From Bacteroidota bacterium (GTDB lineage Bacteria > Bacteroidota > Bacteroidia > Palsa-965): 64,000 nucleotides of DNA. Under the pieces are notes generated by a model, which did not search any database, had not been told where the DNA came from, and saw only the letters and a list, made by a program, of their open reading frames with translations. The stretch covers positions 124,001 through 188,000 of the forward strand of contig JACQAM010000008.1 of NCBI GenBank assembly GCA_016194975.1, written 5' to 3'. Shown piece by piece: positions 1 through 64,000 of the stretch. Made by a program: the position numbers and the translations under genes. Numbering within the stretch: position 1 is the first letter of the stretch; the number at the start of each line of letters is the position of its first letter.

Positions 1-575
1 TCCACCTGGATCTCGCGCACGGGAGCGCCCACCATTTCCACGCGCGTGATCTCGTGCATGGATTCTATCCTGTCTTTTAAATCGTCGGCAAATTTTTTAA
101 TTCGTTTCAAATCATTGCCCGCAACGTTCACACCCATGATCGGGAATTCGGAAAAATTTATTTCCTGCGCATTCGGCCCGGCATCGAGTTTTGCAGGAAG
201 ATCGCGTTTCGCTTTATCGATCGCATCTTTTACTTTCTGCAATGCTACTTCTGTTTTCACATTCGTGTTGAACTCCACGATCACGTTACAGAAATCCTGG
301 ATGGAATTGCTCGTGATCTTTTTGACGCCCGAAAGAGATTTGAATTGTTTCTCGAGTGGTTTCGCCACAAGATTTTCCATATCGGTCGGCGAAGTGCCGA
401 AATACATGGTGGTTACGTAAATGGTCGGAACTTTTACTTCCGGAAAACTTTCCTTCGGAAGTTTATTGTAATAGATCATTCCCGCAACGGAAAGAAAAAT
501 GCACAACAGGAAGATCGTCGTGCGATTATTGATCGACCAGCTTGTAGGTTTGAATTCTTTTATTTTTTCAAGCAT
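1..575 (-). CDS. RND efflux permease, N-terminal part (cut by window edge)
   Basis: Inner-membrane resistance-nodulation-division transporter (AcrB/MexB-like HAE1 type) that would use the proton gradient to push substrates out through an adaptor and an outer membrane channel. The visible 191 codons start with a short cytoplasmic lead (MLEKIKEFKPTSWSI), a first membrane helix at about residues 18-34, then the periplasmic porter start with the family-typical run FPEVKVPTIYVTTMYFGTSP and VAKPLEKQFKSLSGVKKITS. The rest (about 1000 residues in the family) lies outside the window. It is the last visible gene of the tetR-tolC-hlyD-permease operon, 34 bases after the adaptor gene. Family call is firm; substrate cannot be told. 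Confidence 0.93.
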   Translation of the reverse strand, partial: MLEKIKEFKPTSWSINNRTTIFLLCIFLSVAGMIYYNKLPKESFPEVKVPTIYVTTMYFGTSPTDMENLVAKPLEKQFKSLSGVKKITSNSIQDFCNVIVEFNTNVKTEVALQKVKDAIDKAKRDLPAKLDAGPNAQEINFSEFPIMGVNVAGNDLKRIKKFADDLKDRIESMHEITRVEMVGAPVREIQV

Positions 576-609
576 AAATTTGGAATGAAAAAGAAAAATA
601 TTGTCAGGT

Positions 610-1743
610 TCAGTTCGACATCACGGCATCGCCGTTATTCAGGTCGGCATATCCGTCGGTGATGAGCTGATCGCCGTTTATGAGGCCGGAAGTGATGAGC
701 GCCATTCCATTGTAATTTTTTTCATAGGTGACTTCGCGTTTTTCCGCCGTGAGTTTTCCGCCGTTATTTTTTGCAACGAAAACAAAATATTTTCCGTCTG
801 ATGTTTGCTGGATCGCGCTGAGTGGAGCCACAATAGAATTATCCTGGCTGTAATCATTGATCTTCATCACTGCGATCATATTCGGCAACACATCTTTTTC
901 ATTGGCAGGAACGGCAACTTCCACGTTGAATGTGCGATTCATTTTATTCACGACCTGTCCGGAATAAGTGACTGTTGCCTCAATTGTTTTATCCGCATCG
1001 GGAATAAAAATGCTCACTGCACTTCCGATCTTCACTTGCGCAATGTAAGCTTCAGCCACTTCTCCTTTCACGCGCAGCTTCGTTGTATTCACGATCACGA
1101 TCCCTGAAAATCCTGCAGCCGCAATTTCTCCCGTGCGTATGTTCACCTGATCGACAGTTCCGGACATCGGCGCTTTAATTCTTGTCATGTCGATCTGCTC
1201 ACTCATTGCCAATACTTGTTTGTCAAGTGCATCGTATTGTGTTTTTGACTGGAGAAATTGCATTTCGGTTCCTATTTTCTGATCCCATAAATTTTTCTGG
1301 CGATCGTAAACTTCTTTCGCCATGTCGCGTTGTGTTTTGAGTGCATTCATCTGCTGTATCATCGCATCGGCATCTATCTCTGCAAGGACTTCTCCTGCAT
1401 TCACTTTATCGCCCGGCTGTACATTCACGCGCTTCACGAGCCCGGGCATCTGCGGGCTCACCGTCACGCTCTCTTCCGCATCCACGCGCCCCTGTATGTC
1501 TATGTTGTGGACGAAGCGCGTAGGCGCGATCGCAAGAATTTTCACCGGCTTTCCGTCATTCGCTTTCGACGTATCGAATTTCGCAAGTTGGAGTTCGATC
1601 TCGGCAATATCCTTCCGCAGTTTTTCGAATTCTTCTTTTTTCGATTTCAGATCGCTGCGGAGTTTTTCTTCTTCTTTTTGCCCGCCCCCGCAGGAAGAGA
1701 AGAAGATCCCCATTGTAAAAAGTAGTGTTGCAATTTTTTTCAT
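610..1743 (-). CDS. RND efflux periplasmic adaptor (membrane fusion) lipoprotein
   Basis: HlyD/AcrA-type adaptor, 377 residues, linking the inner-membrane permease to the outer membrane channel. I start it at the ATG that gives a lipoprotein signal (MKKIATLLFTMGIFFSSC, Cys18); an upstream in-frame ATG at 1800 would bury this signal. A charged coiled coil follows (about 24-55, EEEKLRSDLKSKKEEFEKL), then the first lipoyl half (PGLVKRVNVQPGDKVNAGEVLAEI), a helical hairpin, the second lipoyl half (IKAPMSGTVDQVNIRTGEI) and the beta-barrel domains. The N-terminal coiled coil before the lipoyl domain is longer than in AcrA. Cotranscribed with the TolC-like gene upstream and the permease downstream. 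Confidence 0.94.
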   Translation of the reverse strand: MKKIATLLFTMGIFFSSCGGGQKEEEKLRSDLKSKKEEFEKLRKDIAEIELQLAKFDTSKANDGKPVKILAIAPTRFVHNIDIQGRVDAEESVTVSPQMPGLVKRVNVQPGDKVNAGEVLAEIDADAMIQQMNALKTQRDMAKEVYDRQKNLWDQKIGTEMQFLQSKTQYDALDKQVLAMSEQIDMTRIKAPMSGTVDQVNIRTGEIAAAGFSGIVIVNTTKLRVKGEVAEAYIAQVKIGSAVSIFIPDADKTIEATVTYSGQVVNKMNRTFNVEVAVPANEKDVLPNMIAVMKINDYSQDNSIVAPLSAIQQTSDGKYFVFVAKNNGGKLTAEKREVTYEKNYNGMALITSGLINGDQLITDGYADLNNGDAVMSN

Positions 1744-1810
1744 AGAAAAATATTTTGAGCGATGTGGTTTGTTAGCAGTTATCTTAAAATTGACAGGCAT
1801 CCGGGAAACT

Positions 1811-1898
1811 CAAAAAAGGAAATCCCAAATCCCGGGAACGACAAATAATAATTTTCGATTTTGTTTTTGGAATTTGTCATTTGGAATTTTTTGGAATG
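1811..1898. repeat. Iterated-word inverted repeat, AATTTGGAATTT family, after tolC
   Basis: The left half carries AAATCCCAAATCCC and GACAAAT; the right half carries TTGGAATTTGTCATTTGGAA, which is roughly its reverse complement. The words repeat imperfectly in both halves, so the RNA or single-stranded DNA could fold back on itself. It lies between the tolC stop (23 bases away) and the hlyD start. Same word family as the element at 60231-60335. Confidence 0.6.
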
Positions 1899-1921
1899 TT
1901 TGTTTAGTTTAGAGATAGCTT

Positions 1922-3277
1922 CTATTTAGTTAGCGTTCCCATTGATTTATCGTATTCCACTTTTGCAATGACGGCATCGTAAAGTGCATTGAAATAATTT
2001 GTTTGTGCTTCTTTCAGAGAAGTCTGTGCATTGATCACTTCAAGATCGGAGCCAACACCTTGGTCGAATTTTTTCTTTGTCACATCAAAAACTTCCTGCG
2101 CGAGATCCATATTTGATTTCTGCGAAGAAAGTGATGCGGACGAATTCTGCAGGTTCACTCTCGCAACCGCCTGTTGCATATCGATGATGCGTTCCATCTG
2201 CACCAAATCATTCTGCGATTTCATGATGCCTACTTTTGCTTGCGATATGCGATAGTAACGCTGCATGCCGGAAAAAATAGGAATGCTCACCTGCACGCCA
2301 ACAATTCCTATCGGGTACCAGGGTTTTCCCGGTTCGAAAATATTGAACGAAGTGCGTTGTGCCTGCGCGGTTGCAGAACCGAACAATAGTACAGAAGGAA
2401 GATAGCCCATACGTTCGGCGCGCAGGGAAAGAACTTTTCCGCGCAGTGTCATATCCATCAACTGGTAATCAATACGATTGGAATAATTGAATTTTCCATT
2501 TTCAATTTTTGGTGCATCGAAAGTGATATCGGAAATATTCTGTGAAGGAATAAGATCAGCCGACTGGTCCATTCCCATCTGGTATTTGAGAAGAACGAGA
2601 GAAAGATCGAGCAATCGTTTCACATTATCAGCTTCGGTAGTAAGATTATTGAAAGTGACAGTAACGCGATCGAGATCTATTTTTTCAACGAATCCATTGT
2701 CAAAATATGCTTTGGTGTCGTCGCGGAGTTTTTTGATCCTGTCAAGATTTGCGTCAAGTAGTTTTTTCTTTTCCATATTTACCAGCACGGTGTAATACGC
2801 TTTGGTCACATCAGCACGAACGTCGATGGAAGTGCGGTCTGCATTTTTCGCAGCAAGATCCTGATACAATTTCGACGCCTGTAGTCCCACAATGTATGCC
2901 CCGTTGAATAAAAGTTGCGTTCCGGAAAAAGAAAGTGAAGCATTGTACTGCGTTCCGAATTTCACGGGAATGTAACTTCCGGGAGGCCCGCCGAAAAATT
3001 CTCCGGGAATAAGAGACGTAGGGATCTGAACATAATCCTGCGCCTGGAAAGAAGAATTGATCTGCGGCAATCCCATTCCTAAAACTTCTTTCACTTTATC
3101 TGCAGCGGCTTGTTCGTCGAGCAGAACATTCTGCATGGTGGTGCTGTGCTGCAAAGCATAATCTATGCACTGCTGCAGCGTGTAGTTGTAAGAAGCAGTG
3201 TCGGTTTGCTGTGCGTCGAGAGAAAGAGTCGCTGCGAAAATGGAGAGGAGCAGCAGTTTCGTTTTGATTGTTTTCAT
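1922..3277 (-). CDS. TolC-family outer membrane efflux channel
   Basis: Outer membrane factor of the tripartite pump, 451 residues, typical length. Signal peptide MKTIKTKLLLLSIFAATLSLDAQ, then two outer-membrane efflux protein repeats: the first opens with YTLQQCIDYALQHSTTMQNV, the second half holds the helices around ISQAKVGIMKSQNDLVQMER and ends with the typical YFNALYDAVIAKVEYDKSMG. It would form a trimeric beta-barrel plus alpha-helical tunnel. It sits between tetR and the adaptor gene in one operon, with repeat-rich spacers on both sides. Confidence 0.94.
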   Translation of the reverse strand: MKTIKTKLLLLSIFAATLSLDAQQTDTASYNYTLQQCIDYALQHSTTMQNVLLDEQAAADKVKEVLGMGLPQINSSFQAQDYVQIPTSLIPGEFFGGPPGSYIPVKFGTQYNASLSFSGTQLLFNGAYIVGLQASKLYQDLAAKNADRTSIDVRADVTKAYYTVLVNMEKKKLLDANLDRIKKLRDDTKAYFDNGFVEKIDLDRVTVTFNNLTTEADNVKRLLDLSLVLLKYQMGMDQSADLIPSQNISDITFDAPKIENGKFNYSNRIDYQLMDMTLRGKVLSLRAERMGYLPSVLLFGSATAQAQRTSFNIFEPGKPWYPIGIVGVQVSIPIFSGMQRYYRISQAKVGIMKSQNDLVQMERIIDMQQAVARVNLQNSSASLSSQKSNMDLAQEVFDVTKKKFDQGVGSDLEVINAQTSLKEAQTNYFNALYDAVIAKVEYDKSMGTLTK

Positions 3278-3362
3278 AATTGCAGTTTATGATTTTTCAT
3301 CTTGCGACCCAATAGAGTCGTTTGAGGGCGAATTTTATTTTATGAATGAGAAGATATTTGTG

Positions 3363-3509
3363 GGGAACGAATTGCGAACGCCCGCTCCAGCGGGTGCGAA
3401 AATGCGAAGTGCGAACTTGCGTAAGCACGAAAGCCAAAATTCGAAATTCGAACTTTCACACTTGGCATTTTCGCAGTCAGTTCTGCTGACATTTCCGCAT
3501 TCCGTTCCC
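3363..3509. repeat. Long imperfect inverted repeat with nested hairpins between tetR and tolC
   Basis: The ends are perfect complements (GGGAACG at 3363-3369, CGTTCCC at 3503-3509). The arms share TGCGAAAATGC and AAGTG words. Each arm holds its own small GC hairpin at the matching place: CCCGC/GCGGG around TCCA (3381-3394) in the left arm and GTCAG/CTGAC (3476-3490) in the right arm, with unrelated sequences. The right end touches the tetR stop codon directly. Words resemble those at 19269-19375 and 49247-49319. Confidence 0.75.
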
Positions 3510-4148
3510 TTATTCATCTTCCACTGTCTGTTTATATTTATTGATCAGTTTATGTCCTTTGAGCGTACACACGCCATAAAGAAAATGTTCCGTCATAGAG
3601 ATCTGTGTATCGAGCAGTTTGAATTTGTCTGGTGGAAAGATCGTTGGATCGAACCCCATGTCTATTTCTTCTATGCGGAGTTTGGCGAGGATTTTCACGT
3701 TCACATCTGTTCTCACGAATCCTTGTTTCTTTCCGTTCTCCAGTGATTTCATGATCATGCCATAAACAAAATCATTTCTGAATTTGTGGAACAGGTTCCA
3801 TGTTTTCGAATGGTATTTTCGCAGGTCGTAAAAAATATTCGGATTGATGCTGCCGAAGATCTCGTGCATCTTTTTCATGATCACAAAAATTTCCTCCACC
3901 ACATTCGAAGTTTCCTTCGCGATCTTTTCAAAATCCTTGTGATCCTGCGCGAGCGCGCGTTCCATGAGCGTATGCACGACCTCGTCCTTGTCGCTGAAAA
4001 ACTGGTAAATGGTTTTCTTCGAAATGGTCAGATGTTTCGCGATGTCGTCCATCGTGATCGTCTTTATTCCATAGCGGAAAAAAAGTTCGAAAGCCGCGTT
4101 GAGAATGCGCTCTTTCGGTTTCATTTCCTTTGTGCTGTGCATTTCCAT
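3510..4148 (-). CDS. TetR/AcrR-family transcriptional regulator
   Basis: Likely ligand-responsive repressor of the efflux operon that it heads, 212 residues. N-terminal three-helix DNA-binding domain (about 14-60): KERILNAAFELFFRYGIKTI, then the helix-turn-helix TMDDIAKHLTISKKTIYQFF and SDKDEVV. The rest is a helical ligand/dimer domain without a recognisable subfamily. I take the ATG at 4148 rather than a TTG at 4160, because a strong promoter (-7 box at 4158-4165) leaves room only for a start at 4148 or 4142. Divergent from asnS. Ligand unknown. Confidence 0.92.
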   Translation of the reverse strand: MEMHSTKEMKPKERILNAAFELFFRYGIKTITMDDIAKHLTISKKTIYQFFSDKDEVVHTLMERALAQDHKDFEKIAKETSNVVEEIFVIMKKMHEIFGSINPNIFYDLRKYHSKTWNLFHKFRNDFVYGMIMKSLENGKKQGFVRTDVNVKILAKLRIEEIDMGFDPTIFPPDKFKLLDTQISMTEHFLYGVCTLKGHKLINKYKQTVEDE

Positions 4149-4157
4149 TCCGAGCCG

Positions 4158-4187
4158 CAAAACTATGGAAACATTTTATGAATACAA
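4158..4187 (-). promoter_or_regulatory. Bacteroidota-type promoter of the tetR-efflux operon
   Basis: On the minus strand TTG, 19 bases, then TAGTTTTG: an exact match to the Bacteroidota -33 TTG / -7 TAnnTTTG consensus with normal spacing. The predicted RNA would start only a few bases before the tetR ATG. Confidence 0.65.
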
Positions 4188-4294
4188 AGTTTCCGGCGGG
4201 AAAATTCGATGGCTTAAATACTTCGAAAGGCCTCAAAAAAGGGCATGTCGGCTAATTTTCCGATTTTTGAGCTCCTTAAATAAAGTACCCGATC

Positions 4295-5710
4295 ATGAAA
4301 ATGGAAAAAGTAAAAGACCTGCTGCATTCAACTGAGTTGAACAGGGAAGTGAAACTGAACGGATGGGTGAGAAGCGCCCGTGGGAATAAGTATGTGCAAT
4401 TCATTCACGTGAACGACGGATCTACCATAAAGAATATCCAGGCAGTGGCCGATGTCGCGAAATTTCCGGAAGAACTTTTCAAGCGCATTACAACCGGTGC
4501 GTGCATTTCTGTTACAGGAACACTCGTTGCGTCGCAGGGAAAAGGACAGGCGCAGGAAATACAGGCATCGTCCATAGAAATTCTTGGCGACTGCGATCCG
4601 GAGACATTTCCTATTCAGCGCAGGGGAAAAGATGAGAAGGAAAATAAAACACAAACATTGTCACTGGAATTCCTGCGCGAGAAAGCACATCTGCGTCCGC
4701 GCACGAATACGTTCGGTGCTGTGTTGCGCATCCGTCACGCGATGACCTTCGCCATTCACAAATTTTTCAACGATAAAGGATTTTACAATCTTCATACGCC
4801 AATCATCACTGCATCTGATGCAGAAGGCGCAGGGGAAATGTTCCGCGTCACAACACTTGATCTGAATAATCTTCCGAGAACAGAAGAAGGAAAAATAAAT
4901 TTCGAAGAAGATTTTTTCGGAAGAGAAACGAATCTTACCGTAAGCGGACAACTCGAAGGAGAAACCGCTGCTCTTGCTCTTGGAAATATTTACACATTCG
5001 GCCCAACCTTCCGCGCCGAGAATTCAAACACCCCGCGACATCTTGCGGAGTTCTGGATGATAGAACCGGAAATGGCATTCTATGATATCAACGATAACAT
5101 GGATCTCGCCGAAGAGATGCTGAAGTACCTCGTGAATTACGCGCTGCATCATTGCAAGGATGATGTGCAATTCCTCAATGACACTTATGATGATAAACTC
5201 GTTGCACGATTGCAATCGGTGATCGAACATCCTTTCAAGAGAATTTCATACACGGAGGGAATAGATATTCTCAAAGAAGCGTCGGCTAAATTTGAATACA
5301 AACCGGATTGGGGAAAAGATCTGCAGAAGGAACATGAGAATTTCCTGGTAGAACATTTCGGCGGACCGGTGATCGTGACCGGTTATCCGAAAGACATCAA
5401 ATCTTTTTACATGAAGATCAACGAAGATGGAAAAACAGTTCGCGCGATGGATATTTTATTCCCGTGGATAGGAGAGATCATCGGCGGATCGCAGCGGGAA
5501 GATGATCACGATAAACTTTTGGCGCGCGTGAAGGAAATGAATATTCCGCAGGAATCCATCTGGTGGTATTTGGAAACAAGAAAATTCGGAACGTGCCCGC
5601 ACAGTGGATTCGGATTGGGATTTGAAAGATTGTTGTTGTTCGTGACAGGAATGACGAATATCCGTGATGTAATTCCATTCCCGAGGACGCCGAAGAATGC
5701 GGAGTTTTAG
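4295..5710 (+). CDS. asnS: Asparagine--tRNA ligase
   Basis: Charges tRNA-Asn in the cytoplasm; 471 residues, normal for bacterial AsnRS. An OB-fold anticodon-binding domain (about 16-105, [21 protein letters not shown]) precedes a class IIb catalytic core: motif 1 region around residues 130-160, motif 2 with [20 protein letters not shown], motif 3 with [16 protein letters not shown] and the AsnRS C-terminus [12 protein letters not shown]. Asn rather than Asp specificity rests on overall likeness to AsnRS ([12 protein letters not shown]). A second ATG two codons in is also possible. The last 28 bases of coding sequence before the stop recur beyond hicA (see repeats). Confidence 0.96.
5681..5708 (+). 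repeat. Direct repeat copy 1: 3' coding end of asnS
   Basis: Twenty-eight bases (CCGAGGACGCCGAAGAATGC then GGAGTTTT), identical to 6229-6256. Here they encode the natural end of AsnS (PRTPKNAEF, stop TAG). Confidence 0.9.
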
Positions 5711-5711
5711 C

Positions 5712-5742
5712 AAAAGTGAAAGTGAAGGTGATGGTGAGAGGA
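5712..5742. repeat. Short iterated GTGAAG-like words before hicB
   Basis: AAAGTGAAAGTGAAGGTGATGG and GTGAGAGG form four imperfect copies of a 6-base word directly after asnS. No inverted partner is visible. It resembles other word-repeat spacers but is shorter. Confidence 0.4.
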
Positions 5743-5768
5743 AGAAAAAATTGATTAAATTTATTACT

Positions 5769-5990
5769 ATGAAAACCTATAATTTCACTGCGCAGATTGA
5801 AAAAGAAGACGATCTCTATACAGGGACGATCGTCGGTGTTCCGGGTGCGCATACGCAGGCAAAGACAGTTGATGAATTGATGGCGCAATTGCGTGAAGTG
5901 CTTTTGTTGTGCATGGAGGAGATGACGGAGGAAGAAAAGAATTCTATTCCGCAGTTCATAGGGTTTCAGAATTTCAGCATTGCTGTATGA
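5769..5990 (+). CDS. hicB: HicB-family antitoxin
   Basis: Small antitoxin, 73 residues, expected to bind and block the HicA RNase. It shows the partial RNase H-like HicB fold: YNFTAQIEKEDDLYTGTIVG, PGAHTQAKTVDELMAQLREV, with the GxxTQG-like turn changed to GAHTQA. It lacks the C-terminal DNA-binding domain found in longer HicB proteins, so autoregulation would need another route. The ATG at 5769 matches the family start; an in-frame ATG at 5697 inside asnS would add an unrelated Ser/Glu/Lys-rich tail. The order hicB-hicA is the reverse of the classical hicAB. It overlaps hicA by four bases. Confidence 0.88.
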   Translation: MKTYNFTAQIEKEDDLYTGTIVGVPGAHTQAKTVDELMAQLREVLLLCMEEMTEEEKNSIPQFIGFQNFSIAV

Positions 5991-6220
5991 GCCGGCTTCC
6001 GATCGTAGATGCGAAGACTTTTGAAAAAATTCTTCTTCGGCTTGGCTTTGTTCCCATCCGGCAAAAAGGAAGCCATGTTTTTTATCGTCACCCGGATGGA
6101 AGATTCACGACACTTCCTCATCATAAAGGAAATGACATCGGCAGGTCATTAACCAGAATGATCCTGCGCGAAATAAATATTTCTGTAGAGGAATTTACGA
6201 AGCTGTTAAACGAATTGTGA
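5987..6220 (+). CDS. hicA: HicA-family toxin (mRNA interferase)
   Basis: Double-stranded-RNA-binding-like toxin, 77 residues, which in this family cuts mRNA and stops translation. The fold is clear: LPIVDAKTFEKILLRLGF, then the active-site segment RQKGSHVFYRHPDGR with the catalytic His in GSH, TTLPHHKGNDIGRS, and a last helix with LREINISVEEF. The start ATG overlaps the hicB stop (ATGA), which fits translational coupling. An upstream in-frame ATG at 5909 lies inside hicB and is not used. All key residues are present, so the toxin looks intact. Confidence 0.9.
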   Translation: MSRLPIVDAKTFEKILLRLGFVPIRQKGSHVFYRHPDGRFTTLPHHKGNDIGRSLTRMILREINISVEEFTKLLNEL

Positions 6221-6228
6221 TCCCATTT

Positions 6229-6256
6229 CCGAGGACGCCGAAGAATGCGGAGTTTT
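6229..6256 (+). repeat. Direct repeat copy 2: displaced asnS 3' end after hicA
   Basis: Identical over 28 bases to 5681-5708. Similarity extends a little upstream in coding sense: read in the asnS frame the stretch encodes [13 protein letters not shown] followed by TGA, as in AsnS, but with synonymous changes (GTG for GTA, ATC for ATT, TTT for TTC). This suggests an asnS end of different origin, overlapping the hicA stop codon. Confidence 0.88.
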
Positions 6257-6277
6257 GATCCATCCAAAGAAATTTTG

Positions 6278-6342
6278 CCGCGGATTACACTGATTTGCAC
6301 CGATTATTTTCTTTGTTGTGATCTGTGTTAATCTGTGAAAAC
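6278..6342. repeat. Inverted word repeat, ACACnGATT family
   Basis: Left half GATTACACTGATTTGCACCG has two copies of a 9-11-base word; the right half GATCTGTGTTAATCTGTG has two more in the opposite orientation. It lies between two converging genes (hicA and the T9SS cargo gene). Similar words occur at 48386-48434. Confidence 0.6.
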
Positions 6343-6371
6343 AAGCTGTGCGAATTTGTAGCTGATTTATT

Positions 6372-7940
6372 TCAGTACCGGATAAACATCATCTGCCGCG
6401 AACTTTTCATGTTGCTGGAAAAAACAGTGATGATGTAACTTCCGGGAGAAAGATCATGCACATCCAAATTTACATCACCTTCAGATAAATTTCTGTAACA
6501 CGCCGCGTTTCTTCCGCTGATGTTCGTAATAAGAATTTCATCTGCTCTTTCTCCGTTGAGCCGGATCGTTATTTCATCGCCCGACGGATTAGGAAATAAA
6601 GAAATATTTTCCTGCGCATTTTCATTCACATTCAATGGCCCGCCGCACAAAACATTTTGCTGCGCTGCAAAATTTGCTGCGGAAGAAACCGGAATTGTTT
6701 TCATTAAACCACGCGACACCGTTACGCTGTGATGCATTTCTACAAGCGGAGGAATTCCAATATCAGGTGACGCCCGTCTTTCATTACAACCGCTGTAACC
6801 CATGCTGTCGCTTCTGAAAACGTAGGCCTGCAAACTATCGCCGAAACTTCCGGTGTAGCCGCACAGCGCAAATCCTCCGTCGTAAGTTGTGTTCACTGCA
6901 AAACATTCTTCCTTCAAAGATCCGCCGTAAGCCATGGACCAAAGCGTATCGCCATTTACATCTGTGCGAATCAATAATGCATTAGCGCTATCGGTGCCGC
7001 GCGAATGTCCCGGGCCAAAAGTTTCCGTGTATCCGCAAAATGCATATCCTCCGGAAGAAATTTTTTTCACATTGTAACTTGCTTCCACATTTTGCCCGCC
7101 GTAAGTTTTTGCCCATTGCAATTGTCCCGCCGCATCGATCTGCATTAACAGAAAATCATAATTGCCCGAACCATAACTATTCGTTCCACCGCAAATAATA
7201 TATCCGTTTGGAATTTCAAGAATATCCATTCCTTCATCCCATCCCGGTCCACCGATCTCTTCCGTCCAGGTTGTATCACCATTCGCATTTGTTTTTACCA
7301 GCCATATATCACTGCTGCCTGAACCGTAACTGAGAATTTTTCCTGAAAAAATAAAACCGCTATCGGCAGTTGCGATCACTTGAACAGCGTGATCGATGTT
7401 CGGTCCGCCCATTATTCTTGTCCATAATGAATCGCCGTTCGCATCGGTGCGCATGAGAAATGCATCGTAATCCAAACTTCCTTTTTCAGTAAGGCCGGCC
7501 ACAATGAATCCTCCGTCGCTCAGCGGTTTTACGGAATAGGCAATATCATAATTAGCGCCGCCATAATTTTTCCACCACAAAAGATTTCCTGATGAATCGG
7601 TGCGTGCAATGAAAGCATCACCATTTACATCGGCGCTGAAAGTTTCTCCGCAGAAAATATATCCACCGGCAGGAACAGGTTGAACGTAAATTGCTGTTTC
7701 ATCTCCTGCTCCTCCGTAAACTTTCGACCATTCCAGTAATCCGCCCGCATTTGTTTTCAGCAGCATGGCATCTTTTCCGCCGCTCCCGGTTCCGTAAGAA
7801 CTTCCGCAGAGCAGGAAACCATTTCCCGGTGTTACGCACATGGAATATGCATCTTCATCGTGCGCGGTTCCGTAATGCGCCTGGAAATTCTGCGCGAAGG
7901 AAGTTGTTGAAATGAAAAGAAAAAAAAGAATTATTCTCAT
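6372..7940 (-). CDS. T9SS cargo protein with beta-propeller-like repeats, type A sorting domain
   Basis: Predicted secreted or surface protein, 522 residues. Signal peptide MRIILFFLFISTTSFAQ. Residues about 20-390 hold seven or eight repeats of about 50 residues, each with a pattern like GGFIVAGLT...YDAFLMRTDANGDSLW followed by GG, typical of secreted Bacteroidota repeat proteins with probable beta-propeller folding. The C-terminal 75 residues are a type IX secretion sorting domain: LFPNPSGDEITIRLNG, then ITNISGR and LSPGSYIITVFSS, ending in a basic tail. A substrate or enzymatic role cannot be read. Monocistronic between hicBA and the AsmA-like gene. Confidence 0.88.
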   Translation of the reverse strand: MRIILFFLFISTTSFAQNFQAHYGTAHDEDAYSMCVTPGNGFLLCGSSYGTGSGGKDAMLLKTNAGGLLEWSKVYGGAGDETAIYVQPVPAGGYIFCGETFSADVNGDAFIARTDSSGNLLWWKNYGGANYDIAYSVKPLSDGGFIVAGLTEKGSLDYDAFLMRTDANGDSLWTRIMGGPNIDHAVQVIATADSGFIFSGKILSYGSGSSDIWLVKTNANGDTTWTEEIGGPGWDEGMDILEIPNGYIICGGTNSYGSGNYDFLLMQIDAAGQLQWAKTYGGQNVEASYNVKKISSGGYAFCGYTETFGPGHSRGTDSANALLIRTDVNGDTLWSMAYGGSLKEECFAVNTTYDGGFALCGYTGSFGDSLQAYVFRSDSMGYSGCNERRASPDIGIPPLVEMHHSVTVSRGLMKTIPVSSAANFAAQQNVLCGGPLNVNENAQENISLFPNPSGDEITIRLNGERADEILITNISGRNAACYRNLSEGDVNLDVHDLSPGSYIITVFSSNMKSSRQMMFIRY

Positions 7941-8005
7941 TGCAGGGAAAAGGTAGTGAAAAAAAGTAAAATATTTTCCACACCACTCACATGTTCATTC
8001 ACACA

Positions 8006-10681
8006 TTAATAATCATCCGAATCATCCAGCTTATCATCACCTTTCTTTTTCTTCGCGGCATTGTCCTGTTCGAGAATGAATTTTCCGTTCGTTTCTTTTT
8101 TACGATCCTCTTTTTTATTCTTGTCTTTCGGATTCAGAGAATCATCTTTGAAAACGCCGAATTCATTATGAAGGATCTGCTTCAGATCTTCTTTCTGCTG
8201 GTGAAGATCATCTTTTATTCCTTCAACGGCTCCTTTTTTATCGTAACTCATATCGGGATTCCCGATGTAACCTTTCATGGAAATATAAAGCCGTGTGCGA
8301 TGTCCGCCGTCTTCGATCTCTTCTCCGAATTCTGAATTTTCTTTTTTTGCCGCTTTCACTTTTTTCGCATGCAGTTCATCCATGTCCACGATGAAATGAT
8401 AATCGACGTTGTTGTCGAAATCATGGGTGCCCGACATGGTAACGTTGATCGCGCTCGAGTTGATCTCCATTTTCGGAATGTCGATGATGCGATTTTTGAT
8501 CGTGATGTTGTTGTGAAGTTTCTGGAATTTCACATCGCGAAGATCTTCGAGTTTGATAAATTTCGACAACGCATCGAACGGAAGGAATTTAATGAGTTCT
8601 CCCTGCGTGATCGTAATGTCGGCATCGGTGTAAATTTTCCGTTCATTCACTTCAAGATCATTTCCCCACATGGAAGCAAAATTAACCTGCGAAGTAAGTT
8701 TTCCCCTCACATTGTTGTACGTGATCACGGTATCTTTTTCCTGGCCGAAATTTTCCATCTGGTAAAAAAGTTTGTACATGCTCACGTCTTTGATAGTTGC
8801 GTTACACGTAATGAGCAATGAATCGCCGAGCGAGCCGTCTATCATTCCGCTTCCGTCGAATGAGCCATCCATGGAATGAAAAGAAACGGGATCGGCAGTG
8901 AGGCGTTTTTTATTCATCACCAGATCGCCTGCCACATCATCGGCTTCAAATTTTCTGAAGATCACATGATGAATGGAAGTATTCAGATCGAAACGGATGC
9001 GTTCGGGAAGAAGGAGACGGTAAGAAGAATCTTTATCGGAAGAAGAATTCCGGGGTGCGCCATCTTCGAGCAATTTATTCAGGTCAAGATTTTTCGAAGA
9101 GAGATCTCCGCTTATATCCAGCACTTCTTTGTCAGTGAAAATATATCCGAGCAGATTTTTCACATTGCCGCTCATCACCAGGTCGCTTGATGCGGTGCGC
9201 GCAGCAAGATCGGAGATCGTCACATTATTCCCGTCGAACGAAAGATCGCCGTTAATGCTGTCCACTGCTTCTTTCGCACCTTTGAGTTTCACCGTCACCG
9301 AATGCATGCTGATCTTTCCGCCGGTCTGAAATTTTCTGAAATCGGAAATGGTAGGAACGCCGGAAGAAGGTTTTCCCGAAGCAGAGAAAGAAATATTTGT
9401 ATTACCTGAAATTTTTTCGATCGTATCGATCTGCAACAATGATTGTAATTCTTCAAGGTCAATAGCGCCATTGAGTTTAGCAGAAAATTCCGGCCTGGAA
9501 AAACCTTTCATGCTGAAGTTGCCGCTGAAATTACTTTTTGCAGACGAAGCGGAGAAAGAAGAAAGGCGGAATCCTTCATTTCCTTTTGCATTGGAAAAAT
9601 TTCCGGATAATGAAACGTCGTGTAGTGAAACACCGGAATTTTTTCTTGAAATGGTTCCTCCTGAACGAATTCCGAAATCTGCAGTCACATCAGGAACGGT
9701 TGTATCGCCGCACAACCCGTTCACTTTTCCATTGAGATAAAATTCTCCGCTGCTTTCGAAGTCGCACACGCATTGCGCGTAGGAAGCGGGCAGGAGCGAG
9801 AGCGCGGAAGGAAGATCAATGTCTTCACCTTTCACGGCGAGATCGAGCCGGTAATTTTTCCCGACTTGTTTTGCATTACCGGAAATTCCCACATTGAAAT
9901 CTTCAATGGAAAGTTTTGCTTTGCTGATGGAAAAATTGCTTGTCGCGTTGTTCACTTCCATGGAAATGCTGAGTGTGCCGTGCTTCTTTCTGAAATAAGA
10001 AGTTTTTCCCGACTGGATAGTATTCACAAAAAGATCGGCTTCTGTGCCAAAAATATATTTTTCTGTTCCGAAATTCCCGGTGAAACGGATGTCATTCACG
10101 GCAAGATCAAGTTGCTGTTTTGCTTTTTTGTCGTGGTAAATGAAATGCACATTCTCGAAATGAATATCATTCAATGCAAATGCAACATGCGACGTATCAT
10201 TCTTCACAGTATCTTTTTCTTCTTTCAGGAAATGATAATTGTCGTTTCCCTTTTCATCCACCCACAATTTCAGTTTTGCATCGCCCATGTAAATTTTTTT
10301 GATCACGTAGTTCTCGTGAAAAAGGTCCATGATGTTGAAGGCAAAGGAAATTTTTTTCGCGGTGAGCAATGTGTCGCGTTTCGAAGATTGTACCGCATCG
10401 AGCGCTGAAATATTGCTGAACACAACGGCCACATTGGGGAAACTGCTGATAATAGTTACATCAATATCCTGCGGCGCAACAAGAATCGTGGTATTCACGC
10501 GCTTGTTCACTTCGGCGATCATGTAACTTTTCACATCATCGCGGTAGATCCACAAAAGTGTAAGCAACAGAAGAATGAGAAAAAGAAAACCTCCGCCGGT
10601 CCACAAAAAAATCCGGAGTATTTTTTTCCACCAGCTTTTTCGCTGCGGAGCAACCGCGTTTTTATTTTCCTCTTCAACCAT
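8006..10681 (-). CDS. AsmA-like family protein (large envelope protein)
   Basis: Predicted inner-membrane-anchored periplasmic protein of 891 residues. A cytoplasmic basic lead, one membrane helix (about 24-47, GGGFLFLILLLLTLLWIY), then an AsmA N-terminal domain (AEVNKRVNTTILVAPQDIDV and SFPNVAVVFSNISA) and long beta-rich repeats ending in an AsmA C-terminal region with IDIPKMEINSSAINVTMSGT. Relatives (AsmA, TamB, YhdP) are proposed bridges for lipid transport across the periplasm. The tail is charged and low-complexity (KDKNKKEDRKKETNGK). The ATG at 10681 is preferred over a GTG four codons upstream. Lipid transport here is inference from the family. Confidence 0.85.
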   Translation of the reverse strand: MVEEENKNAVAPQRKSWWKKILRIFLWTGGGFLFLILLLLTLLWIYRDDVKSYMIAEVNKRVNTTILVAPQDIDVTIISSFPNVAVVFSNISALDAVQSSKRDTLLTAKKISFAFNIMDLFHENYVIKKIYMGDAKLKLWVDEKGNDNYHFLKEEKDTVKNDTSHVAFALNDIHFENVHFIYHDKKAKQQLDLAVNDIRFTGNFGTEKYIFGTEADLFVNTIQSGKTSYFRKKHGTLSISMEVNNATSNFSISKAKLSIEDFNVGISGNAKQVGKNYRLDLAVKGEDIDLPSALSLLPASYAQCVCDFESSGEFYLNGKVNGLCGDTTVPDVTADFGIRSGGTISRKNSGVSLHDVSLSGNFSNAKGNEGFRLSSFSASSAKSNFSGNFSMKGFSRPEFSAKLNGAIDLEELQSLLQIDTIEKISGNTNISFSASGKPSSGVPTISDFRKFQTGGKISMHSVTVKLKGAKEAVDSINGDLSFDGNNVTISDLAARTASSDLVMSGNVKNLLGYIFTDKEVLDISGDLSSKNLDLNKLLEDGAPRNSSSDKDSSYRLLLPERIRFDLNTSIHHVIFRKFEADDVAGDLVMNKKRLTADPVSFHSMDGSFDGSGMIDGSLGDSLLITCNATIKDVSMYKLFYQMENFGQEKDTVITYNNVRGKLTSQVNFASMWGNDLEVNERKIYTDADITITQGELIKFLPFDALSKFIKLEDLRDVKFQKLHNNITIKNRIIDIPKMEINSSAINVTMSGTHDFDNNVDYHFIVDMDELHAKKVKAAKKENSEFGEEIEDGGHRTRLYISMKGYIGNPDMSYDKKGAVEGIKDDLHQQKEDLKQILHNEFGVFKDDSLNPKDKNKKEDRKKETNGKFILEQDNAAKKKKGDDKLDDSDDY

Positions 10682-10782
10682 GTCGATCAACACGTAAAGT
10701 TAAAACGCCGGCCGCTGTGCTTTGGTATGATGATGCTAAAGGTTGTGAAACGGGAAATGTTAATAGGGTAATCTCCCCGCAA

Positions 10783-12429
10783 TTATTTTCGTCCTCTGGA
10801 ACGAGGATTTGCTTTCTTCACACCACCGACCTGCATTTTAAGAAAGCCGACTTCCTCCTGCGAAAGCATTCTCCACCTGCCGCGCGGAAGATTTTTTTTC
10901 GTGAGCCCCGCGTACACCACGCGATCGAGCGCGAGCACAATGTAACCGAGATGTTCGAACAAACGGCGAACGATCCTGTTGCGCCCCGAATGAAGAACAA
11001 GGCCGATCTCTTTTTTATCGGAACCATCACCGACGAAACTTAATTCATCGGCTTTGATGAATCCGTCTTCGAGTTCCACGCCTTTCACAATCGCGTCAAA
11101 ATCTTCGGTGCGCAGATTTTTATCGAGAGAAACGTGATAGATCTTCCGGATTCCGTAACGCGGATGCATCAATCGTGTTGCGAGATCTCCGTCGTTGGTG
11201 AGCAGGAGTAAACCTGTTGTCTGACGATCGAGGCGGCCAACCGGATAAATGCGTTCGCTGCCTGCGCCTTCCACAAGATGGAGAACGGTTTTTCTTTCCT
11301 GTGGATCGTCGGTGGTAGTGATGTAATCTTTCGGTTTGTTCAGCAGCACATACGCGAGCGATTCGCGGTGTAAGGGTTGATCGCCATAATGAACAACATC
11401 GCCTGAAGCAACTTTAGTTCCGAGTTCGGTGATGATCTTTCCGTTTATTTTAATTACTCCTGCGGTGATCAGATCATCGGCTTCACGGCGTGAACACAAA
11501 CCGGTATTCGCTATAAAACGATTGAGGCGGATGAGTTGATCGTCGGCAAATGCAACCGGTTTGATCTTCTTTTCACCCTGATCTTCTTTTTTCGAAGCGC
11601 CATGTTCGTCAATAAAATCTTTCGCTTCAGTATTGTCATCAAAAGTTTTCCAATCGTCACCGAGTTCTTCTTTTTTCTTATCGAGATCGGCTCTTCTTCT
11701 TCCCGGGCGATTGCCATACGGTTTGTCTCTGAAAACGCGGCGCTCTCCCCGCTCATGATTGAAGGAATCTTCTTCGGGCTTTTCAAAATTTCTTTTTTCC
11801 CCGAACGGTTTTCTTTCGCCTCGGTCGTCATCACGTTTGCGGAAAGGTTTGTCGAAATTTCTTTTTTCCCCGAATGATTTTCTTTCGCCGCGATCGTCAT
11901 CACGTTTGCGGAAAGGTTTGTCGAAATTTCTTTTTTCCCCGAACGGTTTTCTTTCTCCGCGATCATCATCACGTTTGCGGAAAGGTTTGTCGAAATTTCT
12001 TTTTTCCCCGAACGGTTTTCTTTCGCCTCGGTCATCATCACGTTTGCGGAAGGGTTTGTCGAAATTTCTTTTTTCCCCGAATGGTTTTCTTTCTCCGCGA
12101 TCGTCATCACGTTTGCGGAAGGGTTTGTCGGAATTTCTTTTTTCCCCAAATGGTTTTCTTTCGCCTCGGTCATCATCACGTTTGCGGAAAGGTTTGTCGA
12201 AATTTCTTTTTTCTCCAAAAGATTTTCTTTCGCCGACGGATTTCCCATCGTTGAATCTTCTGCGTGGCGTGTGTTCCGAAGATCTGCCGGAGGAACGATT
12301 GAATTCTCCATCACGATTTTCTTCGCCTGCATCTTTACGGTGTCCTTTCTTTTTCCCTGAGAATTTTTTTCCCGGGAATTTCCTGTTATTATTTTTTCCG
12401 AACGGACGTTTTCCCCCTTGATTTTCCAT
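10783..12429 (-). CDS. RNA pseudouridine synthase (RsuA/RluB type) with long repeat tail
   Basis: Converts uridine to pseudouridine in rRNA. The C-terminal half is canonical: S4 RNA-binding domain (about 298-345, RLNRFIANTGLCSRREADDL), then the catalytic domain with VGRLDRQTTGLLLLTNDG (catalytic Asp401) and HSGRNRIVRRLFEHLGY. The N-terminal 290 residues are unusual: highly charged, with six near-identical 23-residue units (GERKPFGEKRNFD then KPFRKRDDDR) plus a partial seventh at residues 66-215. This part is probably disordered and RNA-binding. The ATG at 12429 is chosen because a promoter -7 box covers an upstream TTG start. RluB-type or RsuA-type target cannot be separated. Confidence 0.93.
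   Translation of the reverse strand: MENQGGKRPFGKNNNRKFPGKKFSGKKKGHRKDAGEENRDGEFNRSSGRSSEHTPRRRFNDGKSVGERKSFGEKRNFDKPFRKRDDDRGERKPFGEKRNSDKPFRKRDDDRGERKPFGEKRNFDKPFRKRDDDRGERKPFGEKRNFDKPFRKRDDDRGERKPFGEKRNFDKPFRKRDDDRGERKSFGEKRNFDKPFRKRDDDRGERKPFGEKRNFEKPEEDSFNHERGERRVFRDKPYGNRPGRRRADLDKKKEELGDDWKTFDDNTEAKDFIDEHGASKKEDQGEKKIKPVAFADDQLIRLNRFIANTGLCSRREADDLITAGVIKINGKIITELGTKVASGDVVHYGDQPLHRESLAYVLLNKPKDYITTTDDPQERKTVLHLVEGAGSERIYPVGRLDRQTTGLLLLTNDGDLATRLMHPRYGIRKIYHVSLDKNLRTEDFDAIVKGVELEDGFIKADELSFVGDGSDKKEIGLVLHSGRNRIVRRLFEHLGYIVLALDRVVYAGLTKKNLPRGRWRMLSQEEVGFLKMQVGGVKKANPRSRGRK
11785..12234 (-). repeat. 69-bp in-frame tandem repeat inside the pseudouridine synthase gene
   Basis: Six full units and a partial one, period exactly 69 bases (23 codons), differing mostly at single synonymous or conservative positions (KPF/KSF, NFD/NSD). 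Because the period is a multiple of three, other frames also stay open here and give false long reading frames on both strands. Confidence 0.93.
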
Positions 12430-12447
12430 TGATAAATATTTAGGGTG

Positions 12448-12455
12448 CAAAGGTA
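12448..12455 (-). promoter_or_regulatory. Probable -7 promoter box of the pseudouridine synthase gene
   Basis: TACCTTTG on the minus strand fits TAnnTTTG. The predicted RNA would start about ten bases before the ATG at 12429. No good -33 TTG is seen at the right distance, so this is moderate evidence. Confidence 0.45.
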
Positions 12456-12501
12456 ACCTAAAAGAAGGCGCTGGCAGGAGAACAGAAAATGTAAAAAGAA
12501 A

Positions 12502-15246
12502 TTATTTCACCACACTTTTATTCACCACATCAATTCCATCGGTTATTCTCACAAAGTAAACCGACCTGCTCCAGGAAGAAGTATTGATGGAATAACGGAA
12601 TTCCTCCGGCAATCCTGATTCATGAAACATAAATTTCCCATCGGCAGAAAAAACTTCGATTGAAACAGGTCCGGCACCGTGCGCGTAATTCAATTCGAGT
12701 ATGTCGTTATTGATGGAGGCATTTGCAAGCAGGGAAGTATTTGTTTCGCATCCTGTGGAATTAACGGCTATGATCGAACTGAACGTGAATGCGCCATTAA
12801 AATCTGTTTGACGAATGCGATAATATTTTTCACCGGGTAAATCATCTTTGTCAATGAAAGAATAATGGAGAACTGAAGAACTGTTTCCCGCACCATCGAC
12901 CGTTCCGATAGCAACAAAGTTATTTTCATCAACAGAACGCTCTACGGTAAAAAAGTCGTTGTTGGTTTCCGAGGCAGTACTCCAATTGAGAAGAACCGAA
13001 TTTCCATTGCACATTCCATCGAATTTCAGAATTTCGATTGGCAGGGCAATGGGAATTAAACCGATGGTGAACGGACTGAAATAAGAAACAGGAGCAGCAG
13101 AGGTAACTGTACCTGCAGCAGTTGTTCCTGTATTTCCACCGTTGCCTTCATCCTGCCAGATGTTGGTGTTGCCAAGATCGAAGTGGGCAACACGAGTATC
13201 CGTGATGGTGGTAATTGCGGGACAGGAATTGGCATCCCAGGTTAACGTTAGTGTTTTACTTTCTGTTCCTGCATTACGCGTCAATATCCAGTACTCACAG
13301 GCAGAAATAGAACCAAGGGTAGGCGCCAGATTATTATTGTAAACAACCTGCGGATTGGCGTAAAAATATTCGCAGGTAAAATCACAAACAGGAGCTGGTG
13401 TTGAAAGAATAATATCATTGATCGCAAAAGAATTGTCGTTGCCGGCGGCGTCATCATCATTTCTCCAACCATAGCGTAAGCGGAAACCGGGAATATTTTC
13501 TGCTGCAACAGGAAGGACAACAGAATAGGTAGCCCATAATCCCTGGTGAAAATTATCGCAGGGGCCGCCACAACAACTTGTCTGTGGCATAGGGTTCACC
13601 AGCGAAATCCAGCTCGCACCATTATTCACACTGTAATCCACCCAACCATAATCAATTCCTGCCTGGCCGAAATGAAGGTAATTGAAGGAAAGAGTAATGT
13701 TGGTTTTTCCCAGTGTAGAAATAGTTGGCGAAACAACCATTGTGTTTGTATTGGTTCCTCCGCCCCAACCCGGCCCGAGAATATCGCAATAGCCGCCTGC
13801 ATCATAAGAAGCGCCAAGATCACCCGAAGTAGTACTGCCGATATGCAAAGTTGCATTTGCAGCGCAGCCGGTACCGCATGCACCACTTGCATTTCCGTTT
13901 TCTTTACAACTCACATACCACACATTATATTCAGGAATTTGTCCGCAATTATCGGTAGCAGGATTATTTGAATTGTCAATGGCCCACGCACCATTACCAG
14001 TGTTTACGCCATTTGCCGTGCACGCATTCGTACATCCATTGTTGAATGTTTCTGTCCAGAAGGGTCCGCCTAAACTGCCAGAGTAAGAAAGCGCCTGGTA
14101 GTCGGCATTTTTTCCAACAGGAAAAGTGAAAGCAGAAAGCCCAACGTAGCGTACCGGGCCATTTACAAAACTTGAATTGTTCGCTCCTGTCACAGATCCG
14201 GTTGATGCAATAGTGAGAAGATTAGCAGCAGAAGTATTGATCAATCCACTGGTGAATGTCATTACATTATCAATGGTCATTGACCTGCTCAGCGTAACAC
14301 TGTTTGAACTTTTGTTCAATTGACAATCATAAACACTCAGCGCACCTGCGCCGCTCACCGTTTGTGCATTTCCACCGGAGAAAATCAGTCGTCTCGCATT
14401 CCCTCCGGAATAAGTAATGCTTCCGGACACAGTAAGATTTCCCTGCAAATTGATTCCTGTTCCAAGATTCCGCAAAAAAGATCCGGTGCGAACAGTGAGA
14501 TTTCCCTGTACTTGAGTTTCTGTTGCATTCGTATTATTGATTGTAAAATCAAGCGTGCTTGTTCCCGCTCCACCCACATCAAGATTTCCTTTCACAGTTA
14601 CATAAGCAGTATTGCCAGTGAAAGCAGAAGTGACGGTGGACATGGTCCATGTGCCTGCCACATTATTTTCAAGAGTGAGATTAGGATAAACAGAACCGGT
14701 GGCAGGACTCGTGGATGAAAGCGGAATACTCACTGCAGTATTTCTTCGGATGATCCAGTTTGATGTTGCAGGAATGGTGGCGATTCCTCCCTGGTAATTC
14801 AGTTGCCAGTTGTTGGAAGAAGTATTTGTTGTTTTAATTAATGTTCCATTCGCGCCCATAGTCCATGTTGCACCCGCTGTCCATGCAGGGGTTGCAGCCG
14901 ATGATTCTGTAAATGTTCCGTTGATCGTGAAGTCAGTTCCTGCTCCATTGGCGATCGTCAATGTTCCTGCGGTAAGCGCGAGAAATCCTGAGGCATTGAT
15001 CACCACCTGGTCAACGCTGACGTTAGCATTGATCGTAACCGTATGTGTTGCCAAAATTGTTATGACCCCATTAGCACTTGTGGGAGCAGCGCCGGCGGCA
15101 ACCCATGATGCCCCATTCCATGTTTGCCAGGTTCCGGCAGCACTCCACAAACCTGTACCTGCCGATTGATAATCGCCGACCGCCTGCGCGAAAAATTTAT
15201 TGGCGCAGCAGCATAACAAAAGAAACAGGAGAACGTGGCGTTTCAT
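12502..15246 (-). CDS. Large T9SS cargo protein, type A sorting domain
   Basis: Predicted secreted or surface-attached protein, 914 residues, probably adhesive or structural. Signal peptide MKRHVLLFLLLCCCANKFFA. Residues about 20-330 form Thr/Asn/Gly-rich beta-strand repeats of beta-helix style (GLWSAAGTWQTWNGASW, then VVINASGFLALTAGTLTIAN). A Cys-rich middle domain follows (CTNACTANGV..., SFNYLHFGQAGIDYGWVDYS), resembling MAM/jelly-roll ectodomains. Then comes the LPIEILKFDGMCNGNSVLLN module common before sorting domains, and a C-terminal type A sorting domain (VEVFSADGKFM-like, SVYFVRITDG). An upstream ATG at 15288 would mask the signal peptide. Ligand unknown. Confidence 0.86.
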   Translation of the reverse strand: MKRHVLLFLLLCCCANKFFAQAVGDYQSAGTGLWSAAGTWQTWNGASWVAAGAAPTSANGVITILATHTVTINANVSVDQVVINASGFLALTAGTLTIANGAGTDFTINGTFTESSAATPAWTAGATWTMGANGTLIKTTNTSSNNWQLNYQGGIATIPATSNWIIRRNTAVSIPLSSTSPATGSVYPNLTLENNVAGTWTMSTVTSAFTGNTAYVTVKGNLDVGGAGTSTLDFTINNTNATETQVQGNLTVRTGSFLRNLGTGINLQGNLTVSGSITYSGGNARRLIFSGGNAQTVSGAGALSVYDCQLNKSSNSVTLSRSMTIDNVMTFTSGLINTSAANLLTIASTGSVTGANNSSFVNGPVRYVGLSAFTFPVGKNADYQALSYSGSLGGPFWTETFNNGCTNACTANGVNTGNGAWAIDNSNNPATDNCGQIPEYNVWYVSCKENGNASGACGTGCAANATLHIGSTTSGDLGASYDAGGYCDILGPGWGGGTNTNTMVVSPTISTLGKTNITLSFNYLHFGQAGIDYGWVDYSVNNGASWISLVNPMPQTSCCGGPCDNFHQGLWATYSVVLPVAAENIPGFRLRYGWRNDDDAAGNDNSFAINDIILSTPAPVCDFTCEYFYANPQVVYNNNLAPTLGSISACEYWILTRNAGTESKTLTLTWDANSCPAITTITDTRVAHFDLGNTNIWQDEGNGGNTGTTAAGTVTSAAPVSYFSPFTIGLIPIALPIEILKFDGMCNGNSVLLNWSTASETNNDFFTVERSVDENNFVAIGTVDGAGNSSSVLHYSFIDKDDLPGEKYYRIRQTDFNGAFTFSSIIAVNSTGCETNTSLLANASINNDILELNYAHGAGPVSIEVFSADGKFMFHESGLPEEFRYSINTSSWSRSVYFVRITDGIDVVNKSVVK

Positions 15247-15335
15247 TACAGGGGAAAATAAAAGTAAAGAAGCAAAAGCAGAAATCAAATTCTTTCATCG
15301 AAAAGATGAACAGTTTCTAAGAAACCAATGATTTT

Positions 15336-15914
15336 TTACTTCTTCATCGCAGTAATATACTTTCCCACAACATCAAATTCGAGATTCACGTGATCTCCTT
15401 TTTCCAGGTTATGGAAATTGGTGTGTTTGAATGTGAATGGAATGATGGCGACAGAAAATTCATTTTCCGAAGGATCAACAACTGTAAGACTGACTCCATT
15501 CACACAAATGCTTCCTTTTGACACAACTATTCCCGCCCCGCGATCAAAACGAAAACGGAAAAGATGACTGCCGTTATCCTGATTTATTGAAATGCATTCT
15601 GCTGTAGCATCTGCGTGGCCCTGCACAATGTGCCCGTCGAGACGATCTCCCACTTTCATACTGCGCTCTAAATTTATTTCATCGCCCGCTTTCCATTCAC
15701 CGAGATTGGTTTTCCGCAGTGTTTCTCCGATCACAGTCACCGTGTAATGATCCTTCTTCACATCGGTAACAGTAAGACAAACTCCATTGTGCGCAATACT
15801 CTGATCGACGCGCAGTTCATTGAGAAAAGAAACACCGACGTAGAAAATTTTATTTCCTCCATCCGTTTTCACGGAACTGATTTTTCCAGTGGTCTCAACG
15901 ATACCGGTGAACAT
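15336..15914 (-). CDS. ribE: Riboflavin synthase, alpha chain
   Basis: Makes riboflavin from two 6,7-dimethyl-8-ribityllumazine molecules; 192 residues, normal size. Two repeated lumazine-binding barrels: the first starts MFTGIVETTGKISS with the segment IAHNGVCLTVTDV, the second has GHIVQGHADATAECISI and SKGSICVNGVSLTVVD. A C-terminal helix for trimer contact follows (FHNLEKGDHVNLEFDVVGKY). It lies 17 bases after the gliding-type gene on the same strand, so it may ride on that transcript. No FMN-riboswitch-like leader was seen; other rib genes are not in the window. Confidence 0.97.
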   Translation of the reverse strand: MFTGIVETTGKISSVKTDGGNKIFYVGVSFLNELRVDQSIAHNGVCLTVTDVKKDHYTVTVIGETLRKTNLGEWKAGDEINLERSMKVGDRLDGHIVQGHADATAECISINQDNGSHLFRFRFDRGAGIVVSKGSICVNGVSLTVVDPSENEFSVAIIPFTFKHTNFHNLEKGDHVNLEFDVVGKYITAMKK

Positions 15915-15931
15915 AAATTTTCAGAATCAGA

Positions 15932-18643
15932 TCAATGAAATTGTCCGACATCTCTTCCGAAAAGATGAACGAAGCCTTTCAGTTCGCGCGGAACAATTCC
16001 GGAGAGATGGATCTCATCGACCATGGCCGTGTAATAATAAACGCCGTCGGTGCAGAGCTTGCCTGTTTTCATATCGCGGCCGTCCCAGTGCACATCAGGA
16101 TTCGTGGTTTCATAGACGAGCGCGCCCCAGCGATCATAAATTTTCACATCCACATCTTTGATGTACTGGTAAGGAAATGGAATGAAGAAATCATTCGTGC
16201 CGTCGCCATTCGGGGTGAACACGTTCGGCAGTTCGTAATTCGGACAATTGTCAACACAAATCACATTGCTGTACGGACTCTGGTTGTTGAATGTATCGAG
16301 TGCGGTGATGGCATAGCAACCGGCAACCGACATCATGTTGGTAAAAACGATGGTTGTGTCAGAATACAACGTGAGTGTAGTGAGCAACGATAGGGTTCCG
16401 CCTTCGATCGGCGTGTACCAGATATCATATTGCACCACATCATCCGTTCCGCAATTCATGTTATCGGGATCGGTCCAGATAAGTTGATTTTGTGCAGTGA
16501 AACAATCGGAATTCACTACGAGCACGGGCGCGCACGGGGGCGTGAGATCTTCGGGCGTAGCACACGTTCGCTGCGAGCGATTGAAATCCACCAATGGCAA
16601 TGTCGGGTTGTTGTAGGAGCCGTGCGTGTCTACATAGTAGCAATACTGCACACCATTCTCAAGACTATCGTCGACGTAGGAATTTCCCGGCGCTGTTCCC
16701 AACGAATCCCATTGCAAAGGATTTGTAAGATTCTGCCGGTAGATGGCTGCTTCCGTATTCGCCCACGGAACATTGTATTGCCACGAAAGTGAAACACGAT
16801 TATCAGAAGGAACTGCAGCGAGAAAAACAGAAGAAGCCGGCTGACAACTTCCGATGGAATCATTTCCTGATGCAGCGTAAAATGCGAGACGGTAACTGTA
16901 AGGCGTTCCAACCGTATTATCATTCACATCGAAATAATGAGTAGGAAGGTGAGTAAAAAATGTGTCGTTGAATGTAGCGATGAGATTTGCAGTTGCAGCA
17001 TTGTAATTGAATCCCTGCGAGCGACGCAACTCAATCCGGTACATTCCGGGGTGAATAGTCGTATCGAAATTCACATTATCGGGAATTGCATTTTCCCATT
17101 TCACAAAAATGGTATCGCTCGCGCCTGTGCTCACCACATCCACGTTCGTGATCACGGGCACATCGCGCAATAATTCCGCGCACGCTTCGGGCGATGCAAA
17201 ACTTTCTGCCGCGTCATAGAAGAATCCACAAACGCGATAGGAATAATCTACACCGGGAATCAATCCTGCTCCTCCATTATCATCCACAAAAGTAGTAGTG
17301 GTAATTCCGTAAACTGTTCCGATGAGTACATAACCTGTATAGGAAGGAACGCCGGTTTCACAAGGGCCATGGGTCCATGTGTTGCAACCTTCCCTGCGGA
17401 AAATTCTGTAGCCCTTGCAATGATTCGTTGGAGGATCACAGGGGTTCTGTCCCCAGTTGAGCGTCATGCTTGTTCCCTGCGGAGTTGCAGTCAGGAATGA
17501 AGGCCCGGGCGAAACAACAATGATACTTGTTGATTCGAGATCGAGCAGCGGAACATCAGGATCATTATCTGTTGCTTTGAAAGTTACGATCCACGGCTGA
17601 AGGCGAACGCGATCGCAGGTAGTTACCCAACGGAAACTTTCATTGAAAGGAACCTGTGTAAAAATATTATCAGGATTAATAGTTGCTGTGGGTGTAACGT
17701 TGAATGGCCCTCCGTAAGCAATCACTTTCACCTGGTCATTATTCGGATCGGTTACTGTGAAATTCATATTCACCGTATCGCCGGCAACAACGCAGGTATC
17801 GGGCAGATCGGGAATATCCGGATTATCATTATTGCAATGTGCATCCACATCAATGGACATGTCGCGATAAACAGTTCCAATTTTCAAGCGCGTTCCATTC
17901 GGAAATCTTTTCCATTCGCTGATCTCGATCACCAGATTGAATTTGCCGGGCACTGTGGGAGAGCACCAGGAAAGATCGCCGGTAACATGATCAATGGTTG
18001 CATAGCCCCAATTGGAAATAGGAAGATATCCTGCAATGACCAATCCGTTCGTATCGAGACAACTTCCGATGTCGTAAGATAAACTGTCATTGTCCGGATC
18101 TACTGCGCCGGGATTGTGCCAGAAACAATGGCCGATGCAGGCCTTGTCTAGCGGATAGGATGTGAGAATGGGAGTGGAGTTGCAACCGATGATGGGATCG
18201 ACAATAATCACGGTTTGCAGGTAGAACGGAACATTCACCGAATTCGGAATATTCACAATTCCGGCAACACGATTCGGATCGATGATGCTGATCGTGTAGG
18301 TGCTGGCGCCGCTATAAGTGTGAGTAGTTTTGTAAATATTTTCTTTTGTATTCTGGTAACCTGCATTGATCATGGTTGTAATGTCGCCCATAGTTGCACT
18401 AGGACAAGCAGAACCCGTAGGGCCATTGAGCCGGTCGGCAGTTGTAAAAAAACCGTCGCCCCAATTCACATCGAGCGAACAACGATCGGCAACACTGGCG
18501 GTATTGGTGTAAGTGGTAACTGTTACCTCGTAGGTCATGGGCCCCACGCATGCTACAGTAATATTTCCCGCAATGTTATGAGTAGCGCCCAGGAAGAGTG
18601 GAAAAAAAATAAAGGAAGAAAAAAATAATGTTAAGCGTTTCAT
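15932..18643 (-). CDS. Large secreted protein with fibronectin-like modules and type B (CHU_C) sorting domain
   Basis: Predicted T9SS-exported protein of 903 residues. Signal peptide MKRLTLFFSSFIFFPLFLGA, then a domain with GNITVACVGPMTYEVTVTTY and THTYSGASTYTISIIDPN (PKD-like), followed by several fibronectin type III-like modules (GYRIFRREGCNTW, YSYRVCGFFYD, VSLSWQYNVPWAN). It ends in the gliding-motility-type sorting domain: LPNVFTPNGDGTNDFFIPFP, VDVKIYDRWGALVYET, HWDGRDMKTGKLCTDGVYYY. Type B cargo is thought to be handled with PorP/SprF partners; one such gene lies at 29508. Six bases after the upstream lipoprotein gene, so cotranscribed. Confidence 0.9.
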   Translation of the reverse strand: MKRLTLFFSSFIFFPLFLGATHNIAGNITVACVGPMTYEVTVTTYTNTASVADRCSLDVNWGDGFFTTADRLNGPTGSACPSATMGDITTMINAGYQNTKENIYKTTHTYSGASTYTISIIDPNRVAGIVNIPNSVNVPFYLQTVIIVDPIIGCNSTPILTSYPLDKACIGHCFWHNPGAVDPDNDSLSYDIGSCLDTNGLVIAGYLPISNWGYATIDHVTGDLSWCSPTVPGKFNLVIEISEWKRFPNGTRLKIGTVYRDMSIDVDAHCNNDNPDIPDLPDTCVVAGDTVNMNFTVTDPNNDQVKVIAYGGPFNVTPTATINPDNIFTQVPFNESFRWVTTCDRVRLQPWIVTFKATDNDPDVPLLDLESTSIIVVSPGPSFLTATPQGTSMTLNWGQNPCDPPTNHCKGYRIFRREGCNTWTHGPCETGVPSYTGYVLIGTVYGITTTTFVDDNGGAGLIPGVDYSYRVCGFFYDAAESFASPEACAELLRDVPVITNVDVVSTGASDTIFVKWENAIPDNVNFDTTIHPGMYRIELRRSQGFNYNAATANLIATFNDTFFTHLPTHYFDVNDNTVGTPYSYRLAFYAASGNDSIGSCQPASSVFLAAVPSDNRVSLSWQYNVPWANTEAAIYRQNLTNPLQWDSLGTAPGNSYVDDSLENGVQYCYYVDTHGSYNNPTLPLVDFNRSQRTCATPEDLTPPCAPVLVVNSDCFTAQNQLIWTDPDNMNCGTDDVVQYDIWYTPIEGGTLSLLTTLTLYSDTTIVFTNMMSVAGCYAITALDTFNNQSPYSNVICVDNCPNYELPNVFTPNGDGTNDFFIPFPYQYIKDVDVKIYDRWGALVYETTNPDVHWDGRDMKTGKLCTDGVYYYTAMVDEIHLSGIVPRELKGFVHLFGRDVGQFH

Positions 18644-18649
18644 GTGTGA

Positions 18650-19132
18650 TCAGGGATTGAGAATAATGGAATCGGTAAGCACAAACGGGCTCTGGTGTTT
18701 TTGTTGATCCAGCAAAAATGCTTTGAATTTTAAAGTGTCGCCAACAGTACGCATCAATACAGGATTCATATCGATATAAATATCTCCTTCGAGTCCGGCT
18801 TGCCCGGCTGTGAGGTGCGGAATGCGATAAGGATAATAAAGTGAATCGCTCGCCGTGCAGGAAGAACATGGATTCTGCACAAATACCCAATGGCCCGTTG
18901 GATCCCTGTGGTAAACTGTAAGCACCATATTGGAATCGGTGCTATTCGGTGCAACGCCAATGTCGCCATCGCCATCGGTAAACGAGAAAATCACATTGAG
19001 CGAATCGGCAGTAAGTTTGAAGGCTTTGAATTTAAGAGAAGGTTCTACCGGGAAAGTAGGTTCGGGTCTGCATCCTTCCCATAAGGAGACGGCAAGCACC
19101 GCGATAAGAATTATTCCGCGAAAATATTTCAT
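18650..19132 (-). CDS. Small predicted lipoprotein, function unknown
   Basis: 160 residues. A lipoprotein signal (MKYFRGIILIAVLAVSLWEGC, Cys21) is followed by a beta-rich domain: SLKFKAFKLTADSLNVIFSF, TDGDGDIGVAPNSTDSNMVL, YRIPHLTAGQAGLEGDIYI, LKFKAFLLDQQKH. The Asp-rich DGDGDIG loop could bind calcium; that is inference. Similar DGDGDIG lipoproteins are common in Bacteroidota without an assigned role. First gene of an operon with the type-B-sorted protein; the strong promoter just upstream supports the 19132 start and not the in-frame ATG at 19186. Confidence 0.8.
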   Translation of the reverse strand: MKYFRGIILIAVLAVSLWEGCRPEPTFPVEPSLKFKAFKLTADSLNVIFSFTDGDGDIGVAPNSTDSNMVLTVYHRDPTGHWVFVQNPCSSCTASDSLYYPYRIPHLTAGQAGLEGDIYIDMNPVLMRTVGDTLKFKAFLLDQQKHQSPFVLTDSIILNP

Positions 19133-19155
19133 TGCAAATGTTTCGAGGGTATGTT

Positions 19156-19186
19156 CAAAGGTACTCCGGATTTTCGGTTTTGGCAA
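19156..19186 (-). promoter_or_regulatory. Bacteroidota-type promoter of the lipoprotein operon
   Basis: On the minus strand TTG, 20 bases, then TACCTTTG: exact matches to both consensus boxes with normal spacing. Predicted leader of about 15 bases before the ATG at 19132. Confidence 0.68.
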
Positions 19187-19268
19187 TGGGAAGTTAAGTT
19201 ATTTGAGCGGGCAGAAAATTGTTTTTTGATAGTTGGTTGAAGTGCGGCGATAATTGGTAAGAGCAGGA

Positions 19269-19375
19269 GCGGAATGCGGAAAATGCGGATCTGCGAATTG
19301 GAAATTACTCCCGAACTACAATGAGTTTCTTTACGATGGGAAATTCATTTTCCGGTTGCCCGCATTGACCTCCGC
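19269..19375. repeat. Inverted word repeat, GCGGAATGCGG family, at the mqnC 3' end
   Basis: The left arm has GCGGAATGCGGAAAATGCGG; the right arm, read backwards, has GCGGAGGTCAATGCGGGCAA and GGAAAATGAATTT, the same words with gaps. It ends 11 bases from the mqnC stop codon. Confidence 0.55.
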
Positions 19376-19386
19376 GCAACGGCCAA

Positions 19387-20514
19387 CTAATAATTAATCA
19401 CCTGCTCTTCAATATTCACCGGCAATTCCCGCTCTCCGTATTGCTGATCTCTTAACTGGGGAATGAATCCGGCTTCGCTGATGGCCGACTGAATTGTTTT
19501 ATAAGTGAAACGATGCGGCGCGCCCGCTGCAGAAACAACATTCTCTTCGATCATGATGGAACCAAAATCATTCGCGCCCGCGTGCAGGCACATCTGCGCA
19601 ACTTGTTTTCCCACTGTGAGCCACGATGCCTGTATGTTCTCGATATTCGGCAACATGATGCGGCTCATGGCAAGCATGCGTATGTATTCATCGCCGCTCA
19701 CTTTATTTTTCACGCCTTTCACCCTGCGCAAAAGTGTTCCATCGTCCTGGAACGGCCACGGAATGAAAGCGAGAAATCCTTTCGCATCTTTTGGTTTTTC
19801 ACTCTGCACTTCGCGCAGCCACACGAGATGTTCGAAGCGTTCGTAAATTGTTTCCACGTGGCCGAACATCATCGTGGCAGAAGTTGTGAGATTTAATTTA
19901 TGAGCAGCGCGCATCACATCGAGCCATTCTTTTCCCGAACATTTTCCTTTCGAGATCAGTCGGCGCACGCGATCATTGAGAATTTCTGCTCCTGCGCCGG
20001 GAAGTGAATCGAGCCCGGCATCGATGAGTGCTTTTAAAACTTCGGTGTGCGTACTTTTTTCAAGTTTGGTGATGTGTGCAATTTCGGGAGGGCCGAGTGA
20101 ATGCAATTTCAGTTTCGGAAAAAGTTTTTTCAGTTCACGGAAAAGATCGGTGTAGAATTTAAGCCCGAGATCAGGATGATGTCCGCCCTGCAGCAAAAGC
20201 TGGTCGCCGCCGAGACGAAATGTTTCATCAATTTTTCTTTTGTAAGTTTCTATGTCGGTGATGTACGATTCGGGATGGCCGGGTATGCGGTAAAAATTGC
20301 AGAACTTACAATTGGCAATGCACACATTGGTCGTGTTCAGGTTCCGGTCAATGATCCACGTTACTTTTTTGGAATTATTTTTTTTCCGGTTGCGGATGGA
20401 ATTTGCAACGAACATGAGTTCGGCAGTGGGAATATTCTCAAAAAGAAAAACACCTTCTTCAGCAGAAAGAAAATCCAGTTCCCCGGCGCGTTTCAGTAAT
20501 TGATCTGCATTCAT
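19387..20514 (-). CDS. mqnC: Cyclic dehypoxanthinylfutalosine synthase (menaquinone, futalosine route)
   Basis: Radical SAM enzyme that cyclises dehypoxanthine futalosine in the alternative menaquinone pathway; 375 residues. The 4Fe-4S-binding CxxxCxxC is at C65, C69 and C72 (NVCIANCKFCNFYR). MqnC-typical stretches follow: GGDQLLLQGGHHPDL, LHSLGPPEIAHI, LDSLPGAGAEIL, QASWLTVGKQVAQMCLHAGA and IMIEENVVSAAGA. CNFYR and the QGGHHPDL run favour MqnC over its sister MqnE. No other mqn gene is nearby. The menaquinol made would feed the alternative complex III encoded at 31696-40310. Confidence 0.92.
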   Translation of the reverse strand: MNADQLLKRAGELDFLSAEEGVFLFENIPTAELMFVANSIRNRKKNNSKKVTWIIDRNLNTTNVCIANCKFCNFYRIPGHPESYITDIETYKRKIDETFRLGGDQLLLQGGHHPDLGLKFYTDLFRELKKLFPKLKLHSLGPPEIAHITKLEKSTHTEVLKALIDAGLDSLPGAGAEILNDRVRRLISKGKCSGKEWLDVMRAAHKLNLTTSATMMFGHVETIYERFEHLVWLREVQSEKPKDAKGFLAFIPWPFQDDGTLLRRVKGVKNKVSGDEYIRMLAMSRIMLPNIENIQASWLTVGKQVAQMCLHAGANDFGSIMIEENVVSAAGAPHRFTYKTIQSAISEAGFIPQLRDQQYGERELPVNIEEQVINY

Positions 20515-20602
20515 TTTTCAACTATTCTTGAACAATTAGCACTGCTTCACATTGACACCTTACCACATTTTTCTATCTTCACCATCCTGATTTAATGCTC
20601 CG

Positions 20603-20630
20603 CAAAATTACAAAACATGACAACGATCAA
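20603..20630 (-). promoter_or_regulatory. Probable promoter of mqnC, inside the start of the aminopeptidase gene
   Basis: On the minus strand TTG, 17 bases, then TAATTTTG: consensus boxes with correct spacing. The -33 box lies within the first codons of the divergent aminopeptidase gene, giving mqnC a leader of about 80 bases. Confidence 0.5.
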
Positions 20631-22047
20631 ACGCATAAATTCCATTTCGAAAGAAAATATATTAGTGATCCTTGCAAAAGAACGGTCTGACCTGCGCAAA
20701 TACGGTTTGGAAGAAAGTGTGACTGCAAAGATCAAAAAAGCACTGGTGGCAGAGCGTAAATCTGCATTTGCATTCCATAACGGCCAGCCGTTTTTCTTCC
20801 TGCTCAAGCCATCGAAAGCAACTCCTGCTCTTAACCTCGAAGCTATTCGCAAAGCAGGAGCCGGACTCATTGCGGCATTCAACGAGGAAAAAATAACCGC
20901 CATTACCATCATTGATGCGGAAGATAATGCAGCGCACACGCTCGCGCTCGCGGAAGGAATTTCATTGGGAAATTACCAGTACCTCCGGTATAAAGTGAAA
21001 AATAAACAGAAGGACACGAATGCGCTGAAGGAAATAAATATTTTTTCGAAAAATGTGAAAGAGCCCGCACTCGAACGCCTGCGCATTGTGCTGCACGCCA
21101 CCACTCGCGCACGCGATCTTGTGAATGAACCACCGAATTCGCTTACCGCCGATAAACTCTCGAATGAATTCCGGCAAATGGGAAAAGAAGCGGGATTCAA
21201 AGTGGAAGTTTTCAATAAATCAAAAATCGAATCATTGAAAATGGGCGGACTGCTTGCCGTGAACAAAGGCAGCGATCTTCCTCCCACGTTCACGATCATG
21301 GAATACAAACATCCGCGCCCGAAAAATAAAAAACCGGTTTTGCTCGTGGGAAAAGGTGTAGTGTTCGATACCGGCGGATACAATATCAAAGTGGGAACGG
21401 GAATGGAAACGATGAAGTGCGACATGGGCGGCGCCGCTGCTGTAGGTTGCGCAATGTATGCGATAGCCAAAGCAAAACTTCCCGTGCACGTGATCGCGCT
21501 TGTGCCCGCGACGGACAACCGCATCAACGGAAGCGCGTACGTAGCGGGCGATATTCTCACAATGTACAATGGCCTCACTGTGGAAATGCTGAATACCGAT
21601 GCAGAAGGAAGATTGATCCTTGCAGATGCGCTTGCTTATGGAGAACAATTCGATCCTTCGCTCGTGCTGGAATTTTCTACACTTACCGGCGCGGCGCTTG
21701 CGGCAATTGGCCCTTATGGAATTGTGGCTATGGGAACGGCCGATGAGAAAGTGAAAAATAAAATAAAGGCGAGTGGAAATAATGTGCACGAGCGTCTCGC
21801 TGAATTTCCATTTTGGGATGAATATGATGAGCTCATCAAGTCAGACATCGGCGAAATAAAAAATATTGGCGGCGCTTATGGCGGCGCTATAACAGCCGGA
21901 AAATTTCTGGCCCATTTTGTGAAATCTCCTTATGTACATTTCGATATTGCGGGGCCTGCTTTCATCGGCGCGAATGATTCGTATCGCACCAAAGGCGGAA
22001 CCGGCGTGGGTGTTCGTTTACTTTTCGATTTTCTTTCCGGCTATTGA
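20617..22047 (+). CDS. Leucyl aminopeptidase family (M17) peptidase
   Basis: Two-metal cytosolic aminopeptidase that trims N-terminal residues from peptides; 476 residues. A variable N-terminal domain (about 1-165) precedes the catalytic domain: GKGVVFDTGGYNIKVG, METMKCDMGGAAAVG (metal and active-site Lys region), PATDNRINGSAYVAGD, and the M17 signature NTDAEGRLILADAL. C-terminal ITAGKFLAHFV and FDIAGPAF complete the fold. All expected metal ligands appear present. The usual SGG is TGG here. Divergent from mqnC; the next gene starts at the stop codon. PepA/LAP subtype not resolved. Confidence 0.93.
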   Translation: MTTIKRINSISKENILVILAKERSDLRKYGLEESVTAKIKKALVAERKSAFAFHNGQPFFFLLKPSKATPALNLEAIRKAGAGLIAAFNEEKITAITIIDAEDNAAHTLALAEGISLGNYQYLRYKVKNKQKDTNALKEINIFSKNVKEPALERLRIVLHATTRARDLVNEPPNSLTADKLSNEFRQMGKEAGFKVEVFNKSKIESLKMGGLLAVNKGSDLPPTFTIMEYKHPRPKNKKPVLLVGKGVVFDTGGYNIKVGTGMETMKCDMGGAAAVGCAMYAIAKAKLPVHVIALVPATDNRINGSAYVAGDILTMYNGLTVEMLNTDAEGRLILADALAYGEQFDPSLVLEFSTLTGAALAAIGPYGIVAMGTADEKVKNKIKASGNNVHERLAEFPFWDEYDELIKSDIGEIKNIGGAYGGAITAGKFLAHFVKSPYVHFDIAGPAFIGANDSYRTKGGTGVGVRLLFDFLSGY

Positions 22048-22049
22048 TC

Positions 22050-23219
22050 TTGAAAAAAACAGGAAATAAAAAAACCACAACGCCCCTCTCTAAAGGAGGT
22101 TTCTTCCTCGTTTTGTTTTTTCTTTTCATGCTTCATTCTTCCATTACCACTTCCACCACAAAAAATATTCTGATCACGGCAACTTACGATCAGCAGGCGG
22201 CGACGAATCATATCGTGCATCTCAATAAAATGATCTTTATCAATGGAATTCCCGGTGGTGAAGAAAAGATCATGGATGTGATAACGCAAACCGATGACGA
22301 TAACCTTCCGCGCATCCGTTTCGATCTCGGCCCGAACCAGATCTACCGGGATCGTTACATCATCACCTCGTACGGAAATGTCATTGACATGCAGGAGAAA
22401 AAAGTTTTAGTGGATTCGCACGACCAGTTCATGAAAGCTTCCGGCGACAGTTTGATCTTTTATACCAATGATATTTTCCGCGGAGAATTTTATTCGGTAC
22501 TCAATCTGCGCACCGGAAATTATTTCCAGGTAAAAAATCCGGCATTTAAAGTGAAAACCGGCCAGGATGTGGAAGCCGATTGCACACTGAAGAATTATAA
22601 AATTTACCTGTATCCGCCTTCAGCAGAAAAAATAGAACTCGTGCGTGATGCCGGGTATGGTGAAGATGTTTCGCTCATTCCGGGTGCACATCACCAGTGC
22701 CCGATCTTCTGGATCGATCATGACGATTTTCTGTATCCGAATTATTCAGCGCAACACGATTTTGTTTCCATCAATAAAGTGAATGTATCTTCCGGCACCG
22801 AAGAGAAAATAGGCGAGATCGATCAGTTGCCGGAGAATCATTCGCTCTCCCGTTTTTATAAAAGTCCCGAAGGCACGATCGTGTACGAATGTTCGCGTGG
22901 AAATTTCGGGATCGATTATGCGAAGAAAAAAATTTTGGAGTTGCAATTTCTTTCTGCGGGAAATGATTTTTCCATTTCGGTGAATGAACACGATGGAAAA
23001 GGGCGCGATGTGCGCAACGGAGAAAATGTGATCGGAACTTATTTCTGCGATCCTGCTACGGCCGTCAGTACCAAAGGGCTCATTGCATTTCCTTACGAGA
23101 TCGTTCTTGCAAATGAACATTACCTGCAGGGATACATGGTGTGGTCATCAGCAACCACCAAATGGCAATCATTCGGCGACAGTGATCTTTGCGCGGTTAT
23201 TGGATGGACGGAGGAATAA
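22050..23219 (+). CDS. Hypothetical envelope protein, beta-rich
   Basis: About 389 residues, no recognised family. The frame is open from the aminopeptidase stop, but no ATG occurs before 22128; I choose the TTG followed by two Lys codons because it gives a signal-like start (basic lead, then GGFFLVLFFLFMLHSS). The first codons run through a repeat-like stretch (CCCCTCTCTAAAGGAGG), so the true start may be 22128. The mature part repeats strand-turn patterns such as YIITSYGNVIDMQEKKVLVD, DSLIFYTNDIFRGEFYSVLN and GTIVYECSRGNFGIDYAKKK, which look like blades of a beta-propeller. Coding potential is convincing; function unknown. Confidence 0.65.
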   Translation: MKKTGNKKTTTPLSKGGFFLVLFFLFMLHSSITTSTTKNILITATYDQQAATNHIVHLNKMIFINGIPGGEEKIMDVITQTDDDNLPRIRFDLGPNQIYRDRYIITSYGNVIDMQEKKVLVDSHDQFMKASGDSLIFYTNDIFRGEFYSVLNLRTGNYFQVKNPAFKVKTGQDVEADCTLKNYKIYLYPPSAEKIELVRDAGYGEDVSLIPGAHHQCPIFWIDHDDFLYPNYSAQHDFVSINKVNVSSGTEEKIGEIDQLPENHSLSRFYKSPEGTIVYECSRGNFGIDYAKKKILELQFLSAGNDFSISVNEHDGKGRDVRNGENVIGTYFCDPATAVSTKGLIAFPYEIVLANEHYLQGYMVWSSATTKWQSFGDSDLCAVIGWTEE

Positions 23220-23222
23220 TGT

Positions 23223-23345
23223 GCTAATGAGTAATGAGTAATTGATAACGCATAATGAGTTCGAAGTAAAGAGGTGTGAATGGAAAATAATTAAGAGAAG
23301 CGTACTCAAAATTTAAAACCAACTTAGCGTCTTAGCGGTTAAATA
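23223..23345. repeat. Iterated TAATGAG words and a CTTAGCG word pair before pdxA
   Basis: TAATGAGTAATGAGTAATTG and a further TAATGAG follow the stop of the hypothetical gene by three bases; near the end stands CTTAGCGTCTTAGCGGTTAA. Words repeat directly and no strong inverted partner is visible, so it is a weaker member of the spacer-repeat class. Confidence 0.4.
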
Positions 23346-23377
23346 GAAAAGTGTAATCGTACTAAAATCAAAAATCA

Positions 23378-24442
23378 GTGAGCGACGAAAAAATAATTGT
23401 TGGAATTTCCCAGGGCGACATGAACGGCGTGGGCCCCGAAGTGATCCTGAAATCTTTACTCGATCCTGCGATCCTCGAGTTATGTACCCCTGTTGTTTTC
23501 GGTTCGCAGAAAATGTTTTCCATTCACCGCAAAGCCATCGCTGCCGAAGAATTCGGCTTCCAGATCACGCGCGATCTTGCACAACTGAATCCGAAGCGCG
23601 CCAATCTTTTTAATTTTTATGAAGAAGATGTGAATGTGGAATTCGGAAAACCTTCCGTAGTGGCCGGCCGTTATGCGTTACGTTCCATTGACATTGCCTG
23701 CGAAGCTTTGCTGCAGGGAAAAATTCATGTGCTCGTTACGGCACCCATTGACAAAAACACGATCGCTGCAGAACTTCCCGGCTTCAATGGCCACACGGAT
23801 TATATCCGGAAAAAAACCAACGCGGAAAAATCGCTGATGCTTTTGCTGAATGAAGATCTCCGTGTGGGACTCGTTACCGATCATGTTCCGCTGCGCGATG
23901 TGGCGCAACACATCACCAAAGAAAATATTATTTCGAAAGCGAAATTAATGGCTGCATCATTACTCGCCGATTTCGGAATCCGCAAACCGAAGATCGCTGT
24001 GCTGGGATTGAATCCGCATGCGGGCGATGGAGGAACTTTGGGAAAAGAAGAAACAGAAATTATTTTTCCGGCCGTGCAGCAATTGAATGCAGAAAATGTA
24101 TTGGCGTTTGGCCCGTATTCCGCCGACGGATTTTTCGGTTCTTCTTCTTACAAAAATTTTGAGGGTGTGCTTGCCATGTATCATGACCAGGGATTGGCGC
24201 CGTTCAAAGCATTATCATTTAAAGGCGGAGTGAATTTTACAGCGGGAATGAAATACGTGCGCACGTCACCCGATCACGGAACGGCTTACGATATTGCAGG
24301 AAAAAACAGGGCTGATGAATCTTCTTTCCGCCAGGCGATTTTTACAGCGATTGACATTTTCAGAAAAAGAAATAACTGGACGGAGATTTCTGCAAACCCG
24401 TTGCAGATACAGCCGCGGCAAAAAGAGGGAAGAGAGAGGTAG
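23378..24442 (+). CDS. pdxA: 4-hydroxythreonine-4-phosphate dehydrogenase
   Basis: NAD-dependent, metal-dependent enzyme of pyridoxal 5'-phosphate synthesis (DXP-dependent route); 354 residues, close to the usual 330. GTG start, giving the family N-terminus IIVGISQGDMNGVGPEVILK. Further signatures: VLVTAPIDKNTIAAELPGFNGHTDYI, LVTDHVPLRDVAQHIT, LGLNPHAGDGGTLGKEE, and MYHDQGLAPFKALSFKGGVN with TSPDHGTAYDIAGK, carrying the metal-binding His residues. No pdxJ or other pdx gene is in the window. The last ten residues are low-complexity (QPRQKEGRER). Confidence 0.96.
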   Translation: MSDEKIIVGISQGDMNGVGPEVILKSLLDPAILELCTPVVFGSQKMFSIHRKAIAAEEFGFQITRDLAQLNPKRANLFNFYEEDVNVEFGKPSVVAGRYALRSIDIACEALLQGKIHVLVTAPIDKNTIAAELPGFNGHTDYIRKKTNAEKSLMLLLNEDLRVGLVTDHVPLRDVAQHITKENIISKAKLMAASLLADFGIRKPKIAVLGLNPHAGDGGTLGKEETEIIFPAVQQLNAENVLAFGPYSADGFFGSSSYKNFEGVLAMYHDQGLAPFKALSFKGGVNFTAGMKYVRTSPDHGTAYDIAGKNRADESSFRQAIFTAIDIFRKRNNWTEISANPLQIQPRQKEGRER

Positions 24443-24504
24443 AGGGGCGATTGCCGAATTATTGCACCACACAGATTTTCCCTGTCGGGTTAGATTTTTT
24501 TAAT

Positions 24505-24560
24505 GATTATCATAGCCCGCCGATAATCCGTGGCTATGGATAACCGGTGGGTTTTACCCC
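24505..24560. repeat. Imperfect inverted repeat in the pdxA-DUF177 spacer
   Basis: GATTATCATAGCC (24505-24517) faces GGCTATGGATAACC (24532-24545), with a related GATAATCCG between them and GGGTTTTACCC after them. It begins about 60 bases after the pdxA stop. It may be a terminator-like or leader hairpin, or another member of the word-repeat class. Confidence 0.4.
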
Positions 24561-24683
24561 CATTTTCATCAAAAAAACGGCCTGGAATAGCTGTTTTACA
24601 TCATTTTCAACGTGTTTTATCTGATTTTTGGGCGAAACACCCATTTTTCACCTTAATATTTTCACGCATCCTCATTATTTGTT

Positions 24684-24691
24684 TAGTTTTG
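24684..24691 (+). promoter_or_regulatory. Probable -7 promoter box of the DUF177-rpmF-plsX-fabH operon
   Basis: TAGTTTTG matches TAnnTTTG, with a near-consensus TTC at 20 bases upstream. It lies 25 bases before the DUF177 start, in the 273-base spacer after pdxA. Confidence 0.45.
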
Positions 24692-24715
24692 CCACCCTTC
24701 TGAAAAGGTTGACTT

Positions 24716-25270
24716 ATGAGTATGTGGAAGGAATACCTCATCCCGTTTGTCGGGCTAAAAGATGGAGAGCATGATTACCGCTTCCAGATCAACCATTCGT
24801 TCTTTGACCATTTTCCCTATTCCGAGATAAAGGATGGAAATGTGAGTGCCGACGTGCTGATGATAAAACGTCCGAACATGCTCACATTCGAGATCCGGCT
24901 GAATGGAAAAATTGAATTGCCATGCGACCGTTGCGGAAATAATTATTCGCAGGAGTTGAAAGAAAATTTTAAGCTGGTGGTGAATACCGAAGGAGAAACT
25001 TTTAATGACGAAGATGATCTTGTTACACTTTCTTCCGGCACTTACGAATTCGATCTTTCCACGTATCTCTACCAATACATTTCCCTGCTCATTCCGTCAC
25101 GCAGAGTGTGCGGTGAAATTCCTGATCCAAAAAAAGGATGCGATCCGGAAGTAATAAAGAAGCTGGAGAAAATAAGTTCAGGGAAAAAAAACGAAGAAGA
25201 AAAAAGTTCAACAGATCCCCGGTGGGAAATATTGAAAAAAATAATCCCGGCAGATCGGGACAAAAAGTGA
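24716..25270 (+). CDS. DUF177 (YceD-family) protein, rpmF-linked
   Basis: 184-residue member of the YceD/DUF177 family, almost always encoded just before ribosomal protein L32 and linked in several bacteria to 23S rRNA maturation. The N-terminal half has the usual strand pattern (IPFVGLKDGEHDYRFQINHS); a Cys pair in LPCDRCGNNYSQ and a second in VCGEIPDPKKGC could form a zinc-binding cluster, as proposed for this family. The C-terminus is charged (SGKKNEEEKSSTDPRWEIL), ending in the conserved DPRW motif. First gene of the lipid operon, 20 bases before rpmF. Confidence 0.9.
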   Translation: MSMWKEYLIPFVGLKDGEHDYRFQINHSFFDHFPYSEIKDGNVSADVLMIKRPNMLTFEIRLNGKIELPCDRCGNNYSQELKENFKLVVNTEGETFNDEDDLVTLSSGTYEFDLSTYLYQYISLLIPSRRVCGEIPDPKKGCDPEVIKKLEKISSGKKNEEEKSSTDPRWEILKKIIPADRDKK

Positions 25271-25290
25271 ATCTTTAAAACAACAATAAA

Positions 25291-25476
25291 ATGCCAAATC
25301 CGAAACACCGTCATTCAAAAAGCCGCCGCGACAAACGTCGCACACATTATAAAGCAGAAGCTCCAAATGTGGCTGTATGTTCTGTAACCGGTGAAGCACA
25401 TTTGTGGCACCGCGCTTACTGGCACGATGGGGCTCTTTACTACAAGGGCAAAGTGGTGATCGAGAAGAAGGACTAA
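25291..25476 (+). CDS. rpmF: 50S ribosomal protein L32
   Basis: 61 residues, full length. It shows the L32 hallmark [20 protein letters not shown] and the conserved [18 protein letters not shown] end. Of the four zinc Cys found in some L32 forms only one remains (VAVCSVTGE), so this is the zinc-free type. It sits between DUF177 and plsX, the standard order in Bacteroidota and Proteobacteria. Confidence 0.98.
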
Positions 25477-25491
25477 CGTTTACTTCTCTCT

Positions 25492-26427
25492 ATGAAAATC
25501 GGGATCGATATCCTGGGCGGAGATTTTGCGCCGCAGTCCACCATTGATGGCGCTTGCCTTGCTTTCAAAGAACTTCCTTCTTCTGTTCGCCTTGTTCTAA
25601 TTGGCGATGAGAAGCCTATTATTGCTTCGCTCCTTTCTAACGGAGTCGATCCTTCAAAAGTTGATATAGTTCACGCTGCTGATGTTATCGGGATGGGCGA
25701 ACATCCTGTAAAAGCATTTTCGCAAAAACCGAATTCTACTATTGCAACCGGTCTCCGGCTGATGAAAGAAGGAAAACTGGATGCATTTTCCAGTTGCGGA
25801 AATTCAGGAGCCATGCTCGTGGGCGCCATGTACACCATCAAATCAATTCCAGGTGTTATTCGCCCGTGCATCACTACTGCCATGCCGAAAGAAAAAGGCG
25901 GGTTCAATATTATTCTCGATGTGGGAACGAATGCCGATTGCAAACCCGATGTACTTTACCAGTTTGCGATTCTCGGAAAGTTGTATGCAGAGAATGTGTT
26001 CGGAATAAAAAATCCGAGAGTGGGTTTGCTGAACATCGGTGAAGAAGCGGAAAAAGGGAATCTTATTGCGCAGGCGGCACATTCGCTCATGAAAGATTCG
26101 AAAGATTTTAATTTCGTGGGAAATGTGGAAGGCCGTCATATACTCAGTGATATGGCTGATGTAATTGTTTGCGAAGGTTACACGGGCAACGTGATCCTGA
26201 AATTTGCTGAATCGTTTTATTTCAAAGTAAAAGGCCGCGGCCTCGATGACGAATATTTCAATCGCTTCAATTATGAACTCTATGGAGGTACACCTATTCT
26301 GGGTGTAAATGGAAATGTGATGATCGGCCACGGAATTTCAAGTCCGGCCGCTATAAAAAACATGATCCTGTTATCGAAAGATCTGGTGAACGCACAAATG
26401 CCGGAAAAAATAAGAGCAGCTTTCTGA
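25492..26427 (+). CDS. plsX: Phosphate acyltransferase PlsX
   Basis: Converts acyl-ACP and phosphate to acyl-phosphate, the acyl donor for phosphatidic acid synthesis; peripheral to the inner membrane. 311 residues. Recognisable stretches: [27 protein letters not shown]-like [103 protein letters not shown] and the end [11 protein letters not shown]. It starts 15 bases after rpmF and is followed two bases later by fabH. Confidence 0.97.
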
Positions 26428-26429
26428 AC

Positions 26430-27428
26430 ATGAAAAAAACAAACGCCGCCATAACAGGAGTAGCTGGATGGGTTCCCGAAACGGTTCTCTCCAATGCCGA
26501 TCTTGAAAAAATGGTGGACACCAACGACGAATGGATCATTTCAAGAACAGGAATTAAGGAGCGGAGAATTCTCAAAGGAGAACAGCGCGGAGTTTCCGAG
26601 ATCTGTTACCATGCGGTAAAAAATTTACTGGAAAAAAAGAAAGTTGATCCATTGGAGATTGATGTGGTGATTGTGGGAACAGTTACTCCCGATTTTATTT
26701 TTCCTTCTACATCGAATATAGTTTGTGATCAACTCGGAATGAAAAACGCATGGGGATTCGATCTCTCCGGTGCCTGCTCAGGGTTTCTTTATGCGCTGTC
26801 AACGGGAGCGCAGTTCATTGAATCGGGCCGTTATAAAAAAGTAATTGTGGTGGGCGCCGATAAAATGTCGTCGATCATCGATTACGAAGATCGTGCAACG
26901 TGCATCATTTTCGGCGATGGAGGCGGAGCGGTTTTGCTCGAACCCACGAATGAAAATGTGGGTGTGCTCGATTTTGTTCTTCATGCTGATGGATCCGGAG
27001 TTCAATATCTGAATTGCCCGGCAGGCGGATCGAAACGCCCCGCATCTCTTCACACCGTCGAAAATAAAATGCACTATGTGAAGCAGGATGGCCAGGCAGT
27101 TTTCAAATACGCCGTGGTGTACATGGCTGATGTTTCTGAAAAGATCATGGAGAGAAATAAATTGAGTGCAGATGATATTCGTTTTCTTGTTCCTCACCAG
27201 GCCAATAAAAGAATTGTGGACGCTACGGCAAAACGAATGGGAATCGGCGCTGAAAAAGTGATGATGAATATAGAGCGTTACGGAAACACTACAGCAGGAA
27301 CCATTCCATTGCTGTTAACGGATTATGAAAATAAATTACACAAAGGAGATAATCTGGTGCTCTCGGCATTCGGCGGCGGATTCACCTGGGGCGCTATCTA
27401 TGTAAAATGGGCTTACGATCACAACTAA
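26430..27428 (+). CDS. fabH: 3-oxoacyl-ACP synthase III
   Basis: Starts fatty acid synthesis by condensing acyl-CoA with malonyl-ACP; 332 residues. Catalytic triad in place: Cys116 ([13 protein letters not shown]), His256 ([11 protein letters not shown]) and Asn286 ([15 protein letters not shown]). N-terminal [25 protein letters not shown] and C-terminal [16 protein letters not shown] are typical. Branched-chain versus acetyl primer use cannot be seen from sequence alone. Tightly coupled to plsX (two-base gap). Confidence 0.97.
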
Positions 27429-27494
27429 AAAATAATTCAGAAAAAAAAGATCAACACAGTTCTTATCACTCTCAATTAACTAAAAACGCAAACA

Positions 27495-28004
27495 ATGAAA
27501 CTGAATGAAATCCAGGACCTGATAAAATTCGTAGCCAAATCGGGCGTCAGTGAAGTTGCACTCGAAACGAAAGAGATCAAGATCAGAATAACGGCTAATG
27601 CCAAAGGAGCAAAAAGCGACGGACAGGTTATGGTTCAGCAGCAGATGCCTGTTGTTCATTCTAATCCTGTTACGCAAAATGTAATGCAGCCGGTGACAAC
27701 GAATGTTGCTGAAACAAAAACGGCTGAGAGTAAAAAAGAAAACGGAGTTGCTGATGAATCGAAACTTATAACCATCAAATCACCAATGATCGGCACGTTC
27801 TACCGTTCTTCTGCTCCCGATAAACCTGCGTTCGTGAACGTGGGCGACGAAGTGAAGAACGGCAAAGTGGTCTGCATCATTGAAGCGATGAAACTTTTCA
27901 ATGAAATTGAATGCGAATACAGCGGCCGTATTGTGAAAATTCTTGTCGATGATGCGTCGCCGGTCGAATACGATCAGCCGCTGTTCTTAGTAGAACCGAA
28001 TTAG
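27495..28004 (+). CDS. accB: Acetyl-CoA carboxylase biotin carboxyl carrier protein
   Basis: Carries the biotin that moves the carboxyl group from AccC to the transferase; 169 residues. An N-terminal helical domain ([20 protein letters not shown]) is joined by a flexible Gln/Thr/Val/Lys linker (about 45-90) to the biotinyl domain ending in [19 protein letters not shown], with biotinylated Lys133, and [20 protein letters not shown]. The thumb segment [20 protein letters not shown] is AccB-specific. Followed by a 106-base spacer with an inverted repeat, then accC. Confidence 0.97.
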
Positions 28005-28007
28005 AAC

Positions 28008-28099
28008 GGAGTTGGGAGAGAGGAGTGCGGAGAAAATTATTCAAAACAAAATTCTCCATCTCCTCCCTCCATTCTCCCGTCTCCTCCCTCCATTCTCCG
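28008..28099. repeat. Inverted word repeat, GGAGAATGGAGGGAGGAG family, between accB and accC
   Basis: The left arm GGAGTTGGGAGAGAGGAGTG faces two copies of CTCCTCCCTCCATTCTCC (28062-28079 region and 28081-28098). The element starts three bases after the accB stop and ends 12 bases before the accC ATG, filling the spacer inside an operon. Confidence 0.72.
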
Positions 28100-28110
28100 A
28101 ACTAAACAAA

Positions 28111-29481
28111 ATGGCGAAAAAAGAAAAGGCAAAAAATAAAATGTTCAGGAAAATACTCGTCGCTAATCGCGGAGAGATCGCCCTGCGCATCATACGCACG
28201 TGTCGTGAAATGGGAATTAAAACGGTTGCCGTTTATTCCACTGCCGATAAAGATTCTCTTCACGTAAAATTTGCCGACGAAGCAGTTTGCATTGGCCCTC
28301 CGCCGAGTAAAGAATCGTATCTCAATATTCCGAATATCATTGCAGCAGTAGAGATCACCAATGCAGATGCTATTCATCCCGGGTATGGTTTTCTCTCGGA
28401 GAATTCAAAATTCTCGCGCATCTGCCAGGAACACGGAATAAAATTCATTGGCGCTACTCCCGAACAGATCGAGGCGATGGGTGATAAATCAAATGCAAAA
28501 GCTACGATGCTGGCTGCCGGTGTTCCCTGCGTTCCCGGTTCTGCCGGATTATTGACAGATATTGAAAGTGCAAAAGCAACTGCATTGCAAGTGGGTTATC
28601 CCGTCATCATCAAGGCAACTGCAGGCGGTGGCGGAAAAGGAATGCGCATCATCTGGAAAGAAGATGAATTGGAATCTCAGTTTGAGAATGCAGTGAAAGA
28701 AGCGGAAGCTGCATTCGGAAATGGCGCCATGTATATGGAAAAATACATTGAGGAACCGCGTCATATCGAAATTCAAATTGCAGGCGATCAGTACGGAAAA
28801 GTTTGTCATTTAAGTGAACGTGATTGTTCCATTCAGCGTCGTCACCAGAAATTAGCAGAGGAAACTCCTTCTCCTTTTATGACGCAGGAATTGCGCGATA
28901 AAATGGGAGAGGCCGCAATCAAAGCAGGATCTGCCGTGAATTATGAAGGAGTGGGCACCGTAGAATTTCTCGTGGACAAACACCGCAATTTTTATTTCAT
29001 GGAAATGAATACGCGGATACAAGTGGAACATCCGATTACCGAAGAAGTGATTGATTACGATTTGATACGCGAACAGATTCTCATTGCTGCCGGTGTTCCT
29101 ATTTCCGGAAAAAATTATTATCCGCAATTGTGCGCAATAGAATGCCGGATCAATGCAGAAGATCCTTTCAATAATTTCCGTCCGTCGCCGGGAAAAATTA
29201 CCGTGCTTCACACACCGGGCGGACATGGCGTGCGCGTGGACTCGCACATTTACGCGGGCTACACGATCCCGCCGAATTACGATTCGATGATCGCGAAGTT
29301 GATCACCATGGCGCAAACGCGCGAAGAAGCCATTGCGAAAATGCATCGCGCGCTGAGTGAATTTGTGGTGGAAGGAGTGAAGACCACCATTCCTTTTCAT
29401 TTGCGATTGATGAAGGATGAGAATTTTATCAAGGGAAATTACACGACGAAATTTCTAGAGACGTTTGATCTGAGCGAATAA
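28111..29481 (+). CDS. accC: Acetyl-CoA carboxylase biotin carboxylase subunit
   Basis: ATP-grasp enzyme that carboxylates the biotin on AccB; 456 residues. Start at ATG 28111 ([11 protein letters not shown], then the family start [20 protein letters not shown]); an upstream in-frame start at 28012 lies in the repeat and would give nonsense sequence. Conserved parts: [27 protein letters not shown], the glycine-rich ATP loop [24 protein letters not shown], and [16 protein letters not shown] with RPSPGKI. The AccA/AccD carboxyltransferase genes are not in the window. Confidence 0.97.
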
Positions 29482-29488
29482 ACTCCTC

Positions 29489-29575
29489 GTTAAATGTTAA
29501 ATGTTCAATGTTCTTGCTTTTGTCCGTGCAGGAATTAACTTTGAACATTCAACGCCGAACTTTGAATTTCGAAAC
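29489..29575. repeat. Inverted word repeat, ATGTTCAATGTT family, across the PorP/SprF gene start
   Basis: Left arm GTTAAATGTTAAATGTTCAA and right arm AACTTTGAACATTCAACG plus AACTTTGAATTTCG are built of the same word in opposite orientation. It begins seven bases after the accC stop and runs into the first possible codons of the next gene. Confidence 0.65.
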
Positions 29576-30521
29576 GCCATTAATTTTTCTTTTCTTTTTT
29601 CCCGCGCTCGTTGCAAATGCGCAGGATGTGAATTTTTCTTCTCCTTCGGTTGATCAGCAATTCCTGAATCCTGCTTTCGCGGGATCGCTCGCATGCGGGC
29701 ATGCGGATGCGGGCCTGCGTTTGCAGTGGCCCAAGATGAGCGGGAAATACACAACCGCTTACACATCCTACGATCAGTATTTTAAATTCGGCGCCATTGG
29801 GTTCAATCAACTTCACGACAGCGAAGGGAAAGGTTTTTATGTCACCGATCGTTACGATTTTACTTACTCCGGATACATTCCTCTTTTAAAAGATTCATCG
29901 GGGAAAGGAAAATTAGTAATACAGCCTGCGTTTTCTTTCGGTTATCTCTCGAATAAAGTAGATTGGAATAAAATGGTGAATCCCGATGTGATCGATCCGA
30001 GAAATGGATTTCCGTCTCCCGTTACGACTGAGCCGATTCAAACTTCGAAAACCAATGTTGATCTCAGCGGCGGAATACTTATTTATTCTAAAATTTTTCT
30101 TGCCGGATTTTCTGCCTGTCATATTACCCGGCCCGATATTGGATTCCTGGCTCCCGCGCCATTGAACAGAAGATACGTTGCGCATGTTTCTGTGAATGGA
30201 AATCTTTTGCTCTCGCAGAATATTTCTTTACCGGTAACATTAACATTCATCTTTTCACAGCAATCAGGAATAAATACCTGGCTGCTTAATTCCACATTCG
30301 GGATTTCAAAATTCCAGTTTGGTTTCGGATACAGGGTGAATGATGCATTGCTTTTTTCATTGGGATACAAAGGAGAACAAATGCGGATCGGTTATACGTA
30401 TGATCTTACCACTGGCGAATTGAAAGGCATCACGGGCGGCGCGCACGAAATTCATCTCGGTATTTTATTCTCGAAGAAAAAGTGGAGTGAGGATAGAACG
30501 AATCTTCAGAATTTCTTCTGA
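29508..30521 (+). CDS. PorP/SprF-family type IX secretion membrane protein
   Basis: Predicted outer membrane beta-barrel protein of the PorP/SprF family, about 337 residues, often partner of a type-B-sorted secreted protein. The family start pattern is visible: QDVNFSSPSVDQQFLNPAFA, then LQWPKMSGKYTTAYTSYDQY and the C-terminal LLFSLGYKGEQMRIGYTYD and HEIHLGILF. A signal-like segment (PLIFLFFFPALVANAQ) precedes it. The start is uncertain: ATG 29508 places about 20 odd residues encoded by a repeat before the signal, while TTG 29562 would give a cleaner one. It ends two bases from the converging lipoprotein gene. Confidence 0.87.
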   Translation: MFLLLSVQELTLNIQRRTLNFETPLIFLFFFPALVANAQDVNFSSPSVDQQFLNPAFAGSLACGHADAGLRLQWPKMSGKYTTAYTSYDQYFKFGAIGFNQLHDSEGKGFYVTDRYDFTYSGYIPLLKDSSGKGKLVIQPAFSFGYLSNKVDWNKMVNPDVIDPRNGFPSPVTTEPIQTSKTNVDLSGGILIYSKIFLAGFSACHITRPDIGFLAPAPLNRRYVAHVSVNGNLLLSQNISLPVTLTFIFSQQSGINTWLLNSTFGISKFQFGFGYRVNDALLFSLGYKGEQMRIGYTYDLTTGELKGITGGAHEIHLGILFSKKKWSEDRTNLQNFF

Positions 30522-30523
30522 GA

Positions 30524-30958
30524 TCATTTCCACAAATTGATCACGTAATCGTAATGATGATTATTCTTCATCGTGTCTGATAAAGAAATTTCCACGTTGT
30601 ACATTCCGGTCGGAGCGATCACGCCCTGTCCCTGCGCCGCACCGGTCCATCCACGATTCAGATTTGTACTTTCAAACATCAAGTGCTGAACACGATTTAA
30701 AATTTTCATGTCGAAAGAGGTGGAATCAATTCCCATTCCTTTGCAAATGTATTTATCATTGACGCCATCCCCATTCGGAGAAAATCCGCTGGGCATGTAA
30801 AAGCGATAGAGCGTATCGTGTGTAGAAGGATCGATCACAAAATCCTGCGCGGTGATCACATCAGGATCGAATGAAACGACGTCTTTCTTCGAGCACGAGG
30901 TGCAAAAAATAAATAAGGATATGAAGGCGATCTTTCTCAATGAAACAAGTATAAACAT
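30524..30958 (-). CDS. Small lipoprotein with CHU_C-like (gliding-type) C-terminal motif
   Basis: 144 residues. A membrane-targeting start with a plausible lipobox (FISLFIFCTSCSKKD) is followed by a short domain carrying MPSGFSPNGDGVNDKYICKG, FDMKILNRVQHLMFESTN, RGWTGAAQGQGVIAPTGMYN, the same elements as type B sorting domains (FxPNGDGxND, xIxNRxGxxVFE, GxYxY). It is therefore almost only a sorting-like domain on a lipid anchor, which is unusual. It may be a truncated cargo or a domain with its own role. Converges on the PorP/SprF gene with a two-base gap, a likely functional partner. Confidence 0.72.
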   Translation of the reverse strand: MFILVSLRKIAFISLFIFCTSCSKKDVVSFDPDVITAQDFVIDPSTHDTLYRFYMPSGFSPNGDGVNDKYICKGMGIDSTSFDMKILNRVQHLMFESTNLNRGWTGAAQGQGVIAPTGMYNVEISLSDTMKNNHHYDYVINLWK

Positions 30959-30997
30959 TTTTAATATTCTCTGAACTTCACCTGCAACTGCCGCTGC

Positions 30998-31402
30998 TTA
31001 CTGCCCCTCTTCTTCAATATCACTTTCCACAATGAACGCCGATGGAAATTCATTTTTTATTTTTTTCAGGAATGCATAAGCTTCCAGTTTCGTGCGGAAA
31101 TCACCAACACGGATTTTAAAATTGGGCGCTTCATAAATTTCGTATGCGTGAATATCCTTGTCATATTGCCCGAGAAATTTTGCTTTCTCTTCATTGGCCT
31201 TTGCTTTATCTGCCCCGAAATAGATCTGCACACGATATCCTTTTTCTTTCGATTTTGAATTGATCTCGATCTGCTTATCCACTACCACTTTTGATTTTGG
31301 GTCAATGTCAACGCCTTTCTGTAATGAATCGCTCGCAGTTTGTCCATTCACGGCGAACGGAAGCAGAATGGCAAGAAAAAAAATAAGCAAGAAGCATTTC
31401 AT
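30998..31402 (-). CDS. SPOR-domain-like secreted protein
   Basis: 134 residues. Signal peptide MKCFLLIFFLAILLPFAVNG, a short Lys/Asp/Ser linker, then a C-terminal SPOR-like domain of about 75 residues (KEKGYRVQIYFGADKAKANE, FLGQYDKDIHAYEIYEAPNF, KIRVGDFRTKLEAYAFLKKI, FPSAFIVESDI). SPOR domains bind denuded peptidoglycan. The upstream ATG at 31480 adds 26 residues without a signal pattern, so the later start is chosen. Same strand as the lipoprotein gene, 39 bases upstream of it. Confidence 0.82.
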   Translation of the reverse strand: MKCFLLIFFLAILLPFAVNGQTASDSLQKGVDIDPKSKVVVDKQIEINSKSKEKGYRVQIYFGADKAKANEEKAKFLGQYDKDIHAYEIYEAPNFKIRVGDFRTKLEAYAFLKKIKNEFPSAFIVESDIEEEGQ

Positions 31403-31695
31403 CCAAACAAAAGTAACCAAAAAGTGCGCCGCGATCGGGTCATTTTGTTCGACCATGTGCAGAATTTCTTCGCCTTTCAAACTTCATTCGGTGACGAATG
31501 AAAAAAGAGAAGGCCTTCATTCGATTGCCCCTGTTTTTTCATTGATGCTCCAACATTTATTTAGAATGATTATAAATTAAATTCCGGTTAATTATTTCCC
31601 TCAAAACGGGAATCTTGGAATAGTGTTTCTCATAAATTTGCCTCGCCTTATTACGTAAGGTTGAGTTTTAAAACGCCAACGCCAAAACACGTTAT
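31403..31695. other. Divergent spacer between SPOR gene and act operon
   Basis: 293 bases without a gene. It holds a perfect small hairpin TTCATTCG-GTGA-CGAATGAA (31483-31502), a probable plus-strand promoter (31615-31640) and an ATTACGTAA palindrome at 31650-31658. No word repeat of the kind seen at gene 3' ends was found here. Confidence 0.6.
31615..31640 (+). promoter_or_regulatory. Probable promoter of the act-cox respiratory operon
   Basis: TTG at 31615-31617 and TAAATTTG at 31633-31640 (exact TAnnTTTG), with 15 bases between, slightly short of the usual 17-23. The leader to the actA ATG would be about 50 bases. Confidence 0.5.
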
Positions 31696-32973
31696 ATGAA
31701 AAGCCACCATTGGCAAAACGCACAAAGCCGCCGCTTTGTCGTTGTATTTTCCCTGGCAATTTCCCTCCTTTTTTCCTTCAATGTATTTGCAGGTCCCGAT
31801 GGGAAAAAGCTGTTCCAGGCAAATTGCGCTCAATGCCATTTTGCATCCGATAAAATGAGTACCGGCCCGGGACTGAAAGATGTTCTGAACAGAATTCCAG
31901 GCAAAGACTGGGCGCATGCGTGGGTGCATGACAATGCTGCGCTCCTTGCAAAAGGAGATGCGTATGCTACGCAGATAAAAACAAAGTACCAGGCGAGCAT
32001 GAACAAATTTCCCGCACTCACCAATGAGGAAATTGACGCCATACTCGATTATGCAAGTAAAGGTGAGGTTCCTGTAGGCGCTGTAGGTGCTACCGGAGAA
32101 ACGCAAACAACCGAAGAACAGGGAAGCCCTTTTTATATTTTTCTCATCATTCTCGTTGTTCTCATTGTTCTTATTGCAATTCTTCGTTACACCAAGATCA
32201 ATCTTCGCAATGCTTACAATGAAAAAGAAGGGTTGCCAGAGGAGCCGGCTCTTCCTTTCCTCGATGCATCTCGCAAATGGATGAATGAAAATAAACGCAA
32301 AGTAGCGCTCATTGGATTTTTCCTTTTCTGTTGTCTTATTGTAAAAGGATGGTATGCGTTGAAAGGTATTGGAGTTTACGCCGAGGAAGTTCACCCCGAT
32401 GAATGGGTGGGTTATCATCCTTCGCAGCCCATAAAATTCTCTCATAAAATTCACGCTGACATCAATGGAATTCAGTGCGTGTATTGTCATACAGGTGTTG
32501 AAAAATCAAAAACAGCAGGAATTCCTCCTATCATGGTTTGCATGAACTGTCACAAAGTGATCGATCAGAACCAGGCGGGAACGGATGAATCAAAAGCAGA
32601 GATCGCGAAAATTTATTTTGCGACGGGATGGGATCCCAAAACACATGCGTACAGCAATCCACAGCATCCCGTGGTGTGGAATAAAGTTCACGTTCTTCCC
32701 GATCACGTTTTCTTCTCGCACCAGCAGCACGTTGTGGTTGGAAAATTACAATGCGATAATTGTCATGGCGATGTGAAGAAAATGACGACGATCGAACAGC
32801 AGCGTCCGCTTACTATGGGATGGTGCATCAATTGTCACCGCGTTACGCCGGTTCAAATGGAAGGTAACGGATACTACGAAGCGCTTCATGAAAAAATGAA
32901 AGAGAAATACAAAGATCAGCCCATCACGGTTTCTATGATTGGTGGTATCGAGTGTTCACGCTGCCACTATTGA
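31696..32973 (+). CDS. actA: Alternative complex III subunit A, multiheme cytochrome c (ActA)
   Basis: Membrane-anchored c-type cytochrome of alternative complex III, which passes electrons from menaquinol to soluble carriers; 425 residues. After a signal segment (about 13-32) comes a single-heme domain (NCAQCH, C44/C47/H48), one membrane helix (about 148-170, YIFLIILVVLIVLIAIL), a second hydrophobic segment (about 200-215), then the multiheme domain with five CxxCH: CVYCH, CMNCH, CDNCH, CINCH and CSRCH. Total six heme sites. The fused single-heme front is typical of Bacteroidota ActA rather than Chloroflexus. First gene of the operon. Confidence 0.92.
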   Translation: MKSHHWQNAQSRRFVVVFSLAISLLFSFNVFAGPDGKKLFQANCAQCHFASDKMSTGPGLKDVLNRIPGKDWAHAWVHDNAALLAKGDAYATQIKTKYQASMNKFPALTNEEIDAILDYASKGEVPVGAVGATGETQTTEEQGSPFYIFLIILVVLIVLIAILRYTKINLRNAYNEKEGLPEEPALPFLDASRKWMNENKRKVALIGFFLFCCLIVKGWYALKGIGVYAEEVHPDEWVGYHPSQPIKFSHKIHADINGIQCVYCHTGVEKSKTAGIPPIMVCMNCHKVIDQNQAGTDESKAEIAKIYFATGWDPKTHAYSNPQHPVVWNKVHVLPDHVFFSHQQHVVVGKLQCDNCHGDVKKMTTIEQQRPLTMGWCINCHRVTPVQMEGNGYYEALHEKMKEKYKDQPITVSMIGGIECSRCHY

Positions 32974-33015
32974 TTGATAAAAAAAATATTCACTGATTCT
33001 GACTGCTAAATAATT

Positions 33016-36000
33016 ATGGCTAACGAAACAAAATACTGGAAAGGACTCGCTCACCTGAAAAACGAACAGAAGTTCGTAGAGAAGAATCAGAACGAGTTTG
33101 CAGAATATATTCCGGTAGAGGAATTCATCAGCGACAAAAAAACACTGGAATCTTCTTCCACCAATCGCCGCGATTTTCTCAAGTTCCTCGGATTCTCCAC
33201 AGTAGCAGCAACACTCGCTGCCTGCGAAACCCCTGTTGTAAAAGCAATTCCTTACGTTCAGCGGCCCGAAGATGTTATTCCCGGTGTAGCCAACTGGTAT
33301 GCTTCTACATTTTTCGACGGACATGATTTTGCTTCTATTCTTATCAAAACGCGCGAAGGCCGGCCCATAAAACTTGAAGCGAATCCATTATCAAAAATAA
33401 CAGGAAGCGGTAATGCAAAAGGAAGAGGCGGATTGAATGCACGCGTGCAGTCCTCCGTTCTTTCATTGTATGATTCAACGAGAGTACAATGTCCAATGAT
33501 GAAATCGGGCAACGCATGGGTTTCAAAAAACTGGAAAGACATTGACACCGAGATCGGCGCTAAACTGGCGCAGTCAAAAGGCATTGCAATTATTTCTTCA
33601 TCGATCGAATCACCTTCAACCCGGGCTTCCATTGCGGAATTTGCTTCTAAGTACAAGAATGTTCGCCATGTGATGTATGATGCAATTTCTTATTCTGGAA
33701 TTCTCAAAGCAAATAATTCTTCCTTCGGAAAAGCGTTCGTTCCGACTTATAGTTTTGATAAAGCTGATGTGATTGTTTCTCTTGGTTGCGATTTTCTGGT
33801 GAACTGGGTTTCTCCGGTCGAGCATGCGCGCCAGTATGCGATGGGAAGAAAAGTAGGCGGCGATAAAAAAACAATGTCGAAACATTTCCAGTTCGAATCC
33901 ATTCTTTCTGTTACGGGATCTAATGCAGATGAACGTTTCCCTGTGAAACCTTCGCAGTTGGGAGCAGTCGCACTTGGAATTCTCGCTGGTGTTGGTGGAT
34001 CGGTTTCTGCTCCATCGGTTATGCAGAAAGAAGTCGGAAAAGTTTCGGACGCTCTTAAAAATGCAAAAGGGAAAGCACTTGTTGTTTGCGGTTCCAATGA
34101 TCCTGCTGTGCAATTAGTGGTGAATGAGATCAACAAAGCACTCAATGCTTATGGCACAACTATCAGCACGGATGTGATTGATCTTACTCACCAGGGCGAT
34201 GATGCTGCAATGAAAAAAGTAGTCGATGATTTCGGCGGCACTATTGACACTGTTATTTTCTATAATTCAAATCCTGCTTACACTGCTCCGGCTGCATTGA
34301 AGTTTGAAGAGGCAATGAAAAAACTTTCCTGCCGGATTTCTTTTTCAGGTCACAAAGATGAAACGGCCGTGATGTGCGATTATATTTGCCCGGATCATCA
34401 TTACCTCGAAGCATGGAATGATCATTATCCGCGAACGAAGCAATATAATTTACAGCAACCGGGAATTCGCCCGCTCTTCAGCACGCGCCACGCGCAGGAA
34501 ACTTTACTTATCTGGGCAGGGAATAATTCCGATTATCATTCTTACCTGCAGAAAAACTGGAATGCAGATATTTTCGGAATGCAGAATTCCTTCGGTGATT
34601 TCACTGCGTTCTGGAATAATTCTGTTCGTGATGGTGTTGTCGAATTAGTGCTCACACAAATGCCGGTAGTGGCAGATCCCCAGGTGAAACCTGCTAAGAA
34701 TAATAAAAAGCCGGCTGCCGATTCTATTGCGGATGCTCAGTCAGCAATGGCGGCTCATGTTGCAACCATGATGCCTGCAATGGATTCCGTTTCATTCACC
34801 GGTGGAATATTGACGCTTAATGACGCAGTTTCCCAGATCAATTCTGTAAAAGGCGGAAAATATGAATTGACAATTTATCAGAAAACTTCAATGGGATCTG
34901 GAAATCAATCACAGAATCCGTGGTTACAGGAAATGCCTGATCCGATCACCAAGATCACCTGGGATAATTATATTACCATGCATCCGCTTGATGTGAAGTC
35001 CATGAATCTCTTCGGACTTCTTGAGGATGATGATCTGCTTGTTCGCTTTGATGAAATAGAAGATCAGCTTGATGTTGCTGAAGTAACTGCTAACGGACAA
35101 AAAATAAAACTTCCGGTGTGGTTTCAGCCCGGACAGGCGCGCGGTACCATTGGTATTGCGGTGGGTTATGGAAGAAAAGGTTTTAATGAAATCATAGATG
35201 GAGTCGGGCAGAATATTTATCCTTCTGTAAGCTGGAACGAAACTGCCGGCACTATGAATTATGATGTTTATGATGTAAGCATTGCCGATTCAGGCGATGA
35301 TAAACACCAGATCGCATCTACCCAGGTTCATTCTACGATCATGGGTCGTAATGAAGATCTTCTTCGCGAAACAAATCTTGCTTCCTATGCAAAAGATGAG
35401 CGTGCAGGAAATCCTTTGCCGATGATGCACACTTACGCAGGAGAAAAAAATCCGGAGGATGTGAATCTCTGGAATAGTTTCGAACGGCCGAATCATAAAT
35501 GGGCATTAGCCATCGATCTTAATTCCTGCATTGGATGTGGTGCATGTGTGGTAAGTTGTAATGCAGAAAATAATATTGCGGTTGTTGGGAAAGACCAGGT
35601 TCGCAAAAGCCGCGAAATGCATTGGATGCGAATCGATCGTTACTACAGCAGTCATGTGAATAAAGAGGAAGAGCAGGAAAAAGGCGATATGGGAACGAGA
35701 GAATTGTATCGTAAAATGGAAAGCCCGGAATTTGATAATCCAAAAGTTGTTTTCCAACCGCTCATGTGCCAGCATTGCAATCACGCTCCGTGCGAAACAG
35801 TTTGCCCGGTTCTTGCCACCACGCACAGTACAGAAGGTTTGAACCAGATGGTTTACAACCGTTGCGTAGGTACTCGTTATTGCGCGAATAACTGCCCTTT
35901 CAAAGTTCGTCGCTTCAATTGGTTCAACTATAACGAATATTATTTGTTCAAAGGAATTAATCCTACACAGGATACACTCGCCAGCATGGTATTGAATCCT

Positions 36001-36309
36001 GATGTGGTGGTTCGCACACGTGGAGTAATGGAAAAATGTTCGATGTGCGTGCAGCGTATTCAGGCGGGAAAACTAGACGCGAAAAAAGCCGGACGTCGCC
36101 CGATCGACGGAGACATTCAAACTGCATGTACTCAATCCTGTCCGACAAACGCAATTATTTTCGGCGATCTCAACGACGAGAAAAGTGAAATTTCACAATG
36201 GGAACAATCAGGACGTAAATTCGAAATGCTCGAAGAGATTGGTATTCGCCCTTCTGTATTCTATCTCACAAAAATCTGGAATCGCGAAGATGAAAAGGCA
36301 CATGTTTAA
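33016..36309 (+). CDS. actB: Alternative complex III subunit B, molybdopterin-oxidoreductase-like and Fe-S fusion (ActB)
   Basis: 1097 residues, in one chain the molybdopterin-like part and the iron-sulfur part. A twin-arginine-like signal (RRDFLKFLGFSTVAATLAAC, residues 51-70) ends in a Cys that could be lipidated. The middle (about 75-800) resembles molybdopterin oxidoreductases but, as in this family, probably binds no molybdopterin. The C-terminal ferredoxin-like part carries Cys clusters at about 837 (CIGCGACVVSC), 918 (CQHCNHAPCETVCP), then RYCANNCP and, near 1008-1042, CSMCVQR and CTQSCP: four cubanes expected, three or four seen. Followed by actC at a short gap. Confidence 0.93.
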   Translation: MANETKYWKGLAHLKNEQKFVEKNQNEFAEYIPVEEFISDKKTLESSSTNRRDFLKFLGFSTVAATLAACETPVVKAIPYVQRPEDVIPGVANWYASTFFDGHDFASILIKTREGRPIKLEANPLSKITGSGNAKGRGGLNARVQSSVLSLYDSTRVQCPMMKSGNAWVSKNWKDIDTEIGAKLAQSKGIAIISSSIESPSTRASIAEFASKYKNVRHVMYDAISYSGILKANNSSFGKAFVPTYSFDKADVIVSLGCDFLVNWVSPVEHARQYAMGRKVGGDKKTMSKHFQFESILSVTGSNADERFPVKPSQLGAVALGILAGVGGSVSAPSVMQKEVGKVSDALKNAKGKALVVCGSNDPAVQLVVNEINKALNAYGTTISTDVIDLTHQGDDAAMKKVVDDFGGTIDTVIFYNSNPAYTAPAALKFEEAMKKLSCRISFSGHKDETAVMCDYICPDHHYLEAWNDHYPRTKQYNLQQPGIRPLFSTRHAQETLLIWAGNNSDYHSYLQKNWNADIFGMQNSFGDFTAFWNNSVRDGVVELVLTQMPVVADPQVKPAKNNKKPAADSIADAQSAMAAHVATMMPAMDSVSFTGGILTLNDAVSQINSVKGGKYELTIYQKTSMGSGNQSQNPWLQEMPDPITKITWDNYITMHPLDVKSMNLFGLLEDDDLLVRFDEIEDQLDVAEVTANGQKIKLPVWFQPGQARGTIGIAVGYGRKGFNEIIDGVGQNIYPSVSWNETAGTMNYDVYDVSIADSGDDKHQIASTQVHSTIMGRNEDLLRETNLASYAKDERAGNPLPMMHTYAGEKNPEDVNLWNSFERPNHKWALAIDLNSCIGCGACVVSCNAENNIAVVGKDQVRKSREMHWMRIDRYYSSHVNKEEEQEKGDMGTRELYRKMESPEFDNPKVVFQPLMCQHCNHAPCETVCPVLATTHSTEGLNQMVYNRCVGTRYCANNCPFKVRRFNWFNYNEYYLFKGINPTQDTLASMVLNPDVVVRTRGVMEKCSMCVQRIQAGKLDAKKAGRRPIDGDIQTACTQSCPTNAIIFGDLNDEKSEISQWEQSGRKFEMLEEIGIRPSVFYLTKIWNREDEKAHV

Positions 36310-36335
36310 TTGATGAACTGAAATAAAAGAAAAAT

Positions 36336-37754
36336 ATGCAACATCATGAATCTTCGCTAAGAGACCCGCTTATACTCGGTGAGAAAAATTATCACGAGAT
36401 CACAGCCGAGATCGCCAAACCGATAGAAGGGAAAGCGAACACCTACTGGAAAATAGTTTTCACTATTGCCGTCACCGGAATGATTTGGGGTTTCAGTTGT
36501 CTTGCTTATACACTCGGAACCGGAATCGGTCAGTGGGGTGCAAATAAAACAGTAGGTTGGGCATGGGACATTACAAATTTCGTTTGGTGGATCGGTATTG
36601 GTCACGCGGGAACTCTTATTTCGGCAGTGCTTCTTTTATTCCGTCAGAAATGGCGCATGGGAATTAATCGCTCGGCAGAAGCAATGACAATTTTCGCCGT
36701 GATGTGCGCAGCAGTTTTTGTTACGATGCACACTGGAAGGCCGTGGCTCGATTACTGGTTGTTTCCACATGCCAATCAATTCGGTTCGCTCTGGGTAAAT
36801 TTCAATTCTCCTTTGATGTGGGACGTTTTTGCGGTTTCAACTTATTTCACCATTTCACTTGTATTCTGGTATCTCGGACTTATTCCTGATTTCGGTGCTA
36901 TCCGTGATCGTTTCAAAGTGCAGGGAAAACCAATGCAGGAAAAAATTTATCGCATTCTTAGTTTTGGCTGGAGCGGACGCGCGCGCGACTGGTCGCGATT
37001 CGAAGAAGTTTCTCTTGTGCTCGCGGGAATTTCAACTCCGCTTGTGTTTTCAGTTCACTCCATAGTATCCATGGACTTTGCAACGTCTATTGTTCCGGGT
37101 TGGCATACCACGATCTTCCCTCCTTATTTCGTTGCCGGTGCTATCTTCTCCGGTTTTGCAATGGTGCAGACACTAATTCTCATTATGCGGAAAGTTCTGA
37201 ACCTCGAACATTATATCACCATCCAGCATATTGAAATGATGAATATCATCATCACACTTACAGGATCAATGGTTGGAGTTGCCTATCTCTCTGAACTTTT
37301 TATTTCCTGGTACAGTGGAGTGGAATATGAAGGATATGCATTCATGAATCGTGCAACAGGTCCTTACTGGTGGAGCTATTGGGGAATGATGACCTGCAAC
37401 GTGGTTTCACCGCAATTGTACTGGATCAAAAAGATCCGCACAAGCCTGCTGGCATCTTTCTTCCTTTCTATTGTTGTGAATATCGGAATGTGGTTCGAAC
37501 GTTTTGTGATCATCGTTACTTCCGTTCACCGCGATTACGTTCCATCGTCATGGACAATGTATCATCCTACCTGGGTGGAGATCGGAATTTTCATTGGAAC
37601 TATTGGATTTTTCTTCACGTGTTTTCTTTTATTCGCACGCACCTTCCCTGTTATTGCTTTAAGCGAATTGAAAACCATTCTGAAATCATCGGGGGAAGAA
37701 TACAAGAATAAACGCGCCAAGGCAAAAGCCCAGGTTGCAGAAGTTCAACATTAA
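36336..37754 (+). CDS. actC: Alternative complex III subunit C, NrfD/PsrC-like quinol-binding membrane protein (ActC)
   Basis: 472 residues, about ten membrane helices, member of the NrfD/PsrC family that binds quinol. Clear helices include IVFTIAVTGMIWGFSCLAY, WIGIGHAGTLISAVLLLF, AEAMTIFAVMCAAVFVTMHT, VFAVSTYFTISLVFWYLGLI and WVEIGIFIGTIGFFFTCFLL. GHAGTLISAVLLLFRQKWR and GRPWLDYWLFPHANQFGSLW are typical. It would transfer quinol electrons to the Fe-S clusters of ActB. Located 26 bases after actB; actD follows by 24. Confidence 0.95.
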   Translation: MQHHESSLRDPLILGEKNYHEITAEIAKPIEGKANTYWKIVFTIAVTGMIWGFSCLAYTLGTGIGQWGANKTVGWAWDITNFVWWIGIGHAGTLISAVLLLFRQKWRMGINRSAEAMTIFAVMCAAVFVTMHTGRPWLDYWLFPHANQFGSLWVNFNSPLMWDVFAVSTYFTISLVFWYLGLIPDFGAIRDRFKVQGKPMQEKIYRILSFGWSGRARDWSRFEEVSLVLAGISTPLVFSVHSIVSMDFATSIVPGWHTTIFPPYFVAGAIFSGFAMVQTLILIMRKVLNLEHYITIQHIEMMNIIITLTGSMVGVAYLSELFISWYSGVEYEGYAFMNRATGPYWWSYWGMMTCNVVSPQLYWIKKIRTSLLASFFLSIVVNIGMWFERFVIIVTSVHRDYVPSSWTMYHPTWVEIGIFIGTIGFFFTCFLLFARTFPVIALSELKTILKSSGEEYKNKRAKAKAQVAEVQH

Positions 37755-37778
37755 TAAACGGAGCTGAACAAAAAAATT

Positions 37779-38300
37779 ATGACAGCCACCAAAACAATAC
37801 ACGGAATTTACGACGACGAAGATCGTCTCGTAGACGGAGCGAAACAACTTCGCTCCAATCACATCAAAGTGAAAGATGTTTTTTCTCCTTTCCCGATTCA
37901 TGGTATCGATGAGATCATCGGTATACCGCGCACACGTATCGCGATATGCGCTTTCATTTACGGAATCACCGGAACTTCTCTTGCCATTCTTATGACCTGG
38001 TACATGATGGTGAGCGACTGGGCAACCGACGTGGGTGGCAAACCGAGTTTCTGGTATTACATGAACTGGCCTGCATTCATTCCTGTCACATTCGAACTTA
38101 CTGTGTTTTGCGCAGGACACGGAATGGCATTGACATTTTTATTGCGCAGTTGGTTGCTGCCGGGCGTTTCACCGAAAAATCCGGATCCGCGTACCACTGA
38201 TGATAAATTCATGATGTGCATTGAAGTAAAAGCAGAAGATGAATCAAGGATCGTATCCCTTCTTCGTAATTCAGGTGCCAGCGAAGTGAATGTCATTTGA
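37779..38300 (+). CDS. actD: Alternative complex III subunit D (DUF3341)
   Basis: 173 residues, two membrane helices (about 50-75, IAICAFIYGITGTSLAILMT, and about 88-118, PAFIPVTFELTVFCAGHGMA). The soluble N-terminus has DRLVDGAKQLRSNHIKVKDV and FPIHGIDEIIGIPRT, the family pattern. It has no cofactor motif and is a structural subunit of the complex, by family knowledge. The C-terminal tail ends EASEVNVI-like with conserved Glu residues. Confidence 0.93.
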   Translation: MTATKTIHGIYDDEDRLVDGAKQLRSNHIKVKDVFSPFPIHGIDEIIGIPRTRIAICAFIYGITGTSLAILMTWYMMVSDWATDVGGKPSFWYYMNWPAFIPVTFELTVFCAGHGMALTFLLRSWLLPGVSPKNPDPRTTDDKFMMCIEVKAEDESRIVSLLRNSGASEVNVI

Positions 38301-38318
38301 TCGCCAAAGAAATAAAAG

Positions 38319-39020
38319 ATGAAAAAAACAAAATATAATTTGCTCGCGATCGGCTCTGTTGCTTTTACAACGGCCCTGTTGCTGAACGCATGCGTACTCG
38401 AAAATCCGGATAGCCCGGGCTGGGAATATTTTCCAGATATGTATCGCAGTCCTTCAGTTGAAACCAACGGCGTTAATCCGTGGAATACAAAAGACAGCAG
38501 CATGATGGGAAATATGTTACCACCGGAAGGAACTATTCCGCTTGGATTTATTCCTTTCCCTTATGCAAATACTCCTGAAGGAGATTCACTCGCCTCTAAA
38601 TTCTGGAAGCGCCCCGATAATATTCCGCTGAATGATTCTGTGGAAAATGTCGGCAAATTTCTTTTCGAACGTAATTGCATTTATTGTCACGGCGCTGCCG
38701 GCGATGGACAAGGGCCACTGGTAACGAGCGGAAAATATGGAGCAGTTCCTCCTAATTATGTGCAGAAATACAATGATGGAATTCTCACCGACGGACATAT
38801 TTATCACGTGATCACTTACGGAAAAGGAAACATGGGTTCGCATGCTACACAACTAACTCCTGAAGAACGCTGGACGGTGATCGAGTATGTACAAAAACTT
38901 GGCCGCGGTGGAAAATCTCTTACTGATTATCAGAAAGAACTCAACGCAAAAAAAACCGCTGACGATTCTCTCGCTGCAAAGAATGGGAATAAACTTGTAG
39001 CCGTGAAAAACCCGAAATAA
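38319..39020 (+). CDS. actE: Alternative complex III subunit E, monoheme cytochrome c lipoprotein (ActE)
   Basis: 233 residues, a single heme c site (FERNCIYCHGAAGDGQG, axial Met probably in GNMGSHATQLT). The N-terminus has a lipoprotein-like signal (LAIGSVAFTTALLLNAC, then VLENPDSPGWEY), and MYRSPSVETN is typical of the family. It probably hands electrons to the acceptor cytochrome or the oxidase downstream. Low-complexity Lys/Asp-rich tail. Eighteen bases after actD. Confidence 0.94.
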   Translation: MKKTKYNLLAIGSVAFTTALLLNACVLENPDSPGWEYFPDMYRSPSVETNGVNPWNTKDSSMMGNMLPPEGTIPLGFIPFPYANTPEGDSLASKFWKRPDNIPLNDSVENVGKFLFERNCIYCHGAAGDGQGPLVTSGKYGAVPPNYVQKYNDGILTDGHIYHVITYGKGNMGSHATQLTPEERWTVIEYVQKLGRGGKSLTDYQKELNAKKTADDSLAAKNGNKLVAVKNPK

Positions 39021-39041
39021 TCAATACAGAATTCTGCAACT

Positions 39042-40310
39042 ATGAGCCATATCAATCTGAATAACCTGACCTATAATTTTTCGCAGAAGGCACAGCGAAA
39101 CCTGATGATCGTTTGCGGTGTGGGTATACTGCTGCTGATTCTCGGAATTGTTTTCCGCCACGCACCGGAAGTTGCCAATGGAGAAGCAATGAGCGATCCG
39201 CAGGCAACACTGGGTCAGCGTTTGTGGGCAAATCTTCTTGTGAATAGTTATTTCTTCGGTGGAATTGCATTGGGCGCAACATTTTTCTATGCACTGCAAT
39301 ATGCCGCACAAACTTCATGGAGTACAGTTTTCATGCGTGTGTTCAGTGCAATCAGTTCTTTTCTTCCAATAGGTTTAGTGCTGATCTTTCTTATTCTTCT
39401 CTGCGGAAGAATGGGACTTCACCATCTTTATCCATGGCAGGATCCAAGCGTGTATGATAAAACCAGTCCGAACTTCGATCCTTTATTGAATCACAAGCAT
39501 CCTTATTTTTCCGATGCATTCTTCTGGGGAAGAACGATCGTGTTCATGGGCGGTTACTGGTGGTACCAGATGTGGACCAGAAAAAATGCACTTGCCGAAG
39601 ACATGATGAATGAACAGAATGCTGCAGCGAACTGGGCGAAGAATCTGAAAAATGCAGCCATCTTCCTCGTGTTCTTCGGATTCTCTTCTTCAGTTTTTTC
39701 ATGGGATGTGATGATGTCGGTCGATACGCATTGGTACAGCACACTTTTCGGATGGTATAATTTTGCAGGATGGTGGCTCGGAGCAATCATCGTTTCAAAT
39801 CTTCTTGTGATGCATCTCAAATCGCGCGATCAGTTTGAATTTGTGAATCCAAGTCACGTACACGATCTCGGGAAATGGATGTTTGCCATTTCATTCCTCT
39901 GGACCTATTTGTGGTTTGCACAATTCATGCTCATCTGGTATTCAAATATTCCGGAAGAAGTAGTTTACTATCAGCAGCGGTGGGAACAGTATCGCGGACT
40001 TTTCTGGGTAACCATGATCGTCAATTTTGCTTTCCCGATGCTGGTACTCATGTCGCGCGATGCAAAACGGAATAAATCATTCCTGCTTTTTGTTGCATTG
40101 CTCATCCTGTTTTTCCACTGGACAGATACTTTCCTTATGGTTATGCCCGGTAGTGTTTCATCGAACTGGGGACTTGGCGGAATTGAAATCGGTATGTTCC
40201 TTTCCTTTGCATCCATCTTTACTTTCTGGATACTCCGGACACTTTCAAAAGCACCGATCCTGGCAAGAAATCATCCTATGCTCGAGGAAGGATTACATCA
40301 TCATGCATAA
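39042..40310 (+). CDS. actF: Alternative complex III subunit F, NrfD-like membrane protein (ActF)
   Basis: 422 residues, about ten membrane helices; second quinol-related membrane subunit, homologous to ActC but lacking the same quinol pocket in known structures. Helices include LMIVCGVGILLLILGIVF, NSYFFGGIALGATFFYALQY, IGLVLIFLILLCGRM and FAISFLWTYLWFAQFMLIWY. YSNIPEEVVYYQQRWEQYRG is a family hallmark. The last helix region is followed by a His-rich end (EEGLHHHA). Next gene is coxB. Confidence 0.94.
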   Translation: MSHINLNNLTYNFSQKAQRNLMIVCGVGILLLILGIVFRHAPEVANGEAMSDPQATLGQRLWANLLVNSYFFGGIALGATFFYALQYAAQTSWSTVFMRVFSAISSFLPIGLVLIFLILLCGRMGLHHLYPWQDPSVYDKTSPNFDPLLNHKHPYFSDAFFWGRTIVFMGGYWWYQMWTRKNALAEDMMNEQNAAANWAKNLKNAAIFLVFFGFSSSVFSWDVMMSVDTHWYSTLFGWYNFAGWWLGAIIVSNLLVMHLKSRDQFEFVNPSHVHDLGKWMFAISFLWTYLWFAQFMLIWYSNIPEEVVYYQQRWEQYRGLFWVTMIVNFAFPMLVLMSRDAKRNKSFLLFVALLILFFHWTDTFLMVMPGSVSSNWGLGGIEIGMFLSFASIFTFWILRTLSKAPILARNHPMLEEGLHHHA

Positions 40311-40343
40311 AATATTTTTTTCAATAGAATAATTGTACACACT

Positions 40344-41363
40344 ATGCAATACCTGATCTACCTGATACTGATTCTCGCCGTTGCCGCCATGTGGCAATTT
40401 GTGCGCGTCGTGGAATTTTCCGCCAAGCTGAAAGGAATCGATCCGAATAAAGTCACGGAACGCGATAACCGTATGAACGGCCGTCTTATGATGGTATTCT
40501 ATTTCTGGCTGATGGCATTTTTCGTATGGCAATTCTATTCCTACAAAGATCGTCTGCTTCCACAATCAGGTTCTTATCATGGAGAGGAGATCGACTGGTT
40601 GCTGAATTTCAATTTCGTTATCGTCATCATCATTTTTGTGATCACCAACTTCACGCTCTTTTACATGGGCTGGAAATATTATGGACGCGACGGACAAAAA
40701 GCACATTATTACACACACAACAATCGTCTCGAAATGGCATGGACAGGAGTTCCTGCTGTTGTTTTGTTCGTGATCATTTTCCTCGGAATCCGTTTGTGGA
40801 ATACAACAATGGATGCTCCTGCTAAAGGAACACGCATAGTTGAAATTTATGCACGTCAGTTTCAATGGTCGATCCGCTATTCCGGGAATGATAATATTCT
40901 TGGTAAAGCAAATTATCTTCTGATCCAGGGCGCCAACGAACTCGGACTTGATTCTACAGATAAGAATGGATATGATGATGTGATTGTGAATGGACCGGCC
41001 GATACACTTTTCCTTCCGGTTGATGAAGAAGTGGATTTTCATATGCGATCGAGAGATGTTTTACATAGTGCATATTTTCCACACTTCCGCGCGCAGATGA
41101 ACGTGGTTCCGGGAATGGTGACGTATTTCCATTTCAAACCAAAATATACCACGAAGCAAATGCGCGAGATCACAAAAAATCCGCAATTCGATTATATTCT
41201 TCTCTGCAACAAGATCTGCGGTGCCAGTCACTGGAATATGCAAATGAAGATCGTGGTGGGAACAAGAAAAGAATATGATGATTTTATGAGCCGTCACAAA
41301 CCATTTTTCGACGGTAAAACGGAACCATCAATGACCGCACAGGTAACTACTAACCAAGATTAA
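40344..41363 (+). CDS. coxB: Cytochrome c oxidase subunit II
   Basis: 339 residues, longer than the roughly 250 of many subunits because of a 100-residue front with extra membrane helices. Helices at about 1-20, 55-73, 87-109 and 132-153. The CuA-binding domain holds FHMRSRDVLHSAYFPHFRAQ, then VPGMVTYFHFKP, and the CuA motif at C288, C292, H296, M299 (CNKICGASHWNMQMKIVV). It accepts electrons from cytochrome c or ActE and passes them to subunit I. No fused C-terminal cytochrome domain. Confidence 0.95.
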   Translation: MQYLIYLILILAVAAMWQFVRVVEFSAKLKGIDPNKVTERDNRMNGRLMMVFYFWLMAFFVWQFYSYKDRLLPQSGSYHGEEIDWLLNFNFVIVIIIFVITNFTLFYMGWKYYGRDGQKAHYYTHNNRLEMAWTGVPAVVLFVIIFLGIRLWNTTMDAPAKGTRIVEIYARQFQWSIRYSGNDNILGKANYLLIQGANELGLDSTDKNGYDDVIVNGPADTLFLPVDEEVDFHMRSRDVLHSAYFPHFRAQMNVVPGMVTYFHFKPKYTTKQMREITKNPQFDYILLCNKICGASHWNMQMKIVVGTRKEYDDFMSRHKPFFDGKTEPSMTAQVTTNQD

Positions 41364-41410
41364 CCGGTGAGCCCGTAAAGGCGCCGAATAAAAAACTAAA
41401 ATCAAAAACA

Positions 41411-43249
41411 ATGGCTGATAAGCACGCACACAGTGAGCTCCACGCACAAACATTAGAGCACGACGCGCATGTTCATCACGAACACGAAGATCATGGTGAT
41501 CATCACCAGAGCTTTATTCAGAAGTATGTGTTCAGCATGGATCATAAGGTCATCTCGCGCCAGTTTCTGATCACCGCAGTGATTATGGCGTGTGTGGCTA
41601 TGGTGATGTCTATTGTTTTCCGCTTGCAACTGGCATGGCCCGGAGAAAAATTTGCATTCATCAATGCAGTAATGGGAGACAAGTGGGGGAAAGACGGAGT
41701 TCTCAATCCGGATGCTTATCTCGCATTGATCACCATTCACGGAACGATCATGGTGTTCATGGTCCTCACTGGCGGATTGAGCGGAACATTTGCCAATCTT
41801 CTTATTCCTTACCAGGTTGGCGCACGCGATATGGCTTCCGGATTTCTGAATATGCTTTCGTACTGGTTCTTCTTCGCATCAAGTTTCATCATGTTCATTT
41901 CTCTTTTTGTTGAAGACGGAGCCGCTTCTGCAGGATGGACAGTTTATCCGCCGCTCTCTGCACTTCCGCAGGCAATAAAAGGATCCGGAACCGGAATGAC
42001 ATTGTGGTTAGTGTCCATGTCGTTGTTCATTGTTTCATCACTGCTCGGCGGATTGAACTACATCATCACGGTTATCAATCTTCGCACAAAAGGAATGAAG
42101 ATGACACGTCTTCCGCTTACAGTGTGGGCGATGTTTGTCACCGCAATTCTCGGTGTACTTTCTTTTCCTGTGCTTTTCTCCTGCGCTTTGTTGCTCATCT
42201 TCGATCGCAGTTTCGGAACAAGTTTTTATCTCTCCGATATTTATATTCAGAATCATCCGCTCGAACAATCCGGCGGAAGCCCGATCCTCTTCGAACATCT
42301 TTTCTGGTTCCTCGGCCACCCGGAAGTTTACATTATCATTCTTCCTGCGCTCGGACTTACTTCAGAAATCATTTCTGTCAATTCACGTAAACCGATCTTC
42401 GGCTATCGCGCAATGATCACTTCCATTCTCGCGATCGGATTTCTTTCTTTCATCGTTTGGGGTCACCACATGTTCATGACAGGAATGAATCCGTTCCTCG
42501 GTTCTGTTTTCGTTTTCACTACACTGCTCATTGCAATTCCTTCTGCGGTAAAAGCATTCAACTACATCACGACACTATGGAAAGGAAATTTACAATTCAC
42601 ACCGGCCATGCTTTTTGCCTGCGGACTCGTTTCAACTTTTATCAGTGGCGGTGTAACAGGAATTATTCTTGCTGACTCAACGCTCGACATTAATATTCAT
42701 GATACTTATTTTGTGGTTGCGCACTTCCACATTGTAATGGGAGTTTCTGCAATTCTCGGAATGCTCGCGGGAGTTTATCATTGGTTCCCGAAATTATTCC
42801 TGCGCCACATGAACAAGAATATGGGTTACATCCATTTCTGGATCACATTCGTGAGCGCTTACGGAGTATTTTTCCCGATGCACTTCCTCGGACTTTCCGG
42901 TGTGCCTCGAAGGTATTATCAGAATACTGCATTCCCGATGTTCGACAATCTCCAGGATATTAACGTGCTCATCACCTGGTTCGCAATTCTCGGCGCGTGC
43001 GGACAATTAATTTTCCTCTTCAACTTTTTCTACAGTATGTTCCGCGGACCTAAGTCAGTTCAGAATCCTTATGGATCGAACACGCTCGAGTGGACAACGC
43101 CAATGGCGCATACGCACGGAAACTGGCCGGGGCCTCTTCCCGAAGTTCATCGCTGGCCGTATGATTACAGCAAGCCCGGCGAAGAAAAAGATTTCATTCC
43201 GCAAACTGTTCCATTGCGTGCGGGCGAAGAAGATGGCGGCGGCCACTAA
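41411..43249 (+). CDS. coxA: Cytochrome c oxidase subunit I
   Basis: Heme-copper oxidase subunit that reduces oxygen to water and pumps protons; 612 residues, twelve or so membrane helices. Ligands in place: low-spin heme His in TIHGTIMVFMVLTGG, CuB His with the Tyr crosslink in GHPEVYIIILPALG, the His pair in VWGHHMFMTGM, and HDTYFVVAHFHIVMG for the hemes. GARDMASGFLNML matches the D-channel entrance region of A-type oxidases. The N-terminus is strongly His-rich (11 His in the first 32 residues), the tail Gly/His. Last gene of the respiratory operon; subunit III and the assembly genes are not in the window. Confidence 0.95.
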   Translation: MADKHAHSELHAQTLEHDAHVHHEHEDHGDHHQSFIQKYVFSMDHKVISRQFLITAVIMACVAMVMSIVFRLQLAWPGEKFAFINAVMGDKWGKDGVLNPDAYLALITIHGTIMVFMVLTGGLSGTFANLLIPYQVGARDMASGFLNMLSYWFFFASSFIMFISLFVEDGAASAGWTVYPPLSALPQAIKGSGTGMTLWLVSMSLFIVSSLLGGLNYIITVINLRTKGMKMTRLPLTVWAMFVTAILGVLSFPVLFSCALLLIFDRSFGTSFYLSDIYIQNHPLEQSGGSPILFEHLFWFLGHPEVYIIILPALGLTSEIISVNSRKPIFGYRAMITSILAIGFLSFIVWGHHMFMTGMNPFLGSVFVFTTLLIAIPSAVKAFNYITTLWKGNLQFTPAMLFACGLVSTFISGGVTGIILADSTLDINIHDTYFVVAHFHIVMGVSAILGMLAGVYHWFPKLFLRHMNKNMGYIHFWITFVSAYGVFFPMHFLGLSGVPRRYYQNTAFPMFDNLQDINVLITWFAILGACGQLIFLFNFFYSMFRGPKSVQNPYGSNTLEWTTPMAHTHGNWPGPLPEVHRWPYDYSKPGEEKDFIPQTVPLRAGEEDGGGH

Positions 43250-43266
43250 AAGAATTTCACAACTGG

Positions 43267-43300
43267 AAAGACTCTCTTCAACGGAGAGTCTTTTTTGTTT
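43267..43300 (+). terminator. Rho-independent terminator after coxA
   Basis: A perfect 10-base stem AAAGACTCTC / GAGAGTCTTT around a 7-base loop, followed by TTTTTTGTTT. It is the canonical end of the act-cox operon. Confidence 0.88.
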
Positions 43301-43317
43301 CAGGAAAAACTCTATGC

Positions 43318-43980
43318 ATGAGAATTGAACGGATACTTTCTTTCTTTTTTATTCTTGCTGCAATTAACGCTCATTCCCAATGGTCCGACACGCTCCGCAA
43401 TATTTTTCATGGCGGAATTTTTCCCGCAGCATCATTCGATTCCCGCAATTCTTTCATCAGTGACCGTCGTGCGCATATTTGGGCGGTGAAAGCCGGAGTG
43501 GAATTCGATTCGAAAATTCAGATGGGGATCGGGTACAATTTTCTCGATCAGCATCTCACAAAAACAATTCCGTATATCGATGCGAACGGCGTACCGGCAA
43601 GCACGATCGGTATTCTCCATCTCGGTTACGTGAGCATTTATGGACGTTATGTTTATTATAAAACCGATCATTGGAAATTCAGCATCATGCCCATTCAGTT
43701 CGGTTTTGGAAATTCAAAATACATTTATTCCGATCAAAACGGATTTCACAAAACTGATAAAGAAGCGATCATAACTTATGAACCGGGAATTTCAATCTCT
43801 TATAAATTAATTTACTGGCTCGGTATCGGCGCCGATTTCGGTTATCGCTACATGATAAAAAAAAATAATGCTATTCCTGAAAATTTCAATTCTCCTATTT
43901 ATAGTTTTTATGTGGTGATCTATTACGGAGAAATATATAAGAAACTTTTTCCGGGAACGAAACTGGCTAAGATGATTTGA
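43318..43980 (+). CDS. Predicted outer membrane beta-barrel protein, function unknown
   Basis: 220 residues with a signal peptide (MRIERILSFFFILAAINAHS). The mature part alternates aromatic and polar residues with transmembrane strand patterns (HIWAVKAGVEFDSKIQMGIG, LGYVSIYGRYVYYKTDHWKF, YKLIYWLGIGADFGYRYMIK), typical of small porin-like barrels. No specific family is recognised. Separated from coxA by the terminator, so it has its own promoter, which I could not identify. Its stop codon directly adjoins a word repeat. Confidence 0.75.
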   Translation: MRIERILSFFFILAAINAHSQWSDTLRNIFHGGIFPAASFDSRNSFISDRRAHIWAVKAGVEFDSKIQMGIGYNFLDQHLTKTIPYIDANGVPASTIGILHLGYVSIYGRYVYYKTDHWKFSIMPIQFGFGNSKYIYSDQNGFHKTDKEAIITYEPGISISYKLIYWLGIGADFGYRYMIKKNNAIPENFNSPIYSFYVVIYYGEIYKKLFPGTKLAKMI

Positions 43981-44103
43981 AATTTACGATTTACCTGCCT
44001 GCCCGCCCGGATGACCCGGTCGGACGGGCCGCAGGCCGGCAATGTACAATTGAGGAAGATTCATAGTGTAGATTGTAAATAGTACGTCGTACATTTGCAG
44101 AAC
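43981..44103. repeat. Inverted word repeat, GTAAATCGTACAT family, with GC-rich hairpin inset, before ruvB
   Basis: AATTTACGATTTAC and AATGTACAATT on the left face ATTGTAAATAGTACGTCGTA and ACATTTG on the right. Into the left half is set a GC hairpin, GCCTGC (43997-44002) / GCAGGC (44031-44036) with inner CCCGCCCG / CGGACGGG. It starts at the stop codon of the outer membrane gene and ends a few bases before ruvB. Related elements: 45185-45232 and 46944-47012. Confidence 0.65.
44090..44097 (+). promoter_or_regulatory. Possible -7 box for ruvB inside the word repeat
   Basis: TACATTTG fits TAnnTTTG and lies 10 bases before the ruvB ATG. The only nearby TTG (44073) is 14 bases upstream, shorter than usual. 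Since the repeat word itself resembles the box, this may be chance. Confidence 0.3.
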
Positions 44104-44107
44104 AACA

Positions 44108-45142
44108 ATGTCAATCAATCCCAACATAGATCCCGAAAGTGAAAACCTGAGCCCCGCGGAAAAAGAAATCGAAAAAATTCTCCGTCCGCAGGATTTTTCT
44201 GAATTCAGCGGACAGGAATCAGTTGTCGATAATCTGAAAATTTTTGTGCAGGCAGCAAAGCAGAGAAGTGAAGCGCTTGATCATGTTTTACTTCATGGGC
44301 CTCCCGGCCTCGGCAAAACTACACTCGCAAATATTATTGCGCAGGAACTCGGAGTGAATATTAAAATTACTTCCGGGCCCGTGCTCGATAAACCCGGTGA
44401 TCTCGCCGGACTACTTACGAATCTCGATCAGTTCGATGTGCTTTTCATTGATGAAATTCACCGGTTGAGTCCCGTGGTGGAAGAATATCTTTATTCTGCA
44501 ATGGAAGATTACCGCATTGACATCATGCTCGACAGCGGGCCGAATGCAAGAAGTGTGCAGATCAAATTGAATCCCTTTACACTCGTGGGCGCCACCACCC
44601 GCTCGGGCCTGCTCACATCACCACTGCGCGCACGGTTCGGCATCACATCCCGTCTCGGATATTACGATTCCACACTGCTGAAAAAAATTGTGGAACGTTC
44701 TGCAGGAATTTTAAATGTTGAAATAAAAGAAGAAGCTGCATTTGAAATTGCAAGAAGAAGCAGGGGAACTCCGCGCATTGCAAATGCGTTGCTGAGGCGC
44801 GTACGCGATTTTGCGCAGATAAAAGGAAATGGAATTGTTGATCTTGCCATTGCGCAATATGGATTGCAGCAATTGAACGTCGATAAAAATGGTCTTGACG
44901 AAATGGATATCCGCATTCTCACAGCGATCATCGATAAATTCAAAGGCGGTCCGGTTGGAATCACCACCATTTCCACTGCTGTTGGTGAAGAATCAGGAAC
45001 GATCGAGGAAGTGTACGAACCGTTTCTCATCCAGGAAGGTTATCTCGCGCGCACACCGCGCGGAAGACAAGCGACCGACATGGCGTACAAACACATTGGG
45101 AAAATTGCGCCGAAAGATAAAGGAACGCTGTTCGGAGAATAA
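44108..45142 (+). CDS. ruvB: Holliday junction branch-migration helicase RuvB
   Basis: AAA+ motor that drives branch migration with RuvA; 344 residues, full length. N-terminal family start [20 protein letters not shown], Walker [11 protein letters not shown], Walker [14 protein letters not shown], sensor 1 in [20 protein letters not shown] (arginine-rich sensor region), and the C-terminal winged helix ([20 protein letters not shown], then [20 protein letters not shown]). ruvA lies far away at 60336, not in the same operon. Confidence 0.97.
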
Positions 45143-45184
45143 TTTTCTCTTTCACTTTATTTAGCACAACAATTACATTTTTCA

Positions 45185-45232
45185 TTGGTAAAAATCGTAA
45201 ATCGTACATTGTAAATCGTAAATTTTTTTACC
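45185..45232. repeat. Inverted word repeat, GTAAATCGTACATT family, before the LysE gene
   Basis: GGTAAAAATCGTAAATCG, a short TACATTGTA centre, then AATCGTAAATTTTTTTACC. The outer GGTAAAAA and TTTTTTACC pair; inner words repeat directly. It ends four bases before the TTG start of the exporter gene. Confidence 0.6.
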
Positions 45233-45235
45233 CCG

Positions 45236-45877
45236 TTGTTCCATTCGCTCTCTATTTTTCTTTTCACCGCTGCAATAAGTTTCGCAGGATCAATTCAACT
45301 TGGCCCGGTAAATCTTGCCGTGATGCAGGCCGTGCTCGAAGGAAGAAAAAAAGCAGCGTTGCTCATCGGCACGGGAGTGTGTATTCCCGAATTTATTTAT
45401 TCTTCATTCGCACTTTTTGCATCGGCGTGGCTGCTCGAACGCGAAACGCTCCTGAGAATTCTCGAATGGGGAGTGGTTCCTGTTTTACTCGCTATGGGAA
45501 TTTTCAATTTCATCAAGAAAAAAGACAGGGTTGGTGATGATGAAACAGCGAACCAGAAAGCAACAGATTTTCTGAAAGGAATGACATTGTCATTTCTCAA
45601 TCCGCAATTGCTTCCCTTCTGGCTGATGATACTCGTAATGCTGAACGGATATGATTTTTTCAGGATCATCAATACAGCAGATAAGATTTGTTTCATTGCC
45701 GGAACAGGTTGCGGAGAATTCATTCTCATTTCTTTTGTCGTTTGGATCACGCACAGGTTCCGCCACTTCTTCCTGAATAAATTTAAAAAATGGAGTCTCG
45801 ATAAAATATTCGGAACACTTTTCATTCTGCTTGCTCTTGTTCAAACGATCAAATTGTTAATTCTCAAACGCAAATGA
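45236..45877 (+). CDS. LysE-family transporter
   Basis: 213 residues, about six membrane helices; LysE/RhtB superfamily, which exports amino acids or related small molecules. The N-terminus has the family pattern ISFAGSIQLGPVNLAVMQAV followed by LEGRKKAALLIGTGVCIPEF. Later helices include VVPVLLAMGIFNFIKKK, FLKGMTLSFLNPQLLPFWLM and TLFILLALVQTIKLLIL. TTG start: no ATG exists close to the family start. The stop overlaps the next ATG (ATGA), so translation of the ATP-grasp gene is likely coupled. Substrate unknown. Confidence 0.82.
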   Translation: MFHSLSIFLFTAAISFAGSIQLGPVNLAVMQAVLEGRKKAALLIGTGVCIPEFIYSSFALFASAWLLERETLLRILEWGVVPVLLAMGIFNFIKKKDRVGDDETANQKATDFLKGMTLSFLNPQLLPFWLMILVMLNGYDFFRIINTADKICFIAGTGCGEFILISFVVWITHRFRHFFLNKFKKWSLDKIFGTLFILLALVQTIKLLILKRK

Positions 45878-46944
45878 AACGCGGAAATAAAACCGGCTTC
45901 TGGACGAAAGTATTTCATTACGAATACTGGCCGGTGTGGTTTTTATTTCTCCCGATCTTCCCTTATTATTTCTGGCTCGGAATTCGTTCCCGCTCACTTG
46001 CTTTTTTCACAGCGTCCAATCTGAATATTGAAAGCGGTGGATTCTACGGCGAAAGCAAAATTGCGATCCTGAAACAATTTTCCGATCAGTATTTACCGCC
46101 GACAGTTTTTGTTAATGAAAATTCTGCGATCGATGAAGTGATTACGGAAATTAAATTGGCAAAAATTATTTTTCCTTTCATTGCCAAACCCGATAAGGGC
46201 GGCGCAGGAAAAGGAGTGGAGATCATTCATTCTTCCGACGCGCTGAAAAATTATCATGAAAATATCGGCGAAGAATACATGGTGCAGTCTTTCATAACAG
46301 ATCCGGTGGAAGCGGGAATTTTTTACATCCGCATGCCCGGTGAAGAAAATGGAAAAGTAACTTCTGTTGTGCTGAAAGATTTTCTTTCGGTCACAGGCGA
46401 CGGAAGATCTTCAGTGCGCGACCTCGTGAAAAAAGATCTGCGTGCGCGCATATACGCGAGCGGACTTGAAGAACGTCTCGGAAATCAAATGGAAGAAATT
46501 CTTCCTGCCGGAAAAGAAAAAGTGCTGGAGCAGATCGGAAATCATTCGAGAGGAACTCGTTTCGTCAATGGCAATCATCTCATCAACGAAAAAATGAATA
46601 TCGCTTTCGACCGGATCGCAAAGGAACTCAATGGATTTTATTACGGAAGATTCGACATCAAAGCAAAAAGTACAGACGATTTTTACACCGGGAAAAATAT
46701 CAGCATCATCGAACTCAACGGTGCAGGAAGTGATCCCGGCCACATTTTCGACAGCAGTGTAGGTTGGTTCAACGCGTTGCGATCGGAAGCATGGCACTGG
46801 AAACAGCTTGCAAAAATTTCAAGAATAAATATGAAACGCGGAGTGAAACCTCTTTCATTCGGGCAGATGGTGAAACTATACTGGAGAAATAATTTTTCGA
46901 AAGAAGTGAAGAAAGCAAGAAAGCCATTGGTGAAAGCCGGATAA
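45874..46944 (+). CDS. ATP-grasp-fold enzyme coupled to LysE exporter, function unknown
   Basis: 356 residues. A hydrophobic aromatic segment near the N-terminus (about 17-38, EYWPVWFLFLPIFPYYFWLG) may attach it to the membrane. The rest looks like an ATP-grasp ligase: FPFIAKPDKGGAGKGVEIIH (ATP-binding Lys and Gly-rich loop), EYMVQSFITDPVEAGIFYIR, LKDFLSVTGDGRSSVRDLVK (a pattern seen in ATP-grasp carboxylate-amine ligases), and YGRFDIKAKSTDD with IIELNGAGSDPGHIFDSS giving metal-binding Asp/Glu/Asn. It would join a carboxylate to an amine. Coupling to a LysE exporter suggests that the product is exported; this is inference. Confidence 0.72.
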   Translation: MKRGNKTGFWTKVFHYEYWPVWFLFLPIFPYYFWLGIRSRSLAFFTASNLNIESGGFYGESKIAILKQFSDQYLPPTVFVNENSAIDEVITEIKLAKIIFPFIAKPDKGGAGKGVEIIHSSDALKNYHENIGEEYMVQSFITDPVEAGIFYIRMPGEENGKVTSVVLKDFLSVTGDGRSSVRDLVKKDLRARIYASGLEERLGNQMEEILPAGKEKVLEQIGNHSRGTRFVNGNHLINEKMNIAFDRIAKELNGFYYGRFDIKAKSTDDFYTGKNISIIELNGAGSDPGHIFDSSVGWFNALRSEAWHWKQLAKISRINMKRGVKPLSFGQMVKLYWRNNFSKEVKKARKPLVKAG

Positions 46945-47012
46945 TTTACAATTTAGAATACCTCTTGGCAGAATCGAAAAATTGTACATTGTAAATCGTA
47001 CATTGTAAATCA
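46944..47012. repeat. Inverted word repeat, GTAAATCGTACATT family, before queG
   Basis: AATTTACAATTTAGAAT on the left; ATTGTACATTGTAAATCGTA, then CATTGTAAAT on the right, the same word in the other orientation. It starts at the stop codon of the ATP-grasp gene and ends two bases before the GTG start of queG. Confidence 0.62.
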
Positions 47013-47014
47013 TT

Positions 47015-47941
47015 GTGTCCACTTCTTCCAATACAACATTCATAAAGCAGGAAGCCCGCCGTCTTGGCTTCGACTATTGTGGAATTTCAAAAGCAGAATT
47101 TCTCGAAGAACAGGCGCCGCGGCTCGAAAACTGGCTGAAGAAAAAAATGCACGGAGAAATGTCGTGGATGGAAGAAAATTTCGACAAACGACTCGATCCG
47201 CGGAAATTAGTCCCGGGTGCGAAAAGCATTGTTTCATTGCTGCTGAATTATTACACCGATAAAAAACAGAAAGATGAAACCGCTCCTAAAATTTCCATCT
47301 ACGCTTATGGAGAAGATTATCATTTCGTGATCAAGAGAAAACTGAAAGAATTTTTATTCAATCTTCAGCAGAAGATCGGGAAAGAAATAAATGGCCGCGT
47401 GTTTGTCGATTCTGCACCCGTGATGGATAAAGTGTGGGCAGAAAAAAGCGGGCTCGGCTGGATCGGGAAAAATTCTAATCTCATCAATCAGGAAAGCGGT
47501 TCTTTTTTTTTCGTTGCAGAACTTATTCTTGATATCGAACTGGAACCTGACGGGCCCATCGGTGATCTCTGCGGAACATGCACAAAATGTATTGACGCTT
47601 GCCCCACCGATGCGATCGTTGCTCCTTACGTGGTCGACGGAAGCAAATGCATTTCTTATTTTACGATCGAACTCGAAGGAGAAATTCCGGCAGATGAAAA
47701 AGGAAAATTCCACGATTGGATGTTCGGCTGCGATATTTGCCAGGATGTGTGTCCATGGAACAGGTTTTCAAAATCACATCACGAAAAAGCATTCGAACCA
47801 CACGCACAACTTCTGTCAATGAAGAAAAATGAATGGACCGAGCTGACGGAAGAAATTTTTCAGCAACTGTTCAAACGATCAGCCGTGAAGCGCACAAAAT
47901 TCGAAGGACTGAAAAGAAATATCCGCTTTCTCAGGCCTTAG
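47015..47941 (+). CDS. queG: Epoxyqueuosine reductase
   Basis: Last step of queuosine synthesis in tRNA: reduces epoxyqueuosine using cobalamin and two 4Fe-4S clusters. 308 residues, the short form. The N-terminal domain has [40 protein letters not shown] and the catalytic-region [20 protein letters not shown]. Ferredoxin Cys: C186, C189, C192, C196 ([12 protein letters not shown]), C212, and C239, C242, C246 ([11 protein letters not shown]). GTG start right after a word repeat; the alternative start codons downstream would lose the N-terminal helix. Converges with a small gene that overlaps its last 11 bases. Confidence 0.96.
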
Positions 47942-48125
47942 CCATCGTGCGGAATGCATCGGCGATCACATCACCGTACAAGTGCCCGAATGTGGCCAGG
48001 CACCATGCCTTGAGTAGAAGCGCTTCATCGGGCTTGGCCCAATTGAGAATTTTTTTCAATTCTTTCCGGAAAAGATTCTTGTCGAAAGAAACGCTTTTGA
48101 GGATGTGTTTACTGAATTCGATCAT
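47931..48125 (-). CDS. Small hypothetical protein (64 aa)
   Basis: 64 residues, helical ([20 protein letters not shown], then [20 protein letters not shown] and [18 protein letters not shown]). I recall similar short proteins of unknown role in other Bacteroidota, but cannot name a family. Its codon use resembles that of neighbouring genes, and it has a well-placed ATG. It converges on queG and overlaps its 3' end by 11 bases. It could alternatively be a chance frame, but the hydrophobic/charged pattern argues for a real gene. Confidence 0.55.
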
Positions 48126-48442
48126 AAAACTCCTTTCAATTTATATCGAACAAATAACGGGAGACTGGATAACCAAGTTATAAATGCGCCGTTAAATTTC
48201 CTAAAGAAAAGTCGCGTGGCGGGCTAATTTATTGTAATCCAGCAGCGTCAAATTATTAACAGGCCGCCGAATTATGGTTAATCACTTGTTCATGGGCAAT
48301 TTTGTTCAGGAGCGCACCGACGGGGCTAAAAAACCCGGGCAGCGTTTCAAAATCACGAGGAACTCAAAACCGAAAACAGAAAGCAATTTGTAATCGCAAA
48401 ATCTGTAATCTGTATATCTGAACTATCTGTAATCTTCCCTCT
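48126..48442. other. 317-base spacer without a gene
   Basis: Between the small hypothetical gene and the ubiX 3' end. It contains an imperfect hairpin around 48326-48350 (CGGGGCTAAAAAACCCG) and the word repeat at 48386-48434. No tRNA cloverleaf or convincing reading frame was seen. Confidence 0.6.
48386..48434. repeat. Iterated ATCTGTAATCTGT words at the ubiX 3' end
   Basis: TTTGTAATCGCAAAATCTGT, AATCTGTATATCTGAAC and TATCTGTAATC are at least four imperfect direct copies. It ends nine bases from the ubiX stop codon. The words resemble ATCTGTGTTAATCTGTG at 6315-6342. Confidence 0.5.
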
Positions 48443-49015
48443 TCACTCTTTCCAGCGAAAAGTTTTCTGTTCCATTCCGCAAAGATCGATCACACGATCA
48501 ATGACCGTAGCAGCAAGTTCTTCAAAATTTTTAGGGCCGCTGTAAAAAGATGGCGACGCCGGACAAATAATTCCACCGGCTTCTGTCACCGTTTTCATAT
48601 TGCTGATGTGAATGAGTGAGAGTGGTGTGTCGCGTGTAATGAGAATTAATTTTCTTCTTTCTTTCAGCATCACGTCAGCCGCGCGCGTTACAAGATCATT
48701 CGAAACTCCGGATGCAATGCGTGCAAGCGTTCCCATCGAACACGGACAAACGATCATGCTCCGGAAACTCGATGAGCCCGACGCGAACGGCGCATTGAAA
48801 TCCATTTTGCCATAAAACGTAAACGGATATTTTTCGAAAGATGCATCGCCAATTTCCTGTTGCCAGATCTGTTTTGCATTATCACTCATCACCACACCCA
48901 CATGTTCTACCTGCGAATTCAGTTTCACTAATTTATCGAGCAACACTTTCGCATACACGCTCCCGCTGGCGCCAGTGATCGCAACAACAATTTTTTGTTT
49001 CGAATTAGAAATCAT
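48443..49015 (-). CDS. ubiX: Flavin prenyltransferase UbiX
   Basis: Makes prenylated FMN, the cofactor of UbiD-type decarboxylases; 190 residues. Family features: VVAITGASGSVYAKVLLDKL (FMN-binding start), FNAPFASGSSSFRSMIVCPC, SMGTLARIASGVSNDLVTRA and DVMLKERRKLILITRDTPLS, with the C-terminal ICPASPSFYSGP. No ubiD partner is in the window. Since the quinone here is menaquinone, the decarboxylase served could belong to that or to another pathway. Confidence 0.95.
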   Translation of the reverse strand: MISNSKQKIVVAITGASGSVYAKVLLDKLVKLNSQVEHVGVVMSDNAKQIWQQEIGDASFEKYPFTFYGKMDFNAPFASGSSSFRSMIVCPCSMGTLARIASGVSNDLVTRAADVMLKERRKLILITRDTPLSLIHISNMKTVTEAGGIICPASPSFYSGPKNFEELAATVIDRVIDLCGMEQKTFRWKE

Positions 49016-49328
49016 TTGAGTCGAGTAAATTGTTTATAGAATATTTCATCTAATTAAAGAAATATTTCCCTGCGCGGCAGCACTAAAATGAAATCAAGAA
49101 ATTATACTTTTAAACCTAATCCTTTTGAATAAAAGTGTCCGGTAATATGGGAGCTAAGACAATGTAAAAATTTCAAAAAAGATTCCGGTAAAAATGCTGA
49201 GGTCTTTTTTTACGCCTCTTGCTACGGGTTATGTTATAATACAACTATTGTACGAAGTGCGAAATGGGTGTATTCGCTGGTTTCATAGTTCGTACTTCGT
49301 GAATTTCGTAGTTCGTACAGCAGAAAAC
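49016..49328. other. 313-base spacer without a gene
   Basis: Between the ubiX start and the Omp28-like gene 3' end. Mostly AT-rich without a reading frame of note; the 3' part holds the word repeat at 49247-49319. No clear ubiX promoter box was found. Confidence 0.6.
49247..49319. repeat. Inverted word repeat, GTACGAAGTGCGAAAT family, at the Omp28-like 3' end
   Basis: The left arm TGTACGAAGTGCGAAATGGG faces AGTTCGTACTTCGTGAATTT and CGTAGTTCGTAC on the right. It ends ten bases from the Omp28-like stop codon. Words are close to those of 3363-3509 and 19269-19375. Confidence 0.65.
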
Positions 49329-50204
49329 TCACTGCAATTTCGCCTGCGCCGCCTGCAGCACACCGTAATCCGAAGATTTGTAAATGTAAGCGACCACTTT
49401 GCAGTGGGCTGCATTGAATGCATTGCTCACTGTAAATGAATTCGTCATCGTGTAATTGATCGCAGTTCCATTCGGAATATTCCCGGTGAGAACAGTATCT
49501 CCGGAAATGGATCCGGGTGTATTGATGCATCCGCGAAAAACGTGATTGAAAACATAATCGGAATCGTTCACACCATGCACGAGTTGCCAGCCCACAATGC
49601 TGTCTTCAACGAGATAAAGCGAGATCAGAAATGTTCCGGTGGTATCCGTCATTATTTTTCCGCTTACAGAAACAGAAAGCGAACGTGAAGTGGAATTGTA
49701 AGTCGGTGTGATCTTTAAATAAGCGGTCATGGGTTGTGCAAGAATTCCTGCTACAGTGGATGACCATGCGCCAACTCCCGTTGGAACAGTAAGAGGATAT
49801 CCATAATGATTGATCATTCCCTGCGGGGGAGGCCAGGAATTGCTGCCGTATATTGCATCGTATGCTGCATCTTCTCCTGTAACACGAAAATCTTGCGTGT
49901 AAGAACCAAGCGGAGCGCCACCGGGCAGCGGAGCAGGCGGACAAGGATCTGCGAATGCGGTGGTATGAACAGCAACAGGAATAATTTGATCGGGGTATAA
50001 TTGTTCGAGCGTATCGATCATATTCGCAGCATCGGGACAATTCGTGCAGGTGTGCCCGGTAAAATCTTCAACAAGAACTTTTCGGACTGTATCTGTAGTT
50101 GGTGCAATTCCGCTTCCGCCCGCGTACGGTGGAACTTTTATATAATCGCATCGCCACAAAAATGTGCTGATGAGAACGGTTGCGAAGAAAATATATTTTT
50201 TCAT
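49329..50204 (-). CDS. Omp28-like lipoprotein with thioredoxin-like fold
   Basis: 291 residues. Signal with Cys19 (MKKYIFFATVLISTFLWRC) suggests a lipoprotein. An Omp28-related domain follows: RKVLVEDFTGHTCTNCPDAA carries a CxxC pair (C53, C56) in the position of a thioredoxin active site, then PDQIIPVAVHTTAFADPCPP. A C-terminal beta domain begins about residue 150 (SLSVSVSGKIMTDTTGTFLI). Omp28 is a surface protein of Porphyromonas of unclear function; the CxxC suggests thiol-disulfide activity in the envelope. Last gene of a four-gene cluster running from 54457. Confidence 0.82.
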   Translation of the reverse strand: MKKYIFFATVLISTFLWRCDYIKVPPYAGGSGIAPTTDTVRKVLVEDFTGHTCTNCPDAANMIDTLEQLYPDQIIPVAVHTTAFADPCPPAPLPGGAPLGSYTQDFRVTGEDAAYDAIYGSNSWPPPQGMINHYGYPLTVPTGVGAWSSTVAGILAQPMTAYLKITPTYNSTSRSLSVSVSGKIMTDTTGTFLISLYLVEDSIVGWQLVHGVNDSDYVFNHVFRGCINTPGSISGDTVLTGNIPNGTAINYTMTNSFTVSNAFNAAHCKVVAYIYKSSDYGVLQAAQAKLQ

Positions 50205-50225
50205 CTGTAATAAAGTTAAGAAAAA

Positions 50226-51893
50226 TCAGAATGAACTGGTAATGGTAAGTGTGAATCCGTTGGAAGCAGGAACTTGCCGACATACTCCGCCAACGCAGAA
50301 AATTCCTGCGCGTTGTTTTCCGTATCCAAGTACTATGCGATTTGTTCCGCGCGAATAACCGATCTGCGCGCTGTAATAATGAATGCGGTGCTCAGGATTC
50401 GGATTGCCGTAATTGTATTGATCCATTCCGGCAATAAAAAAATGTTCGCCAATTGAAATTTCTTCGAGCACCGAAGCCCAGTTTCCGTAATCGACAGTAG
50501 CGTCATTATTTTTTTGCACGAGCATGTGTTCTGCATCGGTGCGGAATGCAAGTTTATCATTCACCTTGTAAATAATATCAGCCACCGCAACATAAGAATG
50601 AATAAGCGGGTACCCGAGTTTCCCCTGCATGACATTTTTATTATAAACAAAACTGGCGAACAGTAAAGTTCCTTTCAGTTTGTGATTTATCTTTTTGAAA
50701 ATCTCAAGATTGATATCCTGGAAAAATAAACTGTCGTTGAATTTAAAAGGATGGGGAGTATAACCAAGATCCAGGCCATAATGATCATTGAGTTTCGTTG
50801 TGTCAATAGCGTAAGCCGCGGAATAATTGAGAGAAATATCAGTTCCGTATGTTCCGCCGAGCTTAGAACCTTTTTTCAATTTGTAATCGATCTCGCCCTG
50901 CCAGCTCAATTCACCGGTAGGTTGCGATGAGAAAGGATAATAAGCGGCGAGTGCATAAGTATGTTGTTTGGTAAGCGCAGGAATGTAATTGATGTTGAGT
51001 GAGGTCAATGATGCAGTGCGATCGGAGCGGTACGAAAAATTATCAATGCGTAATAATCCGAGATAAATACCAAGACCTTTCTGCGAATAAGTGAGAGAAG
51101 AGAATAATGCATTTCCGGGTTTGTAGATGTACCCGTTCGCTGATGACGGATCATTTATTTTATAAGCATACTCGGCATAAAAATTCACGCGGTTGCGGAT
51201 GATGTTCATTCGTTCCGACCAGCAACCTACATTCTGAGGAAGCACATAAAGCGGATCAAGATCGGCTTGATACTTACTCACGAAATTTGCACCGAGAATA
51301 ATCTGCGTTTTACTTTTTGCAAAACAAGAATCGAAAAGCTCATTCAGGTTCACTTCTCCGTCAATTCCACGCACAATTCCAGGGCCATCGGTCATAAAAT
51401 TTCTTTGCTTGCCCCAAACGCCTTTTACATAAATTCCTTTGTAAGGATTGTAGCGCACACGAAAACCATCGAGTGCATTATCCAGTCCGAGTGCGCGTTC
51501 TTCATAGCAGCGCAACGTGAGCCCGCTGCCGAATTGTTCGTAGCTGCTGCCCACTGTAATTTCTAATTTATCATTATTGTAAGAAGCAAAACGATACGGA
51601 ATTCCTGTTCCTGCATATCCCTGCGGATATCCCTGCAGATGATTCAGGTAACTTTCATAACGTACGCCGGCAGAAAAATTTCCATTGGTATAATTCACAT
51701 TGCTCCATCCGTTGAACAGCGCTTTTTCAGGAACCGAATCGGCGCCTATAAGTGAATCGGGTTTGTAATATTGCGCATCAATCTCAAAATTTCCATGGAT
51801 CTGTCCGCTATAAAGCGGGTTGGAATTCTGCGCAGAAATGAATTGAAAAAATCCGGCGATGCACACCGGTATCAGCACAACGGTTTTTTTCAC
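50226..51893 (-). CDS. Predicted outer membrane beta-barrel protein (DUF6029-like)
   Basis: 555 residues, probable large outer membrane barrel. Signal peptide MKKTVVLIPVCIAGFFQFIS. The mature part has alternating strand patterns with aromatic ends: IHGNFEIDAQYYKPDSL, FSAGVRYESYLNHLQGYPQG, SYEQFGSGLTLRCYEERALG, FRVRYNPYKGIYVKGVWGKQ and the final FTLTITSSF with terminal Phe, typical of barrels. The overall look matches DUF6029 proteins, which often neighbour Omp28/TlpA-like genes in Bacteroidota. Located between the TlpA-like and Omp28-like genes, on the same strand. Confidence 0.78.
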   Translation of the reverse strand: MKKTVVLIPVCIAGFFQFISAQNSNPLYSGQIHGNFEIDAQYYKPDSLIGADSVPEKALFNGWSNVNYTNGNFSAGVRYESYLNHLQGYPQGYAGTGIPYRFASYNNDKLEITVGSSYEQFGSGLTLRCYEERALGLDNALDGFRVRYNPYKGIYVKGVWGKQRNFMTDGPGIVRGIDGEVNLNELFDSCFAKSKTQIILGANFVSKYQADLDPLYVLPQNVGCWSERMNIIRNRVNFYAEYAYKINDPSSANGYIYKPGNALFSSLTYSQKGLGIYLGLLRIDNFSYRSDRTASLTSLNINYIPALTKQHTYALAAYYPFSSQPTGELSWQGEIDYKLKKGSKLGGTYGTDISLNYSAAYAIDTTKLNDHYGLDLGYTPHPFKFNDSLFFQDINLEIFKKINHKLKGTLLFASFVYNKNVMQGKLGYPLIHSYVAVADIIYKVNDKLAFRTDAEHMLVQKNNDATVDYGNWASVLEEISIGEHFFIAGMDQYNYGNPNPEHRIHYYSAQIGYSRGTNRIVLGYGKQRAGIFCVGGVCRQVPASNGFTLTITSSF

Positions 51894-51920
51894 AGTAATA
51901 GCGTTTTTGTGAAAGTAATA

Positions 51921-52445
51921 TTATTCCGGCTTTTCGCCTTTGGCAACTTTGTTCACCACATCGTGTAATTTTTCCACTCCGCCATTCTCGGTGTAAACAT
52001 TCGTTTGCCACACGATCTCATTATTGGCATTCACCACGAATACATGCGGAACATTATTCACATTCATCGCACGTTTGAAATCCTGGTTCTCGTCGAGATA
52101 AACTTCGTAATCCCAGTCTTTGCTTTCCACGTAGGGTTTTACTTTCATTGAATTCCGTTCATCGTCAATAGAAATAGCAATGAGTTTCACGCCTGATTCT
52201 TTCTGCCAGTCGGGATAAACTTCGGCGATCTCATTGAGTTCTTTTTTGCAGGGAGCGCACCAGGTGGCCCAGAAATCAATGATGATGGGTTTCCCGTCAT
52301 TCTTGAAATCGGCTGTACTGATCACTTTCCCGTCGAGCGATTTTACATTCACCGCAGGAACTTTCGGCAACGCATCATCAAAACGGAACGCACTTGCCAT
52401 GAAGATCATTACAAGAATAACAGCGAAAGAAGAAATGCGATTCAT
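51921..52445 (-). CDS. TlpA-like thioredoxin-fold protein
   Basis: 174 residues, periplasmic or secreted thiol-disulfide oxidoreductase of the TlpA/ResA type. N-terminal signal (MNRISSFAVILVMIFMASAF), then PAVNVKSLDGKVISTADFKN and the active site IDFWATWCAPCKKELNEIAE with C63 and C66. VNNVPHVFVVNANNEIVWQT contains the cis-Pro region. It probably reduces or re-forms disulfides in envelope proteins or cytochrome c precursors. Second gene of the four-gene cluster; a terminator-like hairpin stands just upstream. Confidence 0.9.
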   Translation of the reverse strand: MNRISSFAVILVMIFMASAFRFDDALPKVPAVNVKSLDGKVISTADFKNDGKPIIIDFWATWCAPCKKELNEIAEVYPDWQKESGVKLIAISIDDERNSMKVKPYVESKDWDYEVYLDENQDFKRAMNVNNVPHVFVVNANNEIVWQTNVYTENGGVEKLHDVVNKVAKGEKPE

Positions 52446-52470
52446 GTGAAAGAATTTGGTTTTAATTTTT

Positions 52471-52526
52471 TTGAAAAAAGAACTGACGGTAATAACGCAA
52501 ACTCCGCGCCAAAACCGTCAGTTCTT
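52471..52526 (-). terminator. Terminator of the T9SS Omp28-like gene
   Basis: A perfect 13-base stem, ACCGTCAGTTCTT at 52514-52526 and AAGAACTGACGGT at 52478-52490, around a 23-base loop. Read on the minus strand it is followed by TTTTTC. The loop is long for a terminator, so partial read-through into the TlpA-like gene is possible. Confidence 0.65.
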
Positions 52527-52552
52527 ATTGGTTTCTCTATAGAGAAAATGTA

Positions 52553-54457
52553 TTAGTGACTAACTGAAACTTTACGGGTAACAGTTGTTTCTCCGGCACG
52601 AACTGTAACGAAATACATTCCGCTTGCAAGTTCAGCGCCGTTGATCGCGATAACCTGCTTACCGGAAGAAAGCGTTCCAGCATCCTGTTTGCTTACAAGT
52701 TCTCCTGTCATCGTGTAAACTTCTACAGTTACATCAGAAGAGTTGGCAAGATCGATGCTCACGTTTGCCTGCTGATCGAAAGGATTCGGGATGATGTCGA
52801 TTCCATTCAATGCAGTGTGCTCTTCTACTCCTGTTGGGCAAACAACGTTGCTAACATTGATATCGTCAACATAAATATTGTTGCCATATCCGTTTGTTCC
52901 GCGGAACATGATGAATACTTTATTGTTTCCGGAATAAGAAGAGAGATTGATGCACTCGGCTCTCCATTGTGCAGAAGTTGGCACGAATGGAGAGGTAGTG
53001 TAGCCCGCAACAGTAGAAAGCGTCGCTCCTGATTTAGACCATAACTGAGTCCATGTAGCGCCGCAGTCTGTAGATACGAGTACAGAAAGTGCATCGGTAT
53101 AACTTGCGCTGTATTGCCGGTGAGCAACGTTGAACTGCAGAGAAGCATTGGTCATGCTGGTCAGATCAACCGGCTCCACAATGAATTCGTCAATAGCGCC
53201 AACTGTTCCGTAGCTATAGCAATCATATTCTGCAGAGCCGCCGTTTGTAGTTACGTGCGCCCATGTGGTGCCTGCATCCGGATTGTTCAGCGTCCAGTTT
53301 GCATAAGGGAAAGCGGCAGATGAGAAATTATTCGCCAATGGCAGAACAACTCCTGCTGCAGTGCTAACAGTAAAATTAGAAACCTGAGTATCGAAATTGG
53401 TATTAACGTCAGGAGTTCCATTCGGACTTGCATCCCATGTTGTGAAAGTATGAGAACCTGCGCCTGCAGTGATCGCAGGAAGTGTAACGTTAGTAGTTGC
53501 ACCAACAGCAAGACTTCCGCTCCATGCAAAAGAAACCGGAGCCGAAGCATCAACTTGCGCCATGATATTGCAGGAGGTCAATGTAACAGCTCCCATGTTT
53601 TTAAGAGTAACAACTGGTGTGAAGTTACCTGTGCATGAAAGTCCTGTAACACCGGTAACGGCGGTTACAGAAGCATCGTTTGTAATTGCGATCGGCTGAT
53701 CGCCGGCAGCCTGCTCAACTGCTTTGTTTCCGTCATCCTGAATAAAGGCAACGAAATTAACCTGCCCTTTATCATAGATGTAATTAGGAAGCGCAATTGC
53801 AAAGTTGAAAGTCTGTGTTTGCGCGTTGGTCCATGAAGAAGCAAGTGTAGTTCCGCTTGCCGATGGATACATTTTACGCATTACATTATAGAAAACAGTC
53901 TCGCCATTCGATCCCGGAGGAGTTGCGAAGGTGACGGTCTTCTCAGTCATTGCCAGTTGAAGTTTCAACGCACCGGAAGAAGTGAAATTCTGCGCCGCTG
54001 TTACAACAACAGTCACGAATGCAGAATCAAATCCTGCAGACATAGTGTGGGAAACAGAAAGCGAGAATGGCGACATGATCGCCTGCTCGGTATTGATAAT
54101 AGGTTGTGTCCAGTTCGCAGGCGCACCAGCGTAGTTTGGTGAACTCACGTTTGCAACACTTCCGTCCATCGGTGCGTAAGGAACGCCCGTGCAGTTGTAA
54201 TAAGTAACACGCGGACCAACGTCAGTTTGTGTCTGCACATTCATTGGATCAACACCAGGCCAGTTGGTCTGGTATTTTACTGCAACCACTGTGCTTCCGT
54301 TTGCCTGAAGCAGTGCATTGAATGCAGGATTCTGAGAGGCGCACGGAGGGCACGATGCCTGCGTGAATTCTTCTGCGAGAACGGTACGTTGCGTTTGTGC
54401 ATTTGCACCGATCGCAAAGCCGGCTCCGGCAATGAATAGTAAAAGTTTCTTTTTCAT
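52553..54457 (-). CDS. T9SS cargo with Omp28-like thioredoxin domain and type A sorting domain
   Basis: 634 residues, predicted secreted. Signal peptide MKKKLLLFIAGAGFAIGANA. An Omp28-like domain begins QRTVLAEEFTQASCPPCASQ, with a CPPC active-site-like pair (C36, C39), and NPAFNALLQANGSTVVAVKY. A beta-domain with Ig-like repeats follows (VTAVTGVTGLSCTGNFTPVV, LTSCNIMAQVDASAPVSFAW), then a MAM/jelly-roll-like domain (EFIVEPVDLTSMTNASLQFN, FIMFRGTNGYGNNIYVDDIN). The type A sorting domain closes it: IDIIPNPFDQQANVSIDLAN, VEVYTMTGELVSKQDAGTLS, GMYFVTVRAGETTVTRKVSV. First gene of the thiol cluster. Enzyme activity of CPPC not shown. Confidence 0.86.
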   Translation of the reverse strand: MKKKLLLFIAGAGFAIGANAQTQRTVLAEEFTQASCPPCASQNPAFNALLQANGSTVVAVKYQTNWPGVDPMNVQTQTDVGPRVTYYNCTGVPYAPMDGSVANVSSPNYAGAPANWTQPIINTEQAIMSPFSLSVSHTMSAGFDSAFVTVVVTAAQNFTSSGALKLQLAMTEKTVTFATPPGSNGETVFYNVMRKMYPSASGTTLASSWTNAQTQTFNFAIALPNYIYDKGQVNFVAFIQDDGNKAVEQAAGDQPIAITNDASVTAVTGVTGLSCTGNFTPVVTLKNMGAVTLTSCNIMAQVDASAPVSFAWSGSLAVGATTNVTLPAITAGAGSHTFTTWDASPNGTPDVNTNFDTQVSNFTVSTAAGVVLPLANNFSSAAFPYANWTLNNPDAGTTWAHVTTNGGSAEYDCYSYGTVGAIDEFIVEPVDLTSMTNASLQFNVAHRQYSASYTDALSVLVSTDCGATWTQLWSKSGATLSTVAGYTTSPFVPTSAQWRAECINLSSYSGNNKVFIMFRGTNGYGNNIYVDDINVSNVVCPTGVEEHTALNGIDIIPNPFDQQANVSIDLANSSDVTVEVYTMTGELVSKQDAGTLSSGKQVIAINGAELASGMYFVTVRAGETTVTRKVSVSH

Positions 54458-54528
54458 GTTGTTTGTTTGTGGTTAATTGATCGGTTTTTTTAGAGTAATG
54501 GCTAAGGTAGTCAGGAAATGCAAACATT

Positions 54529-54536
54529 CAAATATA
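54529..54536 (-). promoter_or_regulatory. Probable -7 box for the T9SS Omp28-like gene
   Basis: TATATTTG on the minus strand matches TAnnTTTG; the leader to the ATG at 54457 is about 65 bases. No exact TTG at the usual distance. Confidence 0.42.
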
Positions 54537-54691
54537 AAAGCGAGGAATATTGCATCCAGTTAAGATAGTTGAACGATTGGTCATTTTCTGCAAATACGGC
54601 CGATTTTCATCCGGAAAATGTTCATTTTACCAATGAACAAGTGGTTAAGTCAAACTCATATCCGGTAGTGGGAATAGTGAATTTAGTTTAG

Positions 54692-54699
54692 TATGTTTG
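54692..54699 (+). promoter_or_regulatory. Probable -7 box for the T9SS cargo gene at 54729
   Basis: TATGTTTG matches TAnnTTTG, about 30 bases before the ATG at 54729. It overlaps an in-frame ATG at 54693, which argues that translation starts downstream. Confidence 0.45.
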
Positions 54700-54728
54700 T
54701 AATAGCTCATCACCAAAAAAGAATTGAA

Positions 54729-55469
54729 ATGAAAAAGTTTTTACTCTCCGTTACGTTGCTCAGCATTTACCAGGGACTTGCTGCCCAGTCTTCTTTCACT
54801 ATAACCGATGCAAGCGGGAACGATGTTACCGGAAGCACTGTTACCTTATGGGTATCGGATAGTGTTACCGATACGCGCACATGGACCATGCACATCAATA
54901 ATCCGAATTCCGTGAATATGAAGGTTCGCAAAACGAACCTGCAACTGAATGATCCGGGTGCTACTACCTGGTTCTGCACCGACATCAATTGTTATTCTTC
55001 CGCCACTTCTCTTTCGCTTGCATTTTCTGAGCCGTCTGGCGGAACAAGTGTTCTTACTACAGATTTTAATGCGAACTATCAGCCGGGAGTTACTCGTGTT
55101 CGCTATGCCATGCTCAATCTTTCGAATGCAAATGATACTTCCTATTTCGAGATTGATTATAACATGGCGATCGGCGGCGGACTTGGAATTCACACGAATA
55201 ATAGTTTTAAGCCGGTAGTTTCAAATCCTTCTCCGAATCCTGCGTCTTCCTCTTTCATGATGAATTACAAAATGGGAAATCAGAATTCTGCCGATGCGAA
55301 ATTTGCTATCTATAATATGCTTGGAGAAAAAATGATGGAGAGTGAGATCGCTGATGCCGAGGGAACCATTCGCATGGATGTTTCTTCTCTTGATCCGGGT
55401 GTTTATTTCTGTATTCTCGAATCGCAGGGCAAAGCGCTTGCTACCCGCCGGCTCGTAGTTGCGCACTAA
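54729..55469 (+). CDS. T9SS cargo protein, type A sorting domain
   Basis: 246 residues, predicted secreted. Signal peptide MKKFLLSVTLLSIYQGLAAQ. The middle (about 22-165) is one beta-sandwich-like domain, SSFTITDASGNDVTGSTVTL, IDMHINNPNSVNMKVRKT-type strands and TSYFEIDYNMAIGGGLGIHT, of unknown ligand. The C-terminal sorting domain is clear: NPSPNPASSSFMMNYKMGNQ, AKFAIYNMLGEKMMESEIAD, RMDVSSLDPGVYFCILESQG, ending in a basic tail. The promoter overlap argues for this ATG. Divergent from the thiol cluster. Confidence 0.85.
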   Translation: MKKFLLSVTLLSIYQGLAAQSSFTITDASGNDVTGSTVTLWVSDSVTDTRTWTMHINNPNSVNMKVRKTNLQLNDPGATTWFCTDINCYSSATSLSLAFSEPSGGTSVLTTDFNANYQPGVTRVRYAMLNLSNANDTSYFEIDYNMAIGGGLGIHTNNSFKPVVSNPSPNPASSSFMMNYKMGNQNSADAKFAIYNMLGEKMMESEIADAEGTIRMDVSSLDPGVYFCILESQGKALATRRLVVAH

Positions 55470-55482
55470 AAAAATATTTCTG

Positions 55483-55517
55483 AAAAAGATCCCTGCAGCG
55501 ATGTAGGGATTTTTTTT
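55483..55517. terminator. Rho-independent terminator between converging genes
   Basis: Stem ATCCCTGCA (55489-55497) / TGTAGGGAT (55502-55510), with one G-T pair, around a GCGA tetraloop; A-rich before and T-rich after, so it can act for both converging genes. Confidence 0.8.
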
Positions 55518-56949
55518 ATTTCATTTTATTCCTGATCAGTTCTTCCGCATATTCTTCCGAAACATCTCTATTCATGATCAGGTCTTCTGTGGTTGGGACA
55601 ATGATGTGATCCGGTAGTACGCCATGTCCATCATTGACCACGTTATCTTTTATCACGCTCGAGAAAGTGGAACAATGCACCTGGAGTTTCGTGTGCGGGA
55701 GAATGAAACGATTCTTAAAAATATATCCCCCGGAAAAAACCGTATTGCCTCCCGCTTCTTCGCCGACGAAGGTGGCGCGGTTATTCTCTTTCATGAAAGC
55801 ACAGAATTCCCCTGTTGCAGAAAAACTTCCGCCGTCGGCAAGAATGAAAATATCGCCGGTAAAATTATTCTTCTCCGGCGAAAATTTCCCGATCCCGCAA
55901 TACGGATACCATCGCGAGTGTAGTCTTTTCCCCGGATCATTATAATGAAAGCGCGAAACGTGAACGCATTTTTCGATGTACACAAATTTCTCACTGACTA
56001 AATGTGCTGCCAGGAAACGTGCGTAATCAGGGTTACCACCGCCATTGCCGCGAAGATCAATAATAAGATGCCGGATATTTTCTTCCTGCATCTCTGCAAA
56101 ATATTTCCTGATCTCCGTCTTGAAATACTGGTGGTACTTTTTGTGTAATTCTTTTTTGTCGAATGAACGGATGGTGAGAATTGCGGTTCGCAGTCCCGGA
56201 ACCGTGTCGAGCGAAATTCCTGTTGCAGGAACGAGTGATGCGTAACGTGCGGGGTAACGCTCCTTCTCAATTTTACTGATGCTGTCGGTGCAGGAAGCTT
56301 CGATGATAATATTGTGAATGATGCGATCGTCGTAACGGAATTCAGTCACAAAATTTTCCGAGGGGCCGAAAACGAAACAGAACATGTTGCGGAAAAAATG
56401 ATCGATGAGCCACGAAGGAAGAGTTGTATTATTTCCGTCGCGCGGAAGACAGAGTTTTATTTTTCGGACGATCTCTTTCGCCGGGATCCCGTTGATGCTC
56501 ATGATCTCCGAACCGTCGCGCACACTCGTGTCGCGCGTACCACACATCACCGTGAAGATCCGGTCGGAAGTGCAATGTACTTTGAACGGGAAAAGAAGAG
56601 AATGGGAAGTGTAATATTTTTCGCACGACATGCCCGGAAATTCAAACGTGTGCCCGTCTTTGATGAATGACGTGAGCGGGGCAATGTATCGATAGAATTC
56701 AAGATCGGTCATCGGTTTGCTGATGCCCGATGCGAGACTGTCAAATATTTTATCGAGACGATCTTTCGGTGTGTAAATGTAGAGTCCGGGATTTTTCAGT
56801 TCCAGTCTTTTTCTCAATGCAGTGAAATCATCTTTCAGTTCCTGCACGGAGAATTTTTTTTGCGGCTGATAATTATTCAGCTTACTTTTTTTCGACGATG
56901 AAAATGAAAAAAATACGAACGCGGAGAATATGAGGATCCCTTTTTTCAT
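55516..56949 (-). CDS. S41-family (C-terminal processing) peptidase, predicted secreted
   Basis: 477 residues. Signal-like start (MKKGILIFSAFVFFSFSSSK) from the ATG at 56949; an ATG five codons upstream is also possible. N-terminal helical part with DDFTALRKRLELKNPGLYIY, then the S41 core: LRGNGGGNPDYARFLAAHLV (conserved Gly cluster), FILADGGSFSATGEFCAFMK with the nucleophile Ser in GSFSATGE, and FVGEEAGGNTVFSGG. No clear PDZ domain is visible, unlike CtpA. Similar S41 peptidases without PDZ are common in Bacteroidota. Substrate unknown. Followed upstream by the sirtuin gene. Confidence 0.88.
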   Translation of the reverse strand: MKKGILIFSAFVFFSFSSSKKSKLNNYQPQKKFSVQELKDDFTALRKRLELKNPGLYIYTPKDRLDKIFDSLASGISKPMTDLEFYRYIAPLTSFIKDGHTFEFPGMSCEKYYTSHSLLFPFKVHCTSDRIFTVMCGTRDTSVRDGSEIMSINGIPAKEIVRKIKLCLPRDGNNTTLPSWLIDHFFRNMFCFVFGPSENFVTEFRYDDRIIHNIIIEASCTDSISKIEKERYPARYASLVPATGISLDTVPGLRTAILTIRSFDKKELHKKYHQYFKTEIRKYFAEMQEENIRHLIIDLRGNGGGNPDYARFLAAHLVSEKFVYIEKCVHVSRFHYNDPGKRLHSRWYPYCGIGKFSPEKNNFTGDIFILADGGSFSATGEFCAFMKENNRATFVGEEAGGNTVFSGGYIFKNRFILPHTKLQVHCSTFSSVIKDNVVNDGHGVLPDHIIVPTTEDLIMNRDVSEEYAEELIRNKMK

Positions 56950-56977
56950 TCTGCCTTTACCCATCCTCTATACGAAA

Positions 56978-57688
56978 TTACTTTTCGGTCAGTTCCACAC
57001 TCATCAGTTTCTTTACCAGTTCCGGAACACCTTTGCCAGCCGTATTTTTTATTACGGTTAAATTTTTTATTCCAATGTCATTCACTTCATTTGGGTCTAC
57101 CAGATAAATTTCGGTGGAGGAAGTTGCGAAATGCACAAGCCCTGCCGCCGGGTAAACATTCAGAGAGGTTCCTACAATAATAAAAACATCGGCGCCTGAA
57201 GCGAGCGACTGCGCATGATCGAGTTCGGTCACCATTTCACCGAACCATACAATATGCGGACGAAGCTGTGATCCGAGTTCGCATTTTTCGCCCGCTTTCA
57301 GTTCCCATCCTTTGATGGTGTAAACAAGAGAAGAATCTTTTGTGCTTCTTGCTTTTTTTATTTCGCCGTGCAGGTGCAGTACTTTTTTAGAACCCGCGCG
57401 TTCATGGAGGTCATCTACATTCTGCGTGATCACCTGTACATCATATTTTTTTTCCAGTTCTACAATGGCCAGGTGCGCGGCGTTGGGCTTTGCTTCCATC
57501 ACTTGCTTTCTGCGCAGATTGTAAAATTCAAGTACAAGCACAGGATCTTTCATCCACGCTTCGGGTGTAGCCACATCGCGCACGTCATATTTTTCCCACA
57601 ACCCTCCACTGTCGCGAAATGTGCTGATACCGCTTTCCGCGCTCACGCCTGCTCCTGTGAAAACAACAATGTTCTTTTTCCGTTTCAT
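56978..57688 (-). CDS. cobB: Sir2-family NAD-dependent deacylase
   Basis: Removes acyl groups from protein lysines using NAD; 236 residues. NAD-binding Rossmann start VFTGAGVSAESGISTFRDSG, TQNVDDLHERAG and catalytic His107 in LHLHGEIKKARS. The SIRT5/CobB-type YxxR pair is present (FYNLRR, Tyr56 and Arg59), which in that class favours succinyl and malonyl lysine. The usual four zinc Cys are absent in the insert (ARSTKDSSLVYTIKGW, then a single Cys), so the zinc-ribbon must be replaced. Also typical for Bacteroidota sirtuins. Divergent from the malic enzyme gene. Confidence 0.93.
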   Translation of the reverse strand: MKRKKNIVVFTGAGVSAESGISTFRDSGGLWEKYDVRDVATPEAWMKDPVLVLEFYNLRRKQVMEAKPNAAHLAIVELEKKYDVQVITQNVDDLHERAGSKKVLHLHGEIKKARSTKDSSLVYTIKGWELKAGEKCELGSQLRPHIVWFGEMVTELDHAQSLASGADVFIIVGTSLNVYPAAGLVHFATSSTEIYLVDPNEVNDIGIKNLTVIKNTAGKGVPELVKKLMSVELTEK

Positions 57689-57941
57689 TTTGAGTCAAAC
57701 AAGATAATGCATTTGACGCGAAGAATAATTGTGGATTCAGGTAAAGTAACAGGAACACTCTTACCGGCTAATGCAGAATTTCAGAGGCAGAATCGGAATT
57801 TGAGCGTGTGAAAATCAGAGATTTATATTGGCCGGGTTTGAGAAAAACGATGCGATACGAAAGATCTATTTGATTACCTTCGTCATTCCGGCTTTTTTCG
57901 AAAATTTCATTGGGAAAGTCAGTTAAAAATTATACCCGATT

Positions 57942-60215
57942 ATGGCGAAATTCCGCAAACAGGACGCGCTCGATTATCACTCACAGGGCCGTCCCGGCAA
58001 GATCGAAGTACTTCCGACAAAACCCTACAGCAGTCAGCGTGATCTTACACTTGCTTATTCTCCCGGTGTTGCAGAACCCTGTCTTGAAATTGAAAAGAAT
58101 CCCGATGATGTTTACAAGTACACTTCGAAGGGAAATCTTGTCGCTGTAATTTCAAATGGCACTGCAGTTCTCGGTTTGGGAAATATAGGTTCGCTCGCAT
58201 CCAAACCGGTAATGGAAGGAAAAGGATTGCTCTTTAAAATTTACGCTGATATAGATGTATTCGACATTGAAGTGGACACAAGTAATATTGATGTGTTCGT
58301 TCAGACTGTGAAAGCCATCGCACCAACATTCGGCGGAATTAATCTCGAAGACATCAAAGCACCGGAATGTTTTGAGATCGAAAGAAGATTGAAGGAAGAA
58401 TTGCAGATCCCGGTGATGCATGATGATCAGCACGGCACCGCCATCATTTCTTCTGCAGCACTTATCAATGCCGTGGAGATCGCCGGAAAAAAATTAGATA
58501 AAGTAAAACTCGTTGTCAATGGCGCTGGCGCGTCTGCAATTTCGTGTACCAAAATGTACATTGCTGTTGGTGTGAAGAAAGAAAATATTCTCATGCTCGA
58601 CAGTAAAGGTGTACTCACTACCGATCGGGATGATATTGATGAAAGTAAACGTTTCTTCGCTGTAAAACCGATTGGAAAAAAAACACTCGCTGAGGCGATA
58701 AAAGGTGCTGATGTTTTTGTGGGACTTTCGAAGGGAAATGTGGTGAACCAGGATATGATCCGTTCTATGGCGCCTAAGGCCATTGTTTTTGCGCTCGCCA
58801 ATCCGGATCCGGAAATTCCCTATGAAGATGCAATGGCCGCACGGCCCGACATCATTATGGCTACTGGCCGATCTGATTATCCGAACCAGGTGAATAATGT
58901 TCTCGGATTTCCATTCATATTCCGCGGTGCGCTCGATGTGCGCGCTACGCAGATCAACGAAGCAATGAAACTTGCTGCTGCATACGCGATCGCCGATCTT
59001 GCGAAAGAGCCGGTGCCTGATGATGTGGGACACGCTTATGACCTCCGCAATCTTTCATTTGGTCCCACGTATATTATTCCCAAACCAATTGACTCACGCC
59101 TTATTTCTACAGTAGCTCCTGCTGTTGCAAAAGCTGCTATAGATTCCGGCATCGCAAAAAATCCGATCACCGATTGGGAAACTTACAAATCCGATCTCAC
59201 GAATCGTTTGGGCCGCGATAATAAACTAATGCGCGGACTCGCCACAAAGGCAAAACAGAATCCGAAGCGTGTGGTCTTTGCAGAAGCAGATACTTATAAA
59301 ATTCTCAAAGCGGCGCAGGTCGTGCGCGACGAAGGAATTGCAAAACCAATTCTTCTGGGCGATGTAGGGAAAATAAATCGCCTCATCGAAGAAAATAATC
59401 TCGAGCTCGGTGATACGCTCATCATCGATCCGCGTGAATTTTCGCAGGAGGAAAAGCGTGTACATTTTGGCGAGATGTATTTTCAGAAAAGAAAACGCCG
59501 CGGTGTTACACTTTATGAAGCGAAAAAAGCAATGTTAGAGCGGAATTATTTCGGTGCGATGATGGTGGAAACCGGAATGGCAGATGCGATGATCTCCGGC
59601 CTCACGCGCAAGTACGGCGCGCCTATTGTGCCCGCGCTGCATTGCATAGGCGTGCAGGAAGGCGTGAACCGCGTTGCAGGCATGTACATCATGTCCACGC
59701 GCAAAGGAAATTTCTTTTTCGCTGATACGACCATGAATGTCGATCCGACTGCACAGGAACTCGTTGACATTACCGTGCTCACCGCGCAAGCCATTCGCCA
59801 GTTCAATGTTGTTCCGAGAATTGCATTACTCTCTTATTCCAATTTCGGATCAGCCGGCGGAATTCTTCCTGATAAAGTGAGTCAGGCCGTGAAGATCCTG
59901 CATCGTGATTATCCCGGACTCATTGTGGATGGCGACATGCAGGCGAATATTGCATTGAACAGTGAGTTGATGAAAGAACAATTCCCATTCAGCGAACTCG
60001 TCGGAAAAAAAGTGAATACTTTCATTTTTCCGAATCTTGCATCAGGAAACATCGCTTACAAACTCATACAGGAAATGGGCGGAGCTGAAGCGATTGGCCC
60101 TGTTCTGCTCGGATTGAAAAAACCGGTTCACGTGCTTCAACTCGGAAGTGCAGTACGCGAGATCGTGAACATGGTGATCATTTCAGTTGTAGATGCACAG
60201 TCGAGAAAGAATTAA
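57942..60215 (+). CDS. maeB: NADP-dependent malic enzyme, MaeB type (with phosphotransacetylase-like domain)
   Basis: 757 residues: malic enzyme domain (about 1-430) fused to a phosphate acetyltransferase-like domain (about 430-757), the MaeB layout. Malic part: LTLAYSPGVAEPCLEIEKNP, AVISNGTAVLGLGNIG, PVMEGKGLLFKIYADIDVFD, MHDDQHGTAIISSAALINAV and NGAGASAISCTKMYIAVGVK (NAD(P)-binding). PTA part: VVFAEADTYKILKAAQVVRD, GMADAMISGLTRKY and LSYSNFGSAG. Known MaeB proteins decarboxylate malate to pyruvate; the PTA part regulates by acetyl-CoA rather than catalyse. Start ATG 57942. Followed by a word repeat and ruvA. Confidence 0.95.
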   Translation: MAKFRKQDALDYHSQGRPGKIEVLPTKPYSSQRDLTLAYSPGVAEPCLEIEKNPDDVYKYTSKGNLVAVISNGTAVLGLGNIGSLASKPVMEGKGLLFKIYADIDVFDIEVDTSNIDVFVQTVKAIAPTFGGINLEDIKAPECFEIERRLKEELQIPVMHDDQHGTAIISSAALINAVEIAGKKLDKVKLVVNGAGASAISCTKMYIAVGVKKENILMLDSKGVLTTDRDDIDESKRFFAVKPIGKKTLAEAIKGADVFVGLSKGNVVNQDMIRSMAPKAIVFALANPDPEIPYEDAMAARPDIIMATGRSDYPNQVNNVLGFPFIFRGALDVRATQINEAMKLAAAYAIADLAKEPVPDDVGHAYDLRNLSFGPTYIIPKPIDSRLISTVAPAVAKAAIDSGIAKNPITDWETYKSDLTNRLGRDNKLMRGLATKAKQNPKRVVFAEADTYKILKAAQVVRDEGIAKPILLGDVGKINRLIEENNLELGDTLIIDPREFSQEEKRVHFGEMYFQKRKRRGVTLYEAKKAMLERNYFGAMMVETGMADAMISGLTRKYGAPIVPALHCIGVQEGVNRVAGMYIMSTRKGNFFFADTTMNVDPTAQELVDITVLTAQAIRQFNVVPRIALLSYSNFGSAGGILPDKVSQAVKILHRDYPGLIVDGDMQANIALNSELMKEQFPFSELVGKKVNTFIFPNLASGNIAYKLIQEMGGAEAIGPVLLGLKKPVHVLQLGSAVREIVNMVIISVVDAQSRKN

Positions 60216-60230
60216 AAACAACAAAACAAC

Positions 60231-60335
60231 AAATTCCAAAAAATAAATCCCCAACGCCAAATATCAAATGAACTAAAGCGTTTCTCCATTCCGGGTCTTG
60301 GAATTTAGGATTTGGGGTTTAGAATTTCTGATTTT
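60231..60335. repeat. Inverted word repeat, AAATTCCAAATCCC family, before ruvA
   Basis: Left arm AAATTCCAAAAAATAAATCC, then CCAACGCCAAATATCAAATG; right arm TTGGAATTTAGGATTTGGGG and TTTAGAATTTCTGATTT, close to its reverse complement. It starts 15 bases after the maeB stop and ends directly at the ruvA ATG. Same family as 1811-1898. Confidence 0.68.
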
Positions 60336-60920
60336 ATGTACGATCATTTCGAGGGAAAACTAACATTGAAAACGCCGACATTCGCCATTCTCAATTGCGC
60401 GGGAGTCGGCTACCACCTGAATATTTCACTGCACACATTTTCCGCTTTGCCTGAAAATGGTTCCTGCCGCATTTATGCTCATCTTGCTGTTCGTGAAGAT
60501 GCATTGGTGCTTTTTGGTTTTGCTGAAGAACAGGAACGTGAAATTTTCCGACAGCTCATTTCCGTTTCCGGCGTAGGGCCATCTACCGCACGCATGATCC
60601 TTTCTTCCATGAGCCCCGATGAAGTGACTCAGGCCATTCATTCTGGCAATGTGGCAGCGCTGAAAGCGGTAAAAGGCATTGGTGAAAAATCGGCCCAGCG
60701 GATTATTGTCGACCTGAAAGGAAAATTTTCGAAAGATACAGGCATCGCTTCATCGGTTTTTGCGTCTGACCATAAAATGCGGGATGAAGCGCTGACTGCA
60801 CTTGTCACGCTTGGTTTCGCAAAAAACGCCGCCGAAAAAGCGGTGGACCGTTCGCTGAAAACAGAAGGCAACGCTGTTTCAGTTGAACACCTGATAAAAA
60901 TGGCTTTAAAGAATCTGTAA
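60336..60920 (+). CDS. ruvA: Holliday junction branch-migration protein RuvA
   Basis: Binds the four-way DNA junction as a tetramer and recruits RuvB; 194 residues, full length. N-terminal OB-fold (MYDHFEGKLTLKTPTFAILN, NCAGVGYHLNISLHTF), two helix-hairpin-helix DNA-binding parts (LISVSGVGPSTARMILSS, LKAVKGIGEKSAQRIIVDLK), and the RuvB-contacting C-terminal domain (EALTALVTLGFAKNAAEKAV). A TTG start at 60312 lies in the repeat and is rejected. Nine bases before sprA, so likely cotranscribed; ruvB is elsewhere. Confidence 0.96.
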   Translation: MYDHFEGKLTLKTPTFAILNCAGVGYHLNISLHTFSALPENGSCRIYAHLAVREDALVLFGFAEEQEREIFRQLISVSGVGPSTARMILSSMSPDEVTQAIHSGNVAALKAVKGIGEKSAQRIIVDLKGKFSKDTGIASSVFASDHKMRDEALTALVTLGFAKNAAEKAVDRSLKTEGNAVSVEHLIKMALKNL

Positions 60921-60928
60921 ACAGGAAT

Positions 60929-63900
60929 TTGAGAACATTTCTGAAATATTGTTTTGCGGCCGTTGTTTCGGTTTCCCTGCTCATGGCGGTCATGTCGAGC
61001 AATGCGCGCGTAGCTTCTCCTTATCATCCGCTTTCCGCAACAAATTATATTACTGCTGCTATCGATTCTCCGAGTGGCGGGGATTCAACACCCATGCCTT
61101 ACGGTTTTCAGGACCAGTCAGGACTCGATCCGCTTTATTTTAATAATAATAATTCTCCGCTCAAGCTGAAAGACCCGAACAATATTAAAACGAATGTTAC
61201 TTACGATCCTGATTCCAATATTTATGTGGTCGATCAGAAACTGGGGAATAAACTTGATTATCGCCCGCCTACGTACATGGATTTTGATGAATACGCTTAT
61301 TACGATCTGCACAATTCCATTCATGAATACTGGAAACAACGGGAACATGCCGAGAGCCAGAACCAGGTGAGAGGTGCAAGTAAAAATTTAATTCCGCCGA
61401 TCAAGATCAATGGAAAGATGGCGGATATTTTCGGTGGAGGAACCATTGATATTCGCCCGCAGGGATCTGCCGAACTTATTTTCGGCATCAACATCAACAA
61501 AACAAACAATCCTGCATTGCCGGAAAGACAAAGAAGAATTTCCACTTTTGATTTCAATGAAAAAATTCAGCTCAATGTGATCGGCAAGATCGGTGAAAAA
61601 TTAAAACTCACCACGAATTACAATACAGAATCCACTTTCGAATGGGAGAACCAGATGAAACTCGAGTTCACCGGTTTCGATGATGACATCATCAAAAAAA
61701 TAGAAGCAGGAAACGTTTCATTCGGACTCAACACTTCACTCATCACCGGATCGCAAACGCTTTTCGGAATAAAAACACAATTGCAGTTCGGACATCTTAC
61801 TGCTACGAGTATCATCTCGCAGGAACGCGGAAAAAAATCGGAGATCAATGTCACCGGCGGCGCACAAACAAGCCCGTTCGAAGTTTCGTGCGATAATTAT
61901 GAAGCGAACAAACATTTTTTCCTCTCGCAATATTTTTATGATCACTACGACCAGGCGCTCGCAAATTTTCCGGTGGTGAATTCCGGCGTTTTTATTACGC
62001 GATCGGAAGTGTGGGTGACCAACAGGACCGGCGCGGTTGATAATACGAGAAACATTGTTGCATTCGCAGATATTGGTGAACCAAAACCGGAGTGTGAAAA
62101 TGTGGGAACCGGATTTATTCAGGATTCTGCACAGTATTCCACTATTGAATATCCATTCAACGGGCATACGACACTTTATGGAACGCTCGTCCAGAGTTAC
62201 CCTGGAATCCGCGACATTAATTCTTCTATTGCCACTACACTGGCTCCGCTCAATGCAAGCGATGGATTTTCTCAATCGGTGAATTACGAAAAGATCAACA
62301 ACGCAAGAAAACTTGCGGCAACAGAATACACGCTCAATCCCAGATTAGGATACGTGTCGCTTAACCAGGCGCTGAATTACGATGAAGTGGTGGGTGTTGC
62401 TTACGAATACACCGTGGGAGGAAAAACGTATAAGGTTGGAGAATTTTCTACCGATGGAATTTCCGGGCAGAATGCACTCATTGTAAAATTACTGAAGAGT
62501 ACCAATGATGTTCCGAAAGTTTTTGATCCCCTTGTCAATGCACAGAAAAAATACAAGTTGTGGGACCTGATGATGAAAAATATTTATTCCATTGGTGCGT
62601 ATCAGGTGAATTCACAGAATTTCAATCTGCAGATCTGGTACAACAATCCTTCTACAGGAACAGATATTCCATTCATTCCCGAAGGGCCCATCAATGGAAA
62701 ACCATTGCTGCAGGTAGAAAATCTTGATAAATTAAATCAGCAACAGGTTGCAGTGCCCGATGGAATTTTTGATTTCATAGATGGCGTTACCATCAATGCT
62801 GCGAACGGCCGTGTAATTTTTCCAACAGTGCATCCGTTCGGCAATCATCTCTTCGATGAATTTTCTCCCGATCCGAACCAGGGTACGCTTTATTCGAAAT
62901 ATGGTTATCCGCAATTGTACGATTCCACAAAAACAATTGCGCAAACAGTTTTCGCAGGGAAAAACCGTTTCAAATTAAAAGGCACGTACCAGTCGGCATC
63001 CAATTCCGATATTTCTCTCAATGCTGTAAATATTCCGCAGGGATCTGTAGTGGTCACTGCCGGTGGCGCCCCGCTCGTGGAGAATACGGATTACACGGTT
63101 GACTACACCCTCGGGCGGGTGAAGATCATCAATGAAAGTATTCTCAATTCCGGCGTGCCTATAAAAATTTCTCTCGAGAGTAATTCACTTTTCAATATTC
63201 AAACGAAAACTTTGTGGGGAACACATTTCGACTATCGCATCAATAAACAATTCAACATTGGTGCAACGATCATGAATCTCACCGAACGCCCGGTGACACA
63301 AAAAATAAATATTGGCGAGGAACCAATGAGCAACACGATCATGGGAACGGATCTCAGTTATTCAACAGACGCGCCTTTCCTCACACGTTTTGTCGATCAC
63401 ATTCCCGGCATCGATACAAAAGCTCCTTCATCAATTTCTGTCAATGGAGAATTTGCTTATTTGCATCCTGGCCACAACAAAGCCATTGGTAAAAACGGAA
63501 ATTCTTACATCGATGATTTTGAAGGAACACAATCTGCCATCGACATTCGTTCTCCGCAGGGATGGTCGCTCGCTTCTGTTCCGCAGGGACAACCGCAGCG
63601 TTTCCCGGAAGCAATAGAAGATTCTACACCTTCCGGTTTCAATCGCGCAAAACTTTGCTGGTACACGATTGATCCGCTTTTTCAGCGTTCCGATATCACT
63701 AATCACCCGGGTTATATTACGGATGCTGACATGTCGGATCATCGTGTGCGTTCCGTTATGGAAACAGAAGTTTTCCCCGGCAAACAACCACCGAGCGGAC
63801 AACCGATGAATATTTCCATGCTTGATCTCGCATATTATCCGGGCGAGCGTGGCCCTTATAATTTTGATGTTGCACCATCGGCACATTCTGCAGGATTGAA

Positions 63901-64000
63901 TGCAAATGGCGAATTGAATAATCCGGCAACACGCTGGGGCGGCATCATGCGTCGCATAGAAACCAATGATTTTGAAGCGGCGAATATCGAATACATTCAG
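60929..64000 (+). CDS. sprA: Type IX secretion outer membrane translocon SprA, N-terminal part (cut by window edge)
   Basis: SprA is the giant (about 2400 residues) outer membrane beta-barrel through which T9SS cargo leaves the cell. The window holds the first 1024 codons, open to the end. TTG start after ruvA; signal segment FLKYCFAAVVSVSLLMAVMS. Recognised by LPERQRRISTFDFNEKIQLN, VIGKIGEKLKLTTNYNTEST, FEWENQMKLEFTGFDDDIIK, KIEAGNVSFGLNTSLITGSQ, LFGIKTQLQFG and AYLHPGHNKAIGK plus YIDDFEGTQS. Placement after ruvA is a common arrangement in Bacteroidota. The protein would serve the several sorted cargo proteins encoded in this window. Confidence 0.93.
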   Translation, partial: MRTFLKYCFAAVVSVSLLMAVMSSNARVASPYHPLSATNYITAAIDSPSGGDSTPMPYGFQDQSGLDPLYFNNNNSPLKLKDPNNIKTNVTYDPDSNIYVVDQKLGNKLDYRPPTYMDFDEYAYYDLHNSIHEYWKQREHAESQNQVRGASKNLIPPIKINGKMADIFGGGTIDIRPQGSAELIFGININKTNNPALPERQRRISTFDFNEKIQLNVIGKIGEKLKLTTNYNTESTFEWENQMKLEFTGFDDDIIKKIEAGNVSFGLNTSLITGSQTLFGIKTQLQFGHLTATSIISQERGKKSEINVTGGAQTSPFEVSCDNYEANKHFFLSQYFYDHYDQALANFPVVNSGVFITRSEVWVTNRTGAVDNTRNIVAFADIGEPKPECENVGTGFIQDSAQYSTIEYPFNGHTTLYGTLVQSYPGIRDINSSIATTLAPLNASDGFSQSVNYEKINNARKLAATEYTLNPRLGYVSLNQALNYDEVVGVAYEYTVGGKTYKVGEFSTDGISGQNALIVKLLKSTNDVPKVFDPLVNAQKKYKLWDLMMKNIYSIGAYQVNSQNFNLQIWYNNPSTGTDIPFIPEGPINGKPLLQVENLDKLNQQQVAVPDGIFDFIDGVTINAANGRVIFPTVHPFGNHLFDEFSPDPNQGTLYSKYGYPQLYDSTKTIAQTVFAGKNRFKLKGTYQSASNSDISLNAVNIPQGSVVVTAGGAPLVENTDYTVDYTLGRVKIINESILNSGVPIKISLESNSLFNIQTKTLWGTHFDYRINKQFNIGATIMNLTERPVTQKINIGEEPMSNTIMGTDLSYSTDAPFLTRFVDHIPGIDTKAPSSISVNGEFAYLHPGHNKAIGKNGNSYIDDFEGTQSAIDIRSPQGWSLASVPQGQPQRFPEAIEDSTPSGFNRAKLCWYTIDPLFQRSDITNHPGYITDADMSDHRVRSVMETEVFPGKQPPSGQPMNISMLDLAYYPGERGPYNFDVAPSAHSAGLNANGELNNPATRWGGIMRRIETNDFEAANIEYIQ

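Follow-up and report, generated by a model that had tools for sequence, protein, structure and literature searches.

The inverted repeat that directly follows a tetR gene in the 64,000-nucleotide stretch of DNA we analyzed (the window) is one of many dispersed copies of a repeat, and reading it as one conserved RNA at a single locus is wrong or unsupported. On balance, we favor the interpretation that it is a doublet of a short, non-autonomous, lineage-specific intergenic repeat, which we call U and which resembles REPIN/BIME elements, with an exchangeable hairpin in a fixed slot. Under this interpretation, the element would have been inserted immediately after the tetR stop codon, its hairpins would be replaced at the DNA level, and it would act, if at all, through mRNA structure at the 3' end of the gene.

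The element is an inverted pair of units behind tetR

An earlier note on this DNA had described an inverted repeat with two different hairpins at matching places in its arms, and we found its coordinates and sequence to be as described (Table 1). The element opens with GGGAACGAATTGCGAA (GGGAACG from 3363) and closes with the reverse complement of GGGAACGGAATGCGGA (CGTTCCC up to 3509), and its inner arms of 21 nt (3395-3415 and 3455-3475) are 90% complementary. The hairpins occupy matching positions because the element consists of two inverted copies of one unit with a hairpin slot. The predicted fold is a four-way junction composed of an outer stem, hairpin 1, an inner stem, and hairpin 2, and the claim that it exceeds chance was borne out, with z values of about -6 to -8 against shuffled sequences, none of which was as stable. 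On the plus strand, the RNA fold reached -72.2 kcal/mol compared to -46.2 +/- 4.3 for the shuffles (z = -6.0). On the minus strand, from which tetR is transcribed, the values were -70.5 for RNA (z = -7.8) and -41.7 for DNA (z = -7.2), with 0 shuffles equally stable for either.

Table 1. Parts of the element and neighboring genes, in window coordinates
Feature	Position	Strand	Evidence
Whole element, inverted pair of units U, 147 bp	3363..3509		Sequence, folds, dispersed family
Left unit outer frame GGGAACGAATTGCGAA (terminal inverted repeat)	3363..3378	+	21 exact genome copies of GGGAACGAANTGCGAA; reversed control 0
Left slot hairpin CCCGC-TCCA-GCGGG, H4 type	3381..3394	+	Slot alignment and covariation
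Left unit core GCGAAAATGCGAAGTGCGAA	3396..3415	+	Exact core
Palindrome center, degenerate CGAA words, weakly paired	3416..3454		Folds; no left-right co-variation
Right unit core, GCGAAAATGCCAAGTGTGAA on minus strand	3455..3474	-	2 mismatches to core
Right slot hairpin GTCAG-CAGAA-CTGAC (minus strand), H1 type	3476..3490	-	Slot inventory
Right unit outer frame GGGAACGGAATGCGGA	3494..3509	-	Sequence; genome outer-frame matches
TetR-family regulator gene	3510..4160	-	Pfam TetR_N E 4e-12; orthologues in relatives
TolC-type outer membrane efflux gene, downstream of tetR	1922..3277	-	Pfam OEP E 3e-42

The tetR gene has a called start at a TTG (4160), with relatives aligning from about residue 9-12, and its TAA end at 3510 adjoins the element. 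The earlier note had the element touching the stop codon, and indeed it begins at the very next base: the TAA (minus strand, 3512-3510) is followed, with a gap of 0, by GGGAACG / GGGAACGG. No Bacteroidetes -7 motif (TANNTTTG) lies between tetR and the efflux gene, one such motif lies just upstream of tetR, and no intrinsic terminator (GC hairpin plus T run) occurs in 3240-3560. Since the spacer contains neither a -7 motif nor a terminator, the element is probably transcribed within the tetR-efflux message.

The tetR-efflux spacer measures 231 bp here. Of the seven relatives compared, six have an orthologous spacer of 14-64 bp that lacks the element, so this is not one conserved RNA locus. The seventh relative (G007; L124 / G007:C61) has a 235-bp spacer containing other hairpins and degenerate AACGAATAC words, which suggests that this spacer may simply tolerate inserts.

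Unit U is dispersed within a single genome

Unit U has the form GGGAACGAA(T/G)TGCGAA, followed by 2 or 3 nt, a hairpin, a T, and GCGAAAATGCGAAGTGCGAA, or in short GGGAACGAATTGCGAA-[hairpin]-T-GCGAAAATGCGAAGTGCGAA; the window element is two inverted U. We examined the bacterium's own genome (4.1 Mb, 28 contigs; probably of the Bacteroidia, judging by gene content and repeat families) as 0.79 Mb of stretches combined with genome-wide pattern searches. A blast search with a 161-base query gave 55 matches at about 30 places. The core GCGAAAATGCGAAGTGCGAA was present at 32 sites with up to 3 mismatches, and the outer frame had 94 matches with up to 2 mismatches, some of which probably belong to related word families; both reversed patterns gave 0. 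Listing stable 180-nt windows across the genome proved too unspecific to be of use.

The dispersed copies have in common a fixed frame of about 60 bp. Seven are full palindromes (the window element, C16:73593, C9:106715, C8:88810, C7:344370, C8:237170, and C4:232764), 120-163 bp long, with 16-bp terminal inverted repeats and GGGAACGAATTGCGAA or a close variant at both ends. U also occurs as single units and as 59-bp tandem arrays, in which TAGG takes the place of the hairpin. All 29 placed copies were intergenic according to a simple gene caller, and they adjoin unrelated genes in all orientations. Stop-facing edges, counted for the full palindromes and a derivative at C9:107360, lie 0-12 nt from a stop codon in 10 of 10 cases. 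A SAM riboswitch (E 3e-15; L015 1727-1899, C8:236926-237098) is situated about 70 bp from the palindrome at C8:237170, and an inverted repeat of GTGGTGTC lies near the riboswitch at L015 2860-2933.

Outside this genome, U had no match in 38 relatives, six of them of the same genus, and the 11 other genomes of the order yielded one chance match, in coding DNA, and none that was real. Three matches from a pattern scan of GTDB contigs were discarded as unrelated Sphingomonas and spirochaete sequence without the palindrome. Phage records contained no match to the element, and an Rfam scan of it returned sub-threshold chance matches only. U is a small family of non-coding repeats, known to date from the genome of this bacterium alone.

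Slot hairpins keep their palindromy while their sequence turns over

A hairpin, or the remains of one, occupies 19 U slots, one T before GCGAAAA and, in copies other than those with the H3 type, 2-3 nt after GCGAA. Four types recur, namely H1 (GTCAGnnnAACTGAC), H2 (CGnCGGTGAAAnACCGnCG), H3 (CCCGAACnnGTTCGGG, with a variable loop), and H4 (CCCGC..GCGGG), and the rest are unique. The H1 stem of the right window slot is found again in the copies at C9:106733 and C9:107439; the H2 copies include a double change from A-T to G-C and one copy with a mismatch. The slot hairpin is exchangeable: most copies carry unrelated stems and a few have one in common, so that position and palindromy persist while sequence turns over. 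Five slots in our core inventory had no hairpin, and these, together with the TAGG-bearing tandem units, indicate that the hairpin is not essential.

We assessed slot covariation in 12 non-H3 units, using a structure-free alignment and the five outer pairs. In these units, 83% of cells were paired compared to 52% with shuffled partners, and 18 cells were altered on both sides compared to 6.9. The covariation score was 0.718 versus 0.214 for shuffled partners, and all slid registers remained at or below 0.28. The two H1 rows, which have a longer 5' spacer (3 nt instead of 2), were out of register, and the slot count is therefore conservative. In hand-aligned stems, 62 of 65 outer pairs were Watson-Crick compared to 27.5 +/- 4.9 with shuffled partners, although hairpin boundaries were set by eye and we use this figure as supporting only.

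The long arms gave a different result. If pairing of the long palindrome were under selection, arms of the same copy should be more alike than arms of different copies. With seven copies, which makes for a weak test, left-right identity in the core was 0.836 within and 0.808 between copies (P = 0.08), and in a 34-nt stretch, subject to the same limit of seven copies, it was 0.676 within and 0.687 between (P = 0.73). By this test, we found no co-evolution of the arms. The simplest reading of the arm sequences is that their complementarity reflects shared descent, the arms matching because both are U. The proposal that structure is kept while sequence is not therefore stands for the hairpin slot and fails for the long arms.

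For G-T pairs in an RNA, we took rates of 10% and 5% as alternative expectations. In the slot stems, about 1 of 63 paired cells was G-T, a scarcity with P = 0.01 if 10% is expected and 0.17 if 5% is. The near absence of G-T pairs leans, weakly, toward a DNA-level palindrome over selection for RNA pairing, a faint hint that slot palindromes are made or kept at the DNA level. Hairpins would then be replaced as whole palindromes, by apex insertion or template-switch repair, and stepwise RNA compensation would not be the route.

One hairpin is common to three repeat families

The H3 hairpin CCCGAACnnGTTCGGG occurs at 22 sites in this genome and was absent from the five same-genus genomes searched. 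It is located in U slots, in the middle of the arrays of family C (TACGAAATACGAAAT-H3-ATTTCGTATTTCGTA), and as the apical hairpin of Flavo-1-type elements, and so is common to three repeat families. One such Flavo-1-type element, at C14:79097, had an E value of 1e-4 in the genome search, under the gathering score. Among slot hairpins, H3 alone occurs in other families. We considered H1 and H2 as independent repeats and rejected both: each of the 3 exact genome matches to H1 belongs to a U copy or to the C9 derivative, and the best matches to H2 (0-2 mismatches) occupy U slots save for one two-mismatch site. A further word family, TACGAAATACGAAAAGTTTACTAAAAGTTACGAAATACGAAA, in which a central CCCGAA..TTCGGG hairpin is present or absent, was seen at L160, L166, L171, C16:121483, and C8:115235.

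Flavo-1 (RF01705) has 11 matches in this genome (e.g., C5:76403 and C8:309941) and 75 in G001, a sister species of the same genus. In the G001 copies (L209-L226), the frame is fixed and the hairpin variable, as in the nested CCTCCCAAC[CCCAACAGAATTGTTGGG]GTTGGGAG. The sequence CCCAACAnnnnTGTTGGG has 99 occurrences in G001, both inside Flavo-1 and outside it. With a fixed frame around an apical palindrome that differs between copies and is nested in some, Flavo-1 resembles a dispersed repeat more than it does an RNA gene.

A hairpin that moved between element families, or was inserted at palindrome apices, would fit the H3 and Flavo-1 observations. A broader proposal, which we regard as possible but doubtful, is that short hairpins (palindromes of 14-20 bp) are mobile cassettes in this bacterial group. 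U, family C, and Flavo-1, dispersed elements that are otherwise unrelated, would each offer a fixed slot at which such cassettes are inserted or exchanged, with a favored hairpin in each species, such that structure is inherited and sequence is swapped at the DNA level.

Comparison with known systems

REPINs and BIMEs (PMC3116915, PMC3733652) resemble U in that they are short, extragenic, and arranged as inverted doublets, singlets, and tandem clusters; they also have a long hairpin, compensatory changes, and a tendency to lie close to stop codons. In REPs, however, the short palindrome is conserved, whereas in U it is variable and sits within a conserved frame. The GTAG/CGTC tag is absent in U, in which the bases before the hairpin vary, and we found no U copies flanking a RAYT gene. 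U works like a REPIN, but it is not filed as one because these three defining REP features fail. A RAYT was rejected as its mobilizer, and no mobilizing enzyme for U was found among the one RAYT (C16:187431) and both IS200-like genes, all of which are flanked by other palindromic hairpins. This REP-associated tyrosine transposase (L138) is flanked by GTGTCGGGTGTTATCACGCGTGATG repeats, which constitute a separate REP family. U might spread in trans by means of some enzyme, or via recombination.

The Flavo-1 RNA motif (PMC2864571) is likewise multi-copy in Bacteroidetes intergenic regions, with a variable hairpin in a fixed frame, and in this genome it has the CCCGAACnnGTTCGGG hairpin in common with U. 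The frame sequences differ, however, and U pairs head to head. In Flavobacterium psychrophilum, Flavo-1 occurs both in sense and in antisense orientation (PMC9723704). We rejected U as a Flavo-1 RNA, as the Flavo-1 covariance model matched neither the window element nor any other palindrome that we tested. What we describe looks like a variation on known bacterial palindromic repeats, lineage-specific and REPIN-like, with an exchangeable hairpin slot, and not like a one-off RNA switch.

Alternative explanations

It is also conceivable that the element serves the tetR-efflux operon as a structured RNA, either cis-regulatory or a small RNA, with its four-way junction maintained by selection on RNA structure. 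The high stability of the fold on the transcribed strand (z = -7.8), the location between tetR and an efflux gene, two genes that are probably co-transcribed, and the covarying slot hairpins all speak for such an RNA. Yet the presence of U beside unrelated genes in all orientations, the orthologous spacers that lack it, the missing Rfam match, the long arms without co-variation, and the near absence of G-U pairs together make this account very unlikely. We consider it quite unlikely that U is a MITE, that is, a DNA transposon remnant whose terminal inverted repeats serve a cut-and-paste transposase and in which hairpins have no role. MITEs are small, non-coding, and dispersed, and the 16-bp terminal inverted repeats, the length of 120-163 bp, the several intergenic copies, and a spacer longer than that of relatives would suit one. 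But many U copies consist of one unit or of tandem units and do not form a bounded palindrome, and the precise hairpin slot is foreign to MITEs. No constant target-site duplication was apparent when the flanks of the full palindromes were read by eye, with TA on both sides of C16:73593 only. Our inventory of unit ends revealed no autonomous partner or parent transposon, and the sole close pair of units seen with a reading frame between them (C9:106715-107490) encloses only an 85-aa frame. The genome does contain two near-identical long MITE-like palindromes (TGTTTAAAATTCATTTTTTGGAATTG...), unrelated to U, at about L053 5640-5820 and L056 10020-10200 (C8:25.6 kb and 90.0 kb).

A neutral origin, in which arrays of CGAA words grew via slippage and unequal exchange, and intrastrand template switching perfected the palindromes, would leave U neither mobile nor functional. 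This would account for the same words appearing in tandem arrays, relatives carry 8-9 bp word arrays of other sequence, and perfect Watson-Crick hairpins are compatible with template-switch correction. Nonetheless, the fixed frame common to the dispersed copies (about 60 bp), the exactness with which the slot is positioned, and flush placement at stop codons are hard to reconcile with such a process, and we hold it to be unlikely.

Possible effects and implications

If U is the REPIN-like repeat that we favor, its effect on expression may parallel that of REPs. In Escherichia coli, ribosomes stall at REPs located no more than 15 nt from a stop codon, which reduces translation (PMC12306157), and REPs have been proposed as mRNA stabilizers (PMC3733652). 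Analogy with these REPs suggests that the window element may reduce TetR output or shape the mRNA of the operon. In the tetR-efflux transcript, a four-way-junction RNA beginning at the base after the stop codon would lower or insulate expression, with stalled terminating ribosomes or blocked 3' decay, as for the E. coli REPs, as candidate routes.

Covariation in repeat alignments is normally taken as proof of a functional RNA. If whole palindromes are exchanged at the DNA level, however, a covariation signal would arise without selection on RNA, and this may apply to Flavo-1, which is cataloged as an RNA whose function is unknown. In the U family, hairpin turnover can be observed among paralogues.
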